64,000 bases of DNA from Cohnella sp. OV330 (GTDB taxonomy: Bacteria; Bacillota; Bacilli; Paenibacillales; Paenibacillaceae), in assembly GCF_900112065.1 (NCBI RefSeq), contig NZ_FOKE01000015.1:62001-126000 (forward strand). Reading direction: 5' to 3'. The position numbers and the translations under genes are program-made. The notes under the pieces were generated by a model that searched no databases, was not told the origin of the DNA, and worked only from the letters and a program-made list of their open reading frames with translations. Within the stretch, counting starts at the first letter, position 1; each line of letters starts with the position of its first letter. This document shows positions 1 to 64,000 of the stretch, piece after piece.

Positions 1-7
1 GCACGTC

Positions 8-45
8 AAAAAGGCTTAAGCCGTCTTTAAGGCTCAAGCCTTTTT
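8..45 (-). terminator. Intrinsic terminator after the exonuclease gene
   Basis: A 15-base arm (8-22) pairs with 31-45 with one G-U type mismatch around an 8-base loop. A runs on the left and T runs on the right would make it work on either strand. It lies just past the stop of the minus-strand exonuclease gene. Confidence 0.8.
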
Positions 46-81
46 ATAGTTGCCGACGATTCGGTTCTACCGGTTTGTCAG

Positions 82-963
82 TCAGTCCGCGTCTTCCGAA
101 CCCGGCTCGCTCGCATCCGTCTCCGCGGTCGCCGCGTCCGTCGCCCCGGCGCGAGTCCCGCCCTCCGGGCTTTGGCCTTGACGCTCGGCGCTTCTCGGTT
201 TGGACGGCTTGGGCGGCTTCGCCGTCTCCGCCTCGAAGTAGGCTTTCAGCTCCGCGGCTTTGCGCGGATCGGCGAGATCGATCTTGCCGGCCAGCACGTG
301 CTCCGTCAGCAGCTCCCAGTTCAGCGCGAACTTCTGCGATTGGGCCAGCCGGATCGCGTTCTTGACCGTGCGCCGTTCCTTGGCGTTGCTGAACGTGTCC
401 TTGTACTGCTTCGCGTCCTTCTCGGGATCGAGCACGGCGAACGTCTTGCGGAAGATCTCCGCCGTCATCCGCGCGTCGTCCAGCGCCCGGTGGGCCGAGC
501 CCTCGGACGGAATGCCGAGCTCCTCGAGCGCCGCCTCCACGCTGACGTCGTTGGTGAGCCCGCGGCTGCGCAGGTATATCTTGAGCAAGTCGTAGTAGAC
601 GGCGGACATCCAATACGCATCGTCCAGCTTATGCATGCGCGTATCGAGCACGATCCGCTTGAAGTCTTCGCCGCCCCACGTGACGAACCGGCACGACTCG
701 CTGCGTCCGAGCCACGCCAGAAACGACCGGATGACCGGCACGAAACCGCTCGCGCTGTCGATGTCCTCCTGGGGAATGCCGGTTTTTTTCTTAATAAAGC
801 TGTTCAGCTTGGAAAAGTAGACGGGCTTGATGAGCGCCGAGAATTCGTCGACCGCCTCCAGCGCCTCGTTCAGCCGTACCGCGCCGATCTCGATCACTTC
901 CATGGGCAGCTCGCTCGCGAATTTGCGTCCGTTGAATTCGATATCCAATATGATGTAGTCCAC
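82..963 (-). CDS. 3'-5' exonuclease, DEDD superfamily (KapD/RNase T type)
   Basis: Predicted cytoplasmic exonuclease of 293 residues. The N-terminal motif DIEFN near residue 7 carries the first acidic pair (Exo I), and HRALDDA near residue 158 is the Exo III motif with the general-base His and last Asp, as in RNase T, DNA polymerase III epsilon and Bacillus KapD. The last 60 residues are a hydrophilic Pro/Ser/Glu/Ala-rich tail with no recognisable domain. The start is GTG, chosen because GGAGG lies about 8 bases upstream. It probably follows the APH-fold kinase gene in one transcript (71-base gap). Family membership is clear, but the substrate (RNA or DNA) cannot be decided from sequence. KapD in B. 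subtilis inhibits the KinA sporulation pathway; a similar role here is only possible. Confidence 0.85.
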   Translation of the reverse strand: MDYIILDIEFNGRKFASELPMEVIEIGAVRLNEALEAVDEFSALIKPVYFSKLNSFIKKKTGIPQEDIDSASGFVPVIRSFLAWLGRSESCRFVTWGGEDFKRIVLDTRMHKLDDAYWMSAVYYDLLKIYLRSRGLTNDVSVEAALEELGIPSEGSAHRALDDARMTAEIFRKTFAVLDPEKDAKQYKDTFSNAKERRTVKNAIRLAQSQKFALNWELLTEHVLAGKIDLADPRKAAELKAYFEAETAKPPKPSKPRSAERQGQSPEGGTRAGATDAATAETDASEPGSEDAD

Positions 964-1034
964 GTTAGCGACCTCCGAATTGAGCAGATACCCCTATCTT
1001 ATCAAAAATCCGAAGCCAAAGCCCTTCCGCGCCG

Positions 1035-1994
1035 CTAACGGTTCAGACGCGCCCAGCTTTTCGCCAGGTTGCGCTCCGTCCAGCTGCGTTGATCTTCGCC
1101 GGAATGTCTCGAATAGCATTCGATCGCGAGGATCAGATCGAGGTACAGATCGTACAGCTCGCGTCGCGGCAGCTCTTCCGGCGCGTCGTAGCGCTTGCCG
1201 TATCCTTGCAGGAACGCTTCGGGGTCGTTGAATTTGCGGAAATAAAATTCCATCAGCGGGTCGCCCCATAGCGCGCGCTCCCAGTCGATGATCGCGGAGA
1301 TGCGGCCGTCCTTGACGAACAAATTGCCGTCCCATAGATCCCAATGGACGAGACGCGGCTCCGTCACTTGCGACAAGCTGGGCAGGCGCCGCTCGATGAA
1401 GGCTTCCAGCTCCTCGTAGGAGACGGGCAGCTTCGCGCCGAGCCTGCGCCCGTCGGCCAGGATCCCGCCGATCATGTCGCCGAACGCCGCCTGCCAGCTG
1501 TCCGTCCGTATGCCGGCGGACTCGTTCAAGAAGCCGAACCGGTCGCCGCGAATCTCGTTGATCGACCGGTTGAAGCGCCCGAGCGTCCGCTCGATCTCGA
1601 AGCGTTCCTGCACGGAGAGCGATGCCTTCGCCTGATTGTAGGGACTGCCGTCGATCTTTTCCATGACGAACCAGTCCGCGCCGACCAAGGTCCGCGACGT
1701 ATCCGAGGCGTATACTTCGGGCGCGGGGATGCCGCCCGCCTCCCGAACCAGCGCGAGCGCGGCCAGCTCGCTGCGCATAATGCCCCGTTCATAACCCAGC
1801 ACCTCGGCATGGTCGCCAGGTCCGACCTTCAGGACGGCTTGGCGTCCGTCCCGCAGCGCAAGCGTGTAGGCGGCGTTGAACCAGCCGTCCGTCAGCTCGG
1901 CGGCCGATGCCAGCCCGGCATCCGGCCCGAAGGCCTGTTTGACGACAGCCTCCAGCTGTCCGGGAGACAGCCGTGTTTTCGTTATGCTTTCCAA
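1035..1994 (-). CDS. APH-fold phosphotransferase (aminoglycoside phosphotransferase family)
   Basis: Small-molecule kinase of the APH/choline kinase fold, 319 residues from the chosen start. The Brenner motif VHWDLWDGNLF supplies catalytic Asp and metal-binding Asn, followed by the DFG-equivalent IIDWERALWGDP. The start is a TTG at 1994, because GGAGG sits 10 bases upstream there. An ATG at 2060 would add 22 residues but has no good ribosome site. Members of this family phosphorylate aminoglycosides, macrolides, fructosamines, homoserine or choline, and nothing here identifies the substrate. The neighbouring TetR/MFS pair makes a drug-related role conceivable but does not show it. Confidence 0.82.
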   Translation of the reverse strand: MESITKTRLSPGQLEAVVKQAFGPDAGLASAAELTDGWFNAAYTLALRDGRQAVLKVGPGDHAEVLGYERGIMRSELAALALVREAGGIPAPEVYASDTSRTLVGADWFVMEKIDGSPYNQAKASLSVQERFEIERTLGRFNRSINEIRGDRFGFLNESAGIRTDSWQAAFGDMIGGILADGRRLGAKLPVSYEELEAFIERRLPSLSQVTEPRLVHWDLWDGNLFVKDGRISAIIDWERALWGDPLMEFYFRKFNDPEAFLQGYGKRYDAPEELPRRELYDLYLDLILAIECYSRHSGEDQRSWTERNLAKSWARLNR

Positions 1995-2126
1995 TTCGCC
2001 CGAACCTCCGTTATTTATCGTCTTGAATCCATTAAAAGCAGAAGGGGCTTCCGTATGCAAGAAGGCGTTTTTGAGTGGACTGAATAGATCGCATGAAGCG
2101 CAGCGTGTCCTTTTCGGAGGAAAGCA

Positions 2127-2171
2127 TTGACAGGAAAACTTCGCATATGGTATTTATTAATCAATAAATAA
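2127..2171 (+). promoter_or_regulatory. tetR promoter and operator
   Basis: A perfect -35 TTGACA (2127-2132) is followed by the AT-rich dyad TTTATTAATCAATAAATAA (2153-2171), which covers the expected -10 region. Nearly the same 19 bases recur at 2850-2868 before the exporter gene (17 of 19 identical). The pair suggests that the TetR protein represses both its own gene and the exporter. Confidence 0.75.
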
Positions 2172-2193
2172 ATTTGAGTTGGAGTTGCGGCAA

Positions 2194-2724
2194 ATGACAC
2201 CTAGAGACGATGCGACATCTGCGACGCGCAAAGAACAAATTCTCGACGCTGCCGCCGAGCTCTTCGCGCTTCAAGGCTTTTACAAGACGACGACGGCGCT
2301 GGTCGCCAAGACCGTGGGGGTGACGCAGCCCTACGTGTTCCACTTCTTCAAAACGAAGGAGGAGCTGTTCCTGGCCGTCCTGGACCGCGGCTATCGGCGC
2401 CTGGTGCATGCCTTCGCCGCCGTGAAGAGTCCGCCCGAGGAGCTCGCTCACCGGATGGGCGGCGCGTTCGAGGATTTGCTCGTTACCCATCGCAACGAGA
2501 TCCTGCTTGTCATGCAAGCCTATTCGATTCCGGAGCCGGCGATTCGCGAAGAAGTGAAGTCGAAGTTCGCCGAGATTCACCGGATGGTCAGCGAGCGGTT
2601 CGCGCAGGCGGGCATTCCCGATGCGCCCGGCGAAGCCGGCATGTTCATCGGCACGGGTCTCCTCATCGCGCTCTCGCAAATATTGGAGCTGCCCAAGCTG
2701 CTCCCGTGGTGCGAGGACGAGTAA
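2194..2724 (+). CDS. TetR/AcrR family transcriptional regulator
   Basis: DNA-binding repressor of 176 residues. The N-terminal helix-turn-helix reads through ILDAAAELFALQGF, TTTALVAKTVGVTQPYVFHFF and KTKEELFLAVL, the standard TetR pattern, and the C-terminal half is the variable ligand-binding/dimer region. The start is an ATG at 2194 with GGAG 9 bases upstream; a TTG five codons earlier is less likely. It lies between two copies of an AT-rich dyad, and the next gene is an MFS exporter in the same direction. The expected role is ligand-relieved repression of the exporter and itself (inferred from arrangement and family). The ligand is unknown. Confidence 0.9.
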   Translation: MTPRDDATSATRKEQILDAAAELFALQGFYKTTTALVAKTVGVTQPYVFHFFKTKEELFLAVLDRGYRRLVHAFAAVKSPPEELAHRMGGAFEDLLVTHRNEILLVMQAYSIPEPAIREEVKSKFAEIHRMVSERFAQAGIPDAPGEAGMFIGTGLLIALSQILELPKLLPWCEDE

Positions 2725-2849
2725 GGGGAGGGGCGCAAGGAGCGGGGCGTTTGCCGACTGCGGGCGAAGCAAGAGCGCTCGATCCGTCAGCGGACCCGTT
2801 CGTCGTTGCCGCCAGGCGTTGGCGCTTGGCGGTTGCTTTAGGGCTTTAA

Positions 2850-2868
2850 TTTATTTATCGATAAATAA
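2850..2868. promoter_or_regulatory. Operator before the MFS exporter gene
   Basis: TTTATTTATCGATAAATAA contains an 18-base perfect palindrome (2851-2868). It matches the dyad at 2153-2171 in 17 of 19 positions and overlaps the exporter ribosome site AAGGAG. It is a likely binding site for the adjacent TetR regulator. Confidence 0.72.
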
Positions 2869-2880
2869 GGAGTGTTGGAG

Positions 2881-4323
2881 ATGCCAACGATGTCTACGAT
2901 CTCAACTTCGCAAAGGAACCGCATGCTGGTCGTCATCTGCCTGGCGCTGTTCATGGTCATGCTGGATACGCTGGTGCTCGGCGTGGCGCTGCCGTCGATC
3001 CAAAAGTCTTTCGACGCGGGCCTCGCGGATCTCGAATGGTTCACCAACGGCTACACGCTGACCTTCGCCGTGCTGCTCATCCCCTTCGGCATGCTGGGAG
3101 AGCGGTACGGGCGCAAAAAGGTATTTCTGCTCGGCATCGCGGTCTTCACGCTAGGATCGCTGGCTTCCGCGCTTAGCACGCATGCGCTCGGCCTCACGCT
3201 CGCAAGAGCGCTGCAAGGCATAGGCGGCGCCGCCATCACGCCGATCAGCCTTACGCTGGTCAGCGCCGCGTTCCCGCCCAAGTACAGGGCAGCGGCGATC
3301 GGCATCGTTTCCGGCGTGTCGGGTCTCGGACTCGCCATGGGACCGCTCGTCGGCGGGCTCATCGTGAACGGTTCGCCCTGGCAGACGATTTTCTGGATCA
3401 ACGTCCCCGTCGGCGTCCTCGCCGTCGCGTTCGGCTGGCTCTGGCTGCGCGAATCCAAAGGCCAGGAAAAGCGTCTCGATCTGTTCGGCCTGCTGCTGAT
3501 CGCGGCATCGCTGCTCGGCATCGTATTCGGTCTCGTTCGCGGGAATGAAGCGGGATGGGGCGCGTTCGAGGTATGGGGGCCGCTGGCAGGCGGCTTGGCG
3601 CTGCTGCCGGTCTTCATCGCCTGGGAATGGCGCCATCCTTATCCGCTGCTGTCGCTCGGGCTCTTTAAGAGCCGCGACTATTCCGCGCTCATCGCCACGG
3701 GATTCTGGCTGAATGCGGGCATCTTCGGCGCCATCTTCCTGCTCACGCTGTTCCTGCAGCAAGGGCAAGGCTACTCTGCGCTCGGCGCCGGCGTTCGCGA
3801 GATGGCCTGGACCGGCGCCACGATGGTCGCCGCTCCGCTGGCGGGGCTCTTCATCGGGCGCCTCGGCACCCGCCGCGTGCTGCTGACCGGCCTGCTGCTC
3901 CAGGCGGTCGCGCTGTGCCTGTTCGCGATTCTTATCGCAGTGAACGGCGCGGTCTTCTCCTTCGCTTACCTGGCACCCGCCATGGTATTGGCCGGTCTCG
4001 GCATGGGGCTTAGCCTCACGCCGCTCTCCGAGGGCGTGCTGTCCGCCGTGCACGAATCGTCCTCCGGCGAAGCGAGCGGCGTCTCCAACGCCACGCGGGA
4101 ATTGGGCGGCGTGTTCGGCATCGCCATCGGCAGCCTGATCTTCCGCCAGGGCGGACAGATCGCGTCGCCGGACCAGTTCGGGAGCCATTTGATTCCCGTA
4201 TTGTACGTGTATGCGGGGATGCTCGGCGCCGCGTTCGTCACGACGCTGCTGTTCTACAAGCGGTCGCGAAAGGAAGCGGGCGAATCTAGCGCTACCTTGC
4301 CGGCCGGTGCGGCCGTGGAGTAA
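2881..4323 (+). CDS. MFS multidrug exporter, DHA2 (14-helix) family
   Basis: Proton-driven drug exporter of the EmrB/QacA/LfrA group, 480 residues, in the cytoplasmic membrane. The first helix (VVICLALFMVMLDTLVLGVALPSI) carries the DHA2 helix-1 pattern with the D-T pair. Motif A is GMLGERYGRKKVFLLG, and the motif C type region is GIVSGVSGLGLAMGPLVGG. About 14 hydrophobic segments can be counted. The ATG at 2881 is preferred to the GTG at 2872 because AAGGAG sits 8 bases upstream. It is paired with the upstream TetR gene and shares its operator. The substrate is unknown. Confidence 0.9.
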   Translation: MPTMSTISTSQRNRMLVVICLALFMVMLDTLVLGVALPSIQKSFDAGLADLEWFTNGYTLTFAVLLIPFGMLGERYGRKKVFLLGIAVFTLGSLASALSTHALGLTLARALQGIGGAAITPISLTLVSAAFPPKYRAAAIGIVSGVSGLGLAMGPLVGGLIVNGSPWQTIFWINVPVGVLAVAFGWLWLRESKGQEKRLDLFGLLLIAASLLGIVFGLVRGNEAGWGAFEVWGPLAGGLALLPVFIAWEWRHPYPLLSLGLFKSRDYSALIATGFWLNAGIFGAIFLLTLFLQQGQGYSALGAGVREMAWTGATMVAAPLAGLFIGRLGTRRVLLTGLLLQAVALCLFAILIAVNGAVFSFAYLAPAMVLAGLGMGLSLTPLSEGVLSAVHESSSGEASGVSNATRELGGVFGIAIGSLIFRQGGQIASPDQFGSHLIPVLYVYAGMLGAAFVTTLLFYKRSRKEAGESSATLPAGAAVE

Positions 4324-4362
4324 GAACGGAACGGTAGGTTTGTAAAAGGGAAGTCTATTGCG

Positions 4363-4397
4363 AAGAACGGTCGATGCGTCGTCGACCGTTCTTTTTT
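4363..4397 (+). terminator. Intrinsic terminator after the MFS gene
   Basis: A perfect 12-bp stem (4363-4374 with 4382-4393) and 7-base loop, followed by a T run to 4397. Confidence 0.88.
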
Positions 4398-4460
4398 ATG
4401 CCCCGGGAAACGCGCTAGAACGGGCGACGCCAGCTGCCGGCTCATAAACTCATCAAATGC

Positions 4461-4480
4461 TGTCAACAGTATGATTGACA
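4461..4480. promoter_or_regulatory. Dyad upstream of mtlA, candidate regulator site
   Basis: TGTCAA, 8 bases, TTGACA: a perfect 6+6 inverted repeat about 115 bases upstream of the mtlA start. Its right arm is also a perfect -35 hexamer, but no convincing -10 follows at 16-18 bases. An activator-dependent promoter bound by MtlR would fit. This is inference. Confidence 0.4.
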
Positions 4481-4593
4481 AATTCGCGTTTTCCTTCTGT
4501 TGCTGCCAAGAGGTGCGAGGGGTACGATTAACGCATATCGACCGCTGGCGGAGTGCCGCGAAAAGAAAGCGGTTAATTCAAGGAGGAACCGAA

Positions 4594-6123
4594 ATGGAGC
4601 AAGCACAGCGTTCTGCTTCTAGCGGTGGAATACGAGTAGGCGTCCAGAAATTCGGACGTTTCCTGAGCGGCATGGTCATGCCGAACATCGGGGCGTTCAT
4701 TGCCTGGGGCATCATCACCGCATTGTTCATACCGACCGGTTGGGCGCCGAATTCGGAGCTCGCGAAGCTCGTCGATCCGATCATCAAGTACCTGCTTCCG
4801 ATCCTGATCGGATATACGGGCGGCACCATGGTACACAAGACAAGGGGCGGCGTCATCGGCGCGCTCATGACGATGGGCATCATCGTCGGTACCGACATCC
4901 CGATGTTCCTCGGCGCGATGATCTGCGGTCCGCTCGCGGCGTGGGTGCTGAAGCAGTTCGACAAGTCCGTCGAAGGCAAGATCAAAGCGGGCTTCGAGAT
5001 GCTGGTCAACAACTTCTCGCTCGGCATCATCGGCGCGGCCCTGACGCTGCTCGCGTATTCGGGCATCGGCCCGGTCATCGAGCAGCTGACGAGCTGGCTG
5101 TCGGACGGCGTGGAGTTTCTGGTCAATCATAACCTGATCCCGCTGGCGAACGTCCTCATCGAGCCGGCGAAGATATTGTTCTTGAACAACGCGATCAATC
5201 ACGGCGTGCTGAGTCCCATCGCGCTCGACGAGGCTTCGCGCACCGGCAAGTCGATTCTGTTCATGCTCGAATCGAACCCGGGTCCCGGCATCGGCGTGCT
5301 GCTGGCCTATATGCTGGTCGGCCGCGGCTCCGCCCGGCAGTCGGCTTCCGGCGCGGCGATCATCCACTTCTTCGGCGGCATCCACGAGATCTACTTCCCG
5401 TACATTCTCATGAATCCGCGCCTGATCCTGGCGGTCATCGCCGGCGGCGTGACCGGCACGTTCACCTTCTCGCTCTTCGGCGCGGGACTGGTCGCTCCGC
5501 CTTCGCCGGGCAGCATCTTCGCCTACATCGCGATGGCGCCGAAGGGCGGCCTGCTGCCGGTGCTTAGCGGCGTGCTCACCGCGGCCATCGTATCCTTCGC
5601 GGTCTCGGCGCTGCTGCTGAAGACGTCGAGGAAGAACGCGGAGGACGAGGACATCGAGGAAGCGCAAAGCCGCATGAAGGCGATGAAGGCAGCGGGCACG
5701 CCTGCTGCAGCCGCTACGGCGGCAAACGCCGCGGCGCCGGTCGGCGTAACGGCTGCATCCGCTGCCGGCGCAGCGCGGTCCGCGATCCCGGACACGGCGG
5801 TCGTCGACGCAAGTCTTCTAGCGGCGGCATCCGCGGTTAAAGATAAGGAGGACGTGCGCAAGATCGTCTTCTCCTGCGATGCCGGCATGGGCTCGAGCGC
5901 CATGGGCGCATCCATCCTGCGCAAAAAAATGAAGGCGGCTGGATCGGACATCACGGTCATTAACACGGCGATCAGCGACATTCCGGACGACGCGGATATC
6001 GTCATCACGCATAAAACGCTCACCGACCGCGCCAAACAAAAAGCGCCGAACGCCGAGCATATCTCGATCGACAACTTCCTTAAAAGCCCGGAGTACGACG
6101 TGCTGGTGAATAGGCTCGCCTGA
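4594..6123 (+). CDS. mtlA: PTS mannitol transporter subunit IICB
   Basis: Membrane permease and phosphotransfer subunit for mannitol, 509 residues. The first 345 or so residues are the IIC domain with the family opening RFLSGMVMPNIGAFIAWGIITALF and the conserved GGIHEIYFPYILM. An Ala-rich linker follows. The C-terminal IIB domain begins VRKIVFSCDAGMGSSAMGA, and Cys428 is the phosphorylation site. No IIA domain is fused; it is supplied by mtlF. The ATG at 4594 has AAGGAGG upstream and starts at the family's usual position; the frame is open to 4471 without a ribosome site. It is the first gene of the mtl-ptsI-ptsH operon. Confidence 0.96.
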   Translation: MEQAQRSASSGGIRVGVQKFGRFLSGMVMPNIGAFIAWGIITALFIPTGWAPNSELAKLVDPIIKYLLPILIGYTGGTMVHKTRGGVIGALMTMGIIVGTDIPMFLGAMICGPLAAWVLKQFDKSVEGKIKAGFEMLVNNFSLGIIGAALTLLAYSGIGPVIEQLTSWLSDGVEFLVNHNLIPLANVLIEPAKILFLNNAINHGVLSPIALDEASRTGKSILFMLESNPGPGIGVLLAYMLVGRGSARQSASGAAIIHFFGGIHEIYFPYILMNPRLILAVIAGGVTGTFTFSLFGAGLVAPPSPGSIFAYIAMAPKGGLLPVLSGVLTAAIVSFAVSALLLKTSRKNAEDEDIEEAQSRMKAMKAAGTPAAAATAANAAAPVGVTAASAAGAARSAIPDTAVVDASLLAAASAVKDKEDVRKIVFSCDAGMGSSAMGASILRKKMKAAGSDITVINTAISDIPDDADIVITHKTLTDRAKQKAPNAEHISIDNFLKSPEYDVLVNRLA

Positions 6124-6249
6124 TCCGAAGCGTGCTTTTGGGACGGTGCGCCATGACGGCCGCATCCGCTCCGCATATCGAATCGGCTGACGCTGGCGAG
6201 CATATCGCCGGCGTTCAGCCCATTTTGGATAGACAGGAATGATCCGTCC

Positions 6250-8349
6250 ATGATCGTATCCAACCGAACCCGGCGCATCCTCGAGCTGCTGCTGCGCAGC
6301 GGGCGGGAGATGACGGCCGCCGAGCTTGCCGCAGGTCTCCAGGTCAGCTCGCGCACCGTGCACCGGGAACTCGCCGCGGTCGAGGATCTGCTGGCAGGCC
6401 AAGCGGTATCGCTGGTGAAAAAATCCGGCTCGGGCATCGCCCTGCAGGGCGACCCGGCCGCGCTGGAGCGCCTCGGCGGCATCGTATCCGCGTCGGAGGA
6501 GACCGAATTCTCCCCCGACGAACGCCAGATTTACCTGCTCTGCTTGCTGCTTCGGGAGCGGGAGCCCGTCAAGCAATTCGCGCTGGCGCACGAGCTGAAG
6601 GTGACGGTGCAGACGATCGGCAGCGACCTGGAGGAACTGGCCGAGTGGGTGGAGCGCTTCGGCGTCCGGCTTATTCGCCGCAGAGGCTACGGCGTCGAGC
6701 TCTCGGGCGGGGAGGCGGAGCTGCGGGAGGCGATCCGGCAGCTCATCCGGCTGCGCCTCGACGACGCCGAGCTGATCGCGAGCCGGGGCGAGCCGCCGTC
6801 GCATCCGCTCGACCGCATGCTGTTCGAGCTGGCCGGACGCGCCGACATGGCCGACGTCGAGAGCGCGCTGTGGAGTCTGGAGGGCCGATGGGCGGGAAGC
6901 CTCAACGAACAGATTTATACGGACCTGCTCATCCGCCTCTCGATCTCGCTGCATCGCGTCCGGCAAGGAAAAACGGTGGCGGACGCGCCCGTTCCGTACC
7001 AGCCGCCGCCGCAGGACGGGCAAGCGTCCGAGCGGGCCGCGGCGGAAGCCGCGCAGCTGGCGGACCAGCTCTCGGCGCGGCCGGGCGTGGCGATCGGCCC
7101 GGCCGAGACGGCTTACGCCGCCGAACTGCTGCAGGACGCGCACGGCAAAGACCTCGCTCTGCTGCCCGGCGACGATCTGGCGCTGGCGGACGCCGTTCGC
7201 CGCCTCATCCGATCGGTGCAGGCATCGACGGGCGTCGATTACGACGAGGACCGATCGCTTCGGGACGGCTTGTTCGAACACTTGAAGCAGGCGGTGCAGC
7301 GGCTCGGCGAGGGGCAGCGCATCCGCAATCCGCTGCTGGGGCAGATTCGCCGGGATTACGCGACGCTGTTCGCGGCCGTCCGGGAGGCTGCCTGCGCGGC
7401 GCTGCCCCATCTGGAGGTGCCGGACGAGGAAATCGGCTTCCTGGTCATGCACTTCGGCGCCTCCAACGAGCGGCTGAAGCAGCTCCAGCGGAACGTGCGG
7501 GCGATCCTCGTGTGCACGAGCGGCATCGGCTCCTCCAAGCTGCTGCAGATGCGCATCCGCAAGGAGCTCCCGCAGATCGAGATCGCGGACCGGGTGTCCT
7601 GGTACGAGGCGGCTCGCCTTGACGAGGACACGTACGACCTCATCATCTCCACGATCGATCTTCCGATCGACGCCAGGCACTACATGAAGGTCAGCCCCCT
7701 GCTCACGCAGGGAGAGGCCGACCGGCTGCGGGCGTTCGTTCGCGAGGCGCCGTGGGAGCTTAAGCAAGCCGCCGTCCGGAAGAGAGAGACCGGCTCGCCG
7801 GACGCTGCGGCAGACGCCTTCGCCCGGCTGCAGCGCCTGAAGACGACGCTCGACGAGATCGTATCGCTCGTCGGCGGGTTCCGGGTGATCGAGCTGGGCG
7901 AGGAGGCGAGCGAGCTGCACGCGGCGCTGGACGACGCCTGCCGGCGGGAGGAAGCGCTCGGCGCGCTGAGCTGCGCGGCCGCAGTGCGCGACCGGCTGCT
8001 GGGGCGGGAGGAACAGGGCAGCCAGATGATCCCCGGCACGGGCCTCGCGCTCTTTCATACGCGGGCGCCGGAAATCAAGTCTTCCACCCTTAAGCTATAC
8101 CGGCTTCGTCAGGCGGTTCGACTGCCGGAGCAAGACGACGGTTCGCCCGTCCAATTGGCCCGGTTCCTCCTCATGCTGGCGCCCCGCGCGCTGGCGCGCG
8201 AGCGACTCGAGGTGCTGAGCGAGATCAGCGCGATGCTGCTCGACGAGGAGACGGTCGCGCTGCTCGAGGGTGGCGACGAGACGGCGATCCGCGAGCGAAT
8301 GACGACGCATTTAAGAAGCTTTTTCCTAACTAAAACCGAAAGCGAGTGA
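6250..8349 (+). CDS. mtlR: Mannitol operon activator MtlR (PRD regulator with IIB- and IIA-like domains)
   Basis: Transcription activator of 699 residues controlled by PTS phosphorylation. The order is an N-terminal winged helix (NRTRRILELLLRSGREMTAAEL, SSRTVHREL) and a second HTH, then two PRD modules (about 180-400; the second has EIGFLVMHFGA with its His). A GatB/IIB-like domain follows with Cys422 in ILVCTSGIGSSK, then a IIA-mtl-like domain with His near 603 in LALFHTR. Length and architecture match Bacillales MtlR. In that family HPr phosphorylates PRD2 to activate, while IIB/IIA-like domain phosphorylation by the transporter inhibits. The ribosome site is weak. It lies inside the operon between mtlA and mtlF. 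Confidence 0.94.
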   Translation: MIVSNRTRRILELLLRSGREMTAAELAAGLQVSSRTVHRELAAVEDLLAGQAVSLVKKSGSGIALQGDPAALERLGGIVSASEETEFSPDERQIYLLCLLLREREPVKQFALAHELKVTVQTIGSDLEELAEWVERFGVRLIRRRGYGVELSGGEAELREAIRQLIRLRLDDAELIASRGEPPSHPLDRMLFELAGRADMADVESALWSLEGRWAGSLNEQIYTDLLIRLSISLHRVRQGKTVADAPVPYQPPPQDGQASERAAAEAAQLADQLSARPGVAIGPAETAYAAELLQDAHGKDLALLPGDDLALADAVRRLIRSVQASTGVDYDEDRSLRDGLFEHLKQAVQRLGEGQRIRNPLLGQIRRDYATLFAAVREAACAALPHLEVPDEEIGFLVMHFGASNERLKQLQRNVRAILVCTSGIGSSKLLQMRIRKELPQIEIADRVSWYEAARLDEDTYDLIISTIDLPIDARHYMKVSPLLTQGEADRLRAFVREAPWELKQAAVRKRETGSPDAAADAFARLQRLKTTLDEIVSLVGGFRVIELGEEASELHAALDDACRREEALGALSCAAAVRDRLLGREEQGSQMIPGTGLALFHTRAPEIKSSTLKLYRLRQAVRLPEQDDGSPVQLARFLLMLAPRALARERLEVLSEISAMLLDEETVALLEGGDETAIRERMTTHLRSFFLTKTESE

Positions 8350-8354
8350 CCGAT

Positions 8355-8792
8355 ATGAGCATCCTTTCCGCAAACAAAGTGAAATTGAACGCATCCGTCA
8401 ACGACAAATACGAGGCGATCCGACTGGCCGGCCGGCTGCTGGTCGAAGCGGGCCACGTAGAGCCGGCTTACGTCGACAGCATGATCGAACGCGAGAACTC
8501 GCTGTCCACCTATATGGGAGGCGGGCTCGCCATCCCGCACGGTACGAGCGAATCCAAGGGCACGATCAAATCTACGGGCCTGTCGATCGTCCAGCTGCCG
8601 GCCGGCGTCGACTTCGGCGATGGCGAGAAAGCGCATCTGGTCATCGGTATCGCTGCGGTAGGCGACGACCACCTGGACATTTTGACGAACGTGGCGATGA
8701 TCTGCTCGGACGACGAGAACATGGAGCGAATTCTCGCGGCCAATACCCCCGCCGAGATGATCGAAATCTTCGAGAGCGGTGCGGAGGAATGA
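8355..8792 (+). CDS. mtlF: PTS mannitol subunit IIA
   Basis: Cytoplasmic phosphocarrier of 145 residues that passes phosphate from HPr to the IIB domain of MtlA. The active His62 lies in GGLAIPHGTSESKGTI, and length and sequence are typical of free-standing MtlF. The ATG at 8355 begins five bases after the mtlR stop; a GTG at 8346 overlapping that stop would add three residues. The 3' end overlaps mtlD by four bases (ATGA), so the two are translationally coupled. Confidence 0.95.
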   Translation: MSILSANKVKLNASVNDKYEAIRLAGRLLVEAGHVEPAYVDSMIERENSLSTYMGGGLAIPHGTSESKGTIKSTGLSIVQLPAGVDFGDGEKAHLVIGIAAVGDDHLDILTNVAMICSDDENMERILAANTPAEMIEIFESGAEE

Positions 8793-9946
8793 AGGCCCTG
8801 CATTTCGGCGCAGGCAACATCGGACGGGGCTTCATCGGACTGCTGTTGTCACGCTCGGGCTACGAAGTTATATTTTCCGACGTAAACAAGACGCTGGTCG
8901 ACGCGCTTCGCGAGCGTGGCGAATACACGGTGACATTGGCCGACGACGAACAGGAGCAGATTCGGGTGACGGGCGTGACGGCGATTGACGGCACCGACCT
9001 TGCGGCCGTCGCCTCCGCGGTGGCCGAGGCCGAGCTGGTCACGACCGCCGTCGGGGTGAACATTTTGAAGCATATCGCTCCGGGTATCGCGCGCGGCATC
9101 GAGCGCCGCATCGCCGCGAGCGCAGCCCCGCTCCACCTGATCGCCTGCGAGAACGCGATCGGCGGCAGCGCCCAGCTCAAAGCGCATGTATATGCGCTGT
9201 TGGACGAGGAGACGCGCTTAAAGGCCGACGCCATGTGCGCCTTCCCGAACGCGGCGGTGGACCGGATCGTGCCGATCCAGCACAACGCGGATCCCCTTGC
9301 GGTGACGGTGGAGCCTTTCTACGAATGGGCGGTCGACGCGTCCGTTATGTTCCCGGATTTCAAACGCGTCGAAGGCGTACATTACGTAAACGACTTAACG
9401 CCGTATATCGAGCGCAAGCTATTCACCGTGAATACGGGGCACGCATCGGCTGCTTATCTCGGCAATCTGAAAGGGTACGGGACGATTCAACAGGCGATGG
9501 CCGACGAGGAGCTGGTGAGCGAAGTGCGCGCGGTGCTGGACGAGACGGGCGCCGTCGTCGTCCGCAAACACGGCTTCGATCCGGAGGCGCATCGCCATTA
9601 TATCGATACGATCCTCGGCCGCTTCCGCAATCCGCATCTGACCGACGAGATCGCGCGCGTCGGCCGGTCGCCGATCCGCAAGCTGTCGCCGAACGACCGT
9701 CTTGTCAGTCCCGCGCTGCAGGCGCTGGAGCAGGGCACCCGGCCCGTGGCCCTCGCCAAGGTCATGGCGGCGGCGCTGCGCTTCGACTACACGGACGACC
9801 CGGAGTCGGTCGAGCTGCAGCGATCGCTGCAGGAGAAGGGCGTCCCGGCGACGCTGACGGCCTATACGTCTTTGCAGCCGGAGCATCCGCTGCACCGGCT
9901 CGCGATGGATCAATACGAAGCGCTGTCGGCTCGTCTGCCGAGCTGA
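8789..9946 (+). CDS. mtlD: Mannitol-1-phosphate 5-dehydrogenase
   Basis: Oxidises mannitol-1-phosphate to fructose-6-phosphate with NAD, feeding glycolysis. 385 residues. The Rossmann motif GAGNIGRGFIG is at residues 7-17, and the polyol dehydrogenase region NTGHASAAYLGNLKGYGTI is near 213-231. The start overlaps the mtlF stop by four bases. Length and motifs fit the long-chain mannitol dehydrogenase family. Confidence 0.96.
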   Translation: MKALHFGAGNIGRGFIGLLLSRSGYEVIFSDVNKTLVDALRERGEYTVTLADDEQEQIRVTGVTAIDGTDLAAVASAVAEAELVTTAVGVNILKHIAPGIARGIERRIAASAAPLHLIACENAIGGSAQLKAHVYALLDEETRLKADAMCAFPNAAVDRIVPIQHNADPLAVTVEPFYEWAVDASVMFPDFKRVEGVHYVNDLTPYIERKLFTVNTGHASAAYLGNLKGYGTIQQAMADEELVSEVRAVLDETGAVVVRKHGFDPEAHRHYIDTILGRFRNPHLTDEIARVGRSPIRKLSPNDRLVSPALQALEQGTRPVALAKVMAAALRFDYTDDPESVELQRSLQEKGVPATLTAYTSLQPEHPLHRLAMDQYEALSARLPS

Positions 9947-9974
9947 CGGCTTTATATAAAAGGAGAGATGCACC

Positions 9975-11696
9975 ATGTCCCAATTATTAACCGGCATCGC
10001 CGCTTCTCCCGGCATCGCCATCGCCAGGGCGTTCCGGTACGCGCATAACGCGGCCGGGGTACCGGAGCGCGCCGAGGTCGCCGACGCATCCGCAGAGGCG
10101 GGACGCTTCCGCGCCGCCGTGGCGCGGGCGAAGACGGAGATCGACGCGATCCGCGAATCGACGGAGCGCAGGCTCGGCGCCGCGAAGGCGGAAATTTTCG
10201 AAGCGCATCTGATGCTGCTCGACGATCCCGATCTCGTGGACGCCGTCCTTGAGCAGATCGACAATGAATCGGTGAACGCCGAATACGCGCTACACGAAGT
10301 AACGGGCATGATCGTCGAGATGCTGCGCGGCATGGACAGCGAGATGCTTCGCGAGCGGGCGACGGACGTGCTGGACGTCTCCGGCCGGGTCATGAGCCAT
10401 CTGCAGGGCAGGACGTACGCCGCTTTGTCCGGCATCGCGGAGGAGACGATCATCGTGGCGCAGGACCTGACGCCGTCCGATACCGCGCAGCTCGACCTGG
10501 ACTACGTGCGAGGCTTCGTCACCGAGATCGGCAGCCGTACGTCGCATTCCGCCATCATGGCGCGCTCGCTGGAGCTGCCCGCGATCGTCGGGGCCGGCAA
10601 GTCCGCGGCCGACGTACCGGACGGGACGACGATCATCCTCGACGCGACGGAGGGACGGATCGTCGTCGATCCGAGCGAGGAGGAGCTTGCGGACTATCGG
10701 GCGAGAAAGGAAGCTTACGACGCGAGGGTGGCCGAGTTGAAACGGCTGGCAACCGAGCCTTCCGTATCGGCTGACGGTGCCCATGTCGAGCTGGCGGCCA
10801 ACATCGGAGGCGTCGAGGACGTCGCGAAGGCGCTGGAGAACGGCGCCGACGGCGTCGGGCTTTTCCGTACCGAATTCCTGTACATGGGGCGCAATTCGCT
10901 TCCGACCGAAGAAGAACAGTACGAGACCTACCGCCACGTGCTGGCTAAAATGGACGGCAAACGCGTCGTCATCCGCACGCTCGACATCGGCGGCGACAAG
11001 GAGCTGCCCTACCTGTCGCTGCCCAAGGAGAGCAATCCGTTCCTCGGCCTGCGGGCGGTCCGCTTCTGCTTGAGCCGCGAGGATGTGTTCCGCACGCAGC
11101 TGCGCGCGCTGCTCCGCGCGAGCACGGCGGGGAAGCTGAATATTATGTTCCCGATGATCGCCGTTGCCGGCGAGCTGCGACAGGCCAAGGCCATCCTGGC
11201 CGAGGAGCGCGCCAAGCTCGAAAGCGAGGGCATCCCGGTAGCTGCGGATATTGAGGTCGGCATCATGATCGAGATTCCGGCTGCCGCGCTGAACGCGGAC
11301 TACTTGGCCAAGGAAGTCGACTTTTTCAGCATCGGCACGAACGATTTGATCCAATACACGATGGCGGCGGACCGCATGAACGATGCCGTCTCGTACTTGT
11401 ATCAGCCGTATCACCCATCCATCCTTCGGCTCGTCCGCATGGTCATCCGGGCCGCGGAGCGCGAGGGCAAGTGGACCGGCATGTGCGGGGAAATGGCGGG
11501 CGATCTCACGGCGATCCCGCTGCTGCTCGGCCTCGGCCTCGGCGAGTTCAGCATGAGCGCGTCGTCCGTGCTGCCGGCACGCGAGCTCATTGGGCGGCTG
11601 TCCAAGCAAGAATGGGCGCGGCTCGCCGACGAGGCGCTGCAGCTCGGTACCCAAGAGGAAGTCAAACAATTCGTAGAACAAAGGAGTCATGCCTAA
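9975..11696 (+). CDS. ptsI: Phosphoenolpyruvate-protein phosphotransferase (PTS enzyme I)
   Basis: Transfers phosphate from phosphoenolpyruvate to HPr, the first step for all PTS sugars. 573 residues, full length. The phosphorylated His191 is in [21 protein letters not shown]. The PEP-binding barrel carries [31 protein letters not shown] and the catalytic Cys motif GMCGEMAGD. It follows mtlD by 28 bases with AAAGGAGAG as ribosome site and overlaps ptsH by one base. Finding enzyme I at the end of a mannitol operon, upstream rather than downstream of HPr, is not the usual ptsHI arrangement. It may be the only enzyme I of the cell or a dedicated copy. Confidence 0.95.
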
Positions 11697-11959
11697 TGCT
11701 TTCCGAAACCTTTACCGTCATCCATCCGTCCGGCTTCCATGCCCGTCCGACGAAGATTTTCGTCCACGCGGCGACGCAATTCAACTGCAAGGTGAACCTG
11801 ATCAAGGGATCTAAAAAGGTCAACGGCAAGAGCTCGCTCGGCTTGCTCTCGCTCGGCCTCGCCAAGGGCGACGAGGTAACGCTGGAAGTCGACGGCGAGC
11901 GCGAGGACGAAGCGCTTCGCGAGCTTGGCCCGCTGCTGTCGAAGATTTACGAGGAATAA
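11696..11959 (+). CDS. ptsH: Phosphocarrier protein HPr
   Basis: Small PTS carrier of 87 residues. His15 in SGFHARPT accepts phosphate from enzyme I. Ser46 in NGKSSLGLLSLGL occupies the HPr kinase/CcpA regulatory position, so catabolite signalling is still possible. The ATG overlaps the ptsI stop (TAATG), with AAAGGAG upstream. The sequence is rather divergent from Bacillus HPr around both sites, for example RPT where RPA is usual, consistent with a specialised copy. It is the last gene of the mannitol operon. Confidence 0.93.
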   Translation: MLSETFTVIHPSGFHARPTKIFVHAATQFNCKVNLIKGSKKVNGKSSLGLLSLGLAKGDEVTLEVDGEREDEALRELGPLLSKIYEE

Positions 11960-12068
11960 GAGAGGAAATCCTTCGCAGGTGCCTGCAAAGGGCGTCGGAT
12001 CGTACGCTAAGCTAGTACTATCATGCAAAAATACATCATAGAAGGCCAGTGTAGCGGTTTTTTACGTG

Positions 12069-12203
12069 CTATCGCGCAAAAGTGCGCGGTAGCTCGCCTC
12101 AATAGGCCAAATCCAGCGTGTTTCGGGAGAAAATCCTGCACTTTTGCGCGATAGGCGTAACGGCGAGATGAAAGTGATAACGATCGTGCACTTTTGCGCG
12201 ATA
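12069..12203. repeat. Three copies of a 17-base motif, two at 50-bp pitch
   Basis: GCACTTTTGCGCGATAG occurs directly at 12138-12154 and 12188-12204 (50 bases apart) and inverted at 12069-12085. The inverted copy extends into a hairpin with a 9-bp stem. It lies in the 377-base region between ptsH and the convergent DUF4190 gene. Nothing else was seen from 11960 to 12068 or 12205 to 12278. The core GCGCAAAAG-N-GCGC resembles the units of the array at 37286. Confidence 0.7.
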
Positions 12204-12280
12204 GGTGGTCTTGGGTGAACTAGAAAAGCGCGGGTTCCGGCTTTGGAACCAAGCAAGTCGTTGTCGGCCGAGGCGCCAAT

Positions 12281-12338
12281 AAAAAAAGGCTGTTCCTTTC
12301 GATTGCATTTCGCAATCGATAGAACAGCCTTTTTTTTT
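12281..12338. terminator. Bidirectional terminator between ptsH and the DUF4190 gene
   Basis: A 15-base outer arm of A run plus GGCTGTTC (12281-12295) pairs with GAACAGCC plus T run (12322-12338), with an inner GATTGC/GCAATC stem. It serves both convergent transcripts and touches the stop of the minus-strand gene. Confidence 0.9.
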
Positions 12339-13293
12339 AGGCTTCCATGATGATGTTCGAGTAATTGTTGTAATCGAAATTGTTGTCCGTCGCGCCGGCG
12401 ATAGCGAAGATGATGATCAGCGCGATGATGACGAAGTACAGCACCGTGCCCACGATCGAGCAGATGAGTCCGGCGACGGCCATGCCGGAACCTTGTTCGC
12501 CTCGTACGCGGATCTCCTTCAGCGAGATCGCGGACACGATGATGCCGACGACGCCCAGGAAGAAGCCGATGAACGGAATGACGATCGAACCGATGCCGAG
12601 AATGAGCGCGGCTACCGACTTGCTGTTCGAGCGTGCAGGCGGCGTCAGGGGAGGACGGGCATAATCGTAGACCGGCGGGCGGAAAGAAGAGGGATGCGCC
12701 GACCCGCCGAAGTACGGTTGTTGGCCCTGGTTGGGATGCTGCGCGTAGGAGGAACCGTGCGGCGGCGGATAGTAGCCGCCTTGGTTAGGCGCGTGCGGAT
12801 GGCCCGCATGCTGTGCATGCTGGTTATCCGCACGCGGCGGGTACCCGCCCTGCTGAGGCTCGGGCTGCCAGCCCTGCTGAGCCCGCGCTTGTTCATCCGG
12901 CGCGCGGTACCCGCCCTGCTGGGGCTCGGGCTGCCAGCCCTGCTGAGCCCGCGATTGCTCATCCGGCGCGCGGTACCCGCCCTGCTGAGGCTCCGGCCGC
13001 CAGCCCTGCTGAGCCCGCGCTTGTTCATCCGGCGCGTGGTACCCGCCCTGATGGGGCTCGGGCCGCCAGCCCTGCACAGATCGCGCCGGCTCATCGGCCG
13101 CGCGATACCCGCTGTCGGCCTGCGCTTCGTGCGCTCGCGCCGGCTCGCTCGCCGCGCGATCGCCCGCGGCTTCGCCGCCGCGGTCCGCCGGCTGGGCCGG
13201 CGAAGCGTCCGGCGCCGTGCCCGCATCCGGGCCAGGGGATGGATCCGTCGGTCCCGGCCCGCCCCAATTGTTGTTCGAATCGTCGGATGTCAT
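12337..13293 (-). CDS. DUF4190 membrane protein with a Gln/Pro/Gly-rich repeat region
   Basis: 318 residues. Residues 1-60 are acidic and disordered. Residues 62-149 hold four tandem 22-residue units of the form GY-x-APDEQARAQQGW-x-PEP-x-QG. Residues 150-215 are His/Gln/Pro/Gly-rich. The C-terminal 100 residues are a DUF4190-type domain with two hydrophobic hairpins (SVAALILGIGSIVIPFIGFFLGVVGII and GLICSIVGTVLYFVIIALIIIFAI) separated by an SLKEIR-containing loop. AGGGAG stands before the ATG. It follows the DUF975 gene by 34 bases, so the two are probably one operon. The function of DUF4190 proteins is unknown. The repeat region is probably cytoplasmic and unstructured (inferred). Confidence 0.82.
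   Translation of the reverse strand: MTSDDSNNNWGGPGPTDPSPGPDAGTAPDASPAQPADRGGEAAGDRAASEPARAHEAQADSGYRAADEPARSVQGWRPEPHQGGYHAPDEQARAQQGWRPEPQQGGYRAPDEQSRAQQGWQPEPQQGGYRAPDEQARAQQGWQPEPQQGGYPPRADNQHAQHAGHPHAPNQGGYYPPPHGSSYAQHPNQGQQPYFGGSAHPSSFRPPVYDYARPPLTPPARSNSKSVAALILGIGSIVIPFIGFFLGVVGIIVSAISLKEIRVRGEQGSGMAVAGLICSIVGTVLYFVIIALIIIFAIAGATDNNFDYNNYSNIIMEA
12847..13110 (-). repeat. Four in-frame 66-bp tandem repeats inside the DUF4190 gene
   Basis: Each 66-base unit encodes 22 residues. The three downstream units are nearly identical and the first is diverged. The repeat period is an exact multiple of three, so copy number can change without a frameshift. Confidence 0.85.
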
Positions 13294-13327
13294 CGCTTCG
13301 TCTCCCTTTGCGGAAAGGCTTCGATTA

Positions 13328-13960
13328 TTAGTATTGGTAGTTGTTCAGTCCCGGCTGGACAGGCGGTTCCGCGTAAGCCGATTGGTTCAGGTCCTCGTAG
13401 AAGTGGGCGAGTCCGGTATAGAAGTACGGAACGACCCACAGCAAGCCGATGCCGAACGGAATCGCGCCGAGAATGGCCCATCCGAGGTAGCTCAGGCAAA
13501 AGACGAAGTAGCGTCCCTTGTTGCCCGCCATCATCGCTTTGCTCCGCCGGATGGCCTCAAGGCCGCCGATGCCCGGATTGTCGCGCAAGATGAAGAAGGC
13601 TTGAGAATAGCGAATGGCGGCGATGATGCCAGGTATGATAAACAGCAGCGTCCAGAGCGCCGTGAAGATGCCGACGAGCAGGTTCAAGATAAAGGCTTCC
13701 GAGAAGCGGTTGAAGCCGCTGAACAACCCGCCGATGCTCGGATTGCGCTCGCGCACGAGGTCCTGGAAGTACCCGTAAACCCCCAGCATCAGCGGTCCGG
13801 TCAATACAAGCGAAGCCACCCATCCGATCAGCGGGATTCGTTCGAGAATGCCGATCACCGTAAAGATGACGAAGTACACCAGCGCGAGCAGCACCGGCTC
13901 CGTCCATTTGCCTTGCAATGTCGATCTTGCTCGTGCCCGAAGCTCCGAACTTGTTGTCAT
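13328..13960 (-). CDS. DUF975 family integral membrane protein
   Basis: 210 residues with about five membrane segments, opening ELRARARSTLQGKWTEPVLLALVYFVI and containing the family stretch LFIIPGIIAAIRYSQAFFILRDNPGIGGLEAIRRSKAMMAGNKGRYFVF. These match DUF975 membrane proteins of Firmicutes, whose function is unknown. The ATG at 13960 is chosen because AGGTGG lies upstream; the frame extends to 14041 without support. The C-terminal 20 residues are Pro/Tyr-rich. It is the first gene of a probable two-gene operon with DUF4190. Confidence 0.82.
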   Translation of the reverse strand: MTTSSELRARARSTLQGKWTEPVLLALVYFVIFTVIGILERIPLIGWVASLVLTGPLMLGVYGYFQDLVRERNPSIGGLFSGFNRFSEAFILNLLVGIFTALWTLLFIIPGIIAAIRYSQAFFILRDNPGIGGLEAIRRSKAMMAGNKGRYFVFCLSYLGWAILGAIPFGIGLLWVVPYFYTGLAHFYEDLNQSAYAEPPVQPGLNNYQY

Positions 13961-14022
13961 TTGCTCAATTCCACCTTTGCGTCTCAAGTAGTGGTACAGA
14001 AGACTGTCCCCAATCCATACTG

Positions 14023-14051
14023 ATTTTACAAGCGATGTCACATTTCGACAA
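14023..14051 (-). promoter_or_regulatory. Promoter of the DUF975-DUF4190 operon
   Basis: On the minus strand, TTGTCG (14051-14046), 17 bases, TAAAAT (14028-14023): a good sigma-A type promoter 63 bases upstream of the DUF975 start. The rest of the 13961-14426 gap holds only a short CCGCC/GGCGG hairpin flanked by A and T runs (14222-14245) and an isolated TATAAT (14312-14317) before the ABC genes. Confidence 0.6.
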
Positions 14052-14426
14052 CCACTTTTTGGAACGAAGCCGTCCCAAACTCCCCACTATCCTATGCCGA
14101 GCTTCGCTTTCCGTATGCTTCGGCGCGGGGGCGGCTCGTCGTCCGGAATCGGCGCGCGCCCCCAGGCGTACGCCGGCAGTGCTGGATGGCGGCAACTCCA
14201 TATTACCTTTTAAAAACATAAAAAAAACCGCCATCGGCGGATTTTAGGCAAATTTTAAGTAAGGGGGATCAGCGGTTGCTGATCGAAAAATAAATAGGTA
14301 TCCTCGACATCTATAATATTAGATTAGCACGCCGGAAAAGAATAGTCTAGTCTTTTTTTCTGAATTTGTTATCATTTGGAATGCTCTTCCCGGGAGAGCC
14401 AATCTAACGCGGAAAAGAGGGATCCA

Positions 14427-15203
14427 ATGACCGTGCTTTGGGTGCTGGCCAGAAGCGCGTACGAGAGCCGCCTGCAATACACGGCATCGCACGCCGTGCG
14501 TACGGTTGCCAGCGTGATTTTCGGCATGATCTATATCTCGATTTGGCAAGGAATCGGCGACCAATATGCGCTGGAGGGCTATGGCCGGGAGGGGATGGTG
14601 GCCTACATCGCGTTTAACCAGGTGATTCTGTGGCTGACCTTCACTTCGCACGGGCTTGGACTGGAGGATCGGGTCCGGACCGGCCAGATCGCGCTGGATC
14701 TTATCCGCCCCGTGCATCTTTTCGTATTCTCCGCGGGGCGGGAAGCGGGTTCGATCGCCTATAACATGTTGTTCACCGCGCTGCCTCTATATGTCCTCTA
14801 CGCGCTGTTCGTCGGGCTGCCGGTTCCTTCGGATCCGGCGCTCTGGCTGCGTACGCTCGCGGCGCTCGTCATGGCCGCCTATACCGGCATCTGCATCTCC
14901 TACTGCATTGGCGTGACGGCGCTTTGGACGGTGGAGAGCCGCTGGTTCAGCCTGCTGAATTATTCGCTGAGCTTCGTGCTGTCCGGTTTCCTCATGCCGA
15001 TCGCTTGGATGCCCGGTTGGCTGCAGACGATCGCGAGACTGTCGCCGTACCCGGTTTTCAACGACATCCCGACCCGTACCTATCTCGGTACCGCCGCGCC
15101 GTCAGCGCTGCTGGCGCCTCTCGCCTGGTGCGCGCTGCTCTCGCTCGCCTGCCTCGCGGCGACGTCCGCCGTACGGCGCAAGGTGGAGGTGCAAGGCGGA
15201 TGA
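14427..15203 (+). CDS. ABC-2 type transporter permease (COG4587-like)
   Basis: 258-residue membrane protein with about six hydrophobic segments, of the DUF990/ABC-2 permease group. These are usually encoded as two permeases plus one ATPase and act as half-transporters for export. The start is an ATG with AAAGAGGG upstream; the frame runs 17 codons further without support. The stop overlaps the next permease by four bases (ATGA). The substrate is unknown. Related sets are often annotated as daunorubicin-type exporters, which is not evidence of substrate. Confidence 0.85.
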   Translation: MTVLWVLARSAYESRLQYTASHAVRTVASVIFGMIYISIWQGIGDQYALEGYGREGMVAYIAFNQVILWLTFTSHGLGLEDRVRTGQIALDLIRPVHLFVFSAGREAGSIAYNMLFTALPLYVLYALFVGLPVPSDPALWLRTLAALVMAAYTGICISYCIGVTALWTVESRWFSLLNYSLSFVLSGFLMPIAWMPGWLQTIARLSPYPVFNDIPTRTYLGTAAPSALLAPLAWCALLSLACLAATSAVRRKVEVQGG

Positions 15204-15991
15204 ATTGGCTGCGCATCTCTTGGATGCTTTACAAGATCAACGTTCGCGCTAGGATGCAGTACCGGGTCAGTTTTCTGCTGACGACGCTGCTCGCGTCGGT
15301 CGTGACCGTCGCCGAGTTTCTCGGATTGGCGGTGGTGCTGCATGCGTTCGGCGCGATCCGCGGCTGGAACGTGTGGGAGATCGGGTACCTCTACGGCGTG
15401 CTGATGACGGCCAAGTATTTGTATCGGGGCTTCGGCTCCGCCGTGAACAACTTCGAGCCGTACCTCGTGAACGGCCAGCTGGACCAGCTGCTGCTGCGGC
15501 CGATGCCGCTCCTGTTGTCCGTGCTGACGTCGCGGACGCGAATGGTAGGCGGCGAGCTGCTTCAGAGCCTGACCGTACTTGGCGTATGCCTCGGCAAGCT
15601 GCTCGGGGACGGGACGGTCGGCTGGGCCGCGATCCCGTTGACGCTGCTGATCGTCTGTACCGGGACCGTCATCATGTTCGCAGTCGGCCTCGCGACGGCG
15701 GCGGTCGGCTTCTGGACGACGCGAACCGAGGACCTGTCCGTGCTCACCGACAATGCGTCGACGACGGCGTGCCAGCTGCCGCTAAGCCTTTTTCCCGACT
15801 GGCTCCGCACGCTGCTGCTGACCGTCGTGCCGTTCGGATTTATCAACTACGTGCCCGCGATGTTCATCGTTCGGTCCGAGTGGGGATGGTGGACGGTACC
15901 GGCTACCGCGGCAGTCGCGGCGCTATCCCTTGGTGCTGCGCTCGCCTTGTGGCGCGTCGGGGTGCGGAAGTATCAAAGTACGGGCACCTGA
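15200..15991 (+). CDS. ABC-2 type transporter permease (COG3694-like)
   Basis: 263-residue membrane protein with six predicted helices, the second permease of the pair. It has the family features YLYRGFGSAVNNFEPYLVNGQLDQLLLRP and a late VPFGFINYVPA. It is translationally coupled to the first permease (ATGA overlap). The partner ATPase begins 51 bases downstream. The three together make a complete heterodimeric exporter. Confidence 0.85.
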   Translation: MNWLRISWMLYKINVRARMQYRVSFLLTTLLASVVTVAEFLGLAVVLHAFGAIRGWNVWEIGYLYGVLMTAKYLYRGFGSAVNNFEPYLVNGQLDQLLLRPMPLLLSVLTSRTRMVGGELLQSLTVLGVCLGKLLGDGTVGWAAIPLTLLIVCTGTVIMFAVGLATAAVGFWTTRTEDLSVLTDNASTTACQLPLSLFPDWLRTLLLTVVPFGFINYVPAMFIVRSEWGWWTVPATAAVAALSLGAALALWRVGVRKYQSTGT

Positions 15992-16042
15992 CTTTTTCAG
16001 ATGCCGTGCTATTTTCGACAAAAAGATCAAGGAGGGATCGGC

Positions 16043-17047
16043 ATGACAACGATGCTGGAAGCCAAGGGGCTCGGCAAAACGTTCGCGACGACGCTGCCCA
16101 AGGCGGGCAGGCTCAAGGCGGTCCGTACGCTGTTCTCCCGCGAGCGCAAGATCGTGACGGCGGTCAAGGCGCTCGATATGCGAATTGAGGAGGGCGAGTT
16201 CGTCGGCTTCATCGGGCCCAACGGCGCGGGCAAGTCCACGACGATCAAGATGCTGTGCGGCATCCTGCACCCCAGCGCGGGCGAAGTCCGGATCGGCGGG
16301 CTCAGCCCGCAGCGGGACAGGCGGCGCGTGGCGAGGCGCATCGGCGTCGTATTCGGCCAGCGGTCGCAGCTGTGGTGGGATCTGCCGCTGAAGGACAGCT
16401 TCGACATTTTGGCGGCGATGTTCCGGCTCGGCGCCGCGGAGAAAGAGCGGCAGCTGGCGAAGTTGGAGGAAGTGCTGCAACTGCGGGATTTCTGGGACAC
16501 GCCGGTCCGCCGGCTGTCGCTCGGGCAACGGATGCGGGGCGATCTGGCGGCGGCGCTGCTGCACGACCCTGAGCTGCTGGTGCTGGACGAACCGACGATC
16601 GGCATGGATGCGGCGGCCAAGCGGCAGATTCGGGATCATTTGCGGATGCTCAACGTACAATTCGGCAAAACGGTGCTGCTCACGACGCACGACATGGACG
16701 ATATCGAGACGCTGTGCAGGCGGGTCATCGTGATCAGCCGCGGAGAGCTGCTCTACGACGGCGAGCTGGATAAGCTCCGGGAGCGGATCGGGCTGCCGAC
16801 GACCGTGCGCGTGACTTATGCCGGGGCAACGAGCCTCGCGCCTGGCACGCGAATCGGAGACGGCCTGTCGGCCGCCTCCGAGGAGGTCCGCGTGGTAAAC
16901 GTGCTTGAACGGGAGGCGGAGGTCAGCTTCAATCGCGAGCGGACCGGCGTCATGGAGGTGCTGCGACTGCTGTCCGCATGGGGCGAGATTGCGGACGTGC
17001 ACGTCGAGGAGCCCGCGTTCGAGGAGATCGTCAGCCGGATTTATTGA
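16043..17047 (+). CDS. ABC transporter ATP-binding protein (COG4586-like)
   Basis: 334-residue ATPase energising the two preceding permeases. Walker A is GPNGAGKST, the signature is LSLGQRMRGDLAAALLHDPELLVLDEPT (LSLGQ in place of LSGGQ, as is common in this subfamily), and the H-loop is TTHDMDD. Residues 20-45 hold the short Lys/Arg-rich insertion before Walker A typical of COG4586 proteins. The C-terminal 90 residues form an accessory domain. AAGGAGGG lies upstream of the ATG. Confidence 0.9.
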   Translation: MTTMLEAKGLGKTFATTLPKAGRLKAVRTLFSRERKIVTAVKALDMRIEEGEFVGFIGPNGAGKSTTIKMLCGILHPSAGEVRIGGLSPQRDRRRVARRIGVVFGQRSQLWWDLPLKDSFDILAAMFRLGAAEKERQLAKLEEVLQLRDFWDTPVRRLSLGQRMRGDLAAALLHDPELLVLDEPTIGMDAAAKRQIRDHLRMLNVQFGKTVLLTTHDMDDIETLCRRVIVISRGELLYDGELDKLRERIGLPTTVRVTYAGATSLAPGTRIGDGLSAASEEVRVVNVLEREAEVSFNRERTGVMEVLRLLSAWGEIADVHVEEPAFEEIVSRIY

Positions 17048-17065
17048 AAGGCTCGTTCCCGACCG

Positions 17066-17926
17066 TCACCCCTGCAGCATCGGCTTCAGATCCGAGATGA
17101 CCTGCGCCATCGCGGCGGACGTGCGGGTATACATGGCTTTCGCCTCCGCGTCCTTCGTCGACACGGCGAACAATTCCAGATCCGCCTCCAGCTTTTTCAG
17201 GTTGGCGAGCAGCAGCGCCTTGCCCTGCGGCGCGGGCACCTGAAGCTTGTCGTCGTACAAGTCGACGTAGAGCTGCTGGTACGCATCCACTTGCCCCAGA
17301 AACACATTGTCTACCGTAACGCCGATCTTCTCCAACTCCGTCGCCAGCCAGCCCGGACTGAGACCCGCGGTGGCGAGCGGCTCGCTCATCATTTTGCCGT
17401 CCATGATGACGACCTGCGGCTCGACCTCGTGTACCTTCGGCATGCCCATATCGCTCGGCGTGAGGGGCTGCTTTTCCTTTTTGAGCAGGACGCTGAGCTC
17501 TCCGCTCGTCTCCATGACCGCGAACTCCACATCGGCCAAGTTGAACGCGCTTTTCCCGCGCAGCTGCTCCATCAGCTCGTCCGTCGTCAGATGCTCCTTC
17601 TTTAGATTGTCCTCCATGACCTTGCCCTCTTTGATGACGACCCGGCCGCGTCCCTCGAGCAGGTGGCGCAGCCGGATGCTCTTCATGGACAGATACTCCA
17701 GCGTGAAGGGCACCGCGAACCAGACGGCGAGCGCAATGAGCCCGTGCGAATAATGAGTCTCGATATCCGTGGAGATGAAGCCGGCCAGCTCGCCAAGCGT
17801 GATGCCCAGTATATACTCGAAGAAGGTCAGCTGGGAGATCTGCTTCTTTCCAAGCAGCCGGGCCATGATGAACAGGACGATCAGCGCGCCCAGCGAGCGG
17901 AAGATGATTTGACCCCACATCGGCAT
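17066..17926 (-). CDS. DUF421 (YetF-like) membrane protein with a C-terminal DUF1657 domain
   Basis: 286 residues. The N-terminal half has three membrane segments, then the DUF421 soluble domain including GRGRVVIKEGKVMEDNLKKEHLTTDELMEQLR and FAVMETSGELSVL. Residues about 228-286 (KALLLANLKKLEADLELFAV, TKDAEAKAMYTRTSAAMAQ) resemble the free-standing DUF1657 protein at 19643, so the domain appears fused here. It is the last gene of the spoVAC-spoVAD operon, five bases after spoVAD. DUF421 plus DUF1657 genes accompany SpoVA proteins in mobile spore heat-resistance operons (established knowledge, from memory); a spore-membrane role is therefore likely. Confidence 0.85.
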   Translation of the reverse strand: MPMWGQIIFRSLGALIVLFIMARLLGKKQISQLTFFEYILGITLGELAGFISTDIETHYSHGLIALAVWFAVPFTLEYLSMKSIRLRHLLEGRGRVVIKEGKVMEDNLKKEHLTTDELMEQLRGKSAFNLADVEFAVMETSGELSVLLKKEKQPLTPSDMGMPKVHEVEPQVVIMDGKMMSEPLATAGLSPGWLATELEKIGVTVDNVFLGQVDAYQQLYVDLYDDKLQVPAPQGKALLLANLKKLEADLELFAVSTKDAEAKAMYTRTSAAMAQVISDLKPMLQG

Positions 17927-17930
17927 GACG

Positions 17931-18968
17931 TTAACCCTCTTTCTCCAAAATGGAATTCGGCGCTTCCAGCGCGACCGCGTGCGCGATGCCCGGGATCGAC
18001 TCGCTCTGCTGAAGGGCCAGCGGCGACATGAGCGCCCCCGTCGCGACCACGAGGATCCGGCGCAGCTCGCCCTCGCGCAGCTTCTTCAGCAGGTGGCCGT
18101 AGGTCACGACCGCGGAGCATCCGCATCCGCTGCCGCCGGCCTGCACCATTTGTTTGTCGTAGTCGTAGATCATCATGCCGCAGTCGCGGAAGCGCGTCTT
18201 GTGCATCGGGATGCGATGCTTGTGGAACAGGTCGCTGGCGAGCTCGTAGCCAACCTTCGCCAGGTCGCCCGTCACGATGAGGTCGTAGTGGTCCGGGCCG
18301 ACGCCGAGATCGCGGAAGTGAGAGATGATCGTATCGACCGCGGCCGGCGCCATCGCGGCGCCCATGTTGAACGGATCCGTGATCCCCATGTCGACGACGC
18401 GGCCGATCGTGGCGGCCGCGACGCGCGGACCGTCGCCTTCGCTCGCGACGAGGACGGTGCCTGCGCCGGTCACCGTGTACTGGGCGTAAGGCGGCTTCTG
18501 CGAACCGTACTCGGTCGGATAGCGGAATTGCTTTTCGGCCGTCGAATTATGGCTGCAAGTGCCGGCCAGCACATGCTTGGCTCCGCCCGTCGAGATGAGA
18601 TAAGAAGCGATCGCAAGGCTCTCCATCGAGGTGGAGCAGGCGCCGAACATGCCGATATAGGGCATCGCCAGGGTGCGCGCCGCGTAGCTGCTGCTCGTAA
18701 TCTGGTTCATCAGGTCCCCGCCGATATAGAAGCTGATCTGGTCTTGCGTCATGCCCGCCTTTTGCAGCGCGATCTTGGCCGCTTCCTCCAGGTAAGTGCG
18801 CTCCGCCTTCTCCCAGCTGTCTTGGCCGACCAGCGAGTCGTCGTGCACGATGTCGAAGTCGTTTGCGAGCGGGCCGCGCCCTTCGAACGGACCGACCACG
18901 GTGCCGGACGACAAGAGGATGGGCTTGTCGCGGAACAGCCAGCTCTGATGTCCCTTCAGGATCGTCAT
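17931..18968 (-). CDS. spoVAD: Stage V sporulation protein AD
   Basis: 345 residues with a thiolase-like fold. SpoVAD binds dipicolinic acid and, with the other SpoVA proteins, moves it across the spore inner membrane. Recognisable stretches are ACSTSMESLAIASYLISTGGAKHVL, YTVTGAGTVLVAS and AGGSGCGCSAVV. The ATG at 18968 is chosen because GGAGG lies 9 bases upstream, just inside the end of spoVAC. An ATG at 18983 would overlap spoVAC. It is followed at once by the DUF421 gene. Confidence 0.94.
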   Translation of the reverse strand: MTILKGHQSWLFRDKPILLSSGTVVGPFEGRGPLANDFDIVHDDSLVGQDSWEKAERTYLEEAAKIALQKAGMTQDQISFYIGGDLMNQITSSSYAARTLAMPYIGMFGACSTSMESLAIASYLISTGGAKHVLAGTCSHNSTAEKQFRYPTEYGSQKPPYAQYTVTGAGTVLVASEGDGPRVAAATIGRVVDMGITDPFNMGAAMAPAAVDTIISHFRDLGVGPDHYDLIVTGDLAKVGYELASDLFHKHRIPMHKTRFRDCGMMIYDYDKQMVQAGGSGCGCSAVVTYGHLLKKLREGELRRILVVATGALMSPLALQQSESIPGIAHAVALEAPNSILEKEG

Positions 18969-18972
18969 TCGT

Positions 18973-19446
18973 TCACCCTCCATATCCGAAAATAAATCGC
19001 AAGAGCGCGATGATGAAAGCGGCCACCGTGCCGAACACGATGACGGAGCCCGCTAGCTTGAACATATTCGCGCCGGTGCCGAGCACGAGGCCTTCGCTGC
19101 GGTGCTCGATGGCCGCGGACGACATCGCGTTCGCGAAGCCCGTCACGGGCACGGCCGAACCGGCGCCGGCCCATTGTCCGAGCTTGTCGTAGACGCCTGC
19201 CGCGGTGAGCACGACCGAGATCGCGATCAACACGGCGACCGTCGGGGCTGCCGCTTCCTTTTGCGTCATGTCCGCGAAGTGCATGAACGCTTCCTGGATG
19301 CCTTGGCCAAGCGTGCAGATGAGACCTCCGACGACGAAGGCGCGCAGGCAGTTGAGCGCGACGGGACGCGCGGGCTGCCGCTTCAATGCGAGCTGGCGGT
19401 ATTCCTGCTGGACGGGCGTCAGCTTTTTGATTTTGTTGTTCGCCAT
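18973..19446 (-). CDS. spoVAC: Stage V sporulation protein AC
   Basis: 157-residue integral membrane protein of the SpoVAC/SpoVAEb family. In B. subtilis SpoVAC acts as a mechanosensitive channel for dipicolinic acid release. It has four hydrophobic segments, including LRAFVVGGLICTLGQGIQEAF and GSAVPVTGFANAMSSAAIEHRSEGLVLG, the strongest family signature. TAGGAGG precedes the ATG. It is the first gene of the operon spoVAC-spoVAD-DUF421; no SpoVAEb follows spoVAD as in larger clusters. Confidence 0.93.
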   Translation of the reverse strand: MANNKIKKLTPVQQEYRQLALKRQPARPVALNCLRAFVVGGLICTLGQGIQEAFMHFADMTQKEAAAPTVAVLIAISVVLTAAGVYDKLGQWAGAGSAVPVTGFANAMSSAAIEHRSEGLVLGTGANMFKLAGSVIVFGTVAAFIIALLRFIFGYGG

Positions 19447-19642
19447 GGCGTTCGCCTCCTACTTTCGTGCAAATGACGGGCAGTATAAGTTGAGGATGCC
19501 TCGCCGGCCGGATTTTTACCCGCACGGATCAGGCGACCGCGCGTCGACCAGATGTTTACAGTTGTGAAGCGCGGCGGAGACGGGCAAAGTAGACGGGTCC
19601 CTCTGCGGGGAACATTACCGAAGAGAAAGAGGCGTAGCGTAC

Positions 19643-19849
19643 ATGACCGTAGCATCCCAAGTAAAGACCACCGTCGCATCGCTCAAGAGCGCTCAAGCGA
19701 GCCTGGAGCAATTCGCGATCGGCACGCAGAACCAGCAGGCCAAGCAGCTTTTCACCGACGCGGCTGCGCAAACCCAGCAGATCGTCGACCAGGTCGAGCA
19801 GCGCGTTCAGCAGCTGGAGCAGGAAGAGCCCCAATACAAAGGATTTTAG
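19643..19849 (+). CDS. DUF1657 protein
   Basis: 68-residue soluble helical protein, Gln-rich, with the DUF1657 pattern KTTVASLKSAQASLEQFAIG and AKQLFTDAAAQTQQIVDQV. It is transcribed divergently from spoVAC (196-base gap) and upstream of a polysaccharide deacetylase. Its sequence resembles the C-terminus of the DUF421 protein across the cluster. The function is unknown; the context suggests a forespore protein. AAAGAGG precedes the ATG. Confidence 0.85.
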   Translation: MTVASQVKTTVASLKSAQASLEQFAIGTQNQQAKQLFTDAAAQTQQIVDQVEQRVQQLEQEEPQYKGF

Positions 19850-19872
19850 GATCGCCGAACACGGTTCAAGGA

Positions 19873-19901
19873 AAGGAGTTCCGGCAAGTCCGGGACTCCT
19901 T
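19873..19901 (+). terminator. Hairpin between the DUF1657 and deacetylase genes
   Basis: A 12-bp stem (19873-19884 with 19890-19901, one wobble) and 5-base loop, followed by TCTTC rather than a full T run. It is a weak terminator or processing hairpin. Confidence 0.5.
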
Positions 19902-19924
19902 CTTCAATAGAAAGGGGCAAAGGT

Positions 19925-20731
19925 ATGCGGCACGGGAAGACGTCGGCCATCATTCGCCGTATCGCGGTAAAAACAGTCGCTGTAACCATCTTGTTCGCTG
20001 CGCCCGTCTTGCTTGCAGCCGATCGCGGCGGCACTGCGGACGCGGTGGGATACGCGCCGGCCTTCAAAGGCAGAGCGTACTACGAATCCAGAGGCGAAGC
20101 GATCTGGGAGGTGCCGCTGGACGGCAAGTTCATCGCGCTGACGTTCGACGACGGCCCGGACCCGGCTGACACGCCGGCGATTTTGGATTTGCTCGCGACG
20201 TACGGAGCGCGCGCGACGTTTTTTATCACGGGCAAAAAGGCGGAGCAATACCCCGGCATCGTGCGGCGGGAAGCGATCGAAGGCCATGAGGTCGCGAACC
20301 ATACATACACGCATCGGATGCTGCTGCACTGCACGGATGCGCAGATTCGCGGCGAGATCGCGATGGCCCAGAAGAGCATCGGCATGGCCGCCGGCGCGGA
20401 GCCGGTTCTTTTTCGGCCGCCCGAAGGCTTCTTTAATGCGCGGGTGCTGACGGTGGGGCGCGAAGAAGGGCTCATGACCGTACTGTGGTCATGGCATCAT
20501 CCGACGGACGATTGGGCGCGCCCCGGCGTGAGCCATATCGTCAAAGGAATTCTGGCGGACGTGCGCAGCGGCGATATCGTCCTGCTGCACGACTACGTGA
20601 GCGGCAAGACGCAGACGATCGACGCGCTTCGCGTCATTTTGCCCAAGCTGACGGAGGAAGGATATCGGTTCGTGACCGTATCGGAAATGCTGCATTTGAA
20701 AAATTCGAAAACAAATATGGTAAATCGTTGA
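19925..20731 (+). CDS. Polysaccharide deacetylase (NodB/PdaB-like), secreted
   Basis: 268 residues with a signal peptide or anchor (VAVTILFAAPVLLAA). It removes N-acetyl groups from a cell-wall or cortex glycan. NodB motifs are present: TFDDGPD (catalytic Asp and metal Asp), HTYTH (metal His pair), RPPEG and LLHD near the C-terminus. In sporulating Bacillales the PdaA/PdaB members act on cortex peptidoglycan; the adjacent sporulation genes suggest the same here (inference). Confidence 0.88.
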   Translation: MRHGKTSAIIRRIAVKTVAVTILFAAPVLLAADRGGTADAVGYAPAFKGRAYYESRGEAIWEVPLDGKFIALTFDDGPDPADTPAILDLLATYGARATFFITGKKAEQYPGIVRREAIEGHEVANHTYTHRMLLHCTDAQIRGEIAMAQKSIGMAAGAEPVLFRPPEGFFNARVLTVGREEGLMTVLWSWHHPTDDWARPGVSHIVKGILADVRSGDIVLLHDYVSGKTQTIDALRVILPKLTEEGYRFVTVSEMLHLKNSKTNMVNR

Positions 20732-20790
20732 CTTCCAGGTTGAGAACCATTATCATTCTTATTATGAATTGATAATGATAACGATTATCA
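20728..20790 (+). promoter_or_regulatory. Iron-regulated promoter with two Fur-type boxes
   Basis: -35 TTGACT (20728-20733), 17 bases, -10 TATCAT (20751-20756). One degenerate Fur box (GAACCATTATCATTC) covers the -10. A strong Fur box TGATAATGATAACGATTATC starts at 20770, close to the TGATAAT-N-ATTATCA consensus. Iron-bound Fur should repress the ABC ATPase gene. Confidence 0.85.
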
Positions 20791-20835
20791 TAGACCTAAC
20801 ATAAAGGCGAATCCGTTCGCCGGAGGAGTGAAGAT

Positions 20836-21696
20836 ATGTCGCGGTTAAGCACGAGTCAGTTGACCCTCGCCTATGGCAGCCGGCGTATTGTGGAGAATCT
20901 GAATCTGTCCGTACCCGACGGCAAGATCACTTCTCTGGTGGGCGCGAACGGTTCCGGCAAGTCCACGATCCTGAAGTCGCTCGCGCGCATCCTGAGCCCG
21001 CAGAGCGGCGGCGTATATCTGGACGGCAAGCAGATTCACCGCCAGCCGACCAAGGAAGTGGCGAAGCAGCTCGCCATCCTGCCGCAGAACCCGACGTCGC
21101 CGGAGGGGCTGACGGTACGGGAGCTGATCTCATTCGGACGCTACCCGCACCAGCGCGGCTTCGGTACGTTGTCCGCCGAGGACAACCGCATGATCGACTG
21201 GGCGCTGCAGGCGACCGGAATGGGCGAATTCCACGACCGCGCCGTCGACCAGCTCTCCGGCGGCCAGCGTCAGCGCGCTTGGATCGCGATGGCGCTCGCG
21301 CAGGGCACCGAAGTGCTGCTGCTCGACGAGCCGACGACGTTCCTCGACATGGCGCACCAGATCGAAGTCATGAACCTGCTTGAAAAGCTGAACCGCGAGC
21401 AAAAGCGCACCATTATCATGGTCGTTCACGATCTCAACCATGCGGCGCGCTTCTCCCAGCATCTCGTCGCGCTGAAGCGCGGCACGGTGCTCTACGAAGG
21501 GCATCCCGAGGTCGTCATGACGCCGGATATGCTGCGCGACGTATTCGGCATCGATGCCGACGTGATCCCGGATCCGCGCACGGGCGCGCCGCTCTGCCTG
21601 CCCTACGGATTGGCCGAAGGCATCGGCCAAGCGCCGGCAGCAGGCCAAGCGGCCGCGGTTCGCGAAGAAGGCCGCTTGACGGCTGCGGTCGTATAG
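20836..21696 (+). CDS. Iron-siderophore ABC transporter ATP-binding protein (FhuC/YusV-like)
   Basis: 286-residue ATPase of the FecCD-type importers. Walker A is GANGSGKST, the signature is [17 protein letters not shown], Walker B is [12 protein letters not shown] (the FhuC-typical T-F-L-D), and the H-loop is MVVHDLNHA. No permease or binding protein is nearby, so it is an orphan ATPase. B. subtilis YusV is likewise encoded apart and serves several siderophore systems (established knowledge); a shared-ATPase role is likely here. The C-terminal 30 residues are an Ala/Gly-rich extension. Fur boxes precede it. Confidence 0.9.
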
Positions 21697-21710
21697 CAAT
21701 CGGTTGTCGG

Positions 21711-21745
21711 AAGCCGCTTCCCTTGCCAGGGGAGGCGGCTTTTTT
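21711..21745 (+). terminator. Intrinsic terminator after the siderophore ATPase gene
   Basis: AAGCCGCTTCCC (21711-21722) pairs with GGGAGGCGGCTT (21730-21741, one G-T) and is followed by a run of T. Confidence 0.85.
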
Positions 21746-21810
21746 GCTGCGTTGCCGTCGTCGACATGCGGCGCCGCAACGTTGCATTCCGCGCCTACAG
21801 CTCTCGTTGT

Positions 21811-22010
21811 TGCGTCCGACGCCGCTGTAACGGTAGAAACTGCTCTTGCAGCAGCCCGGGACGCGTCATCCGCCACTGTAGCCGCAGAAACTGCTGTTGC
21901 AGTAGTTCGGGTCGCGTCATCCGCCACTGTAGCCGCAAAACTGCTGTTGCAGTAGTCCGGAGCGCGCCATCCGCCGCTGTAACCGCAGAAACTGTTGTTG
22001 CAGCAGGCCG
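21811..22010. repeat. Four-unit tandem array with 50-51 bp pitch
   Basis: Units centre on CTGCTGTTGCAG-like hairpins starting at 21840, 21891, 21941 and 21992 (spacings 51, 50, 51). The core ACTGC-TGTT-GCAGT forms a short hairpin in copies 2 and 3. A similar block with CGCGCCTACAG flanks both sides (near 21790 and 22033). It fills most of the 555-base gap between the ATPase and moxR-type genes. The one-base deletion in unit 3 and lack of ribosome sites argue against coding. Confidence 0.8.
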
Positions 22011-22251
22011 CCGACGCAGTAGCGTTGCTTTTCGCGCCTACAGACCTCGCCGCCGCTTCCCCAGCCGCTGAAACCGCGCTTTTCTCGCTTGTAGCAGGCT
22101 GCCGCCGCTTCCCCAACCGCGCCTTTCACACTTCCTGTCTGGCAAGCCCGCCTTCACCTACGCCTCGCGTTGATTGTTATTCCGCGCCAGCCTCTGTAAT
22201 ATGGAAGGTAGCTGGAATTGAAAGCGTTTGAGGAAGAGGAGGCTCTTATCC

Positions 22252-23214
22252 ATGGTTCATCTGCAAGACGTACGGGACAAGACGCGCCGCGTGTTGGATC
22301 AGATCGCCGCGATCGTCGTCGGCAAGCCGGACGCCGCGGAGTATGCGCTGATCGCGCTGCTGGCTTCCGGTCATATCATTCTGGAGGACGTGCCCGGCAC
22401 CGGCAAGACGCTGCTTGCCAAGTCGCTCGCCCGGTCCCTCGGCTGCGCCTTCAAGCGGATCCAGTTCACGGCGGATCTGCTGCCATCGGACGTATCGGGC
22501 ATTAACTTTTATAATCAGCGGGTTGGCGTCTTCGAACTGAGAAAGGGTCCGGTCTTCACGAACATTCTGCTGGCCGACGAGCTGAACCGGGCGACGCCCC
22601 GCACGCAGTCGAGCTTGCTGGAGAGCATGGAGGAACGCCAGGTGACGATCGACGGCGAGACCTATCCGCTCGAGCGGCCTTTCCTCGTCATCGCCACGCA
22701 AAATCCGGTTGAGAGCCACGGCACGTTCCCGCTCCCCGAGGCGCAGCTCGACCGCTTCATGCTGCGGATCCCGATGGGCTATCCCGCCGTAGGAGAGGAA
22801 GCGGAGATTCTGCGCCGGTTCATGGACGGCGATCCGTTGGCGTCGGCCGAGCCGGTCCTCGCGCTGAAAGAAGTCGTGCAGCTTCAGGGAGCGCTCCAAA
22901 AGGTACGCTGCCACGACGACGTGCTGCAATATCTGCTCGCGATCGTCTCCGCCACGCGGGACAGCGAAGACACGGCCGTCGGCGCGAGTCCGCGCGCGAG
23001 CCTTCAGTTCATGCGGGCGGCACAGGCGAGGGCGCTGCTTCGCGGGCGCGACTTCGTCCTGCCCGAGGACGTGAAGGCGCTCGCCGTTCCCGTGCTTGCC
23101 CATCGGCTGGTCCTTCACGACCCGCTGGCGGGCAGCGGCCGGGCCGAAGCGATCGTGCGCGAGATCGTGAACAAGACCGCGGTGCCTGCCGAGCAGGACG
23201 CGGTATACGCATAG
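22252..23214 (+). CDS. MoxR-family AAA+ ATPase
   Basis: 320-residue cytoplasmic ATPase, probably a chaperone that matures or assembles a partner. Walker A is EDVPGTGKTLLAKS, Walker B is NILLADELNRATPRTQSSLLESMEERQVT, and sensor 1 is FLVIATQNPVESHGTFPLPEAQLDRF, all diagnostic of MoxR. The start at 22252 has a long AGGAAGAGGAGG upstream. It is the first of three genes with a DUF58 protein and a DUF4129-like membrane protein, the standard MoxR-DUF58-transglutaminase-type operon, here with the third protein lacking a visible transglutaminase domain. Confidence 0.93.
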   Translation: MVHLQDVRDKTRRVLDQIAAIVVGKPDAAEYALIALLASGHIILEDVPGTGKTLLAKSLARSLGCAFKRIQFTADLLPSDVSGINFYNQRVGVFELRKGPVFTNILLADELNRATPRTQSSLLESMEERQVTIDGETYPLERPFLVIATQNPVESHGTFPLPEAQLDRFMLRIPMGYPAVGEEAEILRRFMDGDPLASAEPVLALKEVVQLQGALQKVRCHDDVLQYLLAIVSATRDSEDTAVGASPRASLQFMRAAQARALLRGRDFVLPEDVKALAVPVLAHRLVLHDPLAGSGRAEAIVREIVNKTAVPAEQDAVYA

Positions 23215-23217
23215 ACC

Positions 23218-24339
23218 ATGCCGATCATTAAACTGCTCGTCGTTGTCGCCGTCCTCGCGATGGCGCAGCGAATGCTGTTCGGTTGGATCGGGCTACGCAA
23301 GATCCGTTACGAACGTAGGTTCAGCGTGCCTCGGGCGTTCGCGGGGGACCGGATCTGGCTGGAGGAGCGGCTCGTCAATGCCAAGTGGCTGCCGGTCCCG
23401 TGGCTGCGTGCCGAGACGCAGATGCCTGCCGCGCTAAGATTCGGCAAGGAGACGTCGGATCTTGCGGTCAGCGTCGGGCAGACCCTGCAGAACCATGCGA
23501 GCTTGTTCACGCTGGGGCCCTACACGAAGCTCGTGCGGCGTCATGAGGTGACCTGCTTGCAGCGGGGGCGATATCGGATTCAGACGCTGACGATAACGCA
23601 CGGGGATCTATTGGGCATGACGAGCGGGGCGCTTCAGGTCGATTCGGACTGTGCGGTTATCGTGTATCCGAAGCTGCTAGGCGCCAGGGAGCTCCCTCGT
23701 GCGGCGCGCGAATGGATGCACAGCGCGCTCAGCTCGCCGGACGCTTTTCGCGAGGATCACTACCATACGGCGGGCGTCAGAGCCTATCGGGGCGGAGACG
23801 CCATGAAGCAGGTGAATTGGAACGCCACCGCCAAAACCGGCGAATTGCTCGTCAACCGCAGGGAGACGATGGTGGGCGGCGACGTGACCGTGCTGCTCAA
23901 CGCGGAGCTCGCCGACGCTTCGACGAATAGGCGGCTCCCGCATGAGCAGTTCGAGGAAGCGGTCAGCATCGCCGCATCCGTCGCCAAGCAGGCGCTCGAC
24001 AGCGGGGGCCGGGCGGGACTGATCTTCAACGGCCGCGTGCAGGGCGACGAGTCGGTCCCCCTGCGAATCGAGCCTGGGCGAGGCCGCAGCCAGCTTTACG
24101 CCATGCTCGAAGCGATGACCGGCTTCGAGCCCGTCGTTCGGCTGGAGCTGGGCTACCTGCTCGGCGATTTGATCCAGGGGCGGATGCGCGGAGCGAATCT
24201 GCTGCTGATCACCGCCTTCCTGACGCCTAAGCAGGAGCTGGCCGTACGGAAGCTGCGACAGGCGGGCAATCGGGTGGAGGTCATGCTGCTGTACAAGGAT
24301 AGGCAGGCTTCGCGTCAAGCGGCGGGAGGGATGTCATGA
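23218..24339 (+). CDS. DUF58 domain protein
   Basis: 373 residues. One hydrophobic N-terminal segment (IIKLLVVVAVLAMAQRMLFG) is followed by a beta-rich region. The DUF58 signature YRGGDAMKQVNWNATAKTGELLVNR is near residues 195-220, then a vWA-like fold. It starts three bases after the moxR-type stop and overlaps the next gene by four bases. DUF58 proteins are partners of MoxR ATPases; the molecular role is unknown. Confidence 0.9.
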   Translation: MPIIKLLVVVAVLAMAQRMLFGWIGLRKIRYERRFSVPRAFAGDRIWLEERLVNAKWLPVPWLRAETQMPAALRFGKETSDLAVSVGQTLQNHASLFTLGPYTKLVRRHEVTCLQRGRYRIQTLTITHGDLLGMTSGALQVDSDCAVIVYPKLLGARELPRAAREWMHSALSSPDAFREDHYHTAGVRAYRGGDAMKQVNWNATAKTGELLVNRRETMVGGDVTVLLNAELADASTNRRLPHEQFEEAVSIAASVAKQALDSGGRAGLIFNGRVQGDESVPLRIEPGRGRSQLYAMLEAMTGFEPVVRLELGYLLGDLIQGRMRGANLLLITAFLTPKQELAVRKLRQAGNRVEVMLLYKDRQASRQAAGGMS

Positions 24340-25640
24340 AGCTCATCCTCCGCGGTTTCGCTGATGCTTTGGCCTTTTATCCGCTCCTGTTGGCGCTCCA
24401 TGCGCAGGCCGGGCTCGCCTTCCCTACGGTCGGCTGGATCGCTCTCGCCTGGCTGAGCGCCGCGATCGGGCGAACGCTGCCCGAGATGCTGCGCGGCAAG
24501 CTGCCGGCGTCGCTCGTCCACCTCGCGCTGATCGCGGCCTCAACCGCCGCCGCAAGCGCAGCAAACTGGCGGCTGATAGGGCTCGTACTGCCGCTCGGCA
24601 TCCTGTCATGGATCGCCCGGCTCGACTGGGCGCGCACCGTTCGCTGCTCCGTCGCGGTCGGACTCCACGCGCTCGTCCTCGCGGCCGCATCGCCGCTCGG
24701 CATCGCAGCCGGAGCGAAGCCGCTGCTGCTCGCAGCTGGCATGGTTTGGCTGGCTGCGGCATTTTATTTTGTGCAGGCCAAGTCGCTGGCCGAAGCCGGT
24801 CTACACGCCGGCCTGGTCACGAGGCGGCTTGCCGTCGCGGGCAAGCGGTACCTCGCGTTGTGGGGCGTTATCGTCGTGCTGGTCTTCCTCCCGTTCGCGG
24901 GATTGCCGATCTGGCCGCAGGTCGCGCGCCTCCTTCGCTGGCTGTTCTCGCTCGTGCCGGCAGGCGAGCCCGCGCCGGAGCCGACGCCCCAGCCCGTGCA
25001 GTCCGCGCAGCCGCCGGCATTCCCGCCGCAGGAGGGAGGAACGGGGCGGCTCTGGATCTGGCTCGAATATGCGCTCTACGTCGTGCTCGCGGCGCTGGCG
25101 CTTGTCGTCGTCTATCGCCTGGCGCGGCGATATTTGCTGAACGCCGTCTGGTGGCGGCGCATCGCGGATCGCGTTACGGCTTGGTACGACAAGCTTCTCG
25201 CAGGGCGGCGCGCGGCCGAGACGGATCTCGGCTACACCGAAGAGCGCGAGAGCCTGCTGCAGGGGGAAAAGCTGCTTGGCAGACTGTTCGCGCGGAATCG
25301 GCCGAAGGCGAGACGCACGCTTCGTCGCGAGGAATGGACGGCGATGCCCGCGGAGAAACGGGTCAGAAGCTTGTATGCAGCGGTTCTCGCCGAGGCCATC
25401 AAAGAAGGATACGCGCACCGGGAATCGCTGACGCCGTCCGAGACGATCGGGGCGATCGAAAAGTGGCGCGGGTTGAACGAAGCTCCTCCTTCGGGCCGCG
25501 CGCCGGAGACGGCGTCCCGCGGGTGGCTGGCGAAAATGTCCCGGCCGCTCGGCGAGCTTTACGGCAGGGCCCGCTACGGCGGCCGGGTGAAGCCCGAGGA
25601 AGCCGACCGTCTCGGCGCGGAATTTCCTTGGAAAACATGA
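24336..25640 (+). CDS. Membrane protein with DUF4129-like C-terminus
   Basis: 434 residues. The N-terminal 170 residues hold five or six membrane helices, then a helix near 175-200, a Pro-rich linker (AGEPAPEPTPQPVQSAQPPAFP), another helix near 240-265, and a cytoplasmic C-terminal domain. That domain contains RSLYAAVLAEAIKEGYAHRESLTPSETI, similar to DUF4129 regions that end transglutaminase-like membrane proteins. I see no transglutaminase Cys-His-Asp motif. It is coupled to the DUF58 gene by an ATGA overlap and ends the operon. Confidence 0.75.
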   Translation: MKLILRGFADALAFYPLLLALHAQAGLAFPTVGWIALAWLSAAIGRTLPEMLRGKLPASLVHLALIAASTAAASAANWRLIGLVLPLGILSWIARLDWARTVRCSVAVGLHALVLAAASPLGIAAGAKPLLLAAGMVWLAAAFYFVQAKSLAEAGLHAGLVTRRLAVAGKRYLALWGVIVVLVFLPFAGLPIWPQVARLLRWLFSLVPAGEPAPEPTPQPVQSAQPPAFPPQEGGTGRLWIWLEYALYVVLAALALVVVYRLARRYLLNAVWWRRIADRVTAWYDKLLAGRRAAETDLGYTEERESLLQGEKLLGRLFARNRPKARRTLRREEWTAMPAEKRVRSLYAAVLAEAIKEGYAHRESLTPSETIGAIEKWRGLNEAPPSGRAPETASRGWLAKMSRPLGELYGRARYGGRVKPEEADRLGAEFPWKT

Positions 25641-25642
25641 CG

Positions 25643-25684
25643 AAAAAAAGGGCTTAGGCGCAGAACGCCTAAGCCCCTTTTTTT
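25643..25684 (+). terminator. Intrinsic terminator of the MoxR operon
   Basis: An 18-base arm of A run plus GGGCTTAGGCG pairs with CGCCTAAGCCCC plus a seven-base T run, with a 6-base loop. Confidence 0.92.
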
Positions 25685-25770
25685 CGATCCTCTTTTTACG
25701 CAACGCCTGTTTCAAGCTCCTGAGGGGACGGGTACAACCTTAGTAACCTCTCCATTCACTCCATGCAGCA

Positions 25771-25800
25771 GCAAAGACCCGCTTGGGGGCGGGTCTTTGC
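25771..25800 (-). terminator. Hairpin after the NlpC/P60 gene
   Basis: A perfect 12-bp stem (25771-25782 with 25789-25800) and 6-base loop, without a strong T run on the minus strand. It is probably a terminator of the convergent hydrolase gene. Confidence 0.55.
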
Positions 25801-25825
25801 CTAAGCTATTCCACTTCAGCCGAGT

Positions 25826-26293
25826 TTACACGTGGTCGATCGCCACGGACGTGTAAGTGTCGGAGTCCATTACGCGGCGGGCGCCCAGATAGCGCTTCGC
25901 GTAATACTTTTCATCCAGATCCGAGATCGTGACACCCTTCGAAGCCGAGTGCGCAAACTTGTTGTCCCCGACGTAGATGCCGACATGGGACACGCCTTTG
26001 CCGCTCGTGTTGAAGAATACGAGGTCTCCCGGACGAAGATCGTCGCGAGCGACCTTACTGCCCATGGCGTATTGGCCTTTGGACGAGTGAGGCAGCTTGA
26101 CGTCGAACTTCTTGAAGACATAAGCCGTGAATCCGGAGCAATCGAAGCCGCTCGTCGTCGTGCCGCCGTAATCGTAATCGATGCCGATCAGCTTGGAGAC
26201 GGCCGAGTCAAGCTTGGAAGCTGCGGATGCGCTGCCCATCTGGAAAGCCAGAAGGCAGGTTAATGCAAGAATGAGGACTGTAACTTTACGCAA
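25826..26293 (-). CDS. Secreted NlpC/P60 peptidoglycan endopeptidase
   Basis: 155 residues with a clear signal peptide (RKVTVLILALTCLLAFQMGSASA). It cleaves the stem peptide of peptidoglycan. The catalytic Cys is in GFDCSGFTAYVFKK and His in VSHVGIYVGDNKFAHS; the third residue is a polar residue after that. The domain makes up the whole mature protein, with no SH3 or LysM. The start is a TTG at 26293, because AAGGAG is 9 bases upstream and the signal peptide begins there. The longer frame to 26380 would run into the riboswitch. It is controlled by the c-di-AMP riboswitch immediately upstream. Confidence 0.92.
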   Translation of the reverse strand: MRKVTVLILALTCLLAFQMGSASAASKLDSAVSKLIGIDYDYGGTTTSGFDCSGFTAYVFKKFDVKLPHSSKGQYAMGSKVARDDLRPGDLVFFNTSGKGVSHVGIYVGDNKFAHSASKGVTISDLDEKYYAKRYLGARRVMDSDTYTSVAIDHV

Positions 26294-26312
26294 AACGAGA
26301 AGCTCCTTCCAA

Positions 26313-26450
26313 GTGCCTACGAGGTTAGCTGGAGGGTTCGGTTGAAGGTTCCCTATGGCTTCTGCGCGAGGCAAAGCCAATTCACCCGGTAAAGACTGGT
26401 TCCCCCGTTTCCCAGTGCGCGGGAATTCGGCAGTTTTCGCACCTTAGCTT
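26313..26450 (-). ncRNA. c-di-AMP riboswitch (ydaO/yuaA family)
   Basis: On the minus strand the conserved blocks occur in order: CGGGGGAACC-type (GGGGGAACC), GGGTGAAT, AGGGAACC and CCGAACC, and the highly conserved 3' block CAGCTAACCTCGTAGGC. GTGC near 26443 can close P1 with GCAC near 26313. The family sits before cell-wall hydrolases and potassium/osmolyte genes and shuts expression when c-di-AMP is high. The P1 3' strand lies only about 5 bases from the AAGGAG of the hydrolase gene. I see no separate terminator between them. Positions 26451-26706 hold nothing I can identify. Confidence 0.92.
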
Positions 26451-26706
26451 TAGAAATTCGATTTTTAGGCCCCAACTCCTGCTCCTTTAAGATTAGAATT
26501 CCTTAATGTCCCAAAAGAAAAGGAATATGCTGGCGACGTCGCAGAACCCAAGCGCGGCAAGGGATTCGGGCTGCGGACCGACGAGAGGCCAAGCCTATGA
26601 ATAAATGAGAAAGATTAAGAGGACGCAAGTCTTCGACACGGCTGCGGTCGCTAGAGTATGATCGTAGTCTATGCAGCGCTCTCGTACGATATTAATAACA
26701 TTCGCA

Positions 26707-26756
26707 AAATAGGCGACGCCCGGATCACCTGACGGTGAGCCGAACGTCGCCTATTT
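26707..26756 (-). terminator. Terminator of the M1 peptidase/membrane protein operon
   Basis: AAATAGGCGACG (26707-26718) pairs perfectly with CGTCGCCTATTT (26745-26756) with a partly structured 26-base loop. On the minus strand it is followed by TTTT. Confidence 0.7.
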
Positions 26757-26798
26757 CCGATTTATAGGTCCGATCAAGTCGCATTTCTCGAACGCCTG

Positions 26799-27617
26799 TC
26801 AAGCATCTTCGCGCTGCCACAGCCGATGCTGGCAGGCTGCCGTCCAGAGCGCGATCATTGACCTGGCGAGGTGGAACGCCTGGTTCAGCGCGATCGCGAG
26901 CAAGCCGGTCCAGATCAATGCGGCGCCCGATACCGCGGCGGAGCCGAGCAGGGAGAGCAGCGGCAGCAGGATCGTCACGCCGAGCAAGGGGAGCAGGCGG
27001 CGAGCCGATCGAAGCGCGCCTTGCCAAGGGCTGTCTCCGGCGGCGGCGCTGAACTGCATGAACAAAAAGGGGAGGTGCACGGCCAGCATCCAGAGCGCCC
27101 AACCCGCAGCGTAAGGGAGCATTTGCCCGAGCCAGGACATGGCGTTGGGCACTTCCAGGTAAGCGCTCCTCCCGAACGGGATCAGCCAGAACGCGGGGGC
27201 CAAGGCAATCAGCTTCTCGGCGCCGTAGAGCAGCGACACCTTTTTCCACGAACGCCGGATGCCCTGCAGCACTTGGGTGCCGCCCTGATCCTCGGCATAG
27301 GCGAAGGAGTAATAAAGCCCCGCGTTCAGGATCGGCGTGAGCAGCATGCGAAGAAGGAGCATGCCGGCCAGCATGAGCAGCGTATGGTCGGCAAGATTCG
27401 TCTTGAGGAGGCGGAACTGGGCTTCGATGGCGAACAACTGCTTGGCCGCCTCGCCGAGCGGATGCTCGTCCGGATACCGAACCAGGATCGGAGTCACGAC
27501 CGCGTCGATAAACCGGTAGAGGAAAAACCCCCACAGCAGGCGATATAGGAACAAGGCGACGAGCACGTATTTGTGCCGCTTGGTCGTCTCCCAGCCTTGC
27601 CGGATCGCGTCGTTCAT
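26799..27617 (-). CDS. Integral membrane protein of unknown function
   Basis: 272 residues with about six hydrophobic segments, among them YVLVALFLYRLLWGFFLYRFI, LLMLAGMLLLRMLLTPILNAG and GVTILLPLLSLLGSAAVSGAALIW. I do not recognise the family. A strong GAAGGAGGGGG lies before the ATG. It begins 16 bases after the M1 peptidase gene in the same direction, so the two are co-transcribed. A partner role in the same membrane process is possible but not shown. Confidence 0.75.
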   Translation of the reverse strand: MNDAIRQGWETTKRHKYVLVALFLYRLLWGFFLYRFIDAVVTPILVRYPDEHPLGEAAKQLFAIEAQFRLLKTNLADHTLLMLAGMLLLRMLLTPILNAGLYYSFAYAEDQGGTQVLQGIRRSWKKVSLLYGAEKLIALAPAFWLIPFGRSAYLEVPNAMSWLGQMLPYAAGWALWMLAVHLPFLFMQFSAAAGDSPWQGALRSARRLLPLLGVTILLPLLSLLGSAAVSGAALIWTGLLAIALNQAFHLARSMIALWTAACQHRLWQREDA

Positions 27618-27633
27618 GTCGGGTCCCCCTCCT

Positions 27634-29712
27634 TCACCAGGCCATGCTGCCGACGATCGCGTCGATCAGCTGCCCCAGCGTCACGTCGAGCTTGGTCCGT
27701 TTGCGCGCGGGCGCTTCGGCCTTCAGATAATTGTCGTAGCGGCTATGGTCGAGCACGATGTCGAGCATCGGGTCGACAACCACGTAAGTTAGCGGCGACG
27801 CCGACTGCAAGCGGATCTGAATGTGGCTCTGGATGCCGTCCCAGGTCTTGCGGACGGTCTTGCCGTCCTTGAAGCCGAACTGCACCGTCGCCGCCTGCGG
27901 GCTGCCCTGGGTCCTCGTGAGCAGGACGATGGACTGATAGCCGCCCTCGCCGTCCGGTTCCGTGCGGATGGAGGCGACCGCGAAGTCGGCCGATTCCCCG
28001 CGGTAGACATAGGACTGGAAGAAGTCTTTCCAGTCGTCCTTGGTGACGGCTTCGACCACGCGCTGGAAGCTTTGGCTGTCGGGGTGCTTGAAGCGGTATT
28101 TTTGAAAATAAGTCCGCATGATCTTCGACATCGTTTTTTCCCCGGTCTTGGACTCGATCGCCTTGAGCACGAGCTTGCCGCGAATATACACGTTTTCCGC
28201 GTAGGCATCCGAACCGCCGTAATCCCATGCGTCGAGCTTGAGCGGCATCGGGTTCGTCATGTAGAGCGACTCGATCGGCGTACGGGCCGAGACGCCGTAG
28301 ATGGCGGCCATGAGCTTATCCTCGGTGTAGGACGTAAAGGCTTCGTCCAGCCAGGCTTCCTCGAACTCGTTGGAGGCGACGATGCCGTACCAGTACTGGT
28401 GCGCGATCTCGTGCACGAGCGTGCGCTCGAGCTCGTAGCCCGGGTTGTCGTCCTTCGCTGCCGCGCCGGTGACGAGCGTCGGATATTCCATGCCGCCCGC
28501 GCCTTCCGCGTCGGCCGGAGGGATGACGACGGAGAGCGTCGTATACGGGTAGTCGCCGTACCATTCGCCGAGCTTGGCCAGCGCGGACTTGGCGGCGTGC
28601 ATGTAGCGGTCCTGCTGCTTCGCGTGCAGCGGGTCGAGGTACAGCTTGATCCGTACGCCAGGCACGCCGGCCGAGGAGAACGAGTCCTCCGATGTCACGA
28701 AATCCGGGGAGGCGGACCAGGAGAAGTCATGCACGTCCTCGGCGTAAAATTGATACGTTTTGCGGCCGTCCTTGACGACCGGCTGCTTGTACTGAAACCC
28801 GGTCGCCGCCACGATGCGGTCCTCGGGCACGTCGATCTTCACGCCGTAAACGCCGAAATCCGAGTAGAACTCCGAATTGCCGTGGTACTGATGGAGATCC
28901 CAGCCCTCCGAGGCGCGTCCGCGGACGCCGTTCGTCTCGTAGGCGGCGACCTTCGGGAACCATTGGCCGGCCATGACGAAGTCTCCCGCTTGCCCCATGC
29001 GGGCGAATACCTGCGGCAGCTTGACGGCGAACTTCATGCGGACGGTGACGCTCTGCCCGGGCGCGACGGCCTTCGGCAGGCGAAAGGAGACCAACGTCCG
29101 GTCCTGCGCGTTGCCATCGTCAGGCTGGACGTAGCGAAGGCGCGGCAGCAGCGTCTCGCCGTCCTCGGTCGTCAGCTCGGTCAGCTCCATGCCGCCGTCC
29201 TTGCCCGGCGTCATCTTCACGCCGCGGAGCTGGCCGTTCGATTCGTCCAGGAACGTGCTGCCGGGCGCGAACGCGTTCGGATACAAGTGCAAGTACAGAT
29301 CCGTCACGGGCTTGCGTCCGGGGTTTTTCCAAGTCACCGTCTCGGCGCCTTCCAGTTGGCCGCCGTCCAGGAGCTTGACCGAGATGTCGTAATCGACGAT
29401 CCGGTTGCTGAGCGCGACGGACGCCTGCGGCGCCGGAACTGGAGACGGCTGGGACTGCGGCGCCGCGGCCGCGCTGTGCTGCCCGTCGGAAGCGCCTGTG
29501 CCGGCGGGCTCAACGGCTGCGGGGTTTGCTGCAGGGGCGCCGGCCGAATCGCCGGACTCCCGGGAGGCGGCGGTCAGCGGGTCCTGTGCGGCATAGGCGG
29601 GCAGGGTGAACTGAGATTGCCAGGCGGCATCGAATCCGAAGCTGGCCGAGCCGAGCAGCACGGCGGCGGAGACGGCGAGCGCGGCGATGCGATAGATGGG
29701 GCGTTGGGGCAT
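27634..29712 (-). CDS. Exported M1 family zinc metallopeptidase
   Basis: 692 residues. An N-terminal signal or anchor (AALAVSAAVLLGSASFGFDA) is followed by an Ala/Pro/Ser-rich stretch to about residue 95, then the M1 beta-sandwich and gluzincin domain. The zinc site is HEIAHQYWYG near residue 431, with 18 residues to the third ligand in WLDEAFTSY. The aminopeptidase substrate motif appears as GGMEYP (GxMEN-like), with Pro in place of Asn, suggesting altered N-terminal recognition. GGGAGGG precedes the ATG. It is cotranscribed with the downstream membrane protein gene. Confidence 0.88.
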   Translation of the reverse strand: MPQRPIYRIAALAVSAAVLLGSASFGFDAAWQSQFTLPAYAAQDPLTAASRESGDSAGAPAANPAAVEPAGTGASDGQHSAAAAPQSQPSPVPAPQASVALSNRIVDYDISVKLLDGGQLEGAETVTWKNPGRKPVTDLYLHLYPNAFAPGSTFLDESNGQLRGVKMTPGKDGGMELTELTTEDGETLLPRLRYVQPDDGNAQDRTLVSFRLPKAVAPGQSVTVRMKFAVKLPQVFARMGQAGDFVMAGQWFPKVAAYETNGVRGRASEGWDLHQYHGNSEFYSDFGVYGVKIDVPEDRIVAATGFQYKQPVVKDGRKTYQFYAEDVHDFSWSASPDFVTSEDSFSSAGVPGVRIKLYLDPLHAKQQDRYMHAAKSALAKLGEWYGDYPYTTLSVVIPPADAEGAGGMEYPTLVTGAAAKDDNPGYELERTLVHEIAHQYWYGIVASNEFEEAWLDEAFTSYTEDKLMAAIYGVSARTPIESLYMTNPMPLKLDAWDYGGSDAYAENVYIRGKLVLKAIESKTGEKTMSKIMRTYFQKYRFKHPDSQSFQRVVEAVTKDDWKDFFQSYVYRGESADFAVASIRTEPDGEGGYQSIVLLTRTQGSPQAATVQFGFKDGKTVRKTWDGIQSHIQIRLQSASPLTYVVVDPMLDIVLDHSRYDNYLKAEAPARKRTKLDVTLGQLIDAIVGSMAW

Positions 29713-29905
29713 GACGGTAACCCTCCCGTTGACAAGCGTCTAGCAGATGTATATGTGGGTTGTCCGCGGATTATATCTTTGTCCCAAACAAATGAAATTC
29801 GCCTGCCGCCCGAGGCTCGAGACCGTGCATGCGAAGGACAAGCCGGTCTATCCGGTTGTTCCGCCACATAGAATGGGTACAACTATAATAGAAGGAGGGA
29901 TGGTC

Positions 29906-30739
29906 ATGAACCCCATTCATCGCACGCTCCGTCTGATCGCGGCAGGCACGGCTGCCGCCGCGTTCGCGGGAATCCCATCCATAGCTTTCGCCGGGCCTCC
30001 CTTGGCCGGCGGCGTATCCGACGGCGGGACGTTGCCGATCGCGCGCACGGAAACCGTATATACGAATCACGATCCCGCGTTGGCCGAGGCGCTGAATCTC
30101 AGGGAGGGGATCGATATCCAAGCCGATCTGGACGCAGCGGGACGTCCGATCCGATGGCGCGTATTGACGGACGGCACGCTCCGGTTCGCCTTCATGCAGG
30201 CTGCCGAGATCGATTACTTGAAGAAGCCCGAGGTCAAGTTCAAGGACGTCACCGGCGACGGCGTGCCGGAGCTGCTCGTCTACCGCAAGGCGGCGAAGGC
30301 CGAAGCAGGGACGGGGCTTAGTGTCTACGACGGCGCGAAAGGATTCAGGCTGTCGTTCGACGTGACGGATCCGGCCTTCACGATCGCGGATCTGGCGCAG
30401 CGTTACGAGCTGAAGGGAACCGCTGGCGGAGGCGTCAGGCTGACCGATCCGGCTAGCGGGCTCAGCGGCGTTATCCCGGACGTTTCCGCGAAGGGAGCGG
30501 CCGTGGATCCGGCGACTTCCTACGAGATCGCATCCGGGGAGATCGTCGCGGTGCAGCGCGTCTCCGGCGAGTCGGGGGGCGGACGGAGGGCCATCGGCTG
30601 GCTGCGAACGACCTATACGTACCGCTACGGCGCGTTCGTGCCCGAGCATGCGACGCTCGCGGACGCGATCGGCAAGCCGGTCGCGCAGAAGAATCTGCTG
30701 GAGTCGGAAGGACCGACGACGCCAAGCGACGATATCTAA
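29906..30739 (+). CDS. Secreted protein of unknown function with an FG-GAP-like segment
   Basis: 277 residues with a signal peptide (LRLIAAGTAAAAFAGIPSIAFA). The only familiar element is VKFKDVTGDGVPELLVYRK, a single Asp-rich FG-GAP/EF-hand-like turn. The rest shows alternating beta-type sequence. The ATG at 29906 is preferred because GAAGGAGG is 7 bases upstream. A TATAAT at 29884-29889 may be its -10, without a well-placed -35. It is divergent from the M1 peptidase gene (193 bases between). The function is unknown. Confidence 0.72.
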   Translation: MNPIHRTLRLIAAGTAAAAFAGIPSIAFAGPPLAGGVSDGGTLPIARTETVYTNHDPALAEALNLREGIDIQADLDAAGRPIRWRVLTDGTLRFAFMQAAEIDYLKKPEVKFKDVTGDGVPELLVYRKAAKAEAGTGLSVYDGAKGFRLSFDVTDPAFTIADLAQRYELKGTAGGGVRLTDPASGLSGVIPDVSAKGAAVDPATSYEIASGEIVAVQRVSGESGGGRRAIGWLRTTYTYRYGAFVPEHATLADAIGKPVAQKNLLESEGPTTPSDDI

Positions 30740-30746
30740 GGAACGG

Positions 30747-30785
30747 AAGCCGCTTGCCGCGGAAGATGCGGCGGGCGGCTTTTTG
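30747..30785 (+). terminator. Intrinsic terminator
   Basis: AAGCCGCTTGCCGC pairs with GCGGCGGGCGGCTT across a short loop (two mismatches) and is followed by TTTTT. Confidence 0.85.
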
Positions 30786-30897
30786 GCGCGCGGGCGAGCC
30801 GGGTAGATCGCATGTCTGGAGGAGGGGGCGCCGCGTGGTGCTTTTTGCCCTGCTTTTCGATAAAATAAAGATTAGCGAAGAGGATGGAGGATGAGTC

Positions 30898-31413
30898 GTG
30901 GACACGAACGCGAACGAACAGCAGCCCAAGCCGGAGAAAAAGAAGCTGGCGCTGAATGTAGTGAGCAGTAAAGAACATAAAGGCTTTGGCGCGGGGACCA
31001 TCGATCTGAGCCAAGTATCGCCCGTCATCATCGACGGCGGCGAGGCCTATATCGATGTAGGCGCGATGCATGCGAAGAGCAAAGTGGAGAAGGGCATCAA
31101 GTTCTCGCCGGAAAAAGAAAACGTCCCGAACGGCCGCCAGGTGTGGATCGTCTGGGTCGCCGTCGACCGCGACGAGCGGGGCAGCTTCTACGGGGGCGCG
31201 ACGGCCTGCGAGATGCTGATCGATACCGAAGCGCGGCGCGGCTGGAAGGTGCTGGCCGAGCACGTGAACCTCATGGACCGCGCGATCAAGCGCAAGTTCA
31301 TGCTCGAGGAGCTTGGCGACGAGGACAAGGCGGCGCTCCGCCGGCTGCTGCAATCGCACAACTACGAGTGGTGGGACCGCTCGCCGGAGGATCTGAAGGA
31401 CCAGCTAGCTTAA
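30898..31413 (+). CDS. ywhD: YwhD family protein
   Basis: 171-residue soluble protein of the YwhD family, recognisable from VSPVIIDGGEAYIDVGAMHAKSKVEKGIKFS, NVPNGRQVWIVWVAVDR and the Tyr/Gly-Thr-Ala-Cys stretch that follows. The function is unknown. The start is GTG with GGAGGA upstream. It faces pbpG convergently, and speE lies beyond, matching the ywhD-pbpG-speE neighbourhood of B. subtilis, though there the orientation of these genes may differ. Confidence 0.9.
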   Translation: MDTNANEQQPKPEKKKLALNVVSSKEHKGFGAGTIDLSQVSPVIIDGGEAYIDVGAMHAKSKVEKGIKFSPEKENVPNGRQVWIVWVAVDRDERGSFYGGATACEMLIDTEARRGWKVLAEHVNLMDRAIKRKFMLEELGDEDKAALRRLLQSHNYEWWDRSPEDLKDQLA

Positions 31414-31429
31414 TCATCGCCGCTGCATA

Positions 31430-31483
31430 AAAAAACTGCCTAGGTCGCCGAAGAATTTTCCGAGCGAGCCGGGGCAGTTTTTT
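31430..31483. terminator. Bidirectional terminator between ywhD and pbpG
   Basis: A run plus CTGCC (31430-31440) pairs with GGCAG plus T run (31473-31483) around a structured loop. It serves both convergent genes. Confidence 0.75.
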
Positions 31484-31588
31484 CATATTTGATTCGTTTG
31501 TTGTGCAAGACCGCATCGTCTTATTTTCCGGGATGGACGACCCATGCGCTCGATCGAGATCGCGCCGCCGTCTCATTGCGTGAATTAG

Positions 31589-33694
31589 TCAGCTCTTCCA
31601 CCATCCGCGTATCTTGCTCCAGAGCGACTGCGGCCCGCCGCCGTCCTTGGCCGCGGATTCGGGATCTTCGCCGCAGGTGCCGGTCGGCTCCGTGCCGGCC
31701 AGAAACGCCGCGCGCACGCGCGTCGGACAGGCTGCGGAGGCGAGCAGTCCCGATGCGGGATCGATGTCCGTCGAGACGACGCCCTCCGGCACCGCGAAGG
31801 CGTGCGGCGCCACGCCGGCCAGCGCGGCCTCCGTATACTCGGCGAAGATAGGGGCAGCCCGGTGCGCTTCGCTAGAGGTGATCGCGCGTCCTTTGTCATA
31901 GCCGACCCAGACGGAGGTGACCAGGTCCGGCGTGTAGCCGACAAACCAGGCGTCGGAGCTCGTCGTGCCCGACTTGCCTGCCGTCGGCCGGTGCAGCAGA
32001 TGGGCGACGCGCCGGGCGGTGCCGCCAGGCTCGAACACGCTGCCCAGCAGGTCGGTCAGCACGTAGGAGAGCGCGGGCGATACGATCTGCTCCGCTTTCG
32101 GACGCGCTTCGTACAACGTGTGCCCGGCGCTGTCCGCGATCCGCAGGATGGCCGTCGGCTCCCGCTTCACGCCGCCCGCGGCGAACACCGCATAAGCCGA
32201 CGCCATCTCGTACGGGCTCACCGGGAACGTGCCGAGCGCGAGAGACGGCACGGCGTCAATCTTGGCGGCGATGCCGAGCTTGCGCGCCATCGCGATGACC
32301 GTCTCGGGACCGGTCTTCATAAGCGTCTGAACCGCGAATATATTGTCCGAGGTGCCGATGGCCTGCCGCAGCCCGATGTCCGCGCCGAAGTATCGGTCGT
32401 TGTAGTTGCTGGGGCGGTACACCTTGCGATAGTCGTCATAATAGAAGACGGTCGGTTCGCTGCGGAAAGTCGTCGCGGCGGTAACCGCGCGGCTCTCAAG
32501 CGCAGCCGCATAGACGACCGCCTTGAAGGAGGAGCCCGGCTGGCGCGTGGCGGCGAAGACGCGATTGTACGGATTGTCCACGTAATGGCGGCCGCCGACC
32601 ATCGCCTTAATATATCCCGTCGACGGATCGATCGAGACGAGCGCGGCTTGCAGCTGGCTGTTCTTGGGCATCTGCTTCTCGACGGCCGCCTCCGCCTCGC
32701 GCTGCATCCGGCTGTCGAGCGTCGTATAGATCTGCAGTCCGCCTTCGTTCAGGAGCCGCTCCTCGATGCCGAGCTTGCTTGCCGCCAGCTTCCGCACGTA
32801 GTCGGCGAAGTACGGCGCGCTCTGTCCGCGATTGTCCGGCATCGGCCGGACGACGATCTTCTCGGCGAGCGCCTGCCGCCGCTGCCGCGCATCGATCGCG
32901 CCGCTGTTCTCCATCGACTGCAGCACGATGCGCTGCCTTTGGAGCGCCTGAGGCAGCCGCGTATAAGGCGAATAGTAGCGCGGTCCCTTCGGGATGCCGG
33001 CGAGCAGGGCGCTCTCCGCCAGGCTGAGGGAGGCGGCCGGCTTGCCGAAGTAGAGCTGCGCCGCCGCCTCGGCGCCGTAGACGCCGTTCCCGTAATAAAT
33101 TTGATTCAGGTACATCTCGAGAATTTTGTCCTTGCTGTACTTGCGCTCCAACATGGCCGCGTACCAGGCTTCCTTGGCTTTGCGGGTCCACGTGCGTTCG
33201 TGGCTCAAATACAGGTTGCGGGCGAGCTGCTGCGTCAGCGTGCTGGCCCCTTGCTCGCGGGACAGATGGCGCGCGTCGACCCAGGCGGCCCTGGCGAGTC
33301 CGCGCAGATCGACCCCCGAGTGCGAGTAGAACCGGCGGTCCTCTACCGCCAGCGTCGCCTTCGTCAGCCAAGGCGAGATGTCGCGCAGCGCCACCGTCCT
33401 GCGGTTGACGCCGCCTTGCAGAGAGGACAGCACCTGGCCGTCCATGTCGAGTATGCGCGTCGACTGGGGCAGCTCGGCCATCGGCAGGCTGCCGAACCGG
33501 AGCGCCAGCTCGGCCGCGGCGACGGCGCCTGCGAGCAGCAGAAGGGCGATGCCCAGCGCCATCCGCCATTTGAATCCGCGGCCTCTGCCGCCGTCCGCTC
33601 GCTCCGGGCGTTCCTGGCGCGCAGGCGCCTCGGCGCGCGCGGAGGCGCCTCCGGCTTCATGGCCGGCCGCCCTTCTTTCCGAGTGCATATCCAA
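31589..33694 (-). CDS. pbpG: Class A penicillin-binding protein (PBP1A-type transglycosylase/transpeptidase)
   Basis: About 701 residues. It polymerises glycan strands and cross-links peptides outside the membrane. One N-terminal membrane anchor (RMALGIALLLLAGAVAAAELALRF) follows a basic cytoplasmic segment. The GT51 motifs are VEDRRFYSHSGVDLRG and GASTLTQQLARNLYL; the transpeptidase has SSFK near residue 386, SDN and KSGTT. The start is a TTG with AAGGAGG 7 bases upstream; an ATG two codons later is equally possible, and the frame runs open to 33799. Its position next to ywhD and speE matches PbpG, a PBP with a role in sporulation in B. subtilis. Confidence 0.92.
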   Translation of the reverse strand: MDMHSERRAAGHEAGGASARAEAPARQERPERADGGRGRGFKWRMALGIALLLLAGAVAAAELALRFGSLPMAELPQSTRILDMDGQVLSSLQGGVNRRTVALRDISPWLTKATLAVEDRRFYSHSGVDLRGLARAAWVDARHLSREQGASTLTQQLARNLYLSHERTWTRKAKEAWYAAMLERKYSKDKILEMYLNQIYYGNGVYGAEAAAQLYFGKPAASLSLAESALLAGIPKGPRYYSPYTRLPQALQRQRIVLQSMENSGAIDARQRRQALAEKIVVRPMPDNRGQSAPYFADYVRKLAASKLGIEERLLNEGGLQIYTTLDSRMQREAEAAVEKQMPKNSQLQAALVSIDPSTGYIKAMVGGRHYVDNPYNRVFAATRQPGSSFKAVVYAAALESRAVTAATTFRSEPTVFYYDDYRKVYRPSNYNDRYFGADIGLRQAIGTSDNIFAVQTLMKTGPETVIAMARKLGIAAKIDAVPSLALGTFPVSPYEMASAYAVFAAGGVKREPTAILRIADSAGHTLYEARPKAEQIVSPALSYVLTDLLGSVFEPGGTARRVAHLLHRPTAGKSGTTSSDAWFVGYTPDLVTSVWVGYDKGRAITSSEAHRAAPIFAEYTEAALAGVAPHAFAVPEGVVSTDIDPASGLLASAACPTRVRAAFLAGTEPTGTCGEDPESAAKDGGGPQSLWSKIRGWWKS

Positions 33695-33857
33695 TTCGAA
33701 CCCTCCTTGCGCCGTCTGCGAATTTTGCGCGCTTCGCGCCGAGCGATTCTTTTCATCGTCTGACACAGGTCGACGTTTAACGTGACATTCCGAACACACT
33801 CACCCCTTATTATGGAAAAGTCGGCTTTCTCTTATTCCAGCCCCGTCCAAATCCGCA

Positions 33858-33885
33858 TTGCTTTTTGCGCACGATCCCCTATAAT
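33858..33885 (+). promoter_or_regulatory. speE promoter
   Basis: TTGCTT (33858-33863), 16 bases, TATAAT (33880-33885), 41 bases upstream of the start. Confidence 0.75.
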
Positions 33886-33926
33886 ACAACTTGTTTAGTC
33901 GAATCCGACAGGAAAGAAGGGATCCC

Positions 33927-34763
33927 ATGTCCTCCATGGAATTGTGGTACACCGAAAAGCAGACCGAAAACTTCGGCATCACGGCGAAGATCAAGCAAAC
34001 ATACGTACACGAGCAAACCGACTTTCAAGAACTGGCCATGATCGAGACGGAAGAGTGGGGCAACATGCTGGTGCTGGACGGCATGGTCATGACGACCGTC
34101 AAGGACGAGTTCGTTTACCATGAGATGGTCGCGCATCCCGCGCTGTTCACGCATCCGAATCCGGAGCAGGTGCTGGTCGTCGGCGGCGGCGACGGCGGCG
34201 TCATCCGCGAAGTGCTGAAGCATCCGAAGGTGAAAAAAGCGGTCCTCGTCGACATCGACGGCAAGGTCATCGAATACTCCAAGCAGTATCTGCCTTCGAT
34301 CGCCGGCAAGCTCGAAGACCCGCGGGTCGACGTACAGGTGAACGACGGCTTCAAGCATATTCTCGATCATAAAAACACGTACGACGTCATCCTGGCGGAT
34401 ACGACCGAGCCGGTCGGCCCCGCGGCGCATCTGTTCACGCGCGGCTTCTACCAGGGCATCTACGAGTCGCTGAAGGAAGAGGGCCTGTTCGTCGCCCAGA
34501 CGGACAACCCTTGGTTCAAGGCGGAGCTGATCCAAAGCGTGAACCGCGACGTCAAGGAAGTGTTCCCGATCGTACGCGTCTTCACGGCGAACATCCCGAC
34601 GTACCCGAGCGGCCTGTGGACGTTCACGATGGGCAGCAAAAAGCACGATCCGCTCCAAGTCGACGCATCCAAGCTGCCGGAGCTGGACACGAAGTACTAC
34701 ACGCCTCGCCTGCATCACGCAGCCTTCGCGCTGCCGAAGTTCGTCGAGGATCTGACCAAGTAA
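33927..34763 (+). CDS. speE: Spermidine synthase
   Basis: Transfers an aminopropyl group from decarboxylated SAM to putrescine. 278 residues, family length. It has [18 protein letters not shown] (SAM fold), [19 protein letters not shown] (substrate loop), [15 protein letters not shown] (catalytic Asp region) and [18 protein letters not shown] precedes the ATG at 33927. The agmatinase gene speB that follows speE in B. subtilis is not here; a chemoreceptor gene follows instead. Confidence 0.96.
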
Positions 34764-34789
34764 TCCGGTACCGCCTATATGAGCTGGCG

Positions 34790-34817
34790 CCCAACTCCTT
34801 AAGGGGTTGGGTTTTTT
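34790..34817 (+). terminator. Intrinsic terminator after speE
   Basis: CCCAACTCC pairs with GGGGTTGGG across TTAA and is followed by TTTTTT. Confidence 0.92.
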
Positions 34818-34955
34818 GCATGTTTAAAACCTTGATTGCGTCATAAACACTAACATTATTCATTGGTTCAGTTGAAAATATTCGGAAAAACGAGGAAATT
34901 CGTCGATTTTAATGTTATTATTACTCACATAATACATATAAAAGGGGTGGGCGGG

Positions 34956-37181
34956 ATGTTCGACTGGCTCGGCTTCAAAAAGGGACTTCCGTTATGGTGG
35001 TCGTACAGGCTGAACAAGCGGTTGAAACGCGATATCGAGGAGATCTTCGAAGGGATCGCGGAGACGCGAATGCAGCTTCTGAAGGACTGGACGACGGATT
35101 ATTGGCGTCACCTGGACCGGCTGCTGGAGCAGCTTCGATCGCAGGAGGGCGGCCTGGCGCATTCGGGCGGCGGGGTTGCCCGCGAGACGATAGAAAAGCT
35201 GATCGGTTCGGCGTATACGCGCGCGATCGACTTTACCGAGATTTTTCTGACCGATGCCGCGGGGACGGTCGTTTATTCGACGCATCTTTCCCACGAGGGG
35301 CGGATTTACGGAAGCGGCGCGGGTTTCTCGGCGGGCATGGACTATGCGAAAGGCGGCGGCGCCGGCGCGCGTCCCTGCCTGTTCGGCCCTTACCCCGATT
35401 CGATGACGGAGGAGATCGGAGCCCGTTCGTCCGCGTTTCACGACAAGATGACCTTGCTCTTCATTCTGCCGCTCGCAGAGAGCGGGGCTTGGAAGGGCGC
35501 GCTGTGCGGAAGAGTGCCGAACGACGTCATCGGAGATCTCATCCAGCGCGAATCCGGCCATGTTTATCCCGACTCCGGAGACAACTACCTGTTCATGGCG
35601 AAGCCTTCGCTCAATATGCATATCGCGCCCGGCACCGCGCTGTCGCGCAGCCGGTTCGAGGATAGAACCTTCACGCACGGCGAAAACCTGAGGGACGGCG
35701 TCGCCACCGACTGGGGCGTCGTATCCGTCAAAGAGCACACCGAGCTCGAGCTCATGTTCACCGATCCGGCCACCGGGCAACTCCATCCGGGCGTCGCCAG
35801 CACGATTCGCAACGGCAGCAACCTGTTCGTCGAGTTTCCCGGCTACTCGGACTACCGTCACATTCCCGTCATCGGCAAAGGCGTGACCTTCGAGCTTCCG
35901 CACTGTCCGGATCGTTGGGGCATGATGTGCGAAGGCGATCTGGAGGAGGTGTACCGGATTCGCAGTGTGTCGTCGCGACTCGTGAAGCCGCTGTGGATGG
36001 GCGTTATCGGGTTTTCCGCGGTATCGGCGGCGCTCGTCGGGTTTCTCGCATCCGAGGCGTCTCCCGTATGGACCGCCGTCTGCGAGCTGGCGCTGTCGCT
36101 GGCCGCGGGCGGAGCGGGCCTCGCGCTGGTCCAGCGGAGGAGCGATCGCCGCGTGTCCGAACCGCTGCGGAGCCTGAGCAAGTTTATCCGGATCAATGCC
36201 GAAGGCAAGGGCGACCTGACGCAGCGGATACGAACGTCGGATTACGACGACGACGAGATCCGAGACTTGGCGAAGTGGATCAATAATATGATCGATTCGC
36301 TTGAGGGCATCATGCTGCAGGTGCGTCTTGCCGCGTCGGACGTATCCAGCAGCCAGCGGCTCATGTACGAGACCGCCGCTTCCACGGCCGGCTCGACGGA
36401 GCGGGTCAGCGAGCGTATCCACGACATGATTCGCAGCCTCCGCCGGCAGCTGAAGGATATCGACGTCGCCAAGGACGTGGCCGGCGAGATGCGGGAGACG
36501 CTGGCCAAGCTGGAGCGGAAGGCCGCGGTGCAGATCGAAGTCGCGCAGGGCGAGGTCGAGCGGATCGGCGGCAAAATGTCGCAAATCTCGGACCGCGTCG
36601 CGCAGACGAACGGCACGATCCGGCTGTTCATGGATACGGCGGGCGAGATCCGCAGCGTGCTGGCCGTCATCGAGGAGATCTCGGCGCAGACCAATCTGCT
36701 CGCGCTGAACGCCTCCATCGAGGCGGCGCGCGTCGGCGAGCACGGCCGCGGCTTCGCCGTCGTCGCCGGCGAGATTCGTAAGCTGGCCGATTCCACGCGG
36801 CGTTCGACGGAAGAAGTCCACGCCATCGTAGCCCAAATATACGACCACGCGAAGCTGGCCTCCGCCTCGATGGAAGAGGGCACGCGCGTGGTCGAGGAGG
36901 GCGCCGAGCTCGTCGCTGCCGCGTCCGATACGTTAGTCGCCGTTAAGTCGGAGGACGCAATGAAGACGCAGGCCGTGGACGAAGTCGTCGCCTTGATGGA
37001 GAAGATCGCCGACGTCAGCAAGGAGAACCGCGCCATCTCGGCCGAAGTCGAGACCAAGGTGCAGGCGCTGCTCGGCGAGATCGTCGGCGTCCGGCATACG
37101 TCGCACAGCGTCGAAGGCATTACCGCGTTCCTTCGGCAACTGGTCGGGCAGTTCCAACTGACGGAGACGCGGGTTCGCTAA
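34956..37181 (+). CDS. Methyl-accepting chemotaxis protein with a large N-terminal non-membrane sensor
   Basis: 741 residues. Unlike classical receptors there is no N-terminal membrane helix. Residues 1-340 are a soluble region starting with basic and amphipathic helices ([15 protein letters not shown]). Then come two hydrophobic helices close together (about 345-366 and 371-392), a HAMP-like segment to about 455, and a coiled-coil signalling domain. The hairpin tip [49 protein letters not shown] is around 573-620. The tip sequence is canonical, so it should couple to CheW/CheA. The N-terminal 340 residues have a Cache-like feel ([18 protein letters not shown]) but I cannot assign a family with confidence. 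The ATG at 34956 has GGGGTGG upstream. Confidence 0.85.
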
Positions 37182-37210
37182 GCGATGGAGAGATATGGTT
37201 TGTCAAGCAA

Positions 37211-37256
37211 AAGCCCGGGCGGGAGCGTCGTAAGACGTATCGCGTTCCGGGCTTCT
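37211..37256 (+). terminator. Probable terminator after the chemoreceptor gene
   Basis: AAGCCCGG (37211-37218) pairs with CCGGGCTT (37247-37254); the loop contains an inner GTC/GAC hairpin. The T run is short (TTCTTC). Confidence 0.6.
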
Positions 37257-37285
37257 TCGTTGGAGTGCCGCAGTGTGCGGCCAGA

Positions 37286-37464
37286 GATAAGTGCAATTGG
37301 GCGCTAACGTGACCGCCAAGCGCGGCCTGAGGCCAGAGATAAGCGCTTTTGGGCGCTAACGCAGCCTCCGCAACGCTCGGGAAGGGGACGATAAGCGCCA
37401 AAAGGCATTAACGCTAACTCCGCTACACACCGGACTGGGCCGATAAGCGCAAAAGGGCGCTAAC
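37286..37464. repeat. Four-unit array with exact 52-bp pitch
   Basis: 23-base units of the form GATAAGCGC-N5-GGCGCTAAC start at 37286, 37338, 37390 and 37442, exactly 52 bases apart. The GCGC arms can pair into a short hairpin; the spacers differ. It lies between the convergent chemoreceptor and argS genes. Apart from the terminator, the rest of 37182-37528 shows nothing else. Confidence 0.88.
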
Positions 37465-37528
37465 ATCGGCTGCGAGGTCACGTTCTTAGCAAATTGGCGC
37501 CGCCAGGCGAGGCTTCGCCGACCTCGAT

Positions 37529-39244
37529 TTACATTCGCTCCGGCGCGGCGATGCCCAGCAGCTTCAAGCCGCGTCCCAGCAGATGGCCGACCGCCGCCGA
37601 CAATCGCAAGCGCGCCTGCGTGCCTGCCGCGTCGTCCGGCTGGATCACCTTGCCGTCGTGATAGAAGCGGTTGAAGTCGCGCGCCAGTTCCAGCAGGAAA
37701 CGCGCCACGGCCGACGGCTCGTTGTCTCGAACCACCTCGCTCACGGCGGCGCTCCACTGGGTGAGCCGTTTGGCGCAAACCCAAGCGGCATCCGCCATAT
37801 CGACGCCCTCGTCCGCTGCAAGGGGCGCAGCGGATACGCCGTCCTGCCCGTTCTGCGGCTCAAAGCCGCCCTTGCGCAGCAAGCTGGCGATCCTCGCGTG
37901 CGTATACTGCACGTAAGGCCCTGTCTCGCCGTCGAAGCTGACGACTTCTTCCAGCTTAAAGTCCACGGACAGCTGCCTGCGGTTTTTCAGATCGCCGAAC
38001 ACGACCGCGCCGATGCCGACGTCTTCGGCGACCTCGTCCGCGTTCGGCAGATCCGGGCTCTTGGCCGCGATGATCTCGCGCGCTCTGCGCACCGCTTCGT
38101 CCAGCACCTCGTCCAGGAAGACGACCTTCCCCCTGCGGGTGGACATCTTCTTGCCCTCCACGGTCATCAGCCCGAACGGCACATGCTCGCAGTCTCCCGT
38201 CCACGGTTCTCCCATTTTCCCCAGCACGCCGAACACCTGCTTGAAATGCAGTTGCTGCTCGGCGCCGACGACGTACAGCAGACGGTCCGCCTTCATGACA
38301 TGCTTGCGGTATATCGCGGTCGCGAGGTCGCGGACCGGATAGATCGTGGCGCCGTCTTTCTTGAGAATCAGGCAAGGCGGCAGCCCTTCCTCGTCTAGCC
38401 TGACGACGAGCGCGCCGTCGCTCTCCTCGAGCAGCCCCTGCGCGCGCAGGCGGTCCAGGACGGGCGCCAGCTTGTCGTTGTAGAAACTCTCGCCGAGCAC
38501 TTCGTCGAACCGGACGCCGAGCCGCGCGTAGACGCGCTCGAACTCGTTCATGCTCGCTTGGACGAAAAAGCGCCAGAGCGCCGTCGTCTCCTCGTCCCCT
38601 TGCTCGAGCCGCAGAAAGGCTTCCCTTGCCTCGTCCTCCAGTGTCGGATGTTCCGCCGCCTCCTCGTGGAATCGGACGTACAGCTGCAGGCTCTCCCCGA
38701 TCGGATCGGCTTCGAGCGCCGATTTGCCGCCCCATCGGCGGTAGGCGACGATGAGCTTGCCGAACTGGGTGCCCCAATCGCCGAGGTGATTGACGGTCGT
38801 TACGGCGTGCCCGGTCTCTCTGTAAAGGTTGGCCAGCGCATTGCCGATCATCGTGGAGCGCAGGTGGCCGACGCCGAGCGGCTTGGCGATGTTGGGCGAG
38901 GACATGTCGATGACGACATGTCGGCCGCGGCCCTCGTCGCTGCTCCCGAAGCCGGGTTCGAGAGCGGCGTCGACGATCCGGCCCAGCCAGGCGGCGGGAT
39001 CGAAAAACAGGTTGACGTACCCGCCAGCAGCCACGGCTCGGACGCCATGAGCGGCGGCGACTGCATCGGCGAGCTCCGCGGCGATCGCGGCCGGCGGGCG
39101 GCGAAGCTGCTTCGCCAGGACGAAGCAAGGGAATGCGACGTCGCCGAGGCGCGGCTCCGGAGGCGTCTCGAGCCGGCGCAGCAGCGCCTCCTTTTCTAAC
39201 GGTACGTGGGGTTGCAGCAGCGCTGCGGCTTGTTCCAACAGCAT
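37529..39244 (-). CDS. argS: Arginyl-tRNA synthetase (T-box controlled paralogue)
   Basis: 571 residues; charges tRNA-Arg. The class I signature HIGH appears as VGHLRST in SSPNIAKPLGVGHLRST, and KMSK appears as GKKMSTRRGKVVFLDEVL. The C-terminal anticodon-binding domain ends LLGIAAPERM, the usual ArgS ending. It differs clearly from the second ArgRS in this window (HLGH and KMSK forms there), so it is a separate lineage rather than a recent duplicate. AAGGAGGA precedes the ATG. A T-box leader upstream makes expression depend on uncharged tRNA-Arg. Confidence 0.95.
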   Translation of the reverse strand: MLLEQAAALLQPHVPLEKEALLRRLETPPEPRLGDVAFPCFVLAKQLRRPPAAIAAELADAVAAAHGVRAVAAGGYVNLFFDPAAWLGRIVDAALEPGFGSSDEGRGRHVVIDMSSPNIAKPLGVGHLRSTMIGNALANLYRETGHAVTTVNHLGDWGTQFGKLIVAYRRWGGKSALEADPIGESLQLYVRFHEEAAEHPTLEDEAREAFLRLEQGDEETTALWRFFVQASMNEFERVYARLGVRFDEVLGESFYNDKLAPVLDRLRAQGLLEESDGALVVRLDEEGLPPCLILKKDGATIYPVRDLATAIYRKHVMKADRLLYVVGAEQQLHFKQVFGVLGKMGEPWTGDCEHVPFGLMTVEGKKMSTRRGKVVFLDEVLDEAVRRAREIIAAKSPDLPNADEVAEDVGIGAVVFGDLKNRRQLSVDFKLEEVVSFDGETGPYVQYTHARIASLLRKGGFEPQNGQDGVSAAPLAADEGVDMADAAWVCAKRLTQWSAAVSEVVRDNEPSAVARFLLELARDFNRFYHDGKVIQPDDAAGTQARLRLSAAVGHLLGRGLKLLGIAAPERM

Positions 39245-39319
39245 GTCGATGTCCTCCTTCGCTTAGATCCGAGCGCATCAATCCACAACGCATCGATCCG
39301 AACGCATCAATCCGAACGC

Positions 39320-39585
39320 AAAAAACCTCCGTCTCATCAAGAGACGGAGGTGTGTCCGCGGTACCACTCTTATAGCGCCCATGCAGATAGACTGCGCTAG
39401 ACGCCGCTCGAACGGATAACGGCCGCAAGGCCGGATCGCCCTACGTGCCGGACTTGCGGCTTGGCGCCGCGCCGGTTCGGGCGACCGACTCCCGGGTCCG
39501 CTTCCCGAAGATCCCGCCGTGCCGGTTCCCACCTCTCCGGCTCTCTGGTACGGCTATGCGATCCGGTACTCTCCCGTTCATCGTC
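39320..39585 (-). ncRNA. T-box leader (tRNA-sensing riboswitch) for argS
   Basis: On the minus strand: stem I opens with AACGGGAGAGTACCGG near 39578, and the T-box sequence AGTGGTACCGCGG is at 39368-39356. The terminator (perfect 11-bp stem ACCTCCGTCTC/GAGACGGAGGT, then six T) is at 39351-39320. The GGAAG-CGG-A sequence near 39505-39497 gives a candidate CGG (Arg) specifier codon. Uncharged tRNA-Arg should favour the antiterminator. It fills most of the gap between the two argS genes. Confidence 0.93.
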
Positions 39586-39654
39586 GATCGGATATTGGCA
39601 CATATCATAGCATGCGGGGGCGGCGGGGGCAAGAGGGGCAAGCGCCCTCCGTCG

Positions 39655-39683
39655 TTGAATTCAAAGGGCGTTGTGTATATAGT
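39655..39683 (+). promoter_or_regulatory. Promoter of the DUF1934-argS operon
   Basis: TTGAAT (39655-39660), 17 bases, TATAGT (39678-39683), 37 bases upstream of the DUF1934 start. Confidence 0.65.
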
Positions 39684-39719
39684 AATAACAGACAATCGGA
39701 CAGACGGGAGCGGATCGGA

Positions 39720-40115
39720 ATGCCGGACTACAGGCGCGTGACGGTCGTGTTCCGCAGCCGGCAGGGCGGCGAATCCGGCGAATGGGCGGAGGAGCGGCTG
39801 ACGGGCCAGTGGTTCCGGATGGCGACGGGCTGGGTGCTGCGGTGCCCGGACGCGATGACGGTATCCGTCCTGAAGGGCGACGTGCGCGTCGTGCGGCAGG
39901 GGGAGATCGGCGTCGAGCAGACGTTTCGCCTGGGCGCGGCGACGCCGGGCGCGGTGCGCTTGCCGCAGGGCTCGATGGCCGTGGAGGCGTTCACGCACGA
40001 GCTGTCGGCGGACTTGACGGATGCCGGCGGCACGCTGTCCTGGCGCTACGATATGCGCAGCGAGGATCAGGAGATGGGCCGGTTCGAGATCGGACTGGAT
40101 ATACGGGAGGAATAG
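39720..40115 (+). CDS. ywiB: DUF1934 (YwiB-like) beta-barrel protein
   Basis: 131-residue small beta-barrel of the DUF1934 family, found immediately upstream of argS in many Firmicutes, as here (4-base gap). It opens [28 protein letters not shown]; there is a G-P-like [27 protein letters not shown] near the C-terminus. The function is unknown. The ATG at 39720 has GGGAGCGG upstream; a longer open frame lacks support. Co-transcribed with the downstream argS. Confidence 0.85.
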
Positions 40116-40119
40116 GGTC

Positions 40120-41793
40120 ATGAACGTGCTGGAGCAGACATACGAGACGTTAAAAGAAGCGATCGCGGACGCCGCGGTCAAGGCGGGGGTCGTGGAGCGG
40201 GAGCAGGTGCCGGCGATCGTCATCGAAGTGCCCCGCGACAAGGCGCACGGCGATCTGGCCACCAACGCGGCCATGCAGCTGACGCGCATCGCGAAGAAAA
40301 ATCCGCGCGAGATCGCGATCGCGATCATCGAGAACCTGGACAAGGCTAAGGCGAATGTCACGTCCGCGGAAATCGCGGGTCCGGGCTTCATCAATTTCCG
40401 CTTGGACAAGCGCTATCTGCTGCCTGTCGTCGCATCCGTGCTGGAGCAGGGCGGCGCATACGGCCGTACGGACGCCGGCGGCGGACGCAAGGTCCAGGTC
40501 GAATTCGTGAGCGCGAATCCGACGGGCAGCCTGCATCTTGGCCACGCGCGCGGCGCCGCGGTCGGCGATGCGCTGTGCAACGTGCTGGCGTTTGCGGGCT
40601 ATGACGTTTCGCGCGAATACTATATCAATGACGCGGGCAACCAGGTTAATAACCTGGCCCGCTCCATCGAGGCGCGTTACCGCCAGGCGCTCGGCGAGGA
40701 TGCGGCGATGCCGGAGGACGGCTATTACGGCGAGGATATCGTCGGGTTCGCGAAGGAGCTTGCGGAGCGCGAAGGCGCGCGCCTGCTGGAGAAGACGGAG
40801 GAGGAGCGCTTCGACTACTTCCGCAGCTACGGCCTCGAGCGCGAGCTGGACAAGATCAAGCGCGACCTCGGCCGGTTCGGCGTGAGCTTCGACAGCTGGT
40901 ATAGCGAGACTTCGCTGTATCGGACGGGCAAGGTCGAAGGCGCGCTCGAAGCGCTGCGCGCGCAAGGCCACGTGTATGATGAGGAAGGCGCGGTCTGGCT
41001 GAATACGACGGCATTCGGAGACGACAAAAACCGCGTGCTTGTCAAAAACGACGGCAGTTACACTTATCTGACGCCCGACATCGCCTATCATATGGACAAG
41101 TTCGCGCGCGGCTTCGACGAGCTGATCAACATCTGGGGCGCCGACCACCACGGGTACATTCCGCGCGTCAAGGCGGCCATGGCGGCGCTCGGCCACGACC
41201 CGCAGCGCTTGACGGTACTGATCGCGCAGATGGTCAGCCTGTTCCAAAACGGCGAAAAAGTCAAAATGTCCAAGCGCACGGGCAAGGCGATCACGATCGA
41301 GGACCTGATGGACGAAGTCGGCGTCGACGCGATCCGCTACTTCTTCACGATGCGCAGCATGGACACGCATCTGGACTTCGACATGGATCTGGCCGTCTCG
41401 ACTTCCAACGAGAATCCGGTGTTCTACGTGCAGTATGCTCATGCGCGCATCTGCAGCATCTTCCGCCAGGCGGAGGAGCAGGGCGTCGCCGTGCTGCCGG
41501 TGGCCGAGGCGAACCTGGAGCTGCTCACGGCCGAGCACGAGTACGATCTGCTGCGCAAAATGGGCGAGTTTCCCGCCGTCGTCGCCGACTCGGCGAAGGA
41601 TTACGCGCCGCACCATATCGTGCGTTACGTGTACGAGCTGGCCGCGCTCTTCCACAGCTACTACCGCGCGGAGCGGGTCATCACCGAGGATGCCGCGCAG
41701 AGCCAGGCGCGCCTGCAGCTGTTGGCCGCGCTGCGTCACACGCTGGCCAACGGCTTGCGCCTGATCGGCGTGTCCGCGCCGGAGCAGATGTAA
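40120..41793 (+). CDS. argS: Arginyl-tRNA synthetase (housekeeping form)
   Basis: 557 residues, class I. HIGH motif as [14 protein letters not shown] within [16 protein letters not shown], and KMSK as [19 protein letters not shown]. The N-terminal Add-1 domain ([12 protein letters not shown]) and C-terminal DALR domain ([17 protein letters not shown]) are both complete. GGAGGAATAGGGTC precedes the ATG. It sits behind ywiB as in B. subtilis and has no T-box, so it is probably the constitutive enzyme. It ends just before the 51-bp repeat array. Confidence 0.97.
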
Positions 41794-41816
41794 GCGGCGG
41801 GAAGCGATATCGCTGG

Positions 41817-42300
41817 AATAACGGTGCCTAACACCGTTATTTCGCGTCAGGGCCACGAAACCGCACGAATAACGGCGCCAGGCACCGTTATTCCACATCG
41901 CGGCCACGAAACCGCATGAATAACGGCGCCTAGCACCGTTATTTCGCATCGCGGCCACGAAACCGCATGAATAACGGTGCCTAGCACCGTTATTTCGCGT
42001 CAGGGCCACGAAACCGCACGAATAACGGCGCCAGGCACCGTTATTCCACATCGCGGCCACGAAACCGCATGAATAACGGCGCCTAGCACCGTTATTTCGC
42101 ATCGCGGCCACGAAACCGCATGAATAACGGTGCCTAGCACCGTTATTTCGCGTCAGGGCCACGAAACCGCACGAATAACGGCGCCAGGCACCGTTATTCC
42201 ACATCGCGGCCACGCTACCGCGCAAATAGCGGTGCCCAGCGCCGTTAATTCGCGTTGTAGCCACGATATGGCACAAATAACGGCGCCCGGCACCGTTATT
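41817..42300. repeat. Ten-unit 51-bp palindromic array with a 153-bp higher-order repeat
   Basis: AATAACGG (AATAGCGG in unit 9) begins each unit at 41817, 41868, 41919, 41970, 42021, 42072, 42123, 42174, 42225 and 42276: exactly 51 bases each time. In the A-type units (41970 and 42123 are exact) AATAACGGTGC and GCACCGTTATT form a perfect 11-bp stem around CTA. The order A-B-C-A-B-C-A-B plus two decayed units shows that 153-bp blocks were duplicated. The linkers carry GGCCACGAAACCGCA. It fills the gap between convergent argS and the subtilase gene. Confidence 0.95.
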
Positions 42301-42321
42301 CTGCATTCCGCGCAGCGCCTC

Positions 42322-43506
42322 TTAGTCCTTATTGCGCGCCGCAATCCCGGATACCCCGGCCGATGATTCGCCGGCAACCTCCAGCATGCGCAGGACATCC
42401 AGCTCCCCGGCTCCCTGGGGAGCTTTGTCGTATCCGAGCGGCTTCGCGGACCGGCGCAGGATATCCTTAATCCGGCCCGGGGACAGCCCCGGCCGGAGCG
42501 CGAGCAGCAACGCCACCGCGCCGGTTACGTGCGAGGTCGCCATCGACGTGCCGCTCATGACGCGTCGGCGGGCGTTCGGCCAGGCGGATTCCACTTTCGC
42601 GCCTGGAGCGTAAATATCGATGGCGGCGCTGCGGTTCGTGAAGCGCGCGATCCGGCCGCGCCGGTCGAGCGCTCCGACGGCGACGGTTCGCCCGAAGCCT
42701 GCCGGAAAGTCGATCCGGCCTTTCCTGCCGTCGTTGCCCGACGAGGCGACGATGAGCACGCCGGCCCTGTGCGCGCTCTCGACCGCCTTCAGCAGCGCCT
42801 CGCTCCGGTTCGGCATGCCGAAGCTCATGTTCACGATGTCCATGCCGTGATGGACGCACCACTCGATGCCGAGGATGATGTCGGACACGTACGCGGAGCC
42901 GTCGGTATCGAACGCTTTGACCGGATGGATCTCCGTTCGCGGCGCGACGCCGATCATGCCGCGCGAGGCGTTGGCAGCGGAGATGATTCCCGCGATATGC
43001 GTGCCGTGCCCGTTGTCGTCATGCGGCAGCGACGCTCGCTGCAGGAGGTTGATGCCGCGGCTCAGGGCGTGGCGAAGGTCGGGGTGGCCGAAGTCGACGC
43101 CGGTGTCGATCACGCCGACCTTGACCCGCTGCCCAGTCGTGCGGCTCCATGCCTGCGGCGCGCGGATGCGCCGAACGCCCCAAGGGATGTCCATCTTGCT
43201 GTCCGCGCGGACGAACGGCCTCGGGAGCGCTCGGCTGATCTGGACGCTTCGGTCTTCCTCGAGCACGCAGCCGTAACCCAGCAGAGGGATCAGAGAGGCA
43301 ACGGGCAGCGGGAGGCTAAAGCCGCCGATGACCCGGATCGGACGAGCGGCGCGCAGCGCGGCGCCGCTCGATCGCCTGGCGGCCAGCTTCGCGAGGAACC
43401 TGCGGCCGTCCTCATGCCTTGCGAACCGTACGATCGTTCTGGCGCCATGCTCCCCGCCGCCGGCGAGCAGGCGGCGGAGGAGGCGAAGGAGAGCGCTCGT
43501 GTCCAT
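42322..43506 (-). CDS. Subtilisin-like serine protease (S8), no signal peptide
   Basis: 394 residues with the full S8 triad: Asp in KVGVIDTGVDFGHPDL (about 133), His in NGHGTHIAGIISAANAS (about 168) and Ser in MSGTSMATSHVTGAVALL (about 318). An N-terminal region of about 110 residues looks like an inhibitor-type prodomain, but no signal peptide or membrane helix is visible. It is therefore likely intracellular or exported by another route. The ATG at 43506 has GGAAGGAGG upstream. It is convergent with argS across the repeat array. The physiological target is unknown. Confidence 0.88.
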   Translation of the reverse strand: MDTSALLRLLRRLLAGGGEHGARTIVRFARHEDGRRFLAKLAARRSSGAALRAARPIRVIGGFSLPLPVASLIPLLGYGCVLEEDRSVQISRALPRPFVRADSKMDIPWGVRRIRAPQAWSRTTGQRVKVGVIDTGVDFGHPDLRHALSRGINLLQRASLPHDDNGHGTHIAGIISAANASRGMIGVAPRTEIHPVKAFDTDGSAYVSDIILGIEWCVHHGMDIVNMSFGMPNRSEALLKAVESAHRAGVLIVASSGNDGRKGRIDFPAGFGRTVAVGALDRRGRIARFTNRSAAIDIYAPGAKVESAWPNARRRVMSGTSMATSHVTGAVALLLALRPGLSPGRIKDILRRSAKPLGYDKAPQGAGELDVLRMLEVAGESSAGVSGIAARNKD

Positions 43507-43713
43507 GTGCTGGCCTCCTTCCCGGCTTAGATTTCCCATACTATGTATACCGGCGGAGCAAAGCTTGGGAGTATGGCCCGGGAATGCTTAAATTGGGCGA
43601 CAAGCGGTGTCAATTCGGTTCCCGGCACATAATATGAAGTGGGAGTTTCCCCGGAGAGACTCTCGCACCCATGTAGGTTCCTCCTCCCGAGGAGCGCGGA
43701 AGGGTACAGTCGG

Positions 43714-43750
43714 TTAAGCGAAGGCGCGGATCCGAGGCGCCTTCGCTTAA
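43714..43750. repeat. Perfect 14-bp inverted repeat
   Basis: TTAAGCGAAGGCGC (43714-43727) and its exact complement (43737-43750) around a 9-base loop, without a T run. It lies in the 467-base region between the divergent subtilase and rpoE genes. Otherwise that gap shows only an AT-poor leader before rpoE. Confidence 0.7.
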
Positions 43751-43973
43751 TGGCGTCCGCATGGCGAAGGACAAGCCCGCTGCAGCGCAAAACGCTCAAC
43801 CTACGCTTCGTTCCCGCGGAAAGTGACGAATAAAGGCATAGGACGGCGAACGCCGCGAAGCCTTGACCGCAGGCCGCCGTACTTGCATTTTGGCGGCAAA
43901 TGCGGTTAACTAAAGGTTGACGCCCGAGGGGTATAAGAACGTTTAACATACAGAGAGGATGGGGACTTAGAGC

Positions 43974-44567
43974 GTGAGCGCTGAATACGTCCTGAAGTTC
44001 GACGCCGAGAAGATCCGGGAGATGCCGATGGTCGATCTGGCCTTCCAGGTGCTTAAGGCGGCCAATACGCCGTTCTACTACCGGGATCTCATGATGGAGA
44101 TCGCCAAGCTGCGAGGATTTTCTCCCGAGCAGATTAATGAATTTATCGCGCAGGTTTATACAGAGATCAATATCGACGGGCGCTTCGCTTGCGTCGGCGG
44201 CAATGTTTGGGGACTGAAGCGCTGGTACCCGGTCGACCGCTCCGACGATCCGGTGACGGGCGGCGCGAAGCGTCCGCGCATCATCAACGACGACGACGAT
44301 CTCGACGACGAGGATCTGTACGGCGAGGACGAGGAAGAGACCTTCACCGAGGCAGAAGGAGGCTTCGATAATCTGTTCGACGAGGATCGCGAGGAGATCT
44401 TCGACGAGGGCGAAGAAGCTGGCGAGACCGACGAAGAAGTCGCGATCGACGAGGAGTCCGAGGAAGAGGAAGGCATCGAAGGCGAAGTCGACGAGGAAGA
44501 CGACGGCTTCGACGAGGATGAGGACGAGGAAGACGCGGACGAAGAGGAAGACGAAGAAGCGCGTTAA
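43974..44567 (+). CDS. rpoE: RNA polymerase delta subunit
   Basis: 197 residues. The N-terminal HARE-HTH domain (MVDLAFQVLKAANTPFYYRDLMMEIAKLRGFS, then VYTEINIDGRFACVGGNVWGLKRWYP) binds RNA polymerase. The C-terminal half, from about residue 105, is a long Asp/Glu tail that displaces nucleic acids and speeds enzyme recycling. Length and architecture are standard for Bacillales. The start is GTG with AGAGGA and GGGGA upstream. It is upstream of pyrG as in B. subtilis. Confidence 0.95.
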   Translation: MSAEYVLKFDAEKIREMPMVDLAFQVLKAANTPFYYRDLMMEIAKLRGFSPEQINEFIAQVYTEINIDGRFACVGGNVWGLKRWYPVDRSDDPVTGGAKRPRIINDDDDLDDEDLYGEDEEETFTEAEGGFDNLFDEDREEIFDEGEEAGETDEEVAIDEESEEEEGIEGEVDEEDDGFDEDEDEEDADEEEDEEAR

Positions 44568-44574
44568 TTTCGTC

Positions 44575-44605
44575 CGGAAGGGACGCCGAATCGGCGTCCC
44601 ATTCC
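44575..44605 (+). terminator. Strong hairpin after rpoE
   Basis: GGGACGCCG/CGGCGTCCC (44580-44588 with 44592-44600) plus an outer CGGAA/TTCCG, without a T run. Probably the rpoE 3' end; possibly Rho-assisted or stabilising. Confidence 0.6.
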
Positions 44606-44697
44606 GCGACCGGCTGCGGCGAGCGCGCGGCTTGGTTCGAGTCTTTCCCGAGCGTTTTAAGGCCTGATCGGCCGCGGCGGCGACGGGCTCCGAAGGC

Positions 44698-44810
44698 TTG
44701 ACACCACTGTGGTCAGCGGGTAAACTTATGCTTGGGCTTTTCAAGCAGGCATTTCAATAGCGTTATTTTTAAAAGTGCCCCCATTTAATTGGGTGTCACT
44801 TTTTTTGTTT
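44698..44810 (+). promoter_or_regulatory. pyrG promoter and CTP-responsive attenuator
   Basis: -35 TTGACA (44698-44703), 17 bases, -10 TAAACT (44721-44726). The likely transcription start gives an RNA beginning GGGC (44734-44737), as in B. subtilis pyrG. There, shortage of CTP causes repeated G addition, and the poly-G tract blocks a terminator whose 5' arm is C-rich. Here a terminator lies at 44771-44807 with CCCCC (44778-44782) in its 5' arm, then a T run. Confidence 0.78.
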
Positions 44811-44858
44811 TTTTGGAGACCATTAACATGATGCCAGGGGCACATGCGGGAGGAATGA

Positions 44859-46472
<1,614 letters not shown>

Positions 46473-46493
46473 TTATTTCAACAAAAGCATTCC

Positions 46494-46522
46494 AGCTTCG
46501 GCAAAAGCCGGAGCTTTTTTTT
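46494..46522 (+). terminator. Intrinsic terminator after pyrG
   Basis: AGCTTCGGC pairs with GCCGGAGCT across AAAA and is followed by a long T run. Confidence 0.9.
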
Positions 46523-46606
46523 GCAATTGCCAGAAGTTAGGAAGGAATTCCCGGTCGGGGCGCGAATACGGGAAGAAGGAACCAACAGGAAGAGGAGGAT
46601 CATGAA

Positions 46607-47005
46607 GTGGCCAAGAAGAGATTGCTAATTGTCGACGATCAGATCGGCATTCGGATCTTGCTGCTCGAGGTATTCAGCGTCGAAGGCTACGAGACTTTCC
46701 AGGCGGCGAACGGACGCGCGGCGCTGGAGATCGTACGCACGCATACCCCGGATCTTGTTCTGCTGGACATGAAGATTCCCGGCATGGACGGGCTTGAGAT
46801 TTTGAAAAAGATCAAGGAAATGAACCGGGACGTCAAGGTGATCATGATGACGGCGTACGGCGAGTTGGACATGATCAAGGAAGCCACCGATCTGGGCGCG
46901 CTGATGCACTTCACGAAGCCCTTCGATATCGACGAATTGCGAGTGGCCGTCAATATGCAGCTGACGGAGGGCGGGCCGTCGCCGAGGTTTGCGGCGGGCA
47001 CCTGA
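46607..47005 (+). CDS. spo0F: Sporulation initiation phosphotransferase Spo0F
   Basis: 132 residues, a single receiver domain that relays phosphate from sporulation kinases to Spo0B in the phosphorelay. Asp54 ([15 protein letters not shown]) is the phosphorylation site; the acidic pair is in LIVDDQ, the Thr in MTAYGE and the Lys in [10 protein letters not shown]. No output domain. Position between pyrG and fbaA is the classical locus. The start is GTG with GAGGAGG upstream. The C-terminus has about ten more residues than B. subtilis Spo0F. Confidence 0.94.
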
Positions 47006-47030
47006 GAATGACTGGGAATATCGGAACGGG

Positions 47031-47057
47031 AACCGCCGGAGACGACCGGCGGTTTTT
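47031..47057 (+). terminator. Intrinsic terminator after spo0F
   Basis: AACCGCCGG pairs perfectly with CCGGCGGTT (6-base loop) and is followed by TTTGTTTTT. Confidence 0.9.
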
Positions 47058-47100
47058 GTTTTTCGTGCCGCGGGGCGGGCGCTTTGCCGGACGCAGGCAT

Positions 47101-47131
47101 TTTACAATCCTTCTTTCATTTGTGATATAAT
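47101..47131 (+). promoter_or_regulatory. fbaA promoter (extended -10)
   Basis: TTTACA (47101-47106) and TATAAT (47126-47131) with a 19-base spacer, and TG one base before the -10, so an extended -10 promoter. Confidence 0.7.
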
Positions 47132-47195
47132 AACGTCGCATGCAAGTCGGGCGTAAGACAGCACACGACTTATTCAGAGCGCAGGAGGAATCACA

Positions 47196-48050
47196 ATGCC
47201 ACTCGTATCAATGAACGAATTCCTTCCCAAGGCGAAGGCGAACAAGTTCGCGGTAGGCCAATTCAACATGAACAATCTTGAATTCGCCCAAGCGATCACC
47301 GAAGCTGCCATGGAAGAAAAATCCCCCTTCATCTTCGGCGTCAGCGAAGGCGCGCTGAAGTACATGGGCATCGAGTACACGGTTGCCATCGCGGAGGCGG
47401 CAGCGAAGAAATCCGGCCTTCCGATCGCCTTGCACCTCGACCATGGCAGCACCTTCGACATCGCCATGAAGTGTATTCGCGCAGGTTTCTCCTCCGTTAT
47501 GTTCGACGGCTCGCACCACCCGTACGAAGAGAACATCAAGCTGACCAAGGAGATCGTCAAGGCTGCTCACGCGATGGGCGTTTCCGTCGAAGGCGAGCTG
47601 GGCACGATCGGCGGCGTCGAGGACGACCTGAGCGTGGACGAGGCCGACGCATCGCTGGCCAAGCCTGAAGAAGCGATCCGTTTCTACGAAGAAACCGGCG
47701 TCGACGCGCTGGCTATCGCAGTAGGCACGGCTCACGGCATGTACAAGGGCGAAGTCAAGATCCACTATGATATCATCGAAGCGGTCGTCGCCAAGATCCC
47801 TGTGCCGATCGTTCTGCACGGCGGCTCCGGCGTACCGGACGACATGATCCGCAAGGCGATCCAAGCGGGCGCCGGCAAGATCAACGTCAACACGGAAAAC
47901 CAAGTCGCTTGCACCGCGTCGATCCGCGAAGTGCTTAACAAGGACGCCAACGTCATCGACCCTCGCAAATACCTGACGCCTGCACGCAACGCGATGAAGG
48001 CCGTCGTTCAAGAGAAGATCCGTCTCTTCGGCAGCAGCAACCAAGCCTAA
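47196..48050 (+). CDS. fbaA: Class II fructose-1,6-bisphosphate aldolase
   Basis: 284 residues; splits fructose-1,6-bisphosphate in glycolysis and makes it in gluconeogenesis. Zinc-dependent: the catalytic Asp and zinc His lie in LHLDHGST, with further ligands in VEGELGTIGG, GTAHGMY and LHGGSGVP. GCAGGAGGA precedes the ATG. Order spo0F-fbaA-murA is conserved. Confidence 0.97.
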   Translation: MPLVSMNEFLPKAKANKFAVGQFNMNNLEFAQAITEAAMEEKSPFIFGVSEGALKYMGIEYTVAIAEAAAKKSGLPIALHLDHGSTFDIAMKCIRAGFSSVMFDGSHHPYEENIKLTKEIVKAAHAMGVSVEGELGTIGGVEDDLSVDEADASLAKPEEAIRFYEETGVDALAIAVGTAHGMYKGEVKIHYDIIEAVVAKIPVPIVLHGGSGVPDDMIRKAIQAGAGKINVNTENQVACTASIREVLNKDANVIDPRKYLTPARNAMKAVVQEKIRLFGSSNQA

Positions 48051-48143
48051 TCGAAGATTCGTCGCCGCAATCCGTCCCGCCGCGCCGCGGCTTGTCCGCA
48101 ACCGGAGATCCGGACGGAGGCGGCGTCTGTCTTACGTACGGAC

Positions 48144-48173
48144 AAGACGCCTCGCCGGGCGTCTTTCCTTTCC
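48144..48173 (+). terminator. Probable terminator after fbaA
   Basis: AAGACGCC (48144-48151) pairs with GGCGTCTT (48158-48165) and is followed by TCCTTTCCTT. An overlapping alternative hairpin begins at 48122. Confidence 0.7.
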
Positions 48174-48240
48174 TTCATCGAACGCGGTCGCCACGCGCCC
48201 CCGGAGTAGATGAAGCATCTACTAGGAGGACCATGCATTC

Positions 48241-49491
48241 ATGGAAAAACTGATGATACGCGGGGGACGTCCGCTTCGCGGAACGGTCTCCATCAGCGGC
48301 GCCAAGAACAGCGCGATCGCGCTGCTCCCTGCCGCCATTCTCGCCGAATCCGAAGTCAGGCTCGACAATCTGCCTCATATCAGCGACGTCGAGATTTATA
48401 AGGAATTGCTTCAGGAACTAGGCTGCCGGGTCTCTTGGCAAGAGGAGACTTTATCCATCGATCCGACCGGCATTCAATCGATCCCGATGCCCAACGGCCG
48501 GGTCAAGCTATTGAGAGCTTCTTATTACTTAATGGGCGCTTTGCTCGGACGCTTCGGCGAAGCCACCATCGGACTGCCGGGCGGCTGCAACTTCGAGCCG
48601 AGACCGATCGACCAGCACATCAAGGGCTTCGAGGCCCTGGGCGCAATCGTAACCAACGAACATGGAGCTATCCGCATCAAAGCTAACGAATTACGCGGAG
48701 CTAGAATATATATGGACGTCGTCAGCGTAGGCGCCACGATTAATATTATGCTGGCAGCGGCCAGAGCGAAGGGCTCCACGATCATCGAAAATGCCGCGAA
48801 GGAACCCGAGATCATCGACGTGGCCACGCTGCTGAACGCCATGGGCGCCAAGATCAAAGGCGCGGGCACCGAGACGATCCGCATCGAAGGCGTAGACCGC
48901 ATGCACGGCTGCAGACACTCCATCATTCCCGACCGCATTCAAGCCGGCACTTATATGATCATGGCCGCCGCGACGCGCGGCGACGTTCTCATCGACAACA
49001 TCATTCCCAAGCACATGGAAGCACTCACCGCCAAACTTCAAGAAATGGGCGTTCACGTTTACGAGATGGACGAATCCATCCGCGTCGTCGGCCAGCAAGA
49101 CTACGAAGCCGTCGACGTCAAGGCGCTCGTCTATCCGGGGTTCGCCACGGATCTTCAGTCGCCGATGACGAGCCTGCTCACCCAGACGACCGGCGTGAGC
49201 ATACTGTCCGATTTCGTGTACAGCAACCGGTTCAAGCATGTCCCCGAGCTCGCGCGGATGGGCGCTCAGATCCGCGTCGAAGGACGCTCGGCAATCGTCG
49301 AAGGCGGCAAGCTGAACGCCGCCAAGGTTCGGGCATCCGACTTGCGCGCGGGAGCTGCGCTCGTCGTGGCTGCGCTGACCGTCGAAGAAGGGGTGACGGA
49401 GATCACCGGTCTGGAATACATCGATCGCGGTTACGAGAGGCTCGAAGAGCATTTGCGCGGCCTCGGCGCGGACGTATGGCGCGAAGCTTGA
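48241..49491 (+). CDS. murA: UDP-N-acetylglucosamine 1-carboxyvinyltransferase
   Basis: 416 residues; first committed step of peptidoglycan synthesis, inhibited by fosfomycin. The Cys116 nucleophile is in [17 protein letters not shown]; Lys22-type [11 protein letters not shown] is near the start; [11 protein letters not shown] is the family loop. By position (between fbaA and rho) it corresponds to the MurAB/MurZ copy of B. subtilis. AGGAGG lies 11 bases upstream. Confidence 0.96.
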
Positions 49492-49545
49492 GCGGCGGCA
49501 GCCGCTCCGGCGTTCCGCACATTCTAATATGAAGTGGGGATTGTA

Positions 49546-52128
49546 TTGACGGATTTTAAAATGTCCGATCTGGAAGGCCTCAGCCTGACCCAGCTATACA
49601 AGCTGGCGAAGGACCTTCAGATCGCAGGCTACAGCCAAATGATCAAAAAGGAGCTCATGATCGCCATCCTGCGCGCGCAGGCCGAACGCGGCGGACATAT
49701 GTTTCTCGAAGGCGTGCTGGAAGTATTGTCCGAAGGTTACGGTTTTCTTCGCCCGATCAACTATTTGCCCAGCGCGGAGGATATCTACATCTCCGCTTCC
49801 CAGATTCGCAAGTTCGACTTGCGTACCGGCGATCTCGTCTCCGGCAAATGCCGGACGCCCAAGGAAAACGAACGTTACTTCGGTTTGCTGCAAGTAAACC
49901 TCGTCAACGGCGAGACCCCCGAAGTCGCGCAAGAGAGACTTCACTTCCCGGCGCTGACGCCGCTTTTTCCGGATCAGAAGCTCGTACTCGAATCGACGCC
50001 TCATCGCCTGTCTACCCGCATCATGGATCTCCTGGCTCCCGTCGGACTCGGCCAACGCGGCCTCATCGTGGCTCCTCCCAAAGCAGGCAAGACGCTCCTT
50101 CTCAAAGAGATCGCCAACAGCATCTCGGCGAATCGCCCGGATATCGATCTGTTCGTGCTGCTGATCGACGAGCGGCCTGAAGAAGTCACGGATATGCAGC
50201 GTTCGGTCAAAGGCGAAGTCGTCGCCTCGACGTTCGACGAAGTGCCCGATCACCACATCAAGGTGGCGGAGCTCGTCCTCGAACGGGCGCGTCGTCTCGT
50301 GGAGCACAAGCGCGACGTCGTCATCCTGCTCGACAGCATCACGCGCCTGGCGCGCGCCTACAACCTGGTCGTGCCGCCTTCCGGCCGTACGCTCTCGGGC
50401 GGCGTCGATCCTGCGGCGTTCCATCGGCCGAAGCGCTTCTTCGGCGCCGCGCGCAACGTGGAGGAAGGCGGCAGCCTGACGATCCTGGCGACCGCGCTCG
50501 TCGAGACGGGATCCCGGATGGACGACGTCATCTACGAGGAATTCAAGGGTACCGGCAACATGGAGCTGCATCTCGACCGCAAGCTCGCCGAGCGCAGGAT
50601 TTTCCCGGCCCTCGACATCCGCCGTTCCGGCACGCGCCGCGAGGAGATGCTCCTCTCCAAGGAGGAGCTCGACAAAGTGTGGACGCTGCGCAAGAGCATG
50701 AACGATTCGATCGAGTTCGTGGATCAATTCCTGCGCAAGCTGGGCGGCACGAAGACCAACGTGGAATTCCTGGCCGTGCTGGACAACGCGGCGAACGCGC
50801 CTGGCCGCGGGCCGCTGCGTCCGGGGCAGACCGGCGGCCAGTCGTCTACGGGGACTTCCGGCAGCGTTGCATCGAACGGCTCGTCTGTGAGCGGCGGGTC
50901 CGCATCCGCGGGCACTACGTCCGGCGGCTCGTCTTCGGGCACAGGAACGGGCTACGGCTCCGGCTCCGCCGGATCGACCGGCGGTCCTCGGTATTCCGGC
51001 ACGCCGGGTTCCCGGCCGTTGTCTCAGTCGCGTCCGGGCAGCTACAACGCCGGACCGCGCGGCGGCAGCTACTCGAGCAGCCGTCCGACCTATTCGAACG
51101 GCACGTCCTCCTATGGCGGACGGCCTAACGCTTCTTCGCCGTCCGCGGGCGGCGGATCGCCTGCCTCGCAGGCGCCGTCTTCGGCGGCGGGATCCTCGGC
51201 AACGGCAGGGACCGGGGCAGGGGCTTCGCCAAGCGCAGCCACGAACGCGGGGAACGCGGCGCCGATCGCGCCTTCGGCCGCGACGAACCCGGGCGCGGGC
51301 ACGACCGCTTCGGCGGGCGGTGTTGCGCCGACGGGAGCGACGCCGCGCCCGAGCGATTCGTCCAGAACGAGCGCGACGTCTTCATCGCCGGCATCGGCGG
51401 GGGCGAGATCATCGGCGCGTCCGACTGCGTCTTCGCCAGGAGCGGCGTCTCGCGCTGCTAGGCCGGCTGGCAGCACGTCAGCCGCGCCGAGCCCGAGCCG
51501 TCAGGCAGCGGGCGGCACTACCGCAGCCATGGGGGCTGCGCAGTCCGATGCGGCGGCAGCGCCGAACGCGGCGGCTACGCCACCGGCGGTATCGCCGGCT
51601 GCAGCGACGCCGCCTGCTGTAGCGTCAACGGTAGCAGCGCCGGCAACAACGGCTTCGCCTGCGGCCAACGCAGCGGCGACAGAGTCGCCGGCAGCCGCAG
51701 CTAAGGCCGCGCCTAGCGCAACAGCGTCGGCGGCGCCGGCTGCGTCGTCGCCCGAGGCGCCGGCCGCCGCGAAGCGCACGACCGCGCGCGCTTCGTCGTC
51801 GACGCCGCGCGGCACCGCCCGCGGCAGCCGCGCCGCCTCTGCGGCGGCCGAAGACGCGCCAGCTGCGCCGGCGCCAGAGCCGACCGCGGCTCCGCAGGCC
51901 GCGGCCAAGCCCGCCGCGCCGCGCACCCGCGCGTCCGCTGGCGCCAAGACGGGCGCTCGCGCCGCTAAGGCTGCAGCGGACAGCGCCACAGGCGATTCGC
52001 CCGCGGCTTCCGCGCCGGCTGCGCCAGTCGCACCTGCGGCACCGTCCGCACCGGCGGACGCCGAAGCGCCGCCAGCCAAGGCGCCCCGCCAGCGGCGCAC
52101 GACCAAGAACAACCCGGCGAGCGAATAA
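49546..52128 (+). CDS. rho: Transcription termination factor Rho with a very long C-terminal low-complexity tail
   Basis: RNA helicase/translocase that terminates transcription. The core (residues 1-410) is complete: N-terminal helical domain ([25 protein letters not shown]), OB-fold RNA-binding domain ([15 protein letters not shown]), Walker [14 protein letters not shown] at about 176, Walker [18 protein letters not shown] near 258, and [24 protein letters not shown]. Residues about 411-860 have no known domain: first a Gly/Ser/Tyr/Arg-rich part (about 422-532, with [22 protein letters not shown]), then Ala/Pro/Ser/Thr-rich sequence, ending with Lys/Arg-rich clusters. Usual length is about 420-430. 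The start is TTG at 49546 with GTGGGGA upstream. No frameshift is evident; the tail runs open to one stop before the next gene's ribosome site. Confidence 0.9.
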
Positions 52129-52146
52129 GCCCGCCTATGCCATACA

Positions 52147-52176
52147 GGACGCGCCCGGCTTCGTCCGGGCGCGTCC
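52147..52176 (+). terminator. Strong hairpin after rho
   Basis: A perfect 12-bp stem (GGACGCGCCCGG with its complement) and 6-base loop, without a T run. It lies between the rho stop and the radical SAM gene. Possibly a 3'-end or attenuation element. Confidence 0.6.
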
Positions 52177-52200
52177 GAGTCACGAAAGGAGCTATACGCC

Positions 52201-53469
52201 ATGTACCTGGTTTACGCCGACGAGCACGGCAATGTATACGATCACGAACAACTTCATGCCGTTGCGCGGAGCGGCGACAGGCTGGTCGAGCTGCTTGAAG
52301 ACGAACTGATTCCGCTCCCCGCCGGCGCTACGCTGGTCGGCTTGCCGCACACGCGCGCGATCGGGATGAATCCGAAGACCGGCGAGATGAAGGCTTTGCC
52401 TGCGGGCAGCCAGGCGGTCGGCGCATTGCTGCCGCAGGGCTTCACGCGCTTTTATGTCCCGGGCTACACCAAGACGGACAAGACGCAGATATTCCCTCTG
52501 TTCGGCTATACGGCCGTCGTCTGGAAAGACGGCGGTTTCTACGTAGCGGCTGCGGGTACGGACGATCCCGAGCCCTGGAATCCGGACAATTGCGACCGGA
52601 AGGAGCTCGAGGTCGAAGTGGACAGGCTGCTGGCCGCTTACCCGGACAACCGCCTTTATCAGCATTTGTCCCATTGCGCGCTCGGCTACGAATGCCTCAC
52701 GGCGTCCAACACGTTCCTCCAGCGCCTCGAGGGAGCCGTGCCCGTATCGTTTTCCTGCAATGCCGGCTGCTTCGGCTGCATCTCGGAGCAGCCCGACGAC
52801 AGCGGCTTCGTGGCTCCGCAGACGCGTCTCAAGTTCAAGCCGACGACGGACGAGGTCGTCGACATCATGCTCGAGCATCTGAAAAAGCCCGACACGATCA
52901 TCAGCTTCGGCCAAGGCTGCGAGGGCGAGCCCTCGACGCAGGCCAAGACGATCATCGAGGCGATCAAACGGGTGCGCGAGCGTACGTCGAACGGCTACAT
53001 CAACATCAATACGAACGCTGGTCTCAGCGACCACCTGCGCGCCATTACCGACGCGGGGCTCGACCTGATGCGCGTCAGCACGATCAGCGCGATCGACGAG
53101 CACTACAACGCCTACTACAAGCCGCGGGGCTACACGCTCGCCAACGTCGAAAAGACGATGAAATACGCGGAGAGCCAGGGCGTCTACACCTCGATCAACT
53201 ATCTGATTTTCCCCGGCGTCACGGATCGCGAGGAAGAGATCGAGGCGATGATCGAGTTCGCGCGCCGGACCAAGCTCAAGCTCATTCAAATGCGCAACCT
53301 GAACATCGATCCCGACGCGTACTTGAACCTGATTCCCAAGGCGAAGGGCGAGATTTACGGCATGAAGACGCTGCTCGAGATTTTCCGCGAGGAGCTGCCG
53401 GACGTCGTGATCGGATCCTACACGCATATTCCGCCATCGCGGAAAAACCGGGCGATCGCCCCAGTTTAA
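52201..53469 (+). CDS. Radical SAM protein of unknown function
   Basis: 422 residues. The iron-sulphur motif is C-x3-C-x2-C (CNAGCFGCIS; Cys186, 190, 193), within a long N-terminal region and a TIM-barrel core. Recognisable stretches: FGQGCEGEPSTQAKTIIEAI (SAM-binding glycine region), INTNAGLSDHLRAITDAGLDLMRVSTIS and NYLIFPGVTDREEEIEAM. The N-terminal 150 residues do not match a family I know. GAAAGGAGC precedes the ATG. It lies 72 bases after rho, probably co-transcribed or attenuated by the hairpin. The substrate is unknown. Confidence 0.85.
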   Translation: MYLVYADEHGNVYDHEQLHAVARSGDRLVELLEDELIPLPAGATLVGLPHTRAIGMNPKTGEMKALPAGSQAVGALLPQGFTRFYVPGYTKTDKTQIFPLFGYTAVVWKDGGFYVAAAGTDDPEPWNPDNCDRKELEVEVDRLLAAYPDNRLYQHLSHCALGYECLTASNTFLQRLEGAVPVSFSCNAGCFGCISEQPDDSGFVAPQTRLKFKPTTDEVVDIMLEHLKKPDTIISFGQGCEGEPSTQAKTIIEAIKRVRERTSNGYININTNAGLSDHLRAITDAGLDLMRVSTISAIDEHYNAYYKPRGYTLANVEKTMKYAESQGVYTSINYLIFPGVTDREEEIEAMIEFARRTKLKLIQMRNLNIDPDAYLNLIPKAKGEIYGMKTLLEIFREELPDVVIGSYTHIPPSRKNRAIAPV

Positions 53470-53472
53470 ATC

Positions 53473-53516
53473 AAAGAGCAGGAGACGGACGCCGCGGCGT
53501 TCGCTTCTGCTCTTTT
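53473..53516 (+). terminator. Intrinsic terminator after the radical SAM gene
   Basis: AAAGAGCAG pairs with CTGCTCTTT across a partly paired interior and is followed by T residues. Confidence 0.8.
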
Positions 53517-53547
53517 CTCGTTTTTCTGGTCGAAGGCAGAAACTCAC

Positions 53548-53576
53548 TTGTTCTAAATGGAGTTTTCATCTATTAT
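53548..53576 (+). promoter_or_regulatory. Promoter of the RpiR gene
   Basis: TTGTTC (53548-53553), 17 bases, TATTAT (53571-53576), 46 bases before the start. Confidence 0.65.
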
Positions 53577-53622
53577 TCGAGTATAAGAAGGAATTTTTCT
53601 CTCGAACGAAGGGAGCTTCCCC

Positions 53623-54492
53623 ATGTCCAAACCGAAGGGAACGTCGGGCGGCGCGAATACGCTGCTCGTTTTGTCCAGTATCTATAATTCGCTCACGCGG
53701 ACGGAAAAGAAAATCGCCGACGTCATCCAGCTAGATCCCGAAGCGGTCGTCTATATTACGCTGACGGATTTGGCGGAGAAGGCGGGAACCGGCGAGACCT
53801 CCGTCCTGCGGCTATGCCGCAAGATCGGGTTCAAGGGCTACCAGGAGTTCAAGCTCTCCTTGGCCCAGGATCTGGTCGTGCCGGTGCGCAACGTCCATAG
53901 CGAGATCGAAGAGACCGACGACATCCGCGCGATGGCGGCCAAGATCACGGCGGAGAATACCAAAGCGATCGAGAATACGCTCAATATGCTCGATACGACG
54001 CAGATGGAGCGCGCGATCGACGCGATCGGGGCCGCGCGGAAAATTTACTTTTTCGGCGTAGGTTCGTCCGGCAATACCGCGCTCGACGCCAAATACCGCT
54101 TCATGCGGCTTGGCTACGATACCGAGGCCGTGATCGATCCGCATATGATGGCGATGACGGCCGCGCTCATGCAGGACGGAGACGTCGTCTTTGCCGTTTC
54201 GACGACGGGCAGCACGAAGGATATCGTCGATGCGGTTCGATTGGCCAAGCAAAAGTCGGTGTTCCTCATCTGCCTGACGAGCCACCTGCGGTCGCCTTTG
54301 ACCCAGTTCGCTGACGTCGTGCTGCTGTCCAAGTCGCGCGAGACGCCGCTTCAAGGCGGCGCGTTCTCCTCCAAGCTGTCGCAAATTCATGTGCTCGACA
54401 TCTTGTCGACGGCCACGGCCATCCGTTTCAAGGACAAAGCGTACGAAGCGTTGGGACGGACGTCGAAGTCCGTGCTGGATAAAATTTATTGA
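53623..54492 (+). CDS. MurR/RpiR family transcriptional regulator
   Basis: 289 residues. N-terminal HTH_6 domain (TRTEKKIADVIQLDPEAVVYITLTDLAEKAGTGETSVLRLCRKIGFKGYQEFKLSL) and C-terminal SIS sugar-phosphate isomerase domain (IYFFGVGSSGNTALDAKYRFMRLGYDTE, FAVSTTGSTKDIVDAVRLAKQK). SIS domains sense sugar phosphates; in this cluster an amino-sugar phosphate such as ManNAc-6-phosphate is plausible (inference). AAGGGAG precedes the ATG. It is the first gene of the amino-sugar cluster. Confidence 0.93.
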   Translation: MSKPKGTSGGANTLLVLSSIYNSLTRTEKKIADVIQLDPEAVVYITLTDLAEKAGTGETSVLRLCRKIGFKGYQEFKLSLAQDLVVPVRNVHSEIEETDDIRAMAAKITAENTKAIENTLNMLDTTQMERAIDAIGAARKIYFFGVGSSGNTALDAKYRFMRLGYDTEAVIDPHMMAMTAALMQDGDVVFAVSTTGSTKDIVDAVRLAKQKSVFLICLTSHLRSPLTQFADVVLLSKSRETPLQGGAFSSKLSQIHVLDILSTATAIRFKDKAYEALGRTSKSVLDKIY

Positions 54493-54556
54493 TTCGGCGT
54501 CATAGGGTCACTATAATGGAAATACACTCCTTAATAAATAATAAATTTGGAGTGTA
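54489..54556 (+). promoter_or_regulatory. Promoter and dyad before the DUF4127 gene
   Basis: TTGATT (54489-54494), 17 bases, TATAAT (54512-54517), overlapping the rpiR stop. Immediately downstream TACACTCC (54523-54530) and GGAGTGTA (54549-54556) form an inverted repeat separated by 18 AT-rich bases. A likely operator, possibly for the RpiR protein, or an RNA hairpin. Confidence 0.7.
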
Positions 54557-54581
54557 ATTCCTGAACTATAGGAGGATTCCT

Positions 54582-56201
54582 TTGACGAACGTCCTCTATT
54601 TGCCGCTTGACGAGAGACCGTGCAACTACGGCTACCCGCTGGCGCTGGCGGAGATGACCGATCTGTCGGTTACGGCTCCGCCTCCCGCGCTGCTCGGACG
54701 CAAAAAAACGCCGGGGGACGTCCCCGCGATCGCCCGGTGGATCGCCGACCAGGCGACGCACGCGGATCAAGCCATTATTTCCGTCGATATGCTCGTATAC
54801 GGCGGCATCGTCCCCTCTAGACTCCACCATCTCTCCCTCGATACATGCCTTGCGCGGCTCGATACGCTGCGCGAACTCAAACGGGCGAAGCCCGGTCTCC
54901 GTCTTTACGCCTTCAACTTGATCACGCGCGCGCCGGCTTATTCCAGCAGCGAAGAAGAGCCCGATTATTACGCCGATTACGGCAGCGAGCTTTGCCGCAT
55001 CGGCAAGTTGACGGACATGCTGGACCGCGATGCGACACCTGCGGCCGGCTTCCATTCGACCCGCCCCGACTCAACCCCTGTTTCATCTGCAGAAAACGAG
55101 CTTTACAAGGAGCTGGCGAATCTGCGTGCCGCCGTGCCGGCTGAAGTCCAGGACGACTTCCTTAACCGCCGCGGCATCAATCACGCTGTTAACGTCCGTA
55201 CCATTGAGCTCGCCGCGGAGGGTATCATCGATTTTCTGATCATCCCGCTCGACGACAATGCCGAGTACGGCTACACCTCCGTCGATCAGCGCCGGATTGC
55301 CGCGCTTGTAGACCGGCTGTCATTGGCCGCCAAGGTTCACGTATATCCGGGCGCCGACGAGATCGGCTGCACGTTGTTTGCGCGGCTGTTTTGCGAGACC
55401 AAGTCGTATACGCCTTTGTTCCGCATCCGGTACTCCTCCACGCGAGGGCCGCTGTGCATCCCCAAGTACGAAGACCGCAGTCTCGCCGAGAGCATCAAGT
55501 CGCATCTCACCGCAGCCCGCGCGATCATCGCGGATTCGGCGGAGCCGGCCGACGTTTACTTGATGGTGCATTCGCCTGCCGTATCCGGCCCGGAAGCCGC
55601 GGAGACGATGGATCCGCCGGAGCGCCGCCACCGTACCTACGCGTCGGAAGTCCACATCCGCGAATTCGCCGAAGCGATCCGGCACCATCTAAGCCGGGGG
55701 CGGCTTGTCGCGCTCGCGGATGTCGCGCTTTCCAACGGAGGAGACCATGCGCTTATGCGCCTCTTAAGCCAAGAGGGGCTGCTCAAGGGCATCGCCGCCT
55801 ATGCGGCTTGGAATACGTCGGGCAATGCGCTGGGCACGGTCATCTCGCACGCGATCATCGCGTCGTATTACAGAGACCGGCCCGAGGAAAGCGACGAAGC
55901 GAGGCGGGACCGCAGCCGTCTGTACTACGCTTATCGTCTGCTCGAGGATTGGGGCTATCAATCGGTGGTGCGAGAGGACGTCTGTCGAGAGGAGCTTCCG
56001 GGACTGGATGCCGAATATTTTCGCATTTCTCACGTCCAACCCGAGATTGAAGCGTCCATCGTCCGTAGATTGGAGCAATTCTCCAAAGCGTATTTGCCGT
56101 TCTTCGGCTCGCTCTCTGTCGGCGAATTGACGCTGCCGTGGAACCGCATGTTCGAAGTCGGTTTCCGAGTGGAGCGAACCTCCGAAAAGGGCGCGGTCTA
56201 A
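54582..56201 (+). CDS. DUF4127 family protein
   Basis: 539 residues, predicted cytoplasmic (no signal). It opens VLYLPLDERPCNYGYP, a family-typical Asp/Arg motif, and has IIPLDDNAEYGYT in the middle. I recognise DUF4127; its biochemical function is unknown. The start is TTG with TAGGAGG 5 bases upstream. It sits between the RpiR regulator and a sugar ABC transporter plus NanE and a ROK kinase, so a role in handling an amino sugar or glycan fragment is likely from context only. Confidence 0.85.
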   Translation: MTNVLYLPLDERPCNYGYPLALAEMTDLSVTAPPPALLGRKKTPGDVPAIARWIADQATHADQAIISVDMLVYGGIVPSRLHHLSLDTCLARLDTLRELKRAKPGLRLYAFNLITRAPAYSSSEEEPDYYADYGSELCRIGKLTDMLDRDATPAAGFHSTRPDSTPVSSAENELYKELANLRAAVPAEVQDDFLNRRGINHAVNVRTIELAAEGIIDFLIIPLDDNAEYGYTSVDQRRIAALVDRLSLAAKVHVYPGADEIGCTLFARLFCETKSYTPLFRIRYSSTRGPLCIPKYEDRSLAESIKSHLTAARAIIADSAEPADVYLMVHSPAVSGPEAAETMDPPERRHRTYASEVHIREFAEAIRHHLSRGRLVALADVALSNGGDHALMRLLSQEGLLKGIAAYAAWNTSGNALGTVISHAIIASYYRDRPEESDEARRDRSRLYYAYRLLEDWGYQSVVREDVCREELPGLDAEYFRISHVQPEIEASIVRRLEQFSKAYLPFFGSLSVGELTLPWNRMFEVGFRVERTSEKGAV

Positions 56202-56307
56202 AGGCGGCACGCCGCGCCGTCTTGCGCTCTCTGGCATCGTTTCACAAAGAGAAACGGGCATCCCGTCAAATAAAAGGAGTATACCTCCAAAAATATTAAA
56301 TAAAAAG

Positions 56308-56346
56308 AAATATTTCTTTACATGGTCATCCAGTCGCCCCTATAAT
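56308..56346 (+). promoter_or_regulatory. Promoter of the sugar ABC transporter operon
   Basis: -35 TTTACA (56317-56322), 18 bases, -10 TATAAT (56341-56346). The palindrome GAAATATTTC (56308-56317) abuts the -35 and could bind a regulator. Confidence 0.72.
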
Positions 56347-56394
56347 AAAAGCGAGCTCATCGAATCTCTACCTTAATGAGGGGTGGCATGCGAC

Positions 56395-57765
56395 ATGGAA
56401 AAAAGAAAGATAGCAACGGTATTGGCCGCGGCAACGCTGGCCGCGACAGTATCGGCATGCAGCAGCAACAATAACGACGGGAATGCGAGCCCATCGGCAT
56501 CGGCCGGCGCGTCGGCAGGATCTTCCGCCTCCGCATCTGCTTCCGCCTCGGCTTCGGCTTCGACCCAGCCTGCCAAGGATAAGACGCCGGTCAGTTTCTG
56601 GTATCTGTGGGGCGGCGCCGAAGGCGAGAACGTCGAGAAGCTGATCGCCGAGTTCAATGCCAGCCAGGACCTTTACGAGGTCAAAGGCTTGTCCGTGCCG
56701 GACGTCCAAAAAGTCGTCGTGGGCATCTCGAGCGGCGACGGCCCCGACATCACGGACAACTTCAGCAACAACACGGCGTCCTATGCCGAGAAGGGCATGC
56801 TGGAGCCGCTCGACGCGTACATCAAGAAGGATAATTACGACCTCTCCGATTTCGTGCCCGCGGCGCTCGATGGCGGCAAGTACGACGGCAAGCAGTACGC
56901 GCTGCCGATCAACGTGAACTTCAACCTCCTTTTTTACAATAAAAAGTTGTTCGCCGACGCCGGAATCGCCGAGCCGCCGAAGACGGCCGACGAGCTGCTC
57001 GCGGACGCCGTCAAGCTGACGAAGGTCAACGCGGACAAGACGATCGACACGCTGGGCTTCCCGGACTTCCCGCTCATCTACTACACGACGGGCATGTCGA
57101 TGGCGTTCGGCGGCAGCTTCATCTCCGATGACGGCAAGACGCTCACGCCCGACAACCCGGGGACGATCGAAGCGATCAAGCTGATGCAGGATTATCGCAA
57201 TCAATTCGGCGTAGGCAATATCGTCAAGTTCAATGCCGCCGCCAAGTACATGGACGCGACCGATCCGATGTTCCTCGGCAAGCAGGCGATGCGCATCGAC
57301 GGTCCTTGGTTCGGCAACACGGTTAAAAACGTGCTGAAAAAGGACCTCGACTACGGCGTCGCGCCGCTGCCGGGACCGGCCGGCCACCCCGAGCTCGCGG
57401 GCGGCGGAGAAGTCAGCTCGTCGACGTTCTTCATCCCGAGCAACGCGAAAAACAAAGACGGCGCATGGGCGTTCATGAGTTGGCTGATGTCGAAGGAAGG
57501 CATGACCAAGTTCAACAGCATGTTCGCCAACCTGCCGGCGCGGACTTCGGTGTACGACGATCCGGCCCTGCAGAGCATTCCCGACTTCAAGGCGTTCGCC
57601 GACGCGGCCAAGAGTCCGAACCTCAAAGCGTTCCCGGTATTTTCCGGACAGACCGAATACGGCAAGCTGATCAACGACGAGTTCGAGCTCGCCGTCGGCG
57701 GCAAGCAAACCGCCGAAGAGGCCGTCAAGCACATGAAGGACAAATCCGCAGGACTGCTCAAATAA
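56395..57765 (+). CDS. Sugar ABC transporter substrate-binding lipoprotein
   Basis: 456 residues. Lipoprotein signal with lipobox VSAC (near residue 22), then a Ser/Ala-rich linker (about residues 23-62), then an extracellular family 1 sugar-binding domain (VSFWYLWGG start, SGDGPDITDNFSNNTA, MFLGKQAMRIDGPWF, AWAFMSWLMSKEGMTKF). It captures a sugar or short glycan at the cell surface for the two permeases that follow. The ATPase is not in the cluster; a shared MsmX-type ATPase is usual for this class. The ATG at 56395 is preferred. Confidence 0.9.
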   Translation: MEKRKIATVLAAATLAATVSACSSNNNDGNASPSASAGASAGSSASASASASASASTQPAKDKTPVSFWYLWGGAEGENVEKLIAEFNASQDLYEVKGLSVPDVQKVVVGISSGDGPDITDNFSNNTASYAEKGMLEPLDAYIKKDNYDLSDFVPAALDGGKYDGKQYALPINVNFNLLFYNKKLFADAGIAEPPKTADELLADAVKLTKVNADKTIDTLGFPDFPLIYYTTGMSMAFGGSFISDDGKTLTPDNPGTIEAIKLMQDYRNQFGVGNIVKFNAAAKYMDATDPMFLGKQAMRIDGPWFGNTVKNVLKKDLDYGVAPLPGPAGHPELAGGGEVSSSTFFIPSNAKNKDGAWAFMSWLMSKEGMTKFNSMFANLPARTSVYDDPALQSIPDFKAFADAAKSPNLKAFPVFSGQTEYGKLINDEFELAVGGKQTAEEAVKHMKDKSAGLLK

Positions 57766-57869
57766 GAGGCTCTCGCATCATCCAACGATAGCCGGCCCGG
57801 TCAGAGCCGCTGCGCTCCGCAGGTAGAAGCGCAGCGGTTCGTCCGGCGCCAAGCAATGGGGGTTCTGCC

Positions 57870-58766
57870 ATGAACAAGAACAACTTGACGGGCTTCGTCT
57901 TCGCCAGCCCCTGGATCATCGGCTTTCTGGCCTTCACGCTGTATCCGCTGTGCGCCTCCTTGTATTACGGCTTCACGGACTTCAACGTGTTCCAATCTCC
58001 GCGTTTCGTCGGCTTGGACAATTACAGGGACCTGATGGGAGACGACCTGTTCTGGAAAAGCATTCGCAACACGCTGTACCTGACGGTCATCAGCACGCCG
58101 GTCAACCTGATCTTCGCGCTGCTAACCGCCATGCTGCTCAATACGCGGATTCGCGGTCTCTCCGTCTATCGAACCGTTTATTATATTCCGACGATCATTC
58201 CGCTCGCAGCCACGTCGCTCCTATGGATGTGGATCATGAACGGGCAGTACGGCCTGCTGAACAAGCTGCTGGGCTGGGTGGGCCTGCCTCAGCCGGGCTG
58301 GTTCTCCGATCCCGCATACAGCAAGATGTCCTTGATTCTCATGGGGCTGTGGGGCGTCGGCAATATCATCATCATCTTCTTGGCTTCGCTGCAGGAGGTG
58401 CCGCAGTCGCTCTACGAATCGGCCTCCATCGACGGCGCCGGCGGGTTCCGCAAGTTTAGGCATATCACCATTCACTGGATCTCGCCCATTATTTTGTTCC
58501 AGCTCATCATGCAGGTGATCAACAATTTGCAGTATTTTACCCAGGCCTACTTCGTCATCTCCAGCAGCAATTTGAACCAGGTCAGCGGCGGGCCGGAAAA
58601 CTCGCTGCTCATGTACGCCGTCTACCTGTACCAGAACGCGTTTATCTACTTCAAGATGGGCAAGGCGTCGGCGATGGCCTGGATTTTGTTCGTCATGGCG
58701 GGCATTCTCACCTGGATTATCTTCAAGTCGTCTAAGCGTTGGGTGACTTACGGGGGAGGAGACTGA
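57870..58766 (+). CDS. Sugar ABC transporter permease (MalF/LacF type)
   Basis: 298 residues, six membrane helices. The EAA loop that contacts the ATPase reads ESASIDGAGGFRKFRHITIHWISPII. It opens with the typical FVFASPWIIGFLAFTLYPL. GGGGG stands 7 bases before the ATG. It pairs with the next gene, one base away. Confidence 0.93.
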   Translation: MNKNNLTGFVFASPWIIGFLAFTLYPLCASLYYGFTDFNVFQSPRFVGLDNYRDLMGDDLFWKSIRNTLYLTVISTPVNLIFALLTAMLLNTRIRGLSVYRTVYYIPTIIPLAATSLLWMWIMNGQYGLLNKLLGWVGLPQPGWFSDPAYSKMSLILMGLWGVGNIIIIFLASLQEVPQSLYESASIDGAGGFRKFRHITIHWISPIILFQLIMQVINNLQYFTQAYFVISSSNLNQVSGGPENSLLMYAVYLYQNAFIYFKMGKASAMAWILFVMAGILTWIIFKSSKRWVTYGGGD

Positions 58767-58767
58767 C

Positions 58768-59598
58768 ATGAAGACGCGCTTGCTTCGGCAAAAAACGGCG
58801 ACCCATGCCATCCTGATCGTGCTCGGATTATCCTTCGTCGCGCCTTTTCTATGGATGCTGCTGACCTCGATCAAGTCGCTCGAAGAGATTACCTCGCTGC
58901 CGGTCACCATCTGGCCCGAGATCTTTCGCTGGCGGAATTACGCGGACGTATTCGACGTCATTCCGTTTACCCGCTACTTCTGGAATACGCTGCTCATCAC
59001 CGGGCTGAGCGTGATCGGGCAGCTGATCTCCGCGCCGCTCGTCGCGTACGCGATCACGAAGATCGAATGGTTCGGCGCGAAATGGATCTTTCCGATCGTC
59101 ATCGGCACGATGCTGCTCCCTTACCAAGTGACGATGATTCCGGTCTACCTGATTTTTCAGAAGCTGCATCTGACGGGCAGCATCTGGCCGCTCGTGATCC
59201 CGACGTTTACGGCGGCGCCGCTGTACATTTTCCTGCTCCGCCAGTTTTTCATGGGGCTGCCGACGTCGCTCATCCATGCCGCCAAGATCGACGGCGCGAA
59301 CGACTACCGGATCTACTGGTCGGTCGTCCTGCCGCTGACGAGACCTGCGCTGGCGTCGGTCGCGATCTTCACTTTCCTGTACACCTGGTCGGATTTCATG
59401 GGGCCGCTGCTTTATATCAACAAGGCCAAGCAGTACACGCTGACGCTGGGCCTGCAGGCCTTCCTCGCCGAGCACTATACGGAATGGGGACTGCTGATGG
59501 CTGCGTCCGCGCTGTTCACGCTGCCGATCGTCGTCGTCTTTTTCTTCGCCCAAAAGCAATTCGTAGAAGGTATCTCCCTGACGGGGATCAAAGGCTGA
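58768..59598 (+). CDS. Sugar ABC transporter permease (MalG/LacG type)
   Basis: 276 residues, six membrane helices. EAA loop: IHAAKIDGANDYRIYWSVVLPLTRPALA. It carries the usual LRQFFMGLPTSL and ends with the short LTGIKG, typical of MalG-type permeases. GGGGAGGAG precedes the ATG. Second half of the importer channel. Confidence 0.93.
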   Translation: MKTRLLRQKTATHAILIVLGLSFVAPFLWMLLTSIKSLEEITSLPVTIWPEIFRWRNYADVFDVIPFTRYFWNTLLITGLSVIGQLISAPLVAYAITKIEWFGAKWIFPIVIGTMLLPYQVTMIPVYLIFQKLHLTGSIWPLVIPTFTAAPLYIFLLRQFFMGLPTSLIHAAKIDGANDYRIYWSVVLPLTRPALASVAIFTFLYTWSDFMGPLLYINKAKQYTLTLGLQAFLAEHYTEWGLLMAASALFTLPIVVVFFFAQKQFVEGISLTGIKG

Positions 59599-59641
59599 CC
59601 GGATCGGAACGTCCGGATCAAGCAATCGCGAGGTGTCAGCC

Positions 59642-60346
59642 ATGAACGACAACGCTATTCTTGCTTCCCTGCGGGGAGGACTCATCGTATCCTGCCAGGC
59701 GTATGCCGGAGAGGTGCTGTTCGGCGCCGACGTCATGTCGCGCATGGCCCTCGCGGCCAAGGAGGGCGGCGCCGTCGGCATTCGCGCCAACTCGCCGCAG
59801 GACATCGCCGAGATCAAGGCGCGGACGGCGCTGCCGGTCATCGGCATCTGGAAGGAGCGCTACGCCGACTCTTCAATTTATATAACGCCGACGATGCGCG
59901 AGATCGCGTCGGTCTGCGACGCGGGCTCGGACATCGTCGCGATTGACGCGACGGATCGGCCGAGGCCCGGAGGCGCGCTGCTGCCGGCCTTGATCGCCGA
60001 GACGCGCACGCGCTATCCGGAGGTGCTGCTCATGGCCGACGTGTCCACGTTAAAGGAGGGACTTGAAGCCGAGCGCCTCGGCTTCGACATCGTCTCGACG
60101 ACGCTGTCGGGCTACACGCCTTACAGTCCGGTTCACGACGGGCCGGATCTCGCTCTCGTCGGCGAGCTCGCCAAGGCATTGCGGCTCCCCGTATTCGCCG
60201 AGGGCCGCATCTCGACGCCGGAGCAGGCGGCGGCTTGCCTGCGAAGCGGCGCGTACGCCGTCGTCGTCGGCAGCGCCATCACGCGGCCGGAGCTCATCAC
60301 CAAGCGGTTCGTGGATCGGATCGTCCGCTCCGCGATATCGGGTTGA
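59642..60346 (+). CDS. nanE: N-acetylmannosamine-6-phosphate 2-epimerase
   Basis: 234 residues, TIM barrel. Interconverts ManNAc-6-P and GlcNAc-6-P. Recognisable: GLIVSCQAYAGEVLFGADVMSRMALAAKEGGAVGIRANS at the start, DIVAIDATDRPRPGG, DIVSTTLSGYTPYS and VFAEGRISTPEQAAACLRSGAYAVVVGSAITRP. GAGGTG precedes the ATG at 59642. Its product needs NagA and NagB to reach glycolysis, and those genes are not in the window. Confidence 0.94.
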   Translation: MNDNAILASLRGGLIVSCQAYAGEVLFGADVMSRMALAAKEGGAVGIRANSPQDIAEIKARTALPVIGIWKERYADSSIYITPTMREIASVCDAGSDIVAIDATDRPRPGGALLPALIAETRTRYPEVLLMADVSTLKEGLEAERLGFDIVSTTLSGYTPYSPVHDGPDLALVGELAKALRLPVFAEGRISTPEQAAACLRSGAYAVVVGSAITRPELITKRFVDRIVRSAISG

Positions 60347-60405
60347 GCGGCTGCCGGCCGGCTGCGCTTCCCTGGACCATCGCATATTGAAGGAGGAGAT
60401 CGCGC

Positions 60406-61344
60406 ATGCAAGCGGCGCTTGGCATCGATATCGGCGGGACGCATATCAAGTCCGGCGTCGTGACGGCTGAAGGACAGGTGTTGGCCGGCCGCGCCGTGCC
60501 GACGGAAGCCGACGCGGGCGGGGAAGCGGTCCTCGCCAAGCTGCTCCCGCTCGTGGAGGAAGCGGCCGAGATCTGCGCCCAAGCGGGCGCGTCGCTTGGC
60601 GGCATCGGCGTCGGCACGGCCGGCCAGGTGAACAAGCGTACCGGCCGCATCGCCGGCGCGACGGGCAATCTGCCGGGCTGGGCAGGCATTCCCCTGGTCG
60701 AGCGGCTGGGCGAGGCGAGCGGCGGACTGCCGGTCGCGGTCGACAACGACGTGAACATGATCGCGCTCGGCGAGAGCTGGCTCGGCGTCGGCGCGAAGTA
60801 CGGCGACTTCCTGTGCGTCGCGCTCGGCACGGGCATCGGCGGCTGCCGGATCAAGGACGGCATGGCCGATCTTGGCCGGGACGGCTATGCAGGCGAGCTT
60901 GGACATATGATCGTGCAAATGGACGGGCTCCCTTGCACCTGCGGCGGGCGGGGGTGCTGGGAGCAGTATGCATCGGTGCCCGCGCTGATCCGGCTTGCGC
61001 GCGAGCGGGGTCTCCCTGCGGAGCAGACGCAGCCGATCGCGCTGTTCGAGGCCGCCGGGCGCGGCGATCCCGCGGCCTCGGCCGTCCTGGACGCGTACGC
61101 GGAGCGGCTGTCCGTCGGTCTTGCGGGCTTGATCCATATTTTCAATCCGCCGGCCATCGTTATCGGCGGCGCCGTCTCTGCGCAGGGCGAGGCTCTGCTG
61201 AACCGGATCCGCGCGCGTACCGAGGCCAAGATCATGCCCGTCTTTCGCGGGCCGGGCGGGGTCGACATCGTCGCCGCGGGACTCGGCGATCGAGCCGGCT
61301 TCATCGGCGCGGCCCGACGGATGCTGACCGACAGTCGAGGCTAG
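60406..61344 (+). CDS. ROK family sugar kinase, probable N-acetylmannosamine kinase
   Basis: 312 residues. ATP-binding start LGIDIGGTHIKSGVV, ROK region GIGGCRIKDGMADLGRDGYAGELGHM with the catalytic Asp region upstream (VDNDVNMIALGE), and the zinc site CTCGGRGCWEQYAS. ROK kinases phosphorylate glucose, fructose, GlcNAc or ManNAc. Next to nanE a ManNAc kinase (NanK-type) role is the best guess, but glucokinase is possible. GAAGGAGGAG precedes the ATG. Confidence 0.88.
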   Translation: MQAALGIDIGGTHIKSGVVTAEGQVLAGRAVPTEADAGGEAVLAKLLPLVEEAAEICAQAGASLGGIGVGTAGQVNKRTGRIAGATGNLPGWAGIPLVERLGEASGGLPVAVDNDVNMIALGESWLGVGAKYGDFLCVALGTGIGGCRIKDGMADLGRDGYAGELGHMIVQMDGLPCTCGGRGCWEQYASVPALIRLARERGLPAEQTQPIALFEAAGRGDPAASAVLDAYAERLSVGLAGLIHIFNPPAIVIGGAVSAQGEALLNRIRARTEAKIMPVFRGPGGVDIVAAGLGDRAGFIGAARRMLTDSRG

Positions 61345-61418
61345 CGATGCGGCAGGCCGACAGTCGTGCGGCTAGCAAGGCAAATTAGTTTTTAACGCTT
61401 ATCATAACATCCATGATT

Positions 61419-61472
61419 CCCCGCAAAAGTTGCTGTACGGCTTCAAAGCCAAGCATGCTTTTGCGGGGTTAT
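61419..61472 (+). terminator. Terminator of the amino-sugar operon
   Basis: CCCCGCAAAAG (61419-61429) pairs perfectly with CTTTTGCGGGG (61458-61468); the 28-base loop has an inner GGCTTC/GAAGCC-like pairing. Followed by TTATTTC. Confidence 0.75.
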
Positions 61473-61620
61473 TTCGTGATGTCCGAAAAGGGGGTGAGGC
61501 GGGATGCGCCGGCTCTGAGGGACGCGATGCCGTGCCGGCGCAGGCAGTCGGAAGACGGAAGTGGAAGACGGGAGTCGGAAGTCTGAAGTTTGCAGGGCAT
61601 CTACCAAAGGAGGCTTTAAG

Positions 61621-63843
61621 ATGATGATTAAACGTCTCGCGCATGTCACGCTTTGCGCCGGCTTGCTCGCGGCAGCCGGCCTGGGCGCCCTCGGCGCCCC
61701 CTCCGCGGCGAACGCGGCAAGCCCAAATCTGCTCGCGGGCAAGTCTTATACCGCTTCAAGCGCGGCAAGTTCATCGTATCCCGATAGCGGCGGGGAGTTG
61801 ACGGACGGCATCTATGCGACGCCTCTGCTCGCCAGCGCCGGATGGCAGGGTCGGCTCGGCGCCTCCGGCGCTACGACGTACAGCTTTACGGCGGACCTGG
61901 GCACCGCCCGGACGTTTCAAAGCTTCAAGACGGACTTCTTCAAGTATACGGGCGGCTCCGTAGAGACGCCGGTACAAGTCGCCTACCAGTATTCGAGCGA
62001 CAATTCGACCTATTCGACGGCTTGTACCGTAAATCAGCAGGGAGCGGGCGTCGATATCGTTTCGGTACCCTATGCTTGCGGCGCCGCTTCGCCAATATCG
62101 GCGAGATACGTAAGGGCGACGGTCACGGGTGCGGCCGGCAAGTGGTCGTTTATCGATGAATGGGAAGTGAACAAACCGGCAGGCGCCGCGGTGCCGCTGC
62201 TCTCGGGCTCCTTCCTGCAGCCGGATCTGGGCGATGCGTGGACGAGCGCGCAGTGGACGACCGAGTTCCAGCGGATGGAGGAGGTCGGCATCGATCACCT
62301 GTTCCTTCAGTGGTCGGCCAACAGCAAGTCGCATACGGCGGTCTATCCGACGGGGCTGAGCGGGTATGCGCAGAACACGTCGGCCGATGTCGTCGCCAAG
62401 ACGCTCGCGATGGGCAATCAGTTCGGCGTGGACATTTATATGGGGCTGCAGTTGAACGAGGACTGGTTCGTTAACTACACGAATAACGCAACATGGTTAA
62501 ATAACGAAGCCGCCGTCGCGCAGTCGCTTGCGCAGGATCTGTGGACGAAGTATGGGTCTAATCCATCCTTCAAGGGGTGGTATCTCAGCTTCGAGGTGGA
62601 CAATTGGAACCTGCCGACGTCGAACGAATGGGCGAAAATGGCGACCTTTTACGATACGGTCATCGACGCGCTGAAGACGCTGACCCCGAACCTGCCTGTC
62701 ATCGTATCGCCTTTCTATAATACGGCGGGCGGCTTGACGACATCCGGCTGGCAGACGATGTGGGAATATATTCTGTCCAATGCCGCCATCGACGTCATCG
62801 CGCTCCAGGACGGCATCGGCGCGGGCCATGCCACGACCGCGCAGCTTGCCGCCTGGTTCGGCGCCACTAAAGCGGCCATAACTAACGCGCGGCCTGCGAC
62901 TGCGCTTTGGGACGACGCGGAGACGTTCAACCTGGACTTCAAGCCCATGGATATCAAGCTTCTGAAGGACGATCTCGCGGCCGTACAACCGTACGTATCG
63001 AAGTACACCAGCTTCAGCTTCAACCATTACATCAGTCCGCAGCAGGTCAATCCGCTTTATTTCACGACATACAAAAGCTACTTCCAGACGGGAGCGGTAG
63101 ACGCTTCTTCGCCTACGTCGCCGACTGGCCTAACCGCGACGTCGCCGAATTCGATGACCGTGCAACTCAACTGGACCGCATCGACTGACAATACGGGCGT
63201 CGTCGGGTACAAGATTTATCGGAACAGCGAATTGGTATACACCGCCTATACGAATGCGACCGGTTTTACGGACGGTCAACTTGCCCCTTCCACTGCCTAC
63301 AGCTACGCCATCCGTTCGTTCGACGCCGCCGGCAACGAATCCGCCTCCTCGTCGACCGTCTCCGCGACCACGGCGGCGGGCACCGTCTATTCGACGAACC
63401 TCGCCGCAGGCAAATCCTATACGGCCTCGACGGCCGCGGACGCGAGCTATCCGGATACGGGCGCAGCCGAGCTGACGAACGGCGCCTTCGGAACGGCGAC
63501 GTATACGGACGCCGCTTGGCAAGGGCGCAATACAGGGTCGGCATATTCGTTCACGATCGACCTGGGATCCAGCAAGACGATCAAGGAAGTGTATGCGGAC
63601 TTTCTTCAAGTCAAATCCGTATACGTGCTGCTGCCGGCCTCCGTCACGTTCTCGGTATCCTCGACAGGCGCTTCCTATACGCCCATCGGCACGGTATCGA
63701 AGCCGGCGGTCGGCAGCGCCGATCAGACGAAGAAGTATCGGCTCACCGATCTTACGGGGGTTACGGGCCGCTACGTGAAGGTCGAGGTGACGCCCGCGAG
63801 CAGCGCATGGACGTTCATCGACGAAGTGCAGGCCCGTAACTAA
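61621..63843 (+). CDS. Secreted DUF4434 glycoside-hydrolase-like protein with two discoidin domains and an FN3 domain
   Basis: 740 residues with a signal peptide (LAHVTLCAGLLAAAGLGALGAPSAANA). Order: F5/8 type C (discoidin) domain about 35-185; DUF4434 TIM-barrel-like domain about 190-490 (SGSFLQPDLGDAWTSAQWTTEFQRMEEVGIDHLFLQWS, GWYLSFEVDNWNLP, IDVIALQDGIGAG); FN3 domain about 498-585 (TGLTATSPNSMTVQLNWTAS); second discoidin domain about 592-740. DUF4434 proteins resemble glycoside hydrolases but no activity is assigned. The discoidin/FN3 arrangement points to binding of an extracellular glycan. AAAGGAGG precedes the ATG. It follows the amino-sugar operon after a terminator, so co-function is possible, not shown. 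Confidence 0.85.
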   Translation: MMIKRLAHVTLCAGLLAAAGLGALGAPSAANAASPNLLAGKSYTASSAASSSYPDSGGELTDGIYATPLLASAGWQGRLGASGATTYSFTADLGTARTFQSFKTDFFKYTGGSVETPVQVAYQYSSDNSTYSTACTVNQQGAGVDIVSVPYACGAASPISARYVRATVTGAAGKWSFIDEWEVNKPAGAAVPLLSGSFLQPDLGDAWTSAQWTTEFQRMEEVGIDHLFLQWSANSKSHTAVYPTGLSGYAQNTSADVVAKTLAMGNQFGVDIYMGLQLNEDWFVNYTNNATWLNNEAAVAQSLAQDLWTKYGSNPSFKGWYLSFEVDNWNLPTSNEWAKMATFYDTVIDALKTLTPNLPVIVSPFYNTAGGLTTSGWQTMWEYILSNAAIDVIALQDGIGAGHATTAQLAAWFGATKAAITNARPATALWDDAETFNLDFKPMDIKLLKDDLAAVQPYVSKYTSFSFNHYISPQQVNPLYFTTYKSYFQTGAVDASSPTSPTGLTATSPNSMTVQLNWTASTDNTGVVGYKIYRNSELVYTAYTNATGFTDGQLAPSTAYSYAIRSFDAAGNESASSSTVSATTAAGTVYSTNLAAGKSYTASTAADASYPDTGAAELTNGAFGTATYTDAAWQGRNTGSAYSFTIDLGSSKTIKEVYADFLQVKSVYVLLPASVTFSVSSTGASYTPIGTVSKPAVGSADQTKKYRLTDLTGVTGRYVKVEVTPASSAWTFIDEVQARN

Positions 63844-63888
63844 GGTTCGGATCGGGGAGTTGCCTTGTCGCGTGCTGCGTGCTGCGTA

Positions 63889-63917
63889 TTGCGACGCGAG
63901 TCCGGCCGTGCTATAAT
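63889..63917 (+). promoter_or_regulatory. rpmE promoter
   Basis: TTGCGA (63889-63894), 17 bases, TATAAT (63912-63917), 65 bases before the rpmE start. Confidence 0.75.
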
Positions 63918-63981
63918 GTTCGGGTATGTCCATTAACTCTGGAGCCGCATGCGTTCCAGGGCAGAAGAGGTGAATTCTAAG

Positions 63982-64000
63982 ATGAAAGAAGCCATCCACC
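63982..64000 (+). CDS. rpmE: Ribosomal protein L31, 5' end only
   Basis: Only the first six codons (MKEAIH) and one base fall in the window. They match the beginning of L31, which normally reads M-K-x-x-I-H-P. AAGAGGTGA lies upstream, as does a good promoter. rpmE lies shortly after rho in Bacillales, which supports the call. Confidence 0.75.

Follow-up and report, generated by a model that had tools for sequence, protein, structure and literature searches.

A helically phased, amplified palindrome element in Cohnella and other Bacilli as a possible operator cluster for a putative DNA-binding assembly

What kind of element is formed by ten palindromes set at an exact step between two convergent genes? 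The array that raises this question occupies positions 41817–42300 of the window, a stretch of 64,000 nucleotides from Cohnella sp. OV330. It fills the gap between argS (arginine–tRNA ligase, 40120–41793, plus strand, TIGR00456), whose stop is located 23 bp upstream, and the gene of an S8 (subtilase) peptidase (42322–43539, minus strand, PF00082), which is convergent with argS and has its stop 21 bp past the array. The array was delineated with the unit pattern and TRF and is assigned to neither strand, as are its units; each unit is a 25-bp palindrome with the motif AATARCGG-N9-CCGYTATT. Units 1–3, of types A, B and C, are located at 41817–41841, 41868–41892 and 41919–41943; units 4–6 repeat this order at 41970–41994, 42021–42045 and 42072–42096; units 7 (A) and 8 (B, with a diverged linker) follow at 42123–42147 and 42174–42198. 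The last two units, 9 (42225–42249) and 10 (42276–42300), are diverged. Every interval between unit starts is 51 bp, which confirms the ten-unit step and the coordinates of the original prediction. TRF describes the region 41816–42300 both with a period of 51 (9.5 copies, 83% matches, score 634) and with a period of 153 (3.2 copies, 93%, score 809). The longer period corresponds to the order A-B-C-A-B-C-A-B in units 1–8; the repeating A-B-C order proposed earlier holds for these eight units and ends at the two diverged ones, and the suggested joint copying of three-unit blocks is supported by this higher-order repeat. Perfect 11-bp arms around CTA, claimed for all A units, are present in units 4 and 7, and unit 1 has one stem mismatch; B units (2, 5 and 8) and C units (3 and 6) carry the single mismatch foreseen for them. 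The linkers of the array are homogenised and shared among units.

A second array with a 51-bp step, detected with TRF, is located at 21820–22010 of the window and is likewise unstranded. It is intergenic, lies downstream of an ABC transporter ATPase gene and contains about four units of another palindrome, approximately CTGTARCCGCAG-AAA-CTGYTGTTGCAG; the gene upstream has its own terminator-like hairpin and T-tract. Other features of the window include two distinct, neighbouring argS genes in opposite orientation (37529–39244, minus strand, and the plus-strand gene preceding the main array), both above the TIGR00456 cutoff, a c-di-AMP riboswitch (ydaO/yuaA leader; 26299–26442, minus strand, 68.9 bits) and a 66-bp tandem repeat (12840–13112, 4.1 copies, 88% matches). 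A protein product of the minus-strand open frame that spans the main array is opposed by the 50- and 52-bp steps of related arrays and by the antisense overlap of this frame with argS. An Rfam search over the array returned microRNA families only, far below their gathering scores, and a structured RNA of a known Rfam family is unsupported.

The palindrome is not confined to this locus. The genome of origin contains 77 sites at up to two mismatches and none in the reversed control, which excludes chance as the source of the unit; these sites form several arrays, with steps of 51–52 bp except where units were missed. At up to one mismatch, sites are present in 16 of 40 genomes, the genome of origin included, with a maximum of 192 in one genome; the reversed control gave one match in each of 2 of the 40. 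A two-site pattern matched 28 stretches of named genomes, belonging to Cohnella luojiensis, C. cholangitidis, C. endophytica and C. lubricantis and also to three Paenibacillus, Gordonibacillus kamchatkensis and Ammoniphilus resinae. Across the order, a stricter single type was found in 22 of 392 genomes, representing 11 of 49 genera (control, 0). Across the class, a looser site was found in 14 of 398 genomes, at least twice in 8 and once in 6; the singletons equal the level of the reversed control (6 genomes, one match each). Since the site is found in its own genome, in other Cohnella and in some Bacilli only, the element is scattered rather than universal. The genome-wide search suggested with the original prediction has shown that the unit recurs elsewhere in the genome of origin, among further Cohnella and, with a patchy distribution, among the remaining Bacilli; the envisaged failure to find it elsewhere did not occur. 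The loci described below are a sample from among the matches listed in the genus, order, class and second-site searches. Among the matches listed for genome G016 (6.41 Mb), exact sites lie at 0.95–6.07 Mb; should position 1 be the origin, it may be avoided by the elements of this genome.

In 56 distinct arrays (64 with duplicates; 320 units), 226 of the 264 neighbour distances are exactly 51 bp. Some of these loci were drawn with a 51-bp pattern, which biases the set; the phasing was therefore measured in loci picked by one site. This set comprises 102 clusters, 13 of them lone sites, after removal of clusters whose best site was below 15/16, of duplicates and of overlapping weaker sites. Its neighbour distances fall into narrow classes at 41 bp (13), 50–52 bp (194), 60–63 bp (38) and 71–74 bp (17); the others are 32 bp (1), 39 bp (1), 75 bp (3), 79 bp (2) and 93–123 bp (twelve), and none is 53–59 or 64–70 bp. 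The Rayleigh statistic for distances of 36–80 bp, to which each cluster contributed every distinct value once, is R = 0.90, a value dominated by the 51-bp class (171 votes; the maximum of 2000 jittered sets is 0.36). When the 51-bp class and the second member of each orthologous pair are set aside, R for the remaining 58 votes is 0.83 at 10.5 bp (maximum of 2000 jittered sets, 0.51), and only 4 of the 58 are more than 2 bp off 51 + 10.5k, with about 30 expected if the distances were uniform.

The commonest non-amplified form of the element is a tetrad with the spacing 51-62-51 or 51-72-51, represented by 47 four-site runs at 42 loci. The outer steps of the tetrads are 50–52 bp and the central gaps are 60–63 bp (34, mean 61.65), 72–73 bp (11, mean 72.27) or 75 bp (2, bridging adjoining tetrads). 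The mean identity of linker 1 and linker 3 is 34.5%. Inspected by eye with regard to MITEs, which would have a conserved interior and terminal repeats with target-site duplications in similar copies dispersed through a genome, linkers and flanks of the tetrads look unrelated. Steps of 41 bp, one full turn shorter than 51, come in 12 of 13 cases from the arrays of a single genome, G423; two of its arrays (L192 and L195) have a 41-bp period, and L195 changes from 51-bp to 41-bp steps inside one locus. The spacing of sites is quantised by the DNA turn, which is a feature of helically phased multi-operator clusters. The conserved feature is the geometry: palindromes of 22–25 bp are placed whole DNA turns apart, at 51 bp and also at 41, about 61.7 and about 72 bp. 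The earlier proposal that a 51-bp step sets all palindromes on one face of the helix is strongly supported by this comparison with other genomes.

Orthologous loci show which parts of the element are kept. In the tetrad shared by genomes G113 and G074, where the flanking aminotransferase is 97% identical, the spacing is the same (51-62-52), and the sites are 93% identical (93/100) while the linkers are 62% identical (56/90). In a tetrad of G393 and G398, sites are 95% and linkers 84% identical; the alignment has no gap columns inside the tetrad, and its flanks have 54, end gaps among them. Another locus of the latter pair (sites 98%, linkers 97%) is uninformative. In the two informative pairs, sites and spacing are kept while linkers drift, which looks like selection on both; the architecture is very likely under selection. 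At the orthologous place after argS, the close relative G012 has only two window-type units, at a distance of 52 bp, and the DNA before unit 1 and after unit 10 of the window array resembles the two sides of the G012 array. The ten-unit array has therefore probably arisen from such an element by recent expansion in place. Unequal crossing-over or slippage would have stretched tetrads or pairs into 51-bp arrays in Cohnella, including the array of the window.

The same ruler is found with other palindromes. The argS gene is present in all 37 genus genomes, and its 3′ gap was inspected in 30 of them. Arrays of differing palindromes with a 51-bp step occupy this gap in G000 (10 units), G005, G018 and G022; G013 has an array with steps of 51–52 bp, G047 has one palindrome, and, apart from these and G012, no element was seen in the genomes inspected. 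The gap after gltX contains at least two of these sites, or has a period of 51 or 102 bp, in 10 of 30 genomes inspected (G000, G005, G012, G016, G018, G041, G044, G047, G049 and G051). In the same orthologous gap, the gltX 3′ flank at L209 and L210 (genomes G022 and G049) contains tandem repeats whose periods are close to 64 and 49 bp. In G049, the gltX gap has four copies of a different site, approximately TTAGTTGCA-N4-TGCAACTAA, with the spacing 51-61-51. A shortened form of this site was found in 14 of 392 genomes, against 10 of 392 for the reversed control; the near equality means that lone matches of this type are mostly due to chance, and neighbouring sites decide. Among 16 fetched loci of this type, full tetrads with gaps of 50–51, 60–61 and 50–51 bp are present at four (L234, L236, L242 and L247) and three sites in tetrad spacing at two (L237 and L248); ten have no neighbours with the scoring used, and one of these ten, in G052, shows 51-bp neighbours in a scan made without a motif.

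In 1.16 Mb of sequence drawn from 27 genomes, the motif-blind scan gave 89 pairs of similar palindromes 30–90 bp apart, 48 of them at 50–52 bp; three rounds of a shuffled control gave 10 pairs, none at 50–52 bp. Pairs belonging to the same array are not independent of each other, and five of the scanned pieces were chosen for containing a TTAGTTGCA-type match (5 of the 48 pairs are at two such matches). Clear clusters are present in four of the 27 genomes (G052, G040, G380 and G162), and doubtful ones in G000 and G024. Several palindrome types occur within one genome in G040 and in G018, in the latter after argS and gltX; such coexistence is awkward for a single sequence-specific protein. At locus L028, a 51-bp array of another palindrome (AATAGTGCCGC...GCGGCTCTAAT) lies at 1686–2322 beside a lone AATARCGG site.

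The elements are extragenic and located mainly near gene 3′ ends, as is typical of REP-like elements. According to a gene caller that had been trained on the sequences themselves, 50 of 118 clusters lie between convergent, 60 between codirectional and 8 between divergent genes; the counts of position and of sense-strand pairing cover clusters flanked by called genes at either end, with one cluster inside a called frame left out. Element-free gaps of at least 150 bp comprise 21 convergent, 83 codirectional and 44 divergent ones, corresponding to a convergent excess (Fisher p = 3e-7) and a divergent deficit (p = 2e-6) of the element. The position figures are taken from this second caller; the first, poorer one, which produced some antisense genes, also gave the convergent excess (34/92, p = 2e-7) and no significant divergent deficit (11/92, p = 0.26). 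Avoidance of divergent gaps could merely reflect insertions being tolerated away from promoters. In codirectional gaps, 40 of the 60 clusters are closer to the upstream stop than to the downstream start. Elements recur at orthologous places, including those beside argS, gltX-cysE, ddl and the gene of an HI0933-type flavoprotein. Detectable terminators are less frequent at codirectional genes with an element up to 60 bp from the stop (3/27 vs 78/213; nominal p = 0.009, one of two tests). At convergent genes, they are equally frequent with and without an element (10/41 vs 60/230), and a cruder comparison of terminators was negative.

The amplified intergenic element can tentatively be read, at somewhat short of even probability, as a phased operator cluster for a putative DNA-binding assembly, perhaps serving as a 3′-end boundary. 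In the predicted mechanism, a DNA-binding homodimer would occupy each palindrome, and these dimers, aligned on one face of the helix, would assemble into a single complex. That a DNA-binding assembly uses the architecture, with dimers on one face, is rather probable. Near gene 3′ ends, such a complex might, more tentatively, act as a boundary, a bidirectional roadblock to transcriptional read-through, above all between convergent genes; this role as a boundary or roadblock is doubtful. A search for the binder among genes recurring beside the elements revealed generic families and orthologous positions only. A position shared with hemL is not claimed: the aminotransferase of G074 and G113 grouped with a hemL-like protein, but its profiles are those of a class-III aminotransferase, below the listed equivalog cutoffs. 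The core TAACGG resembles a Myb site, and a Myb-like binder is proposed as an idea only.

Location near 3′ ends and between convergent genes would also suit BIME-like loading sites for gyrase, another topoisomerase or a nucleoid protein, in which wrappable phased palindromes would be placed where transcription accumulates positive supercoils, downstream of genes or between convergent ones. The tolerance of several palindrome types would be expected of a protein with a weak sequence preference. However, the 93% identity of sites against 62% of linkers in the orthologous tetrad of G113 and G074 points to sequence-specific recognition, and gyrase is generally regarded as universal, whereas only 22 of the order's 392 genomes have one strict type of the element. 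Loading sites of this kind are unlikely.

Pairing between the arms bears on whether the palindromes act as DNA or RNA. The sites were found by similarity to AATARCGG, and conservation of the core is thus partly built in; positions 5 and 9–12 were not selected. The counts of arm pairing at positions 5, 9 and 10 cover clusters with a 58–76-bp gap or with linker identity above 0.5. At position 5, which is A or G, the arms are paired in 103 of 185 sites in clusters with a 58–76-bp gap (91 expected, p = 0.04) and in 20 of 51 array consensus units (25.6 expected). Positions 9 and 10 covary between arms; in the arrays, they are paired in 42 and 40 of 51 units, with 17 and 26 expected. This covariation could result from shared descent within lineages, from homodimers of differing specificity or from selection for a hairpin. 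On the sense strand of the 60 codirectional clusters, there is no preference for G-U over A-C mismatches (204 vs 189, or 187 vs 196 when genes were taken from the first caller), and the balance of the two per cluster is even (26 and 25 clusters, p = 1). The near-independence of position 5 and the lack of a GU/AC bias argue for double-stranded half-sites and not for an RNA hairpin. The emphasis that the original prediction placed on a very stable hairpin agrees with the covariation of positions 9–10, while it is weakened by the near-equal GU and AC counts and by position 5, where any preference for pairing is slight.

RNA 3′-end hairpins, acting as bidirectional terminators or as mRNA-stabilising stem-loops of 3′ untranslated regions, would account for perfect or near-perfect inverted repeats close to gene 3′ ends, for the covarying inner arm positions and for the smaller number of other terminators in codirectional cases; the hairpin of a site passes a loose terminator test at 31 of 139 3′ ends. 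Nevertheless, the absent G-U preference is not what such RNA would leave, RNA structure does not explain linkers quantised in steps of 10.5 bp, and the hairpins of the window array are followed by TTATT or TTATTT and nothing longer. This explanation is clearly improbable. Marginally more so is recognition of structure, in which cruciforms or hairpins of any sequence would have their arms phased onto one face. It would explain one geometry across different palindromes and the covariation of inner arm positions; against it stand the behaviour of position 5 and the fact that orthologues conserve the sequence of their sites and not symmetry alone.

A neutral or selfish satellite, in which palindrome-promoted slippage yields functionless tandem copies, fits the expansion to 10 units where G012 has 2, the homogenised linkers and the higher-order repeat, but as a whole explanation it is very improbable, and for the tetrads strongly disfavoured, as these keep 51-62/72-51 despite unrelated linkers, hold sites and spacing between orthologues while linkers drift, and space their sites in DNA turns. 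Duplication of single units together with their linkers describes window units 1–8 and does not describe the tetrads (identity of linkers 1 and 3, 0.345). The comparison with satellite DNA made in the original prediction consequently applies to the expansion of the window array and fails as an account of the element as a whole; a functional site cluster can become a satellite-like array through local expansion.

Returning to the phased operator cluster, one may consider, with still less confidence, that the Bacilli, above all Paenibacillaceae, possess an undescribed chromosomal system. Its assemblies would have a fixed ruler (about five turns between dimers, two pairs per complex) and a changing palindrome specificity and would be bound near tens or more 3′ ends per genome, setting boundaries of transcription or supercoiling. 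If a protein assembly does bind, the elements mark boundaries of bacterial chromatin or transcription beside housekeeping genes. No tested known family fits the element and, to our knowledge, no known family is defined by geometry across changing palindromes. Intergenic elements defined by geometry and not by sequence are unusual and would tend to be missed by ordinary searches for repeats and motifs. No description of the element was found in the open-access literature searched, outside which most subscription journals lie, or under repeat terms in the available text of the Cohnella genome paper (PMC10308117).

Several known systems share some of these features. CRISPR arrays have a comparably regular alternation of repeats and linkers; unlike them, the arrays described here have shared linkers, their palindromes vary among arrays and the tetrads have only four sites. 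The original prediction had set CRISPR aside because linkers are shared rather than unique, and the linkers of the arrays bear this out. The plasmid centromere sopC of F is built of inverted-repeat units in tandem, set at a constant period, to which a partition protein binds; the present elements differ in occupying many chromosomal loci beside housekeeping genes and in forming tetrads as well as arrays. A plasmid origin is unsupported, with no match of the window array among 72,556 plasmid records.

Mycobacteriophage stoperators, as presented in PMC9283540, are binding sites in short intergenic regions, proposed to halt transcription elongation; each is an asymmetric 13-mer to which a monomer binds, and its orientation follows transcription. 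The present elements, for which a similar function is proposed, are palindromic, phased and chromosomal. A phage origin is likewise unsupported. In viral contigs, the AATARCGG pattern has 78 matches, one with a strong 51-bp neighbour and two with weak ones (at 41 and 63 bp), and the four matches of the TTAGTTGCA pattern have no neighbours. One viral-contig record (L260), perhaps host DNA, has a full site with further sites at distances of 51 and 103 bp.

REP elements and the related BIMEs are similar in other respects. The BIME-2 gyrase sites of E. coli are also intergenic palindromic clusters, and the gyrase motif contains phased DNA features, according to the accessible part of PMC6379681; the tetrad geometry and the taxon are different here. 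REP elements are described in PMC3733652 as intergenic palindromes in many copies, located mainly downstream of genes in convergent or codirectional gaps; their defining tag, GTAG or CGTC, sits at one palindrome end, and the spacer length ranges between 20 and 100 bp in the majority of REP dimers. The AATARCGG...CCGYTATT site lacks both tags. The Y1 transposase (PF01797) is encoded in 12 of 37 genus genomes, including one copy each in the element-bearing G044 and G014 and in G013, G022 and G049, and was not found in the element-rich G000, G016, G006, G041 and G018; with no PF01797 in these five and no tag, identity with the REP/RAYT system is unsupported. The element resembles REP and BIME sequences with their RAYT in being a multi-copy intergenic palindrome that forms clusters and arrays downstream of genes, and differs from them in a spacing that stays fixed in DNA turns while linkers and palindromes change.
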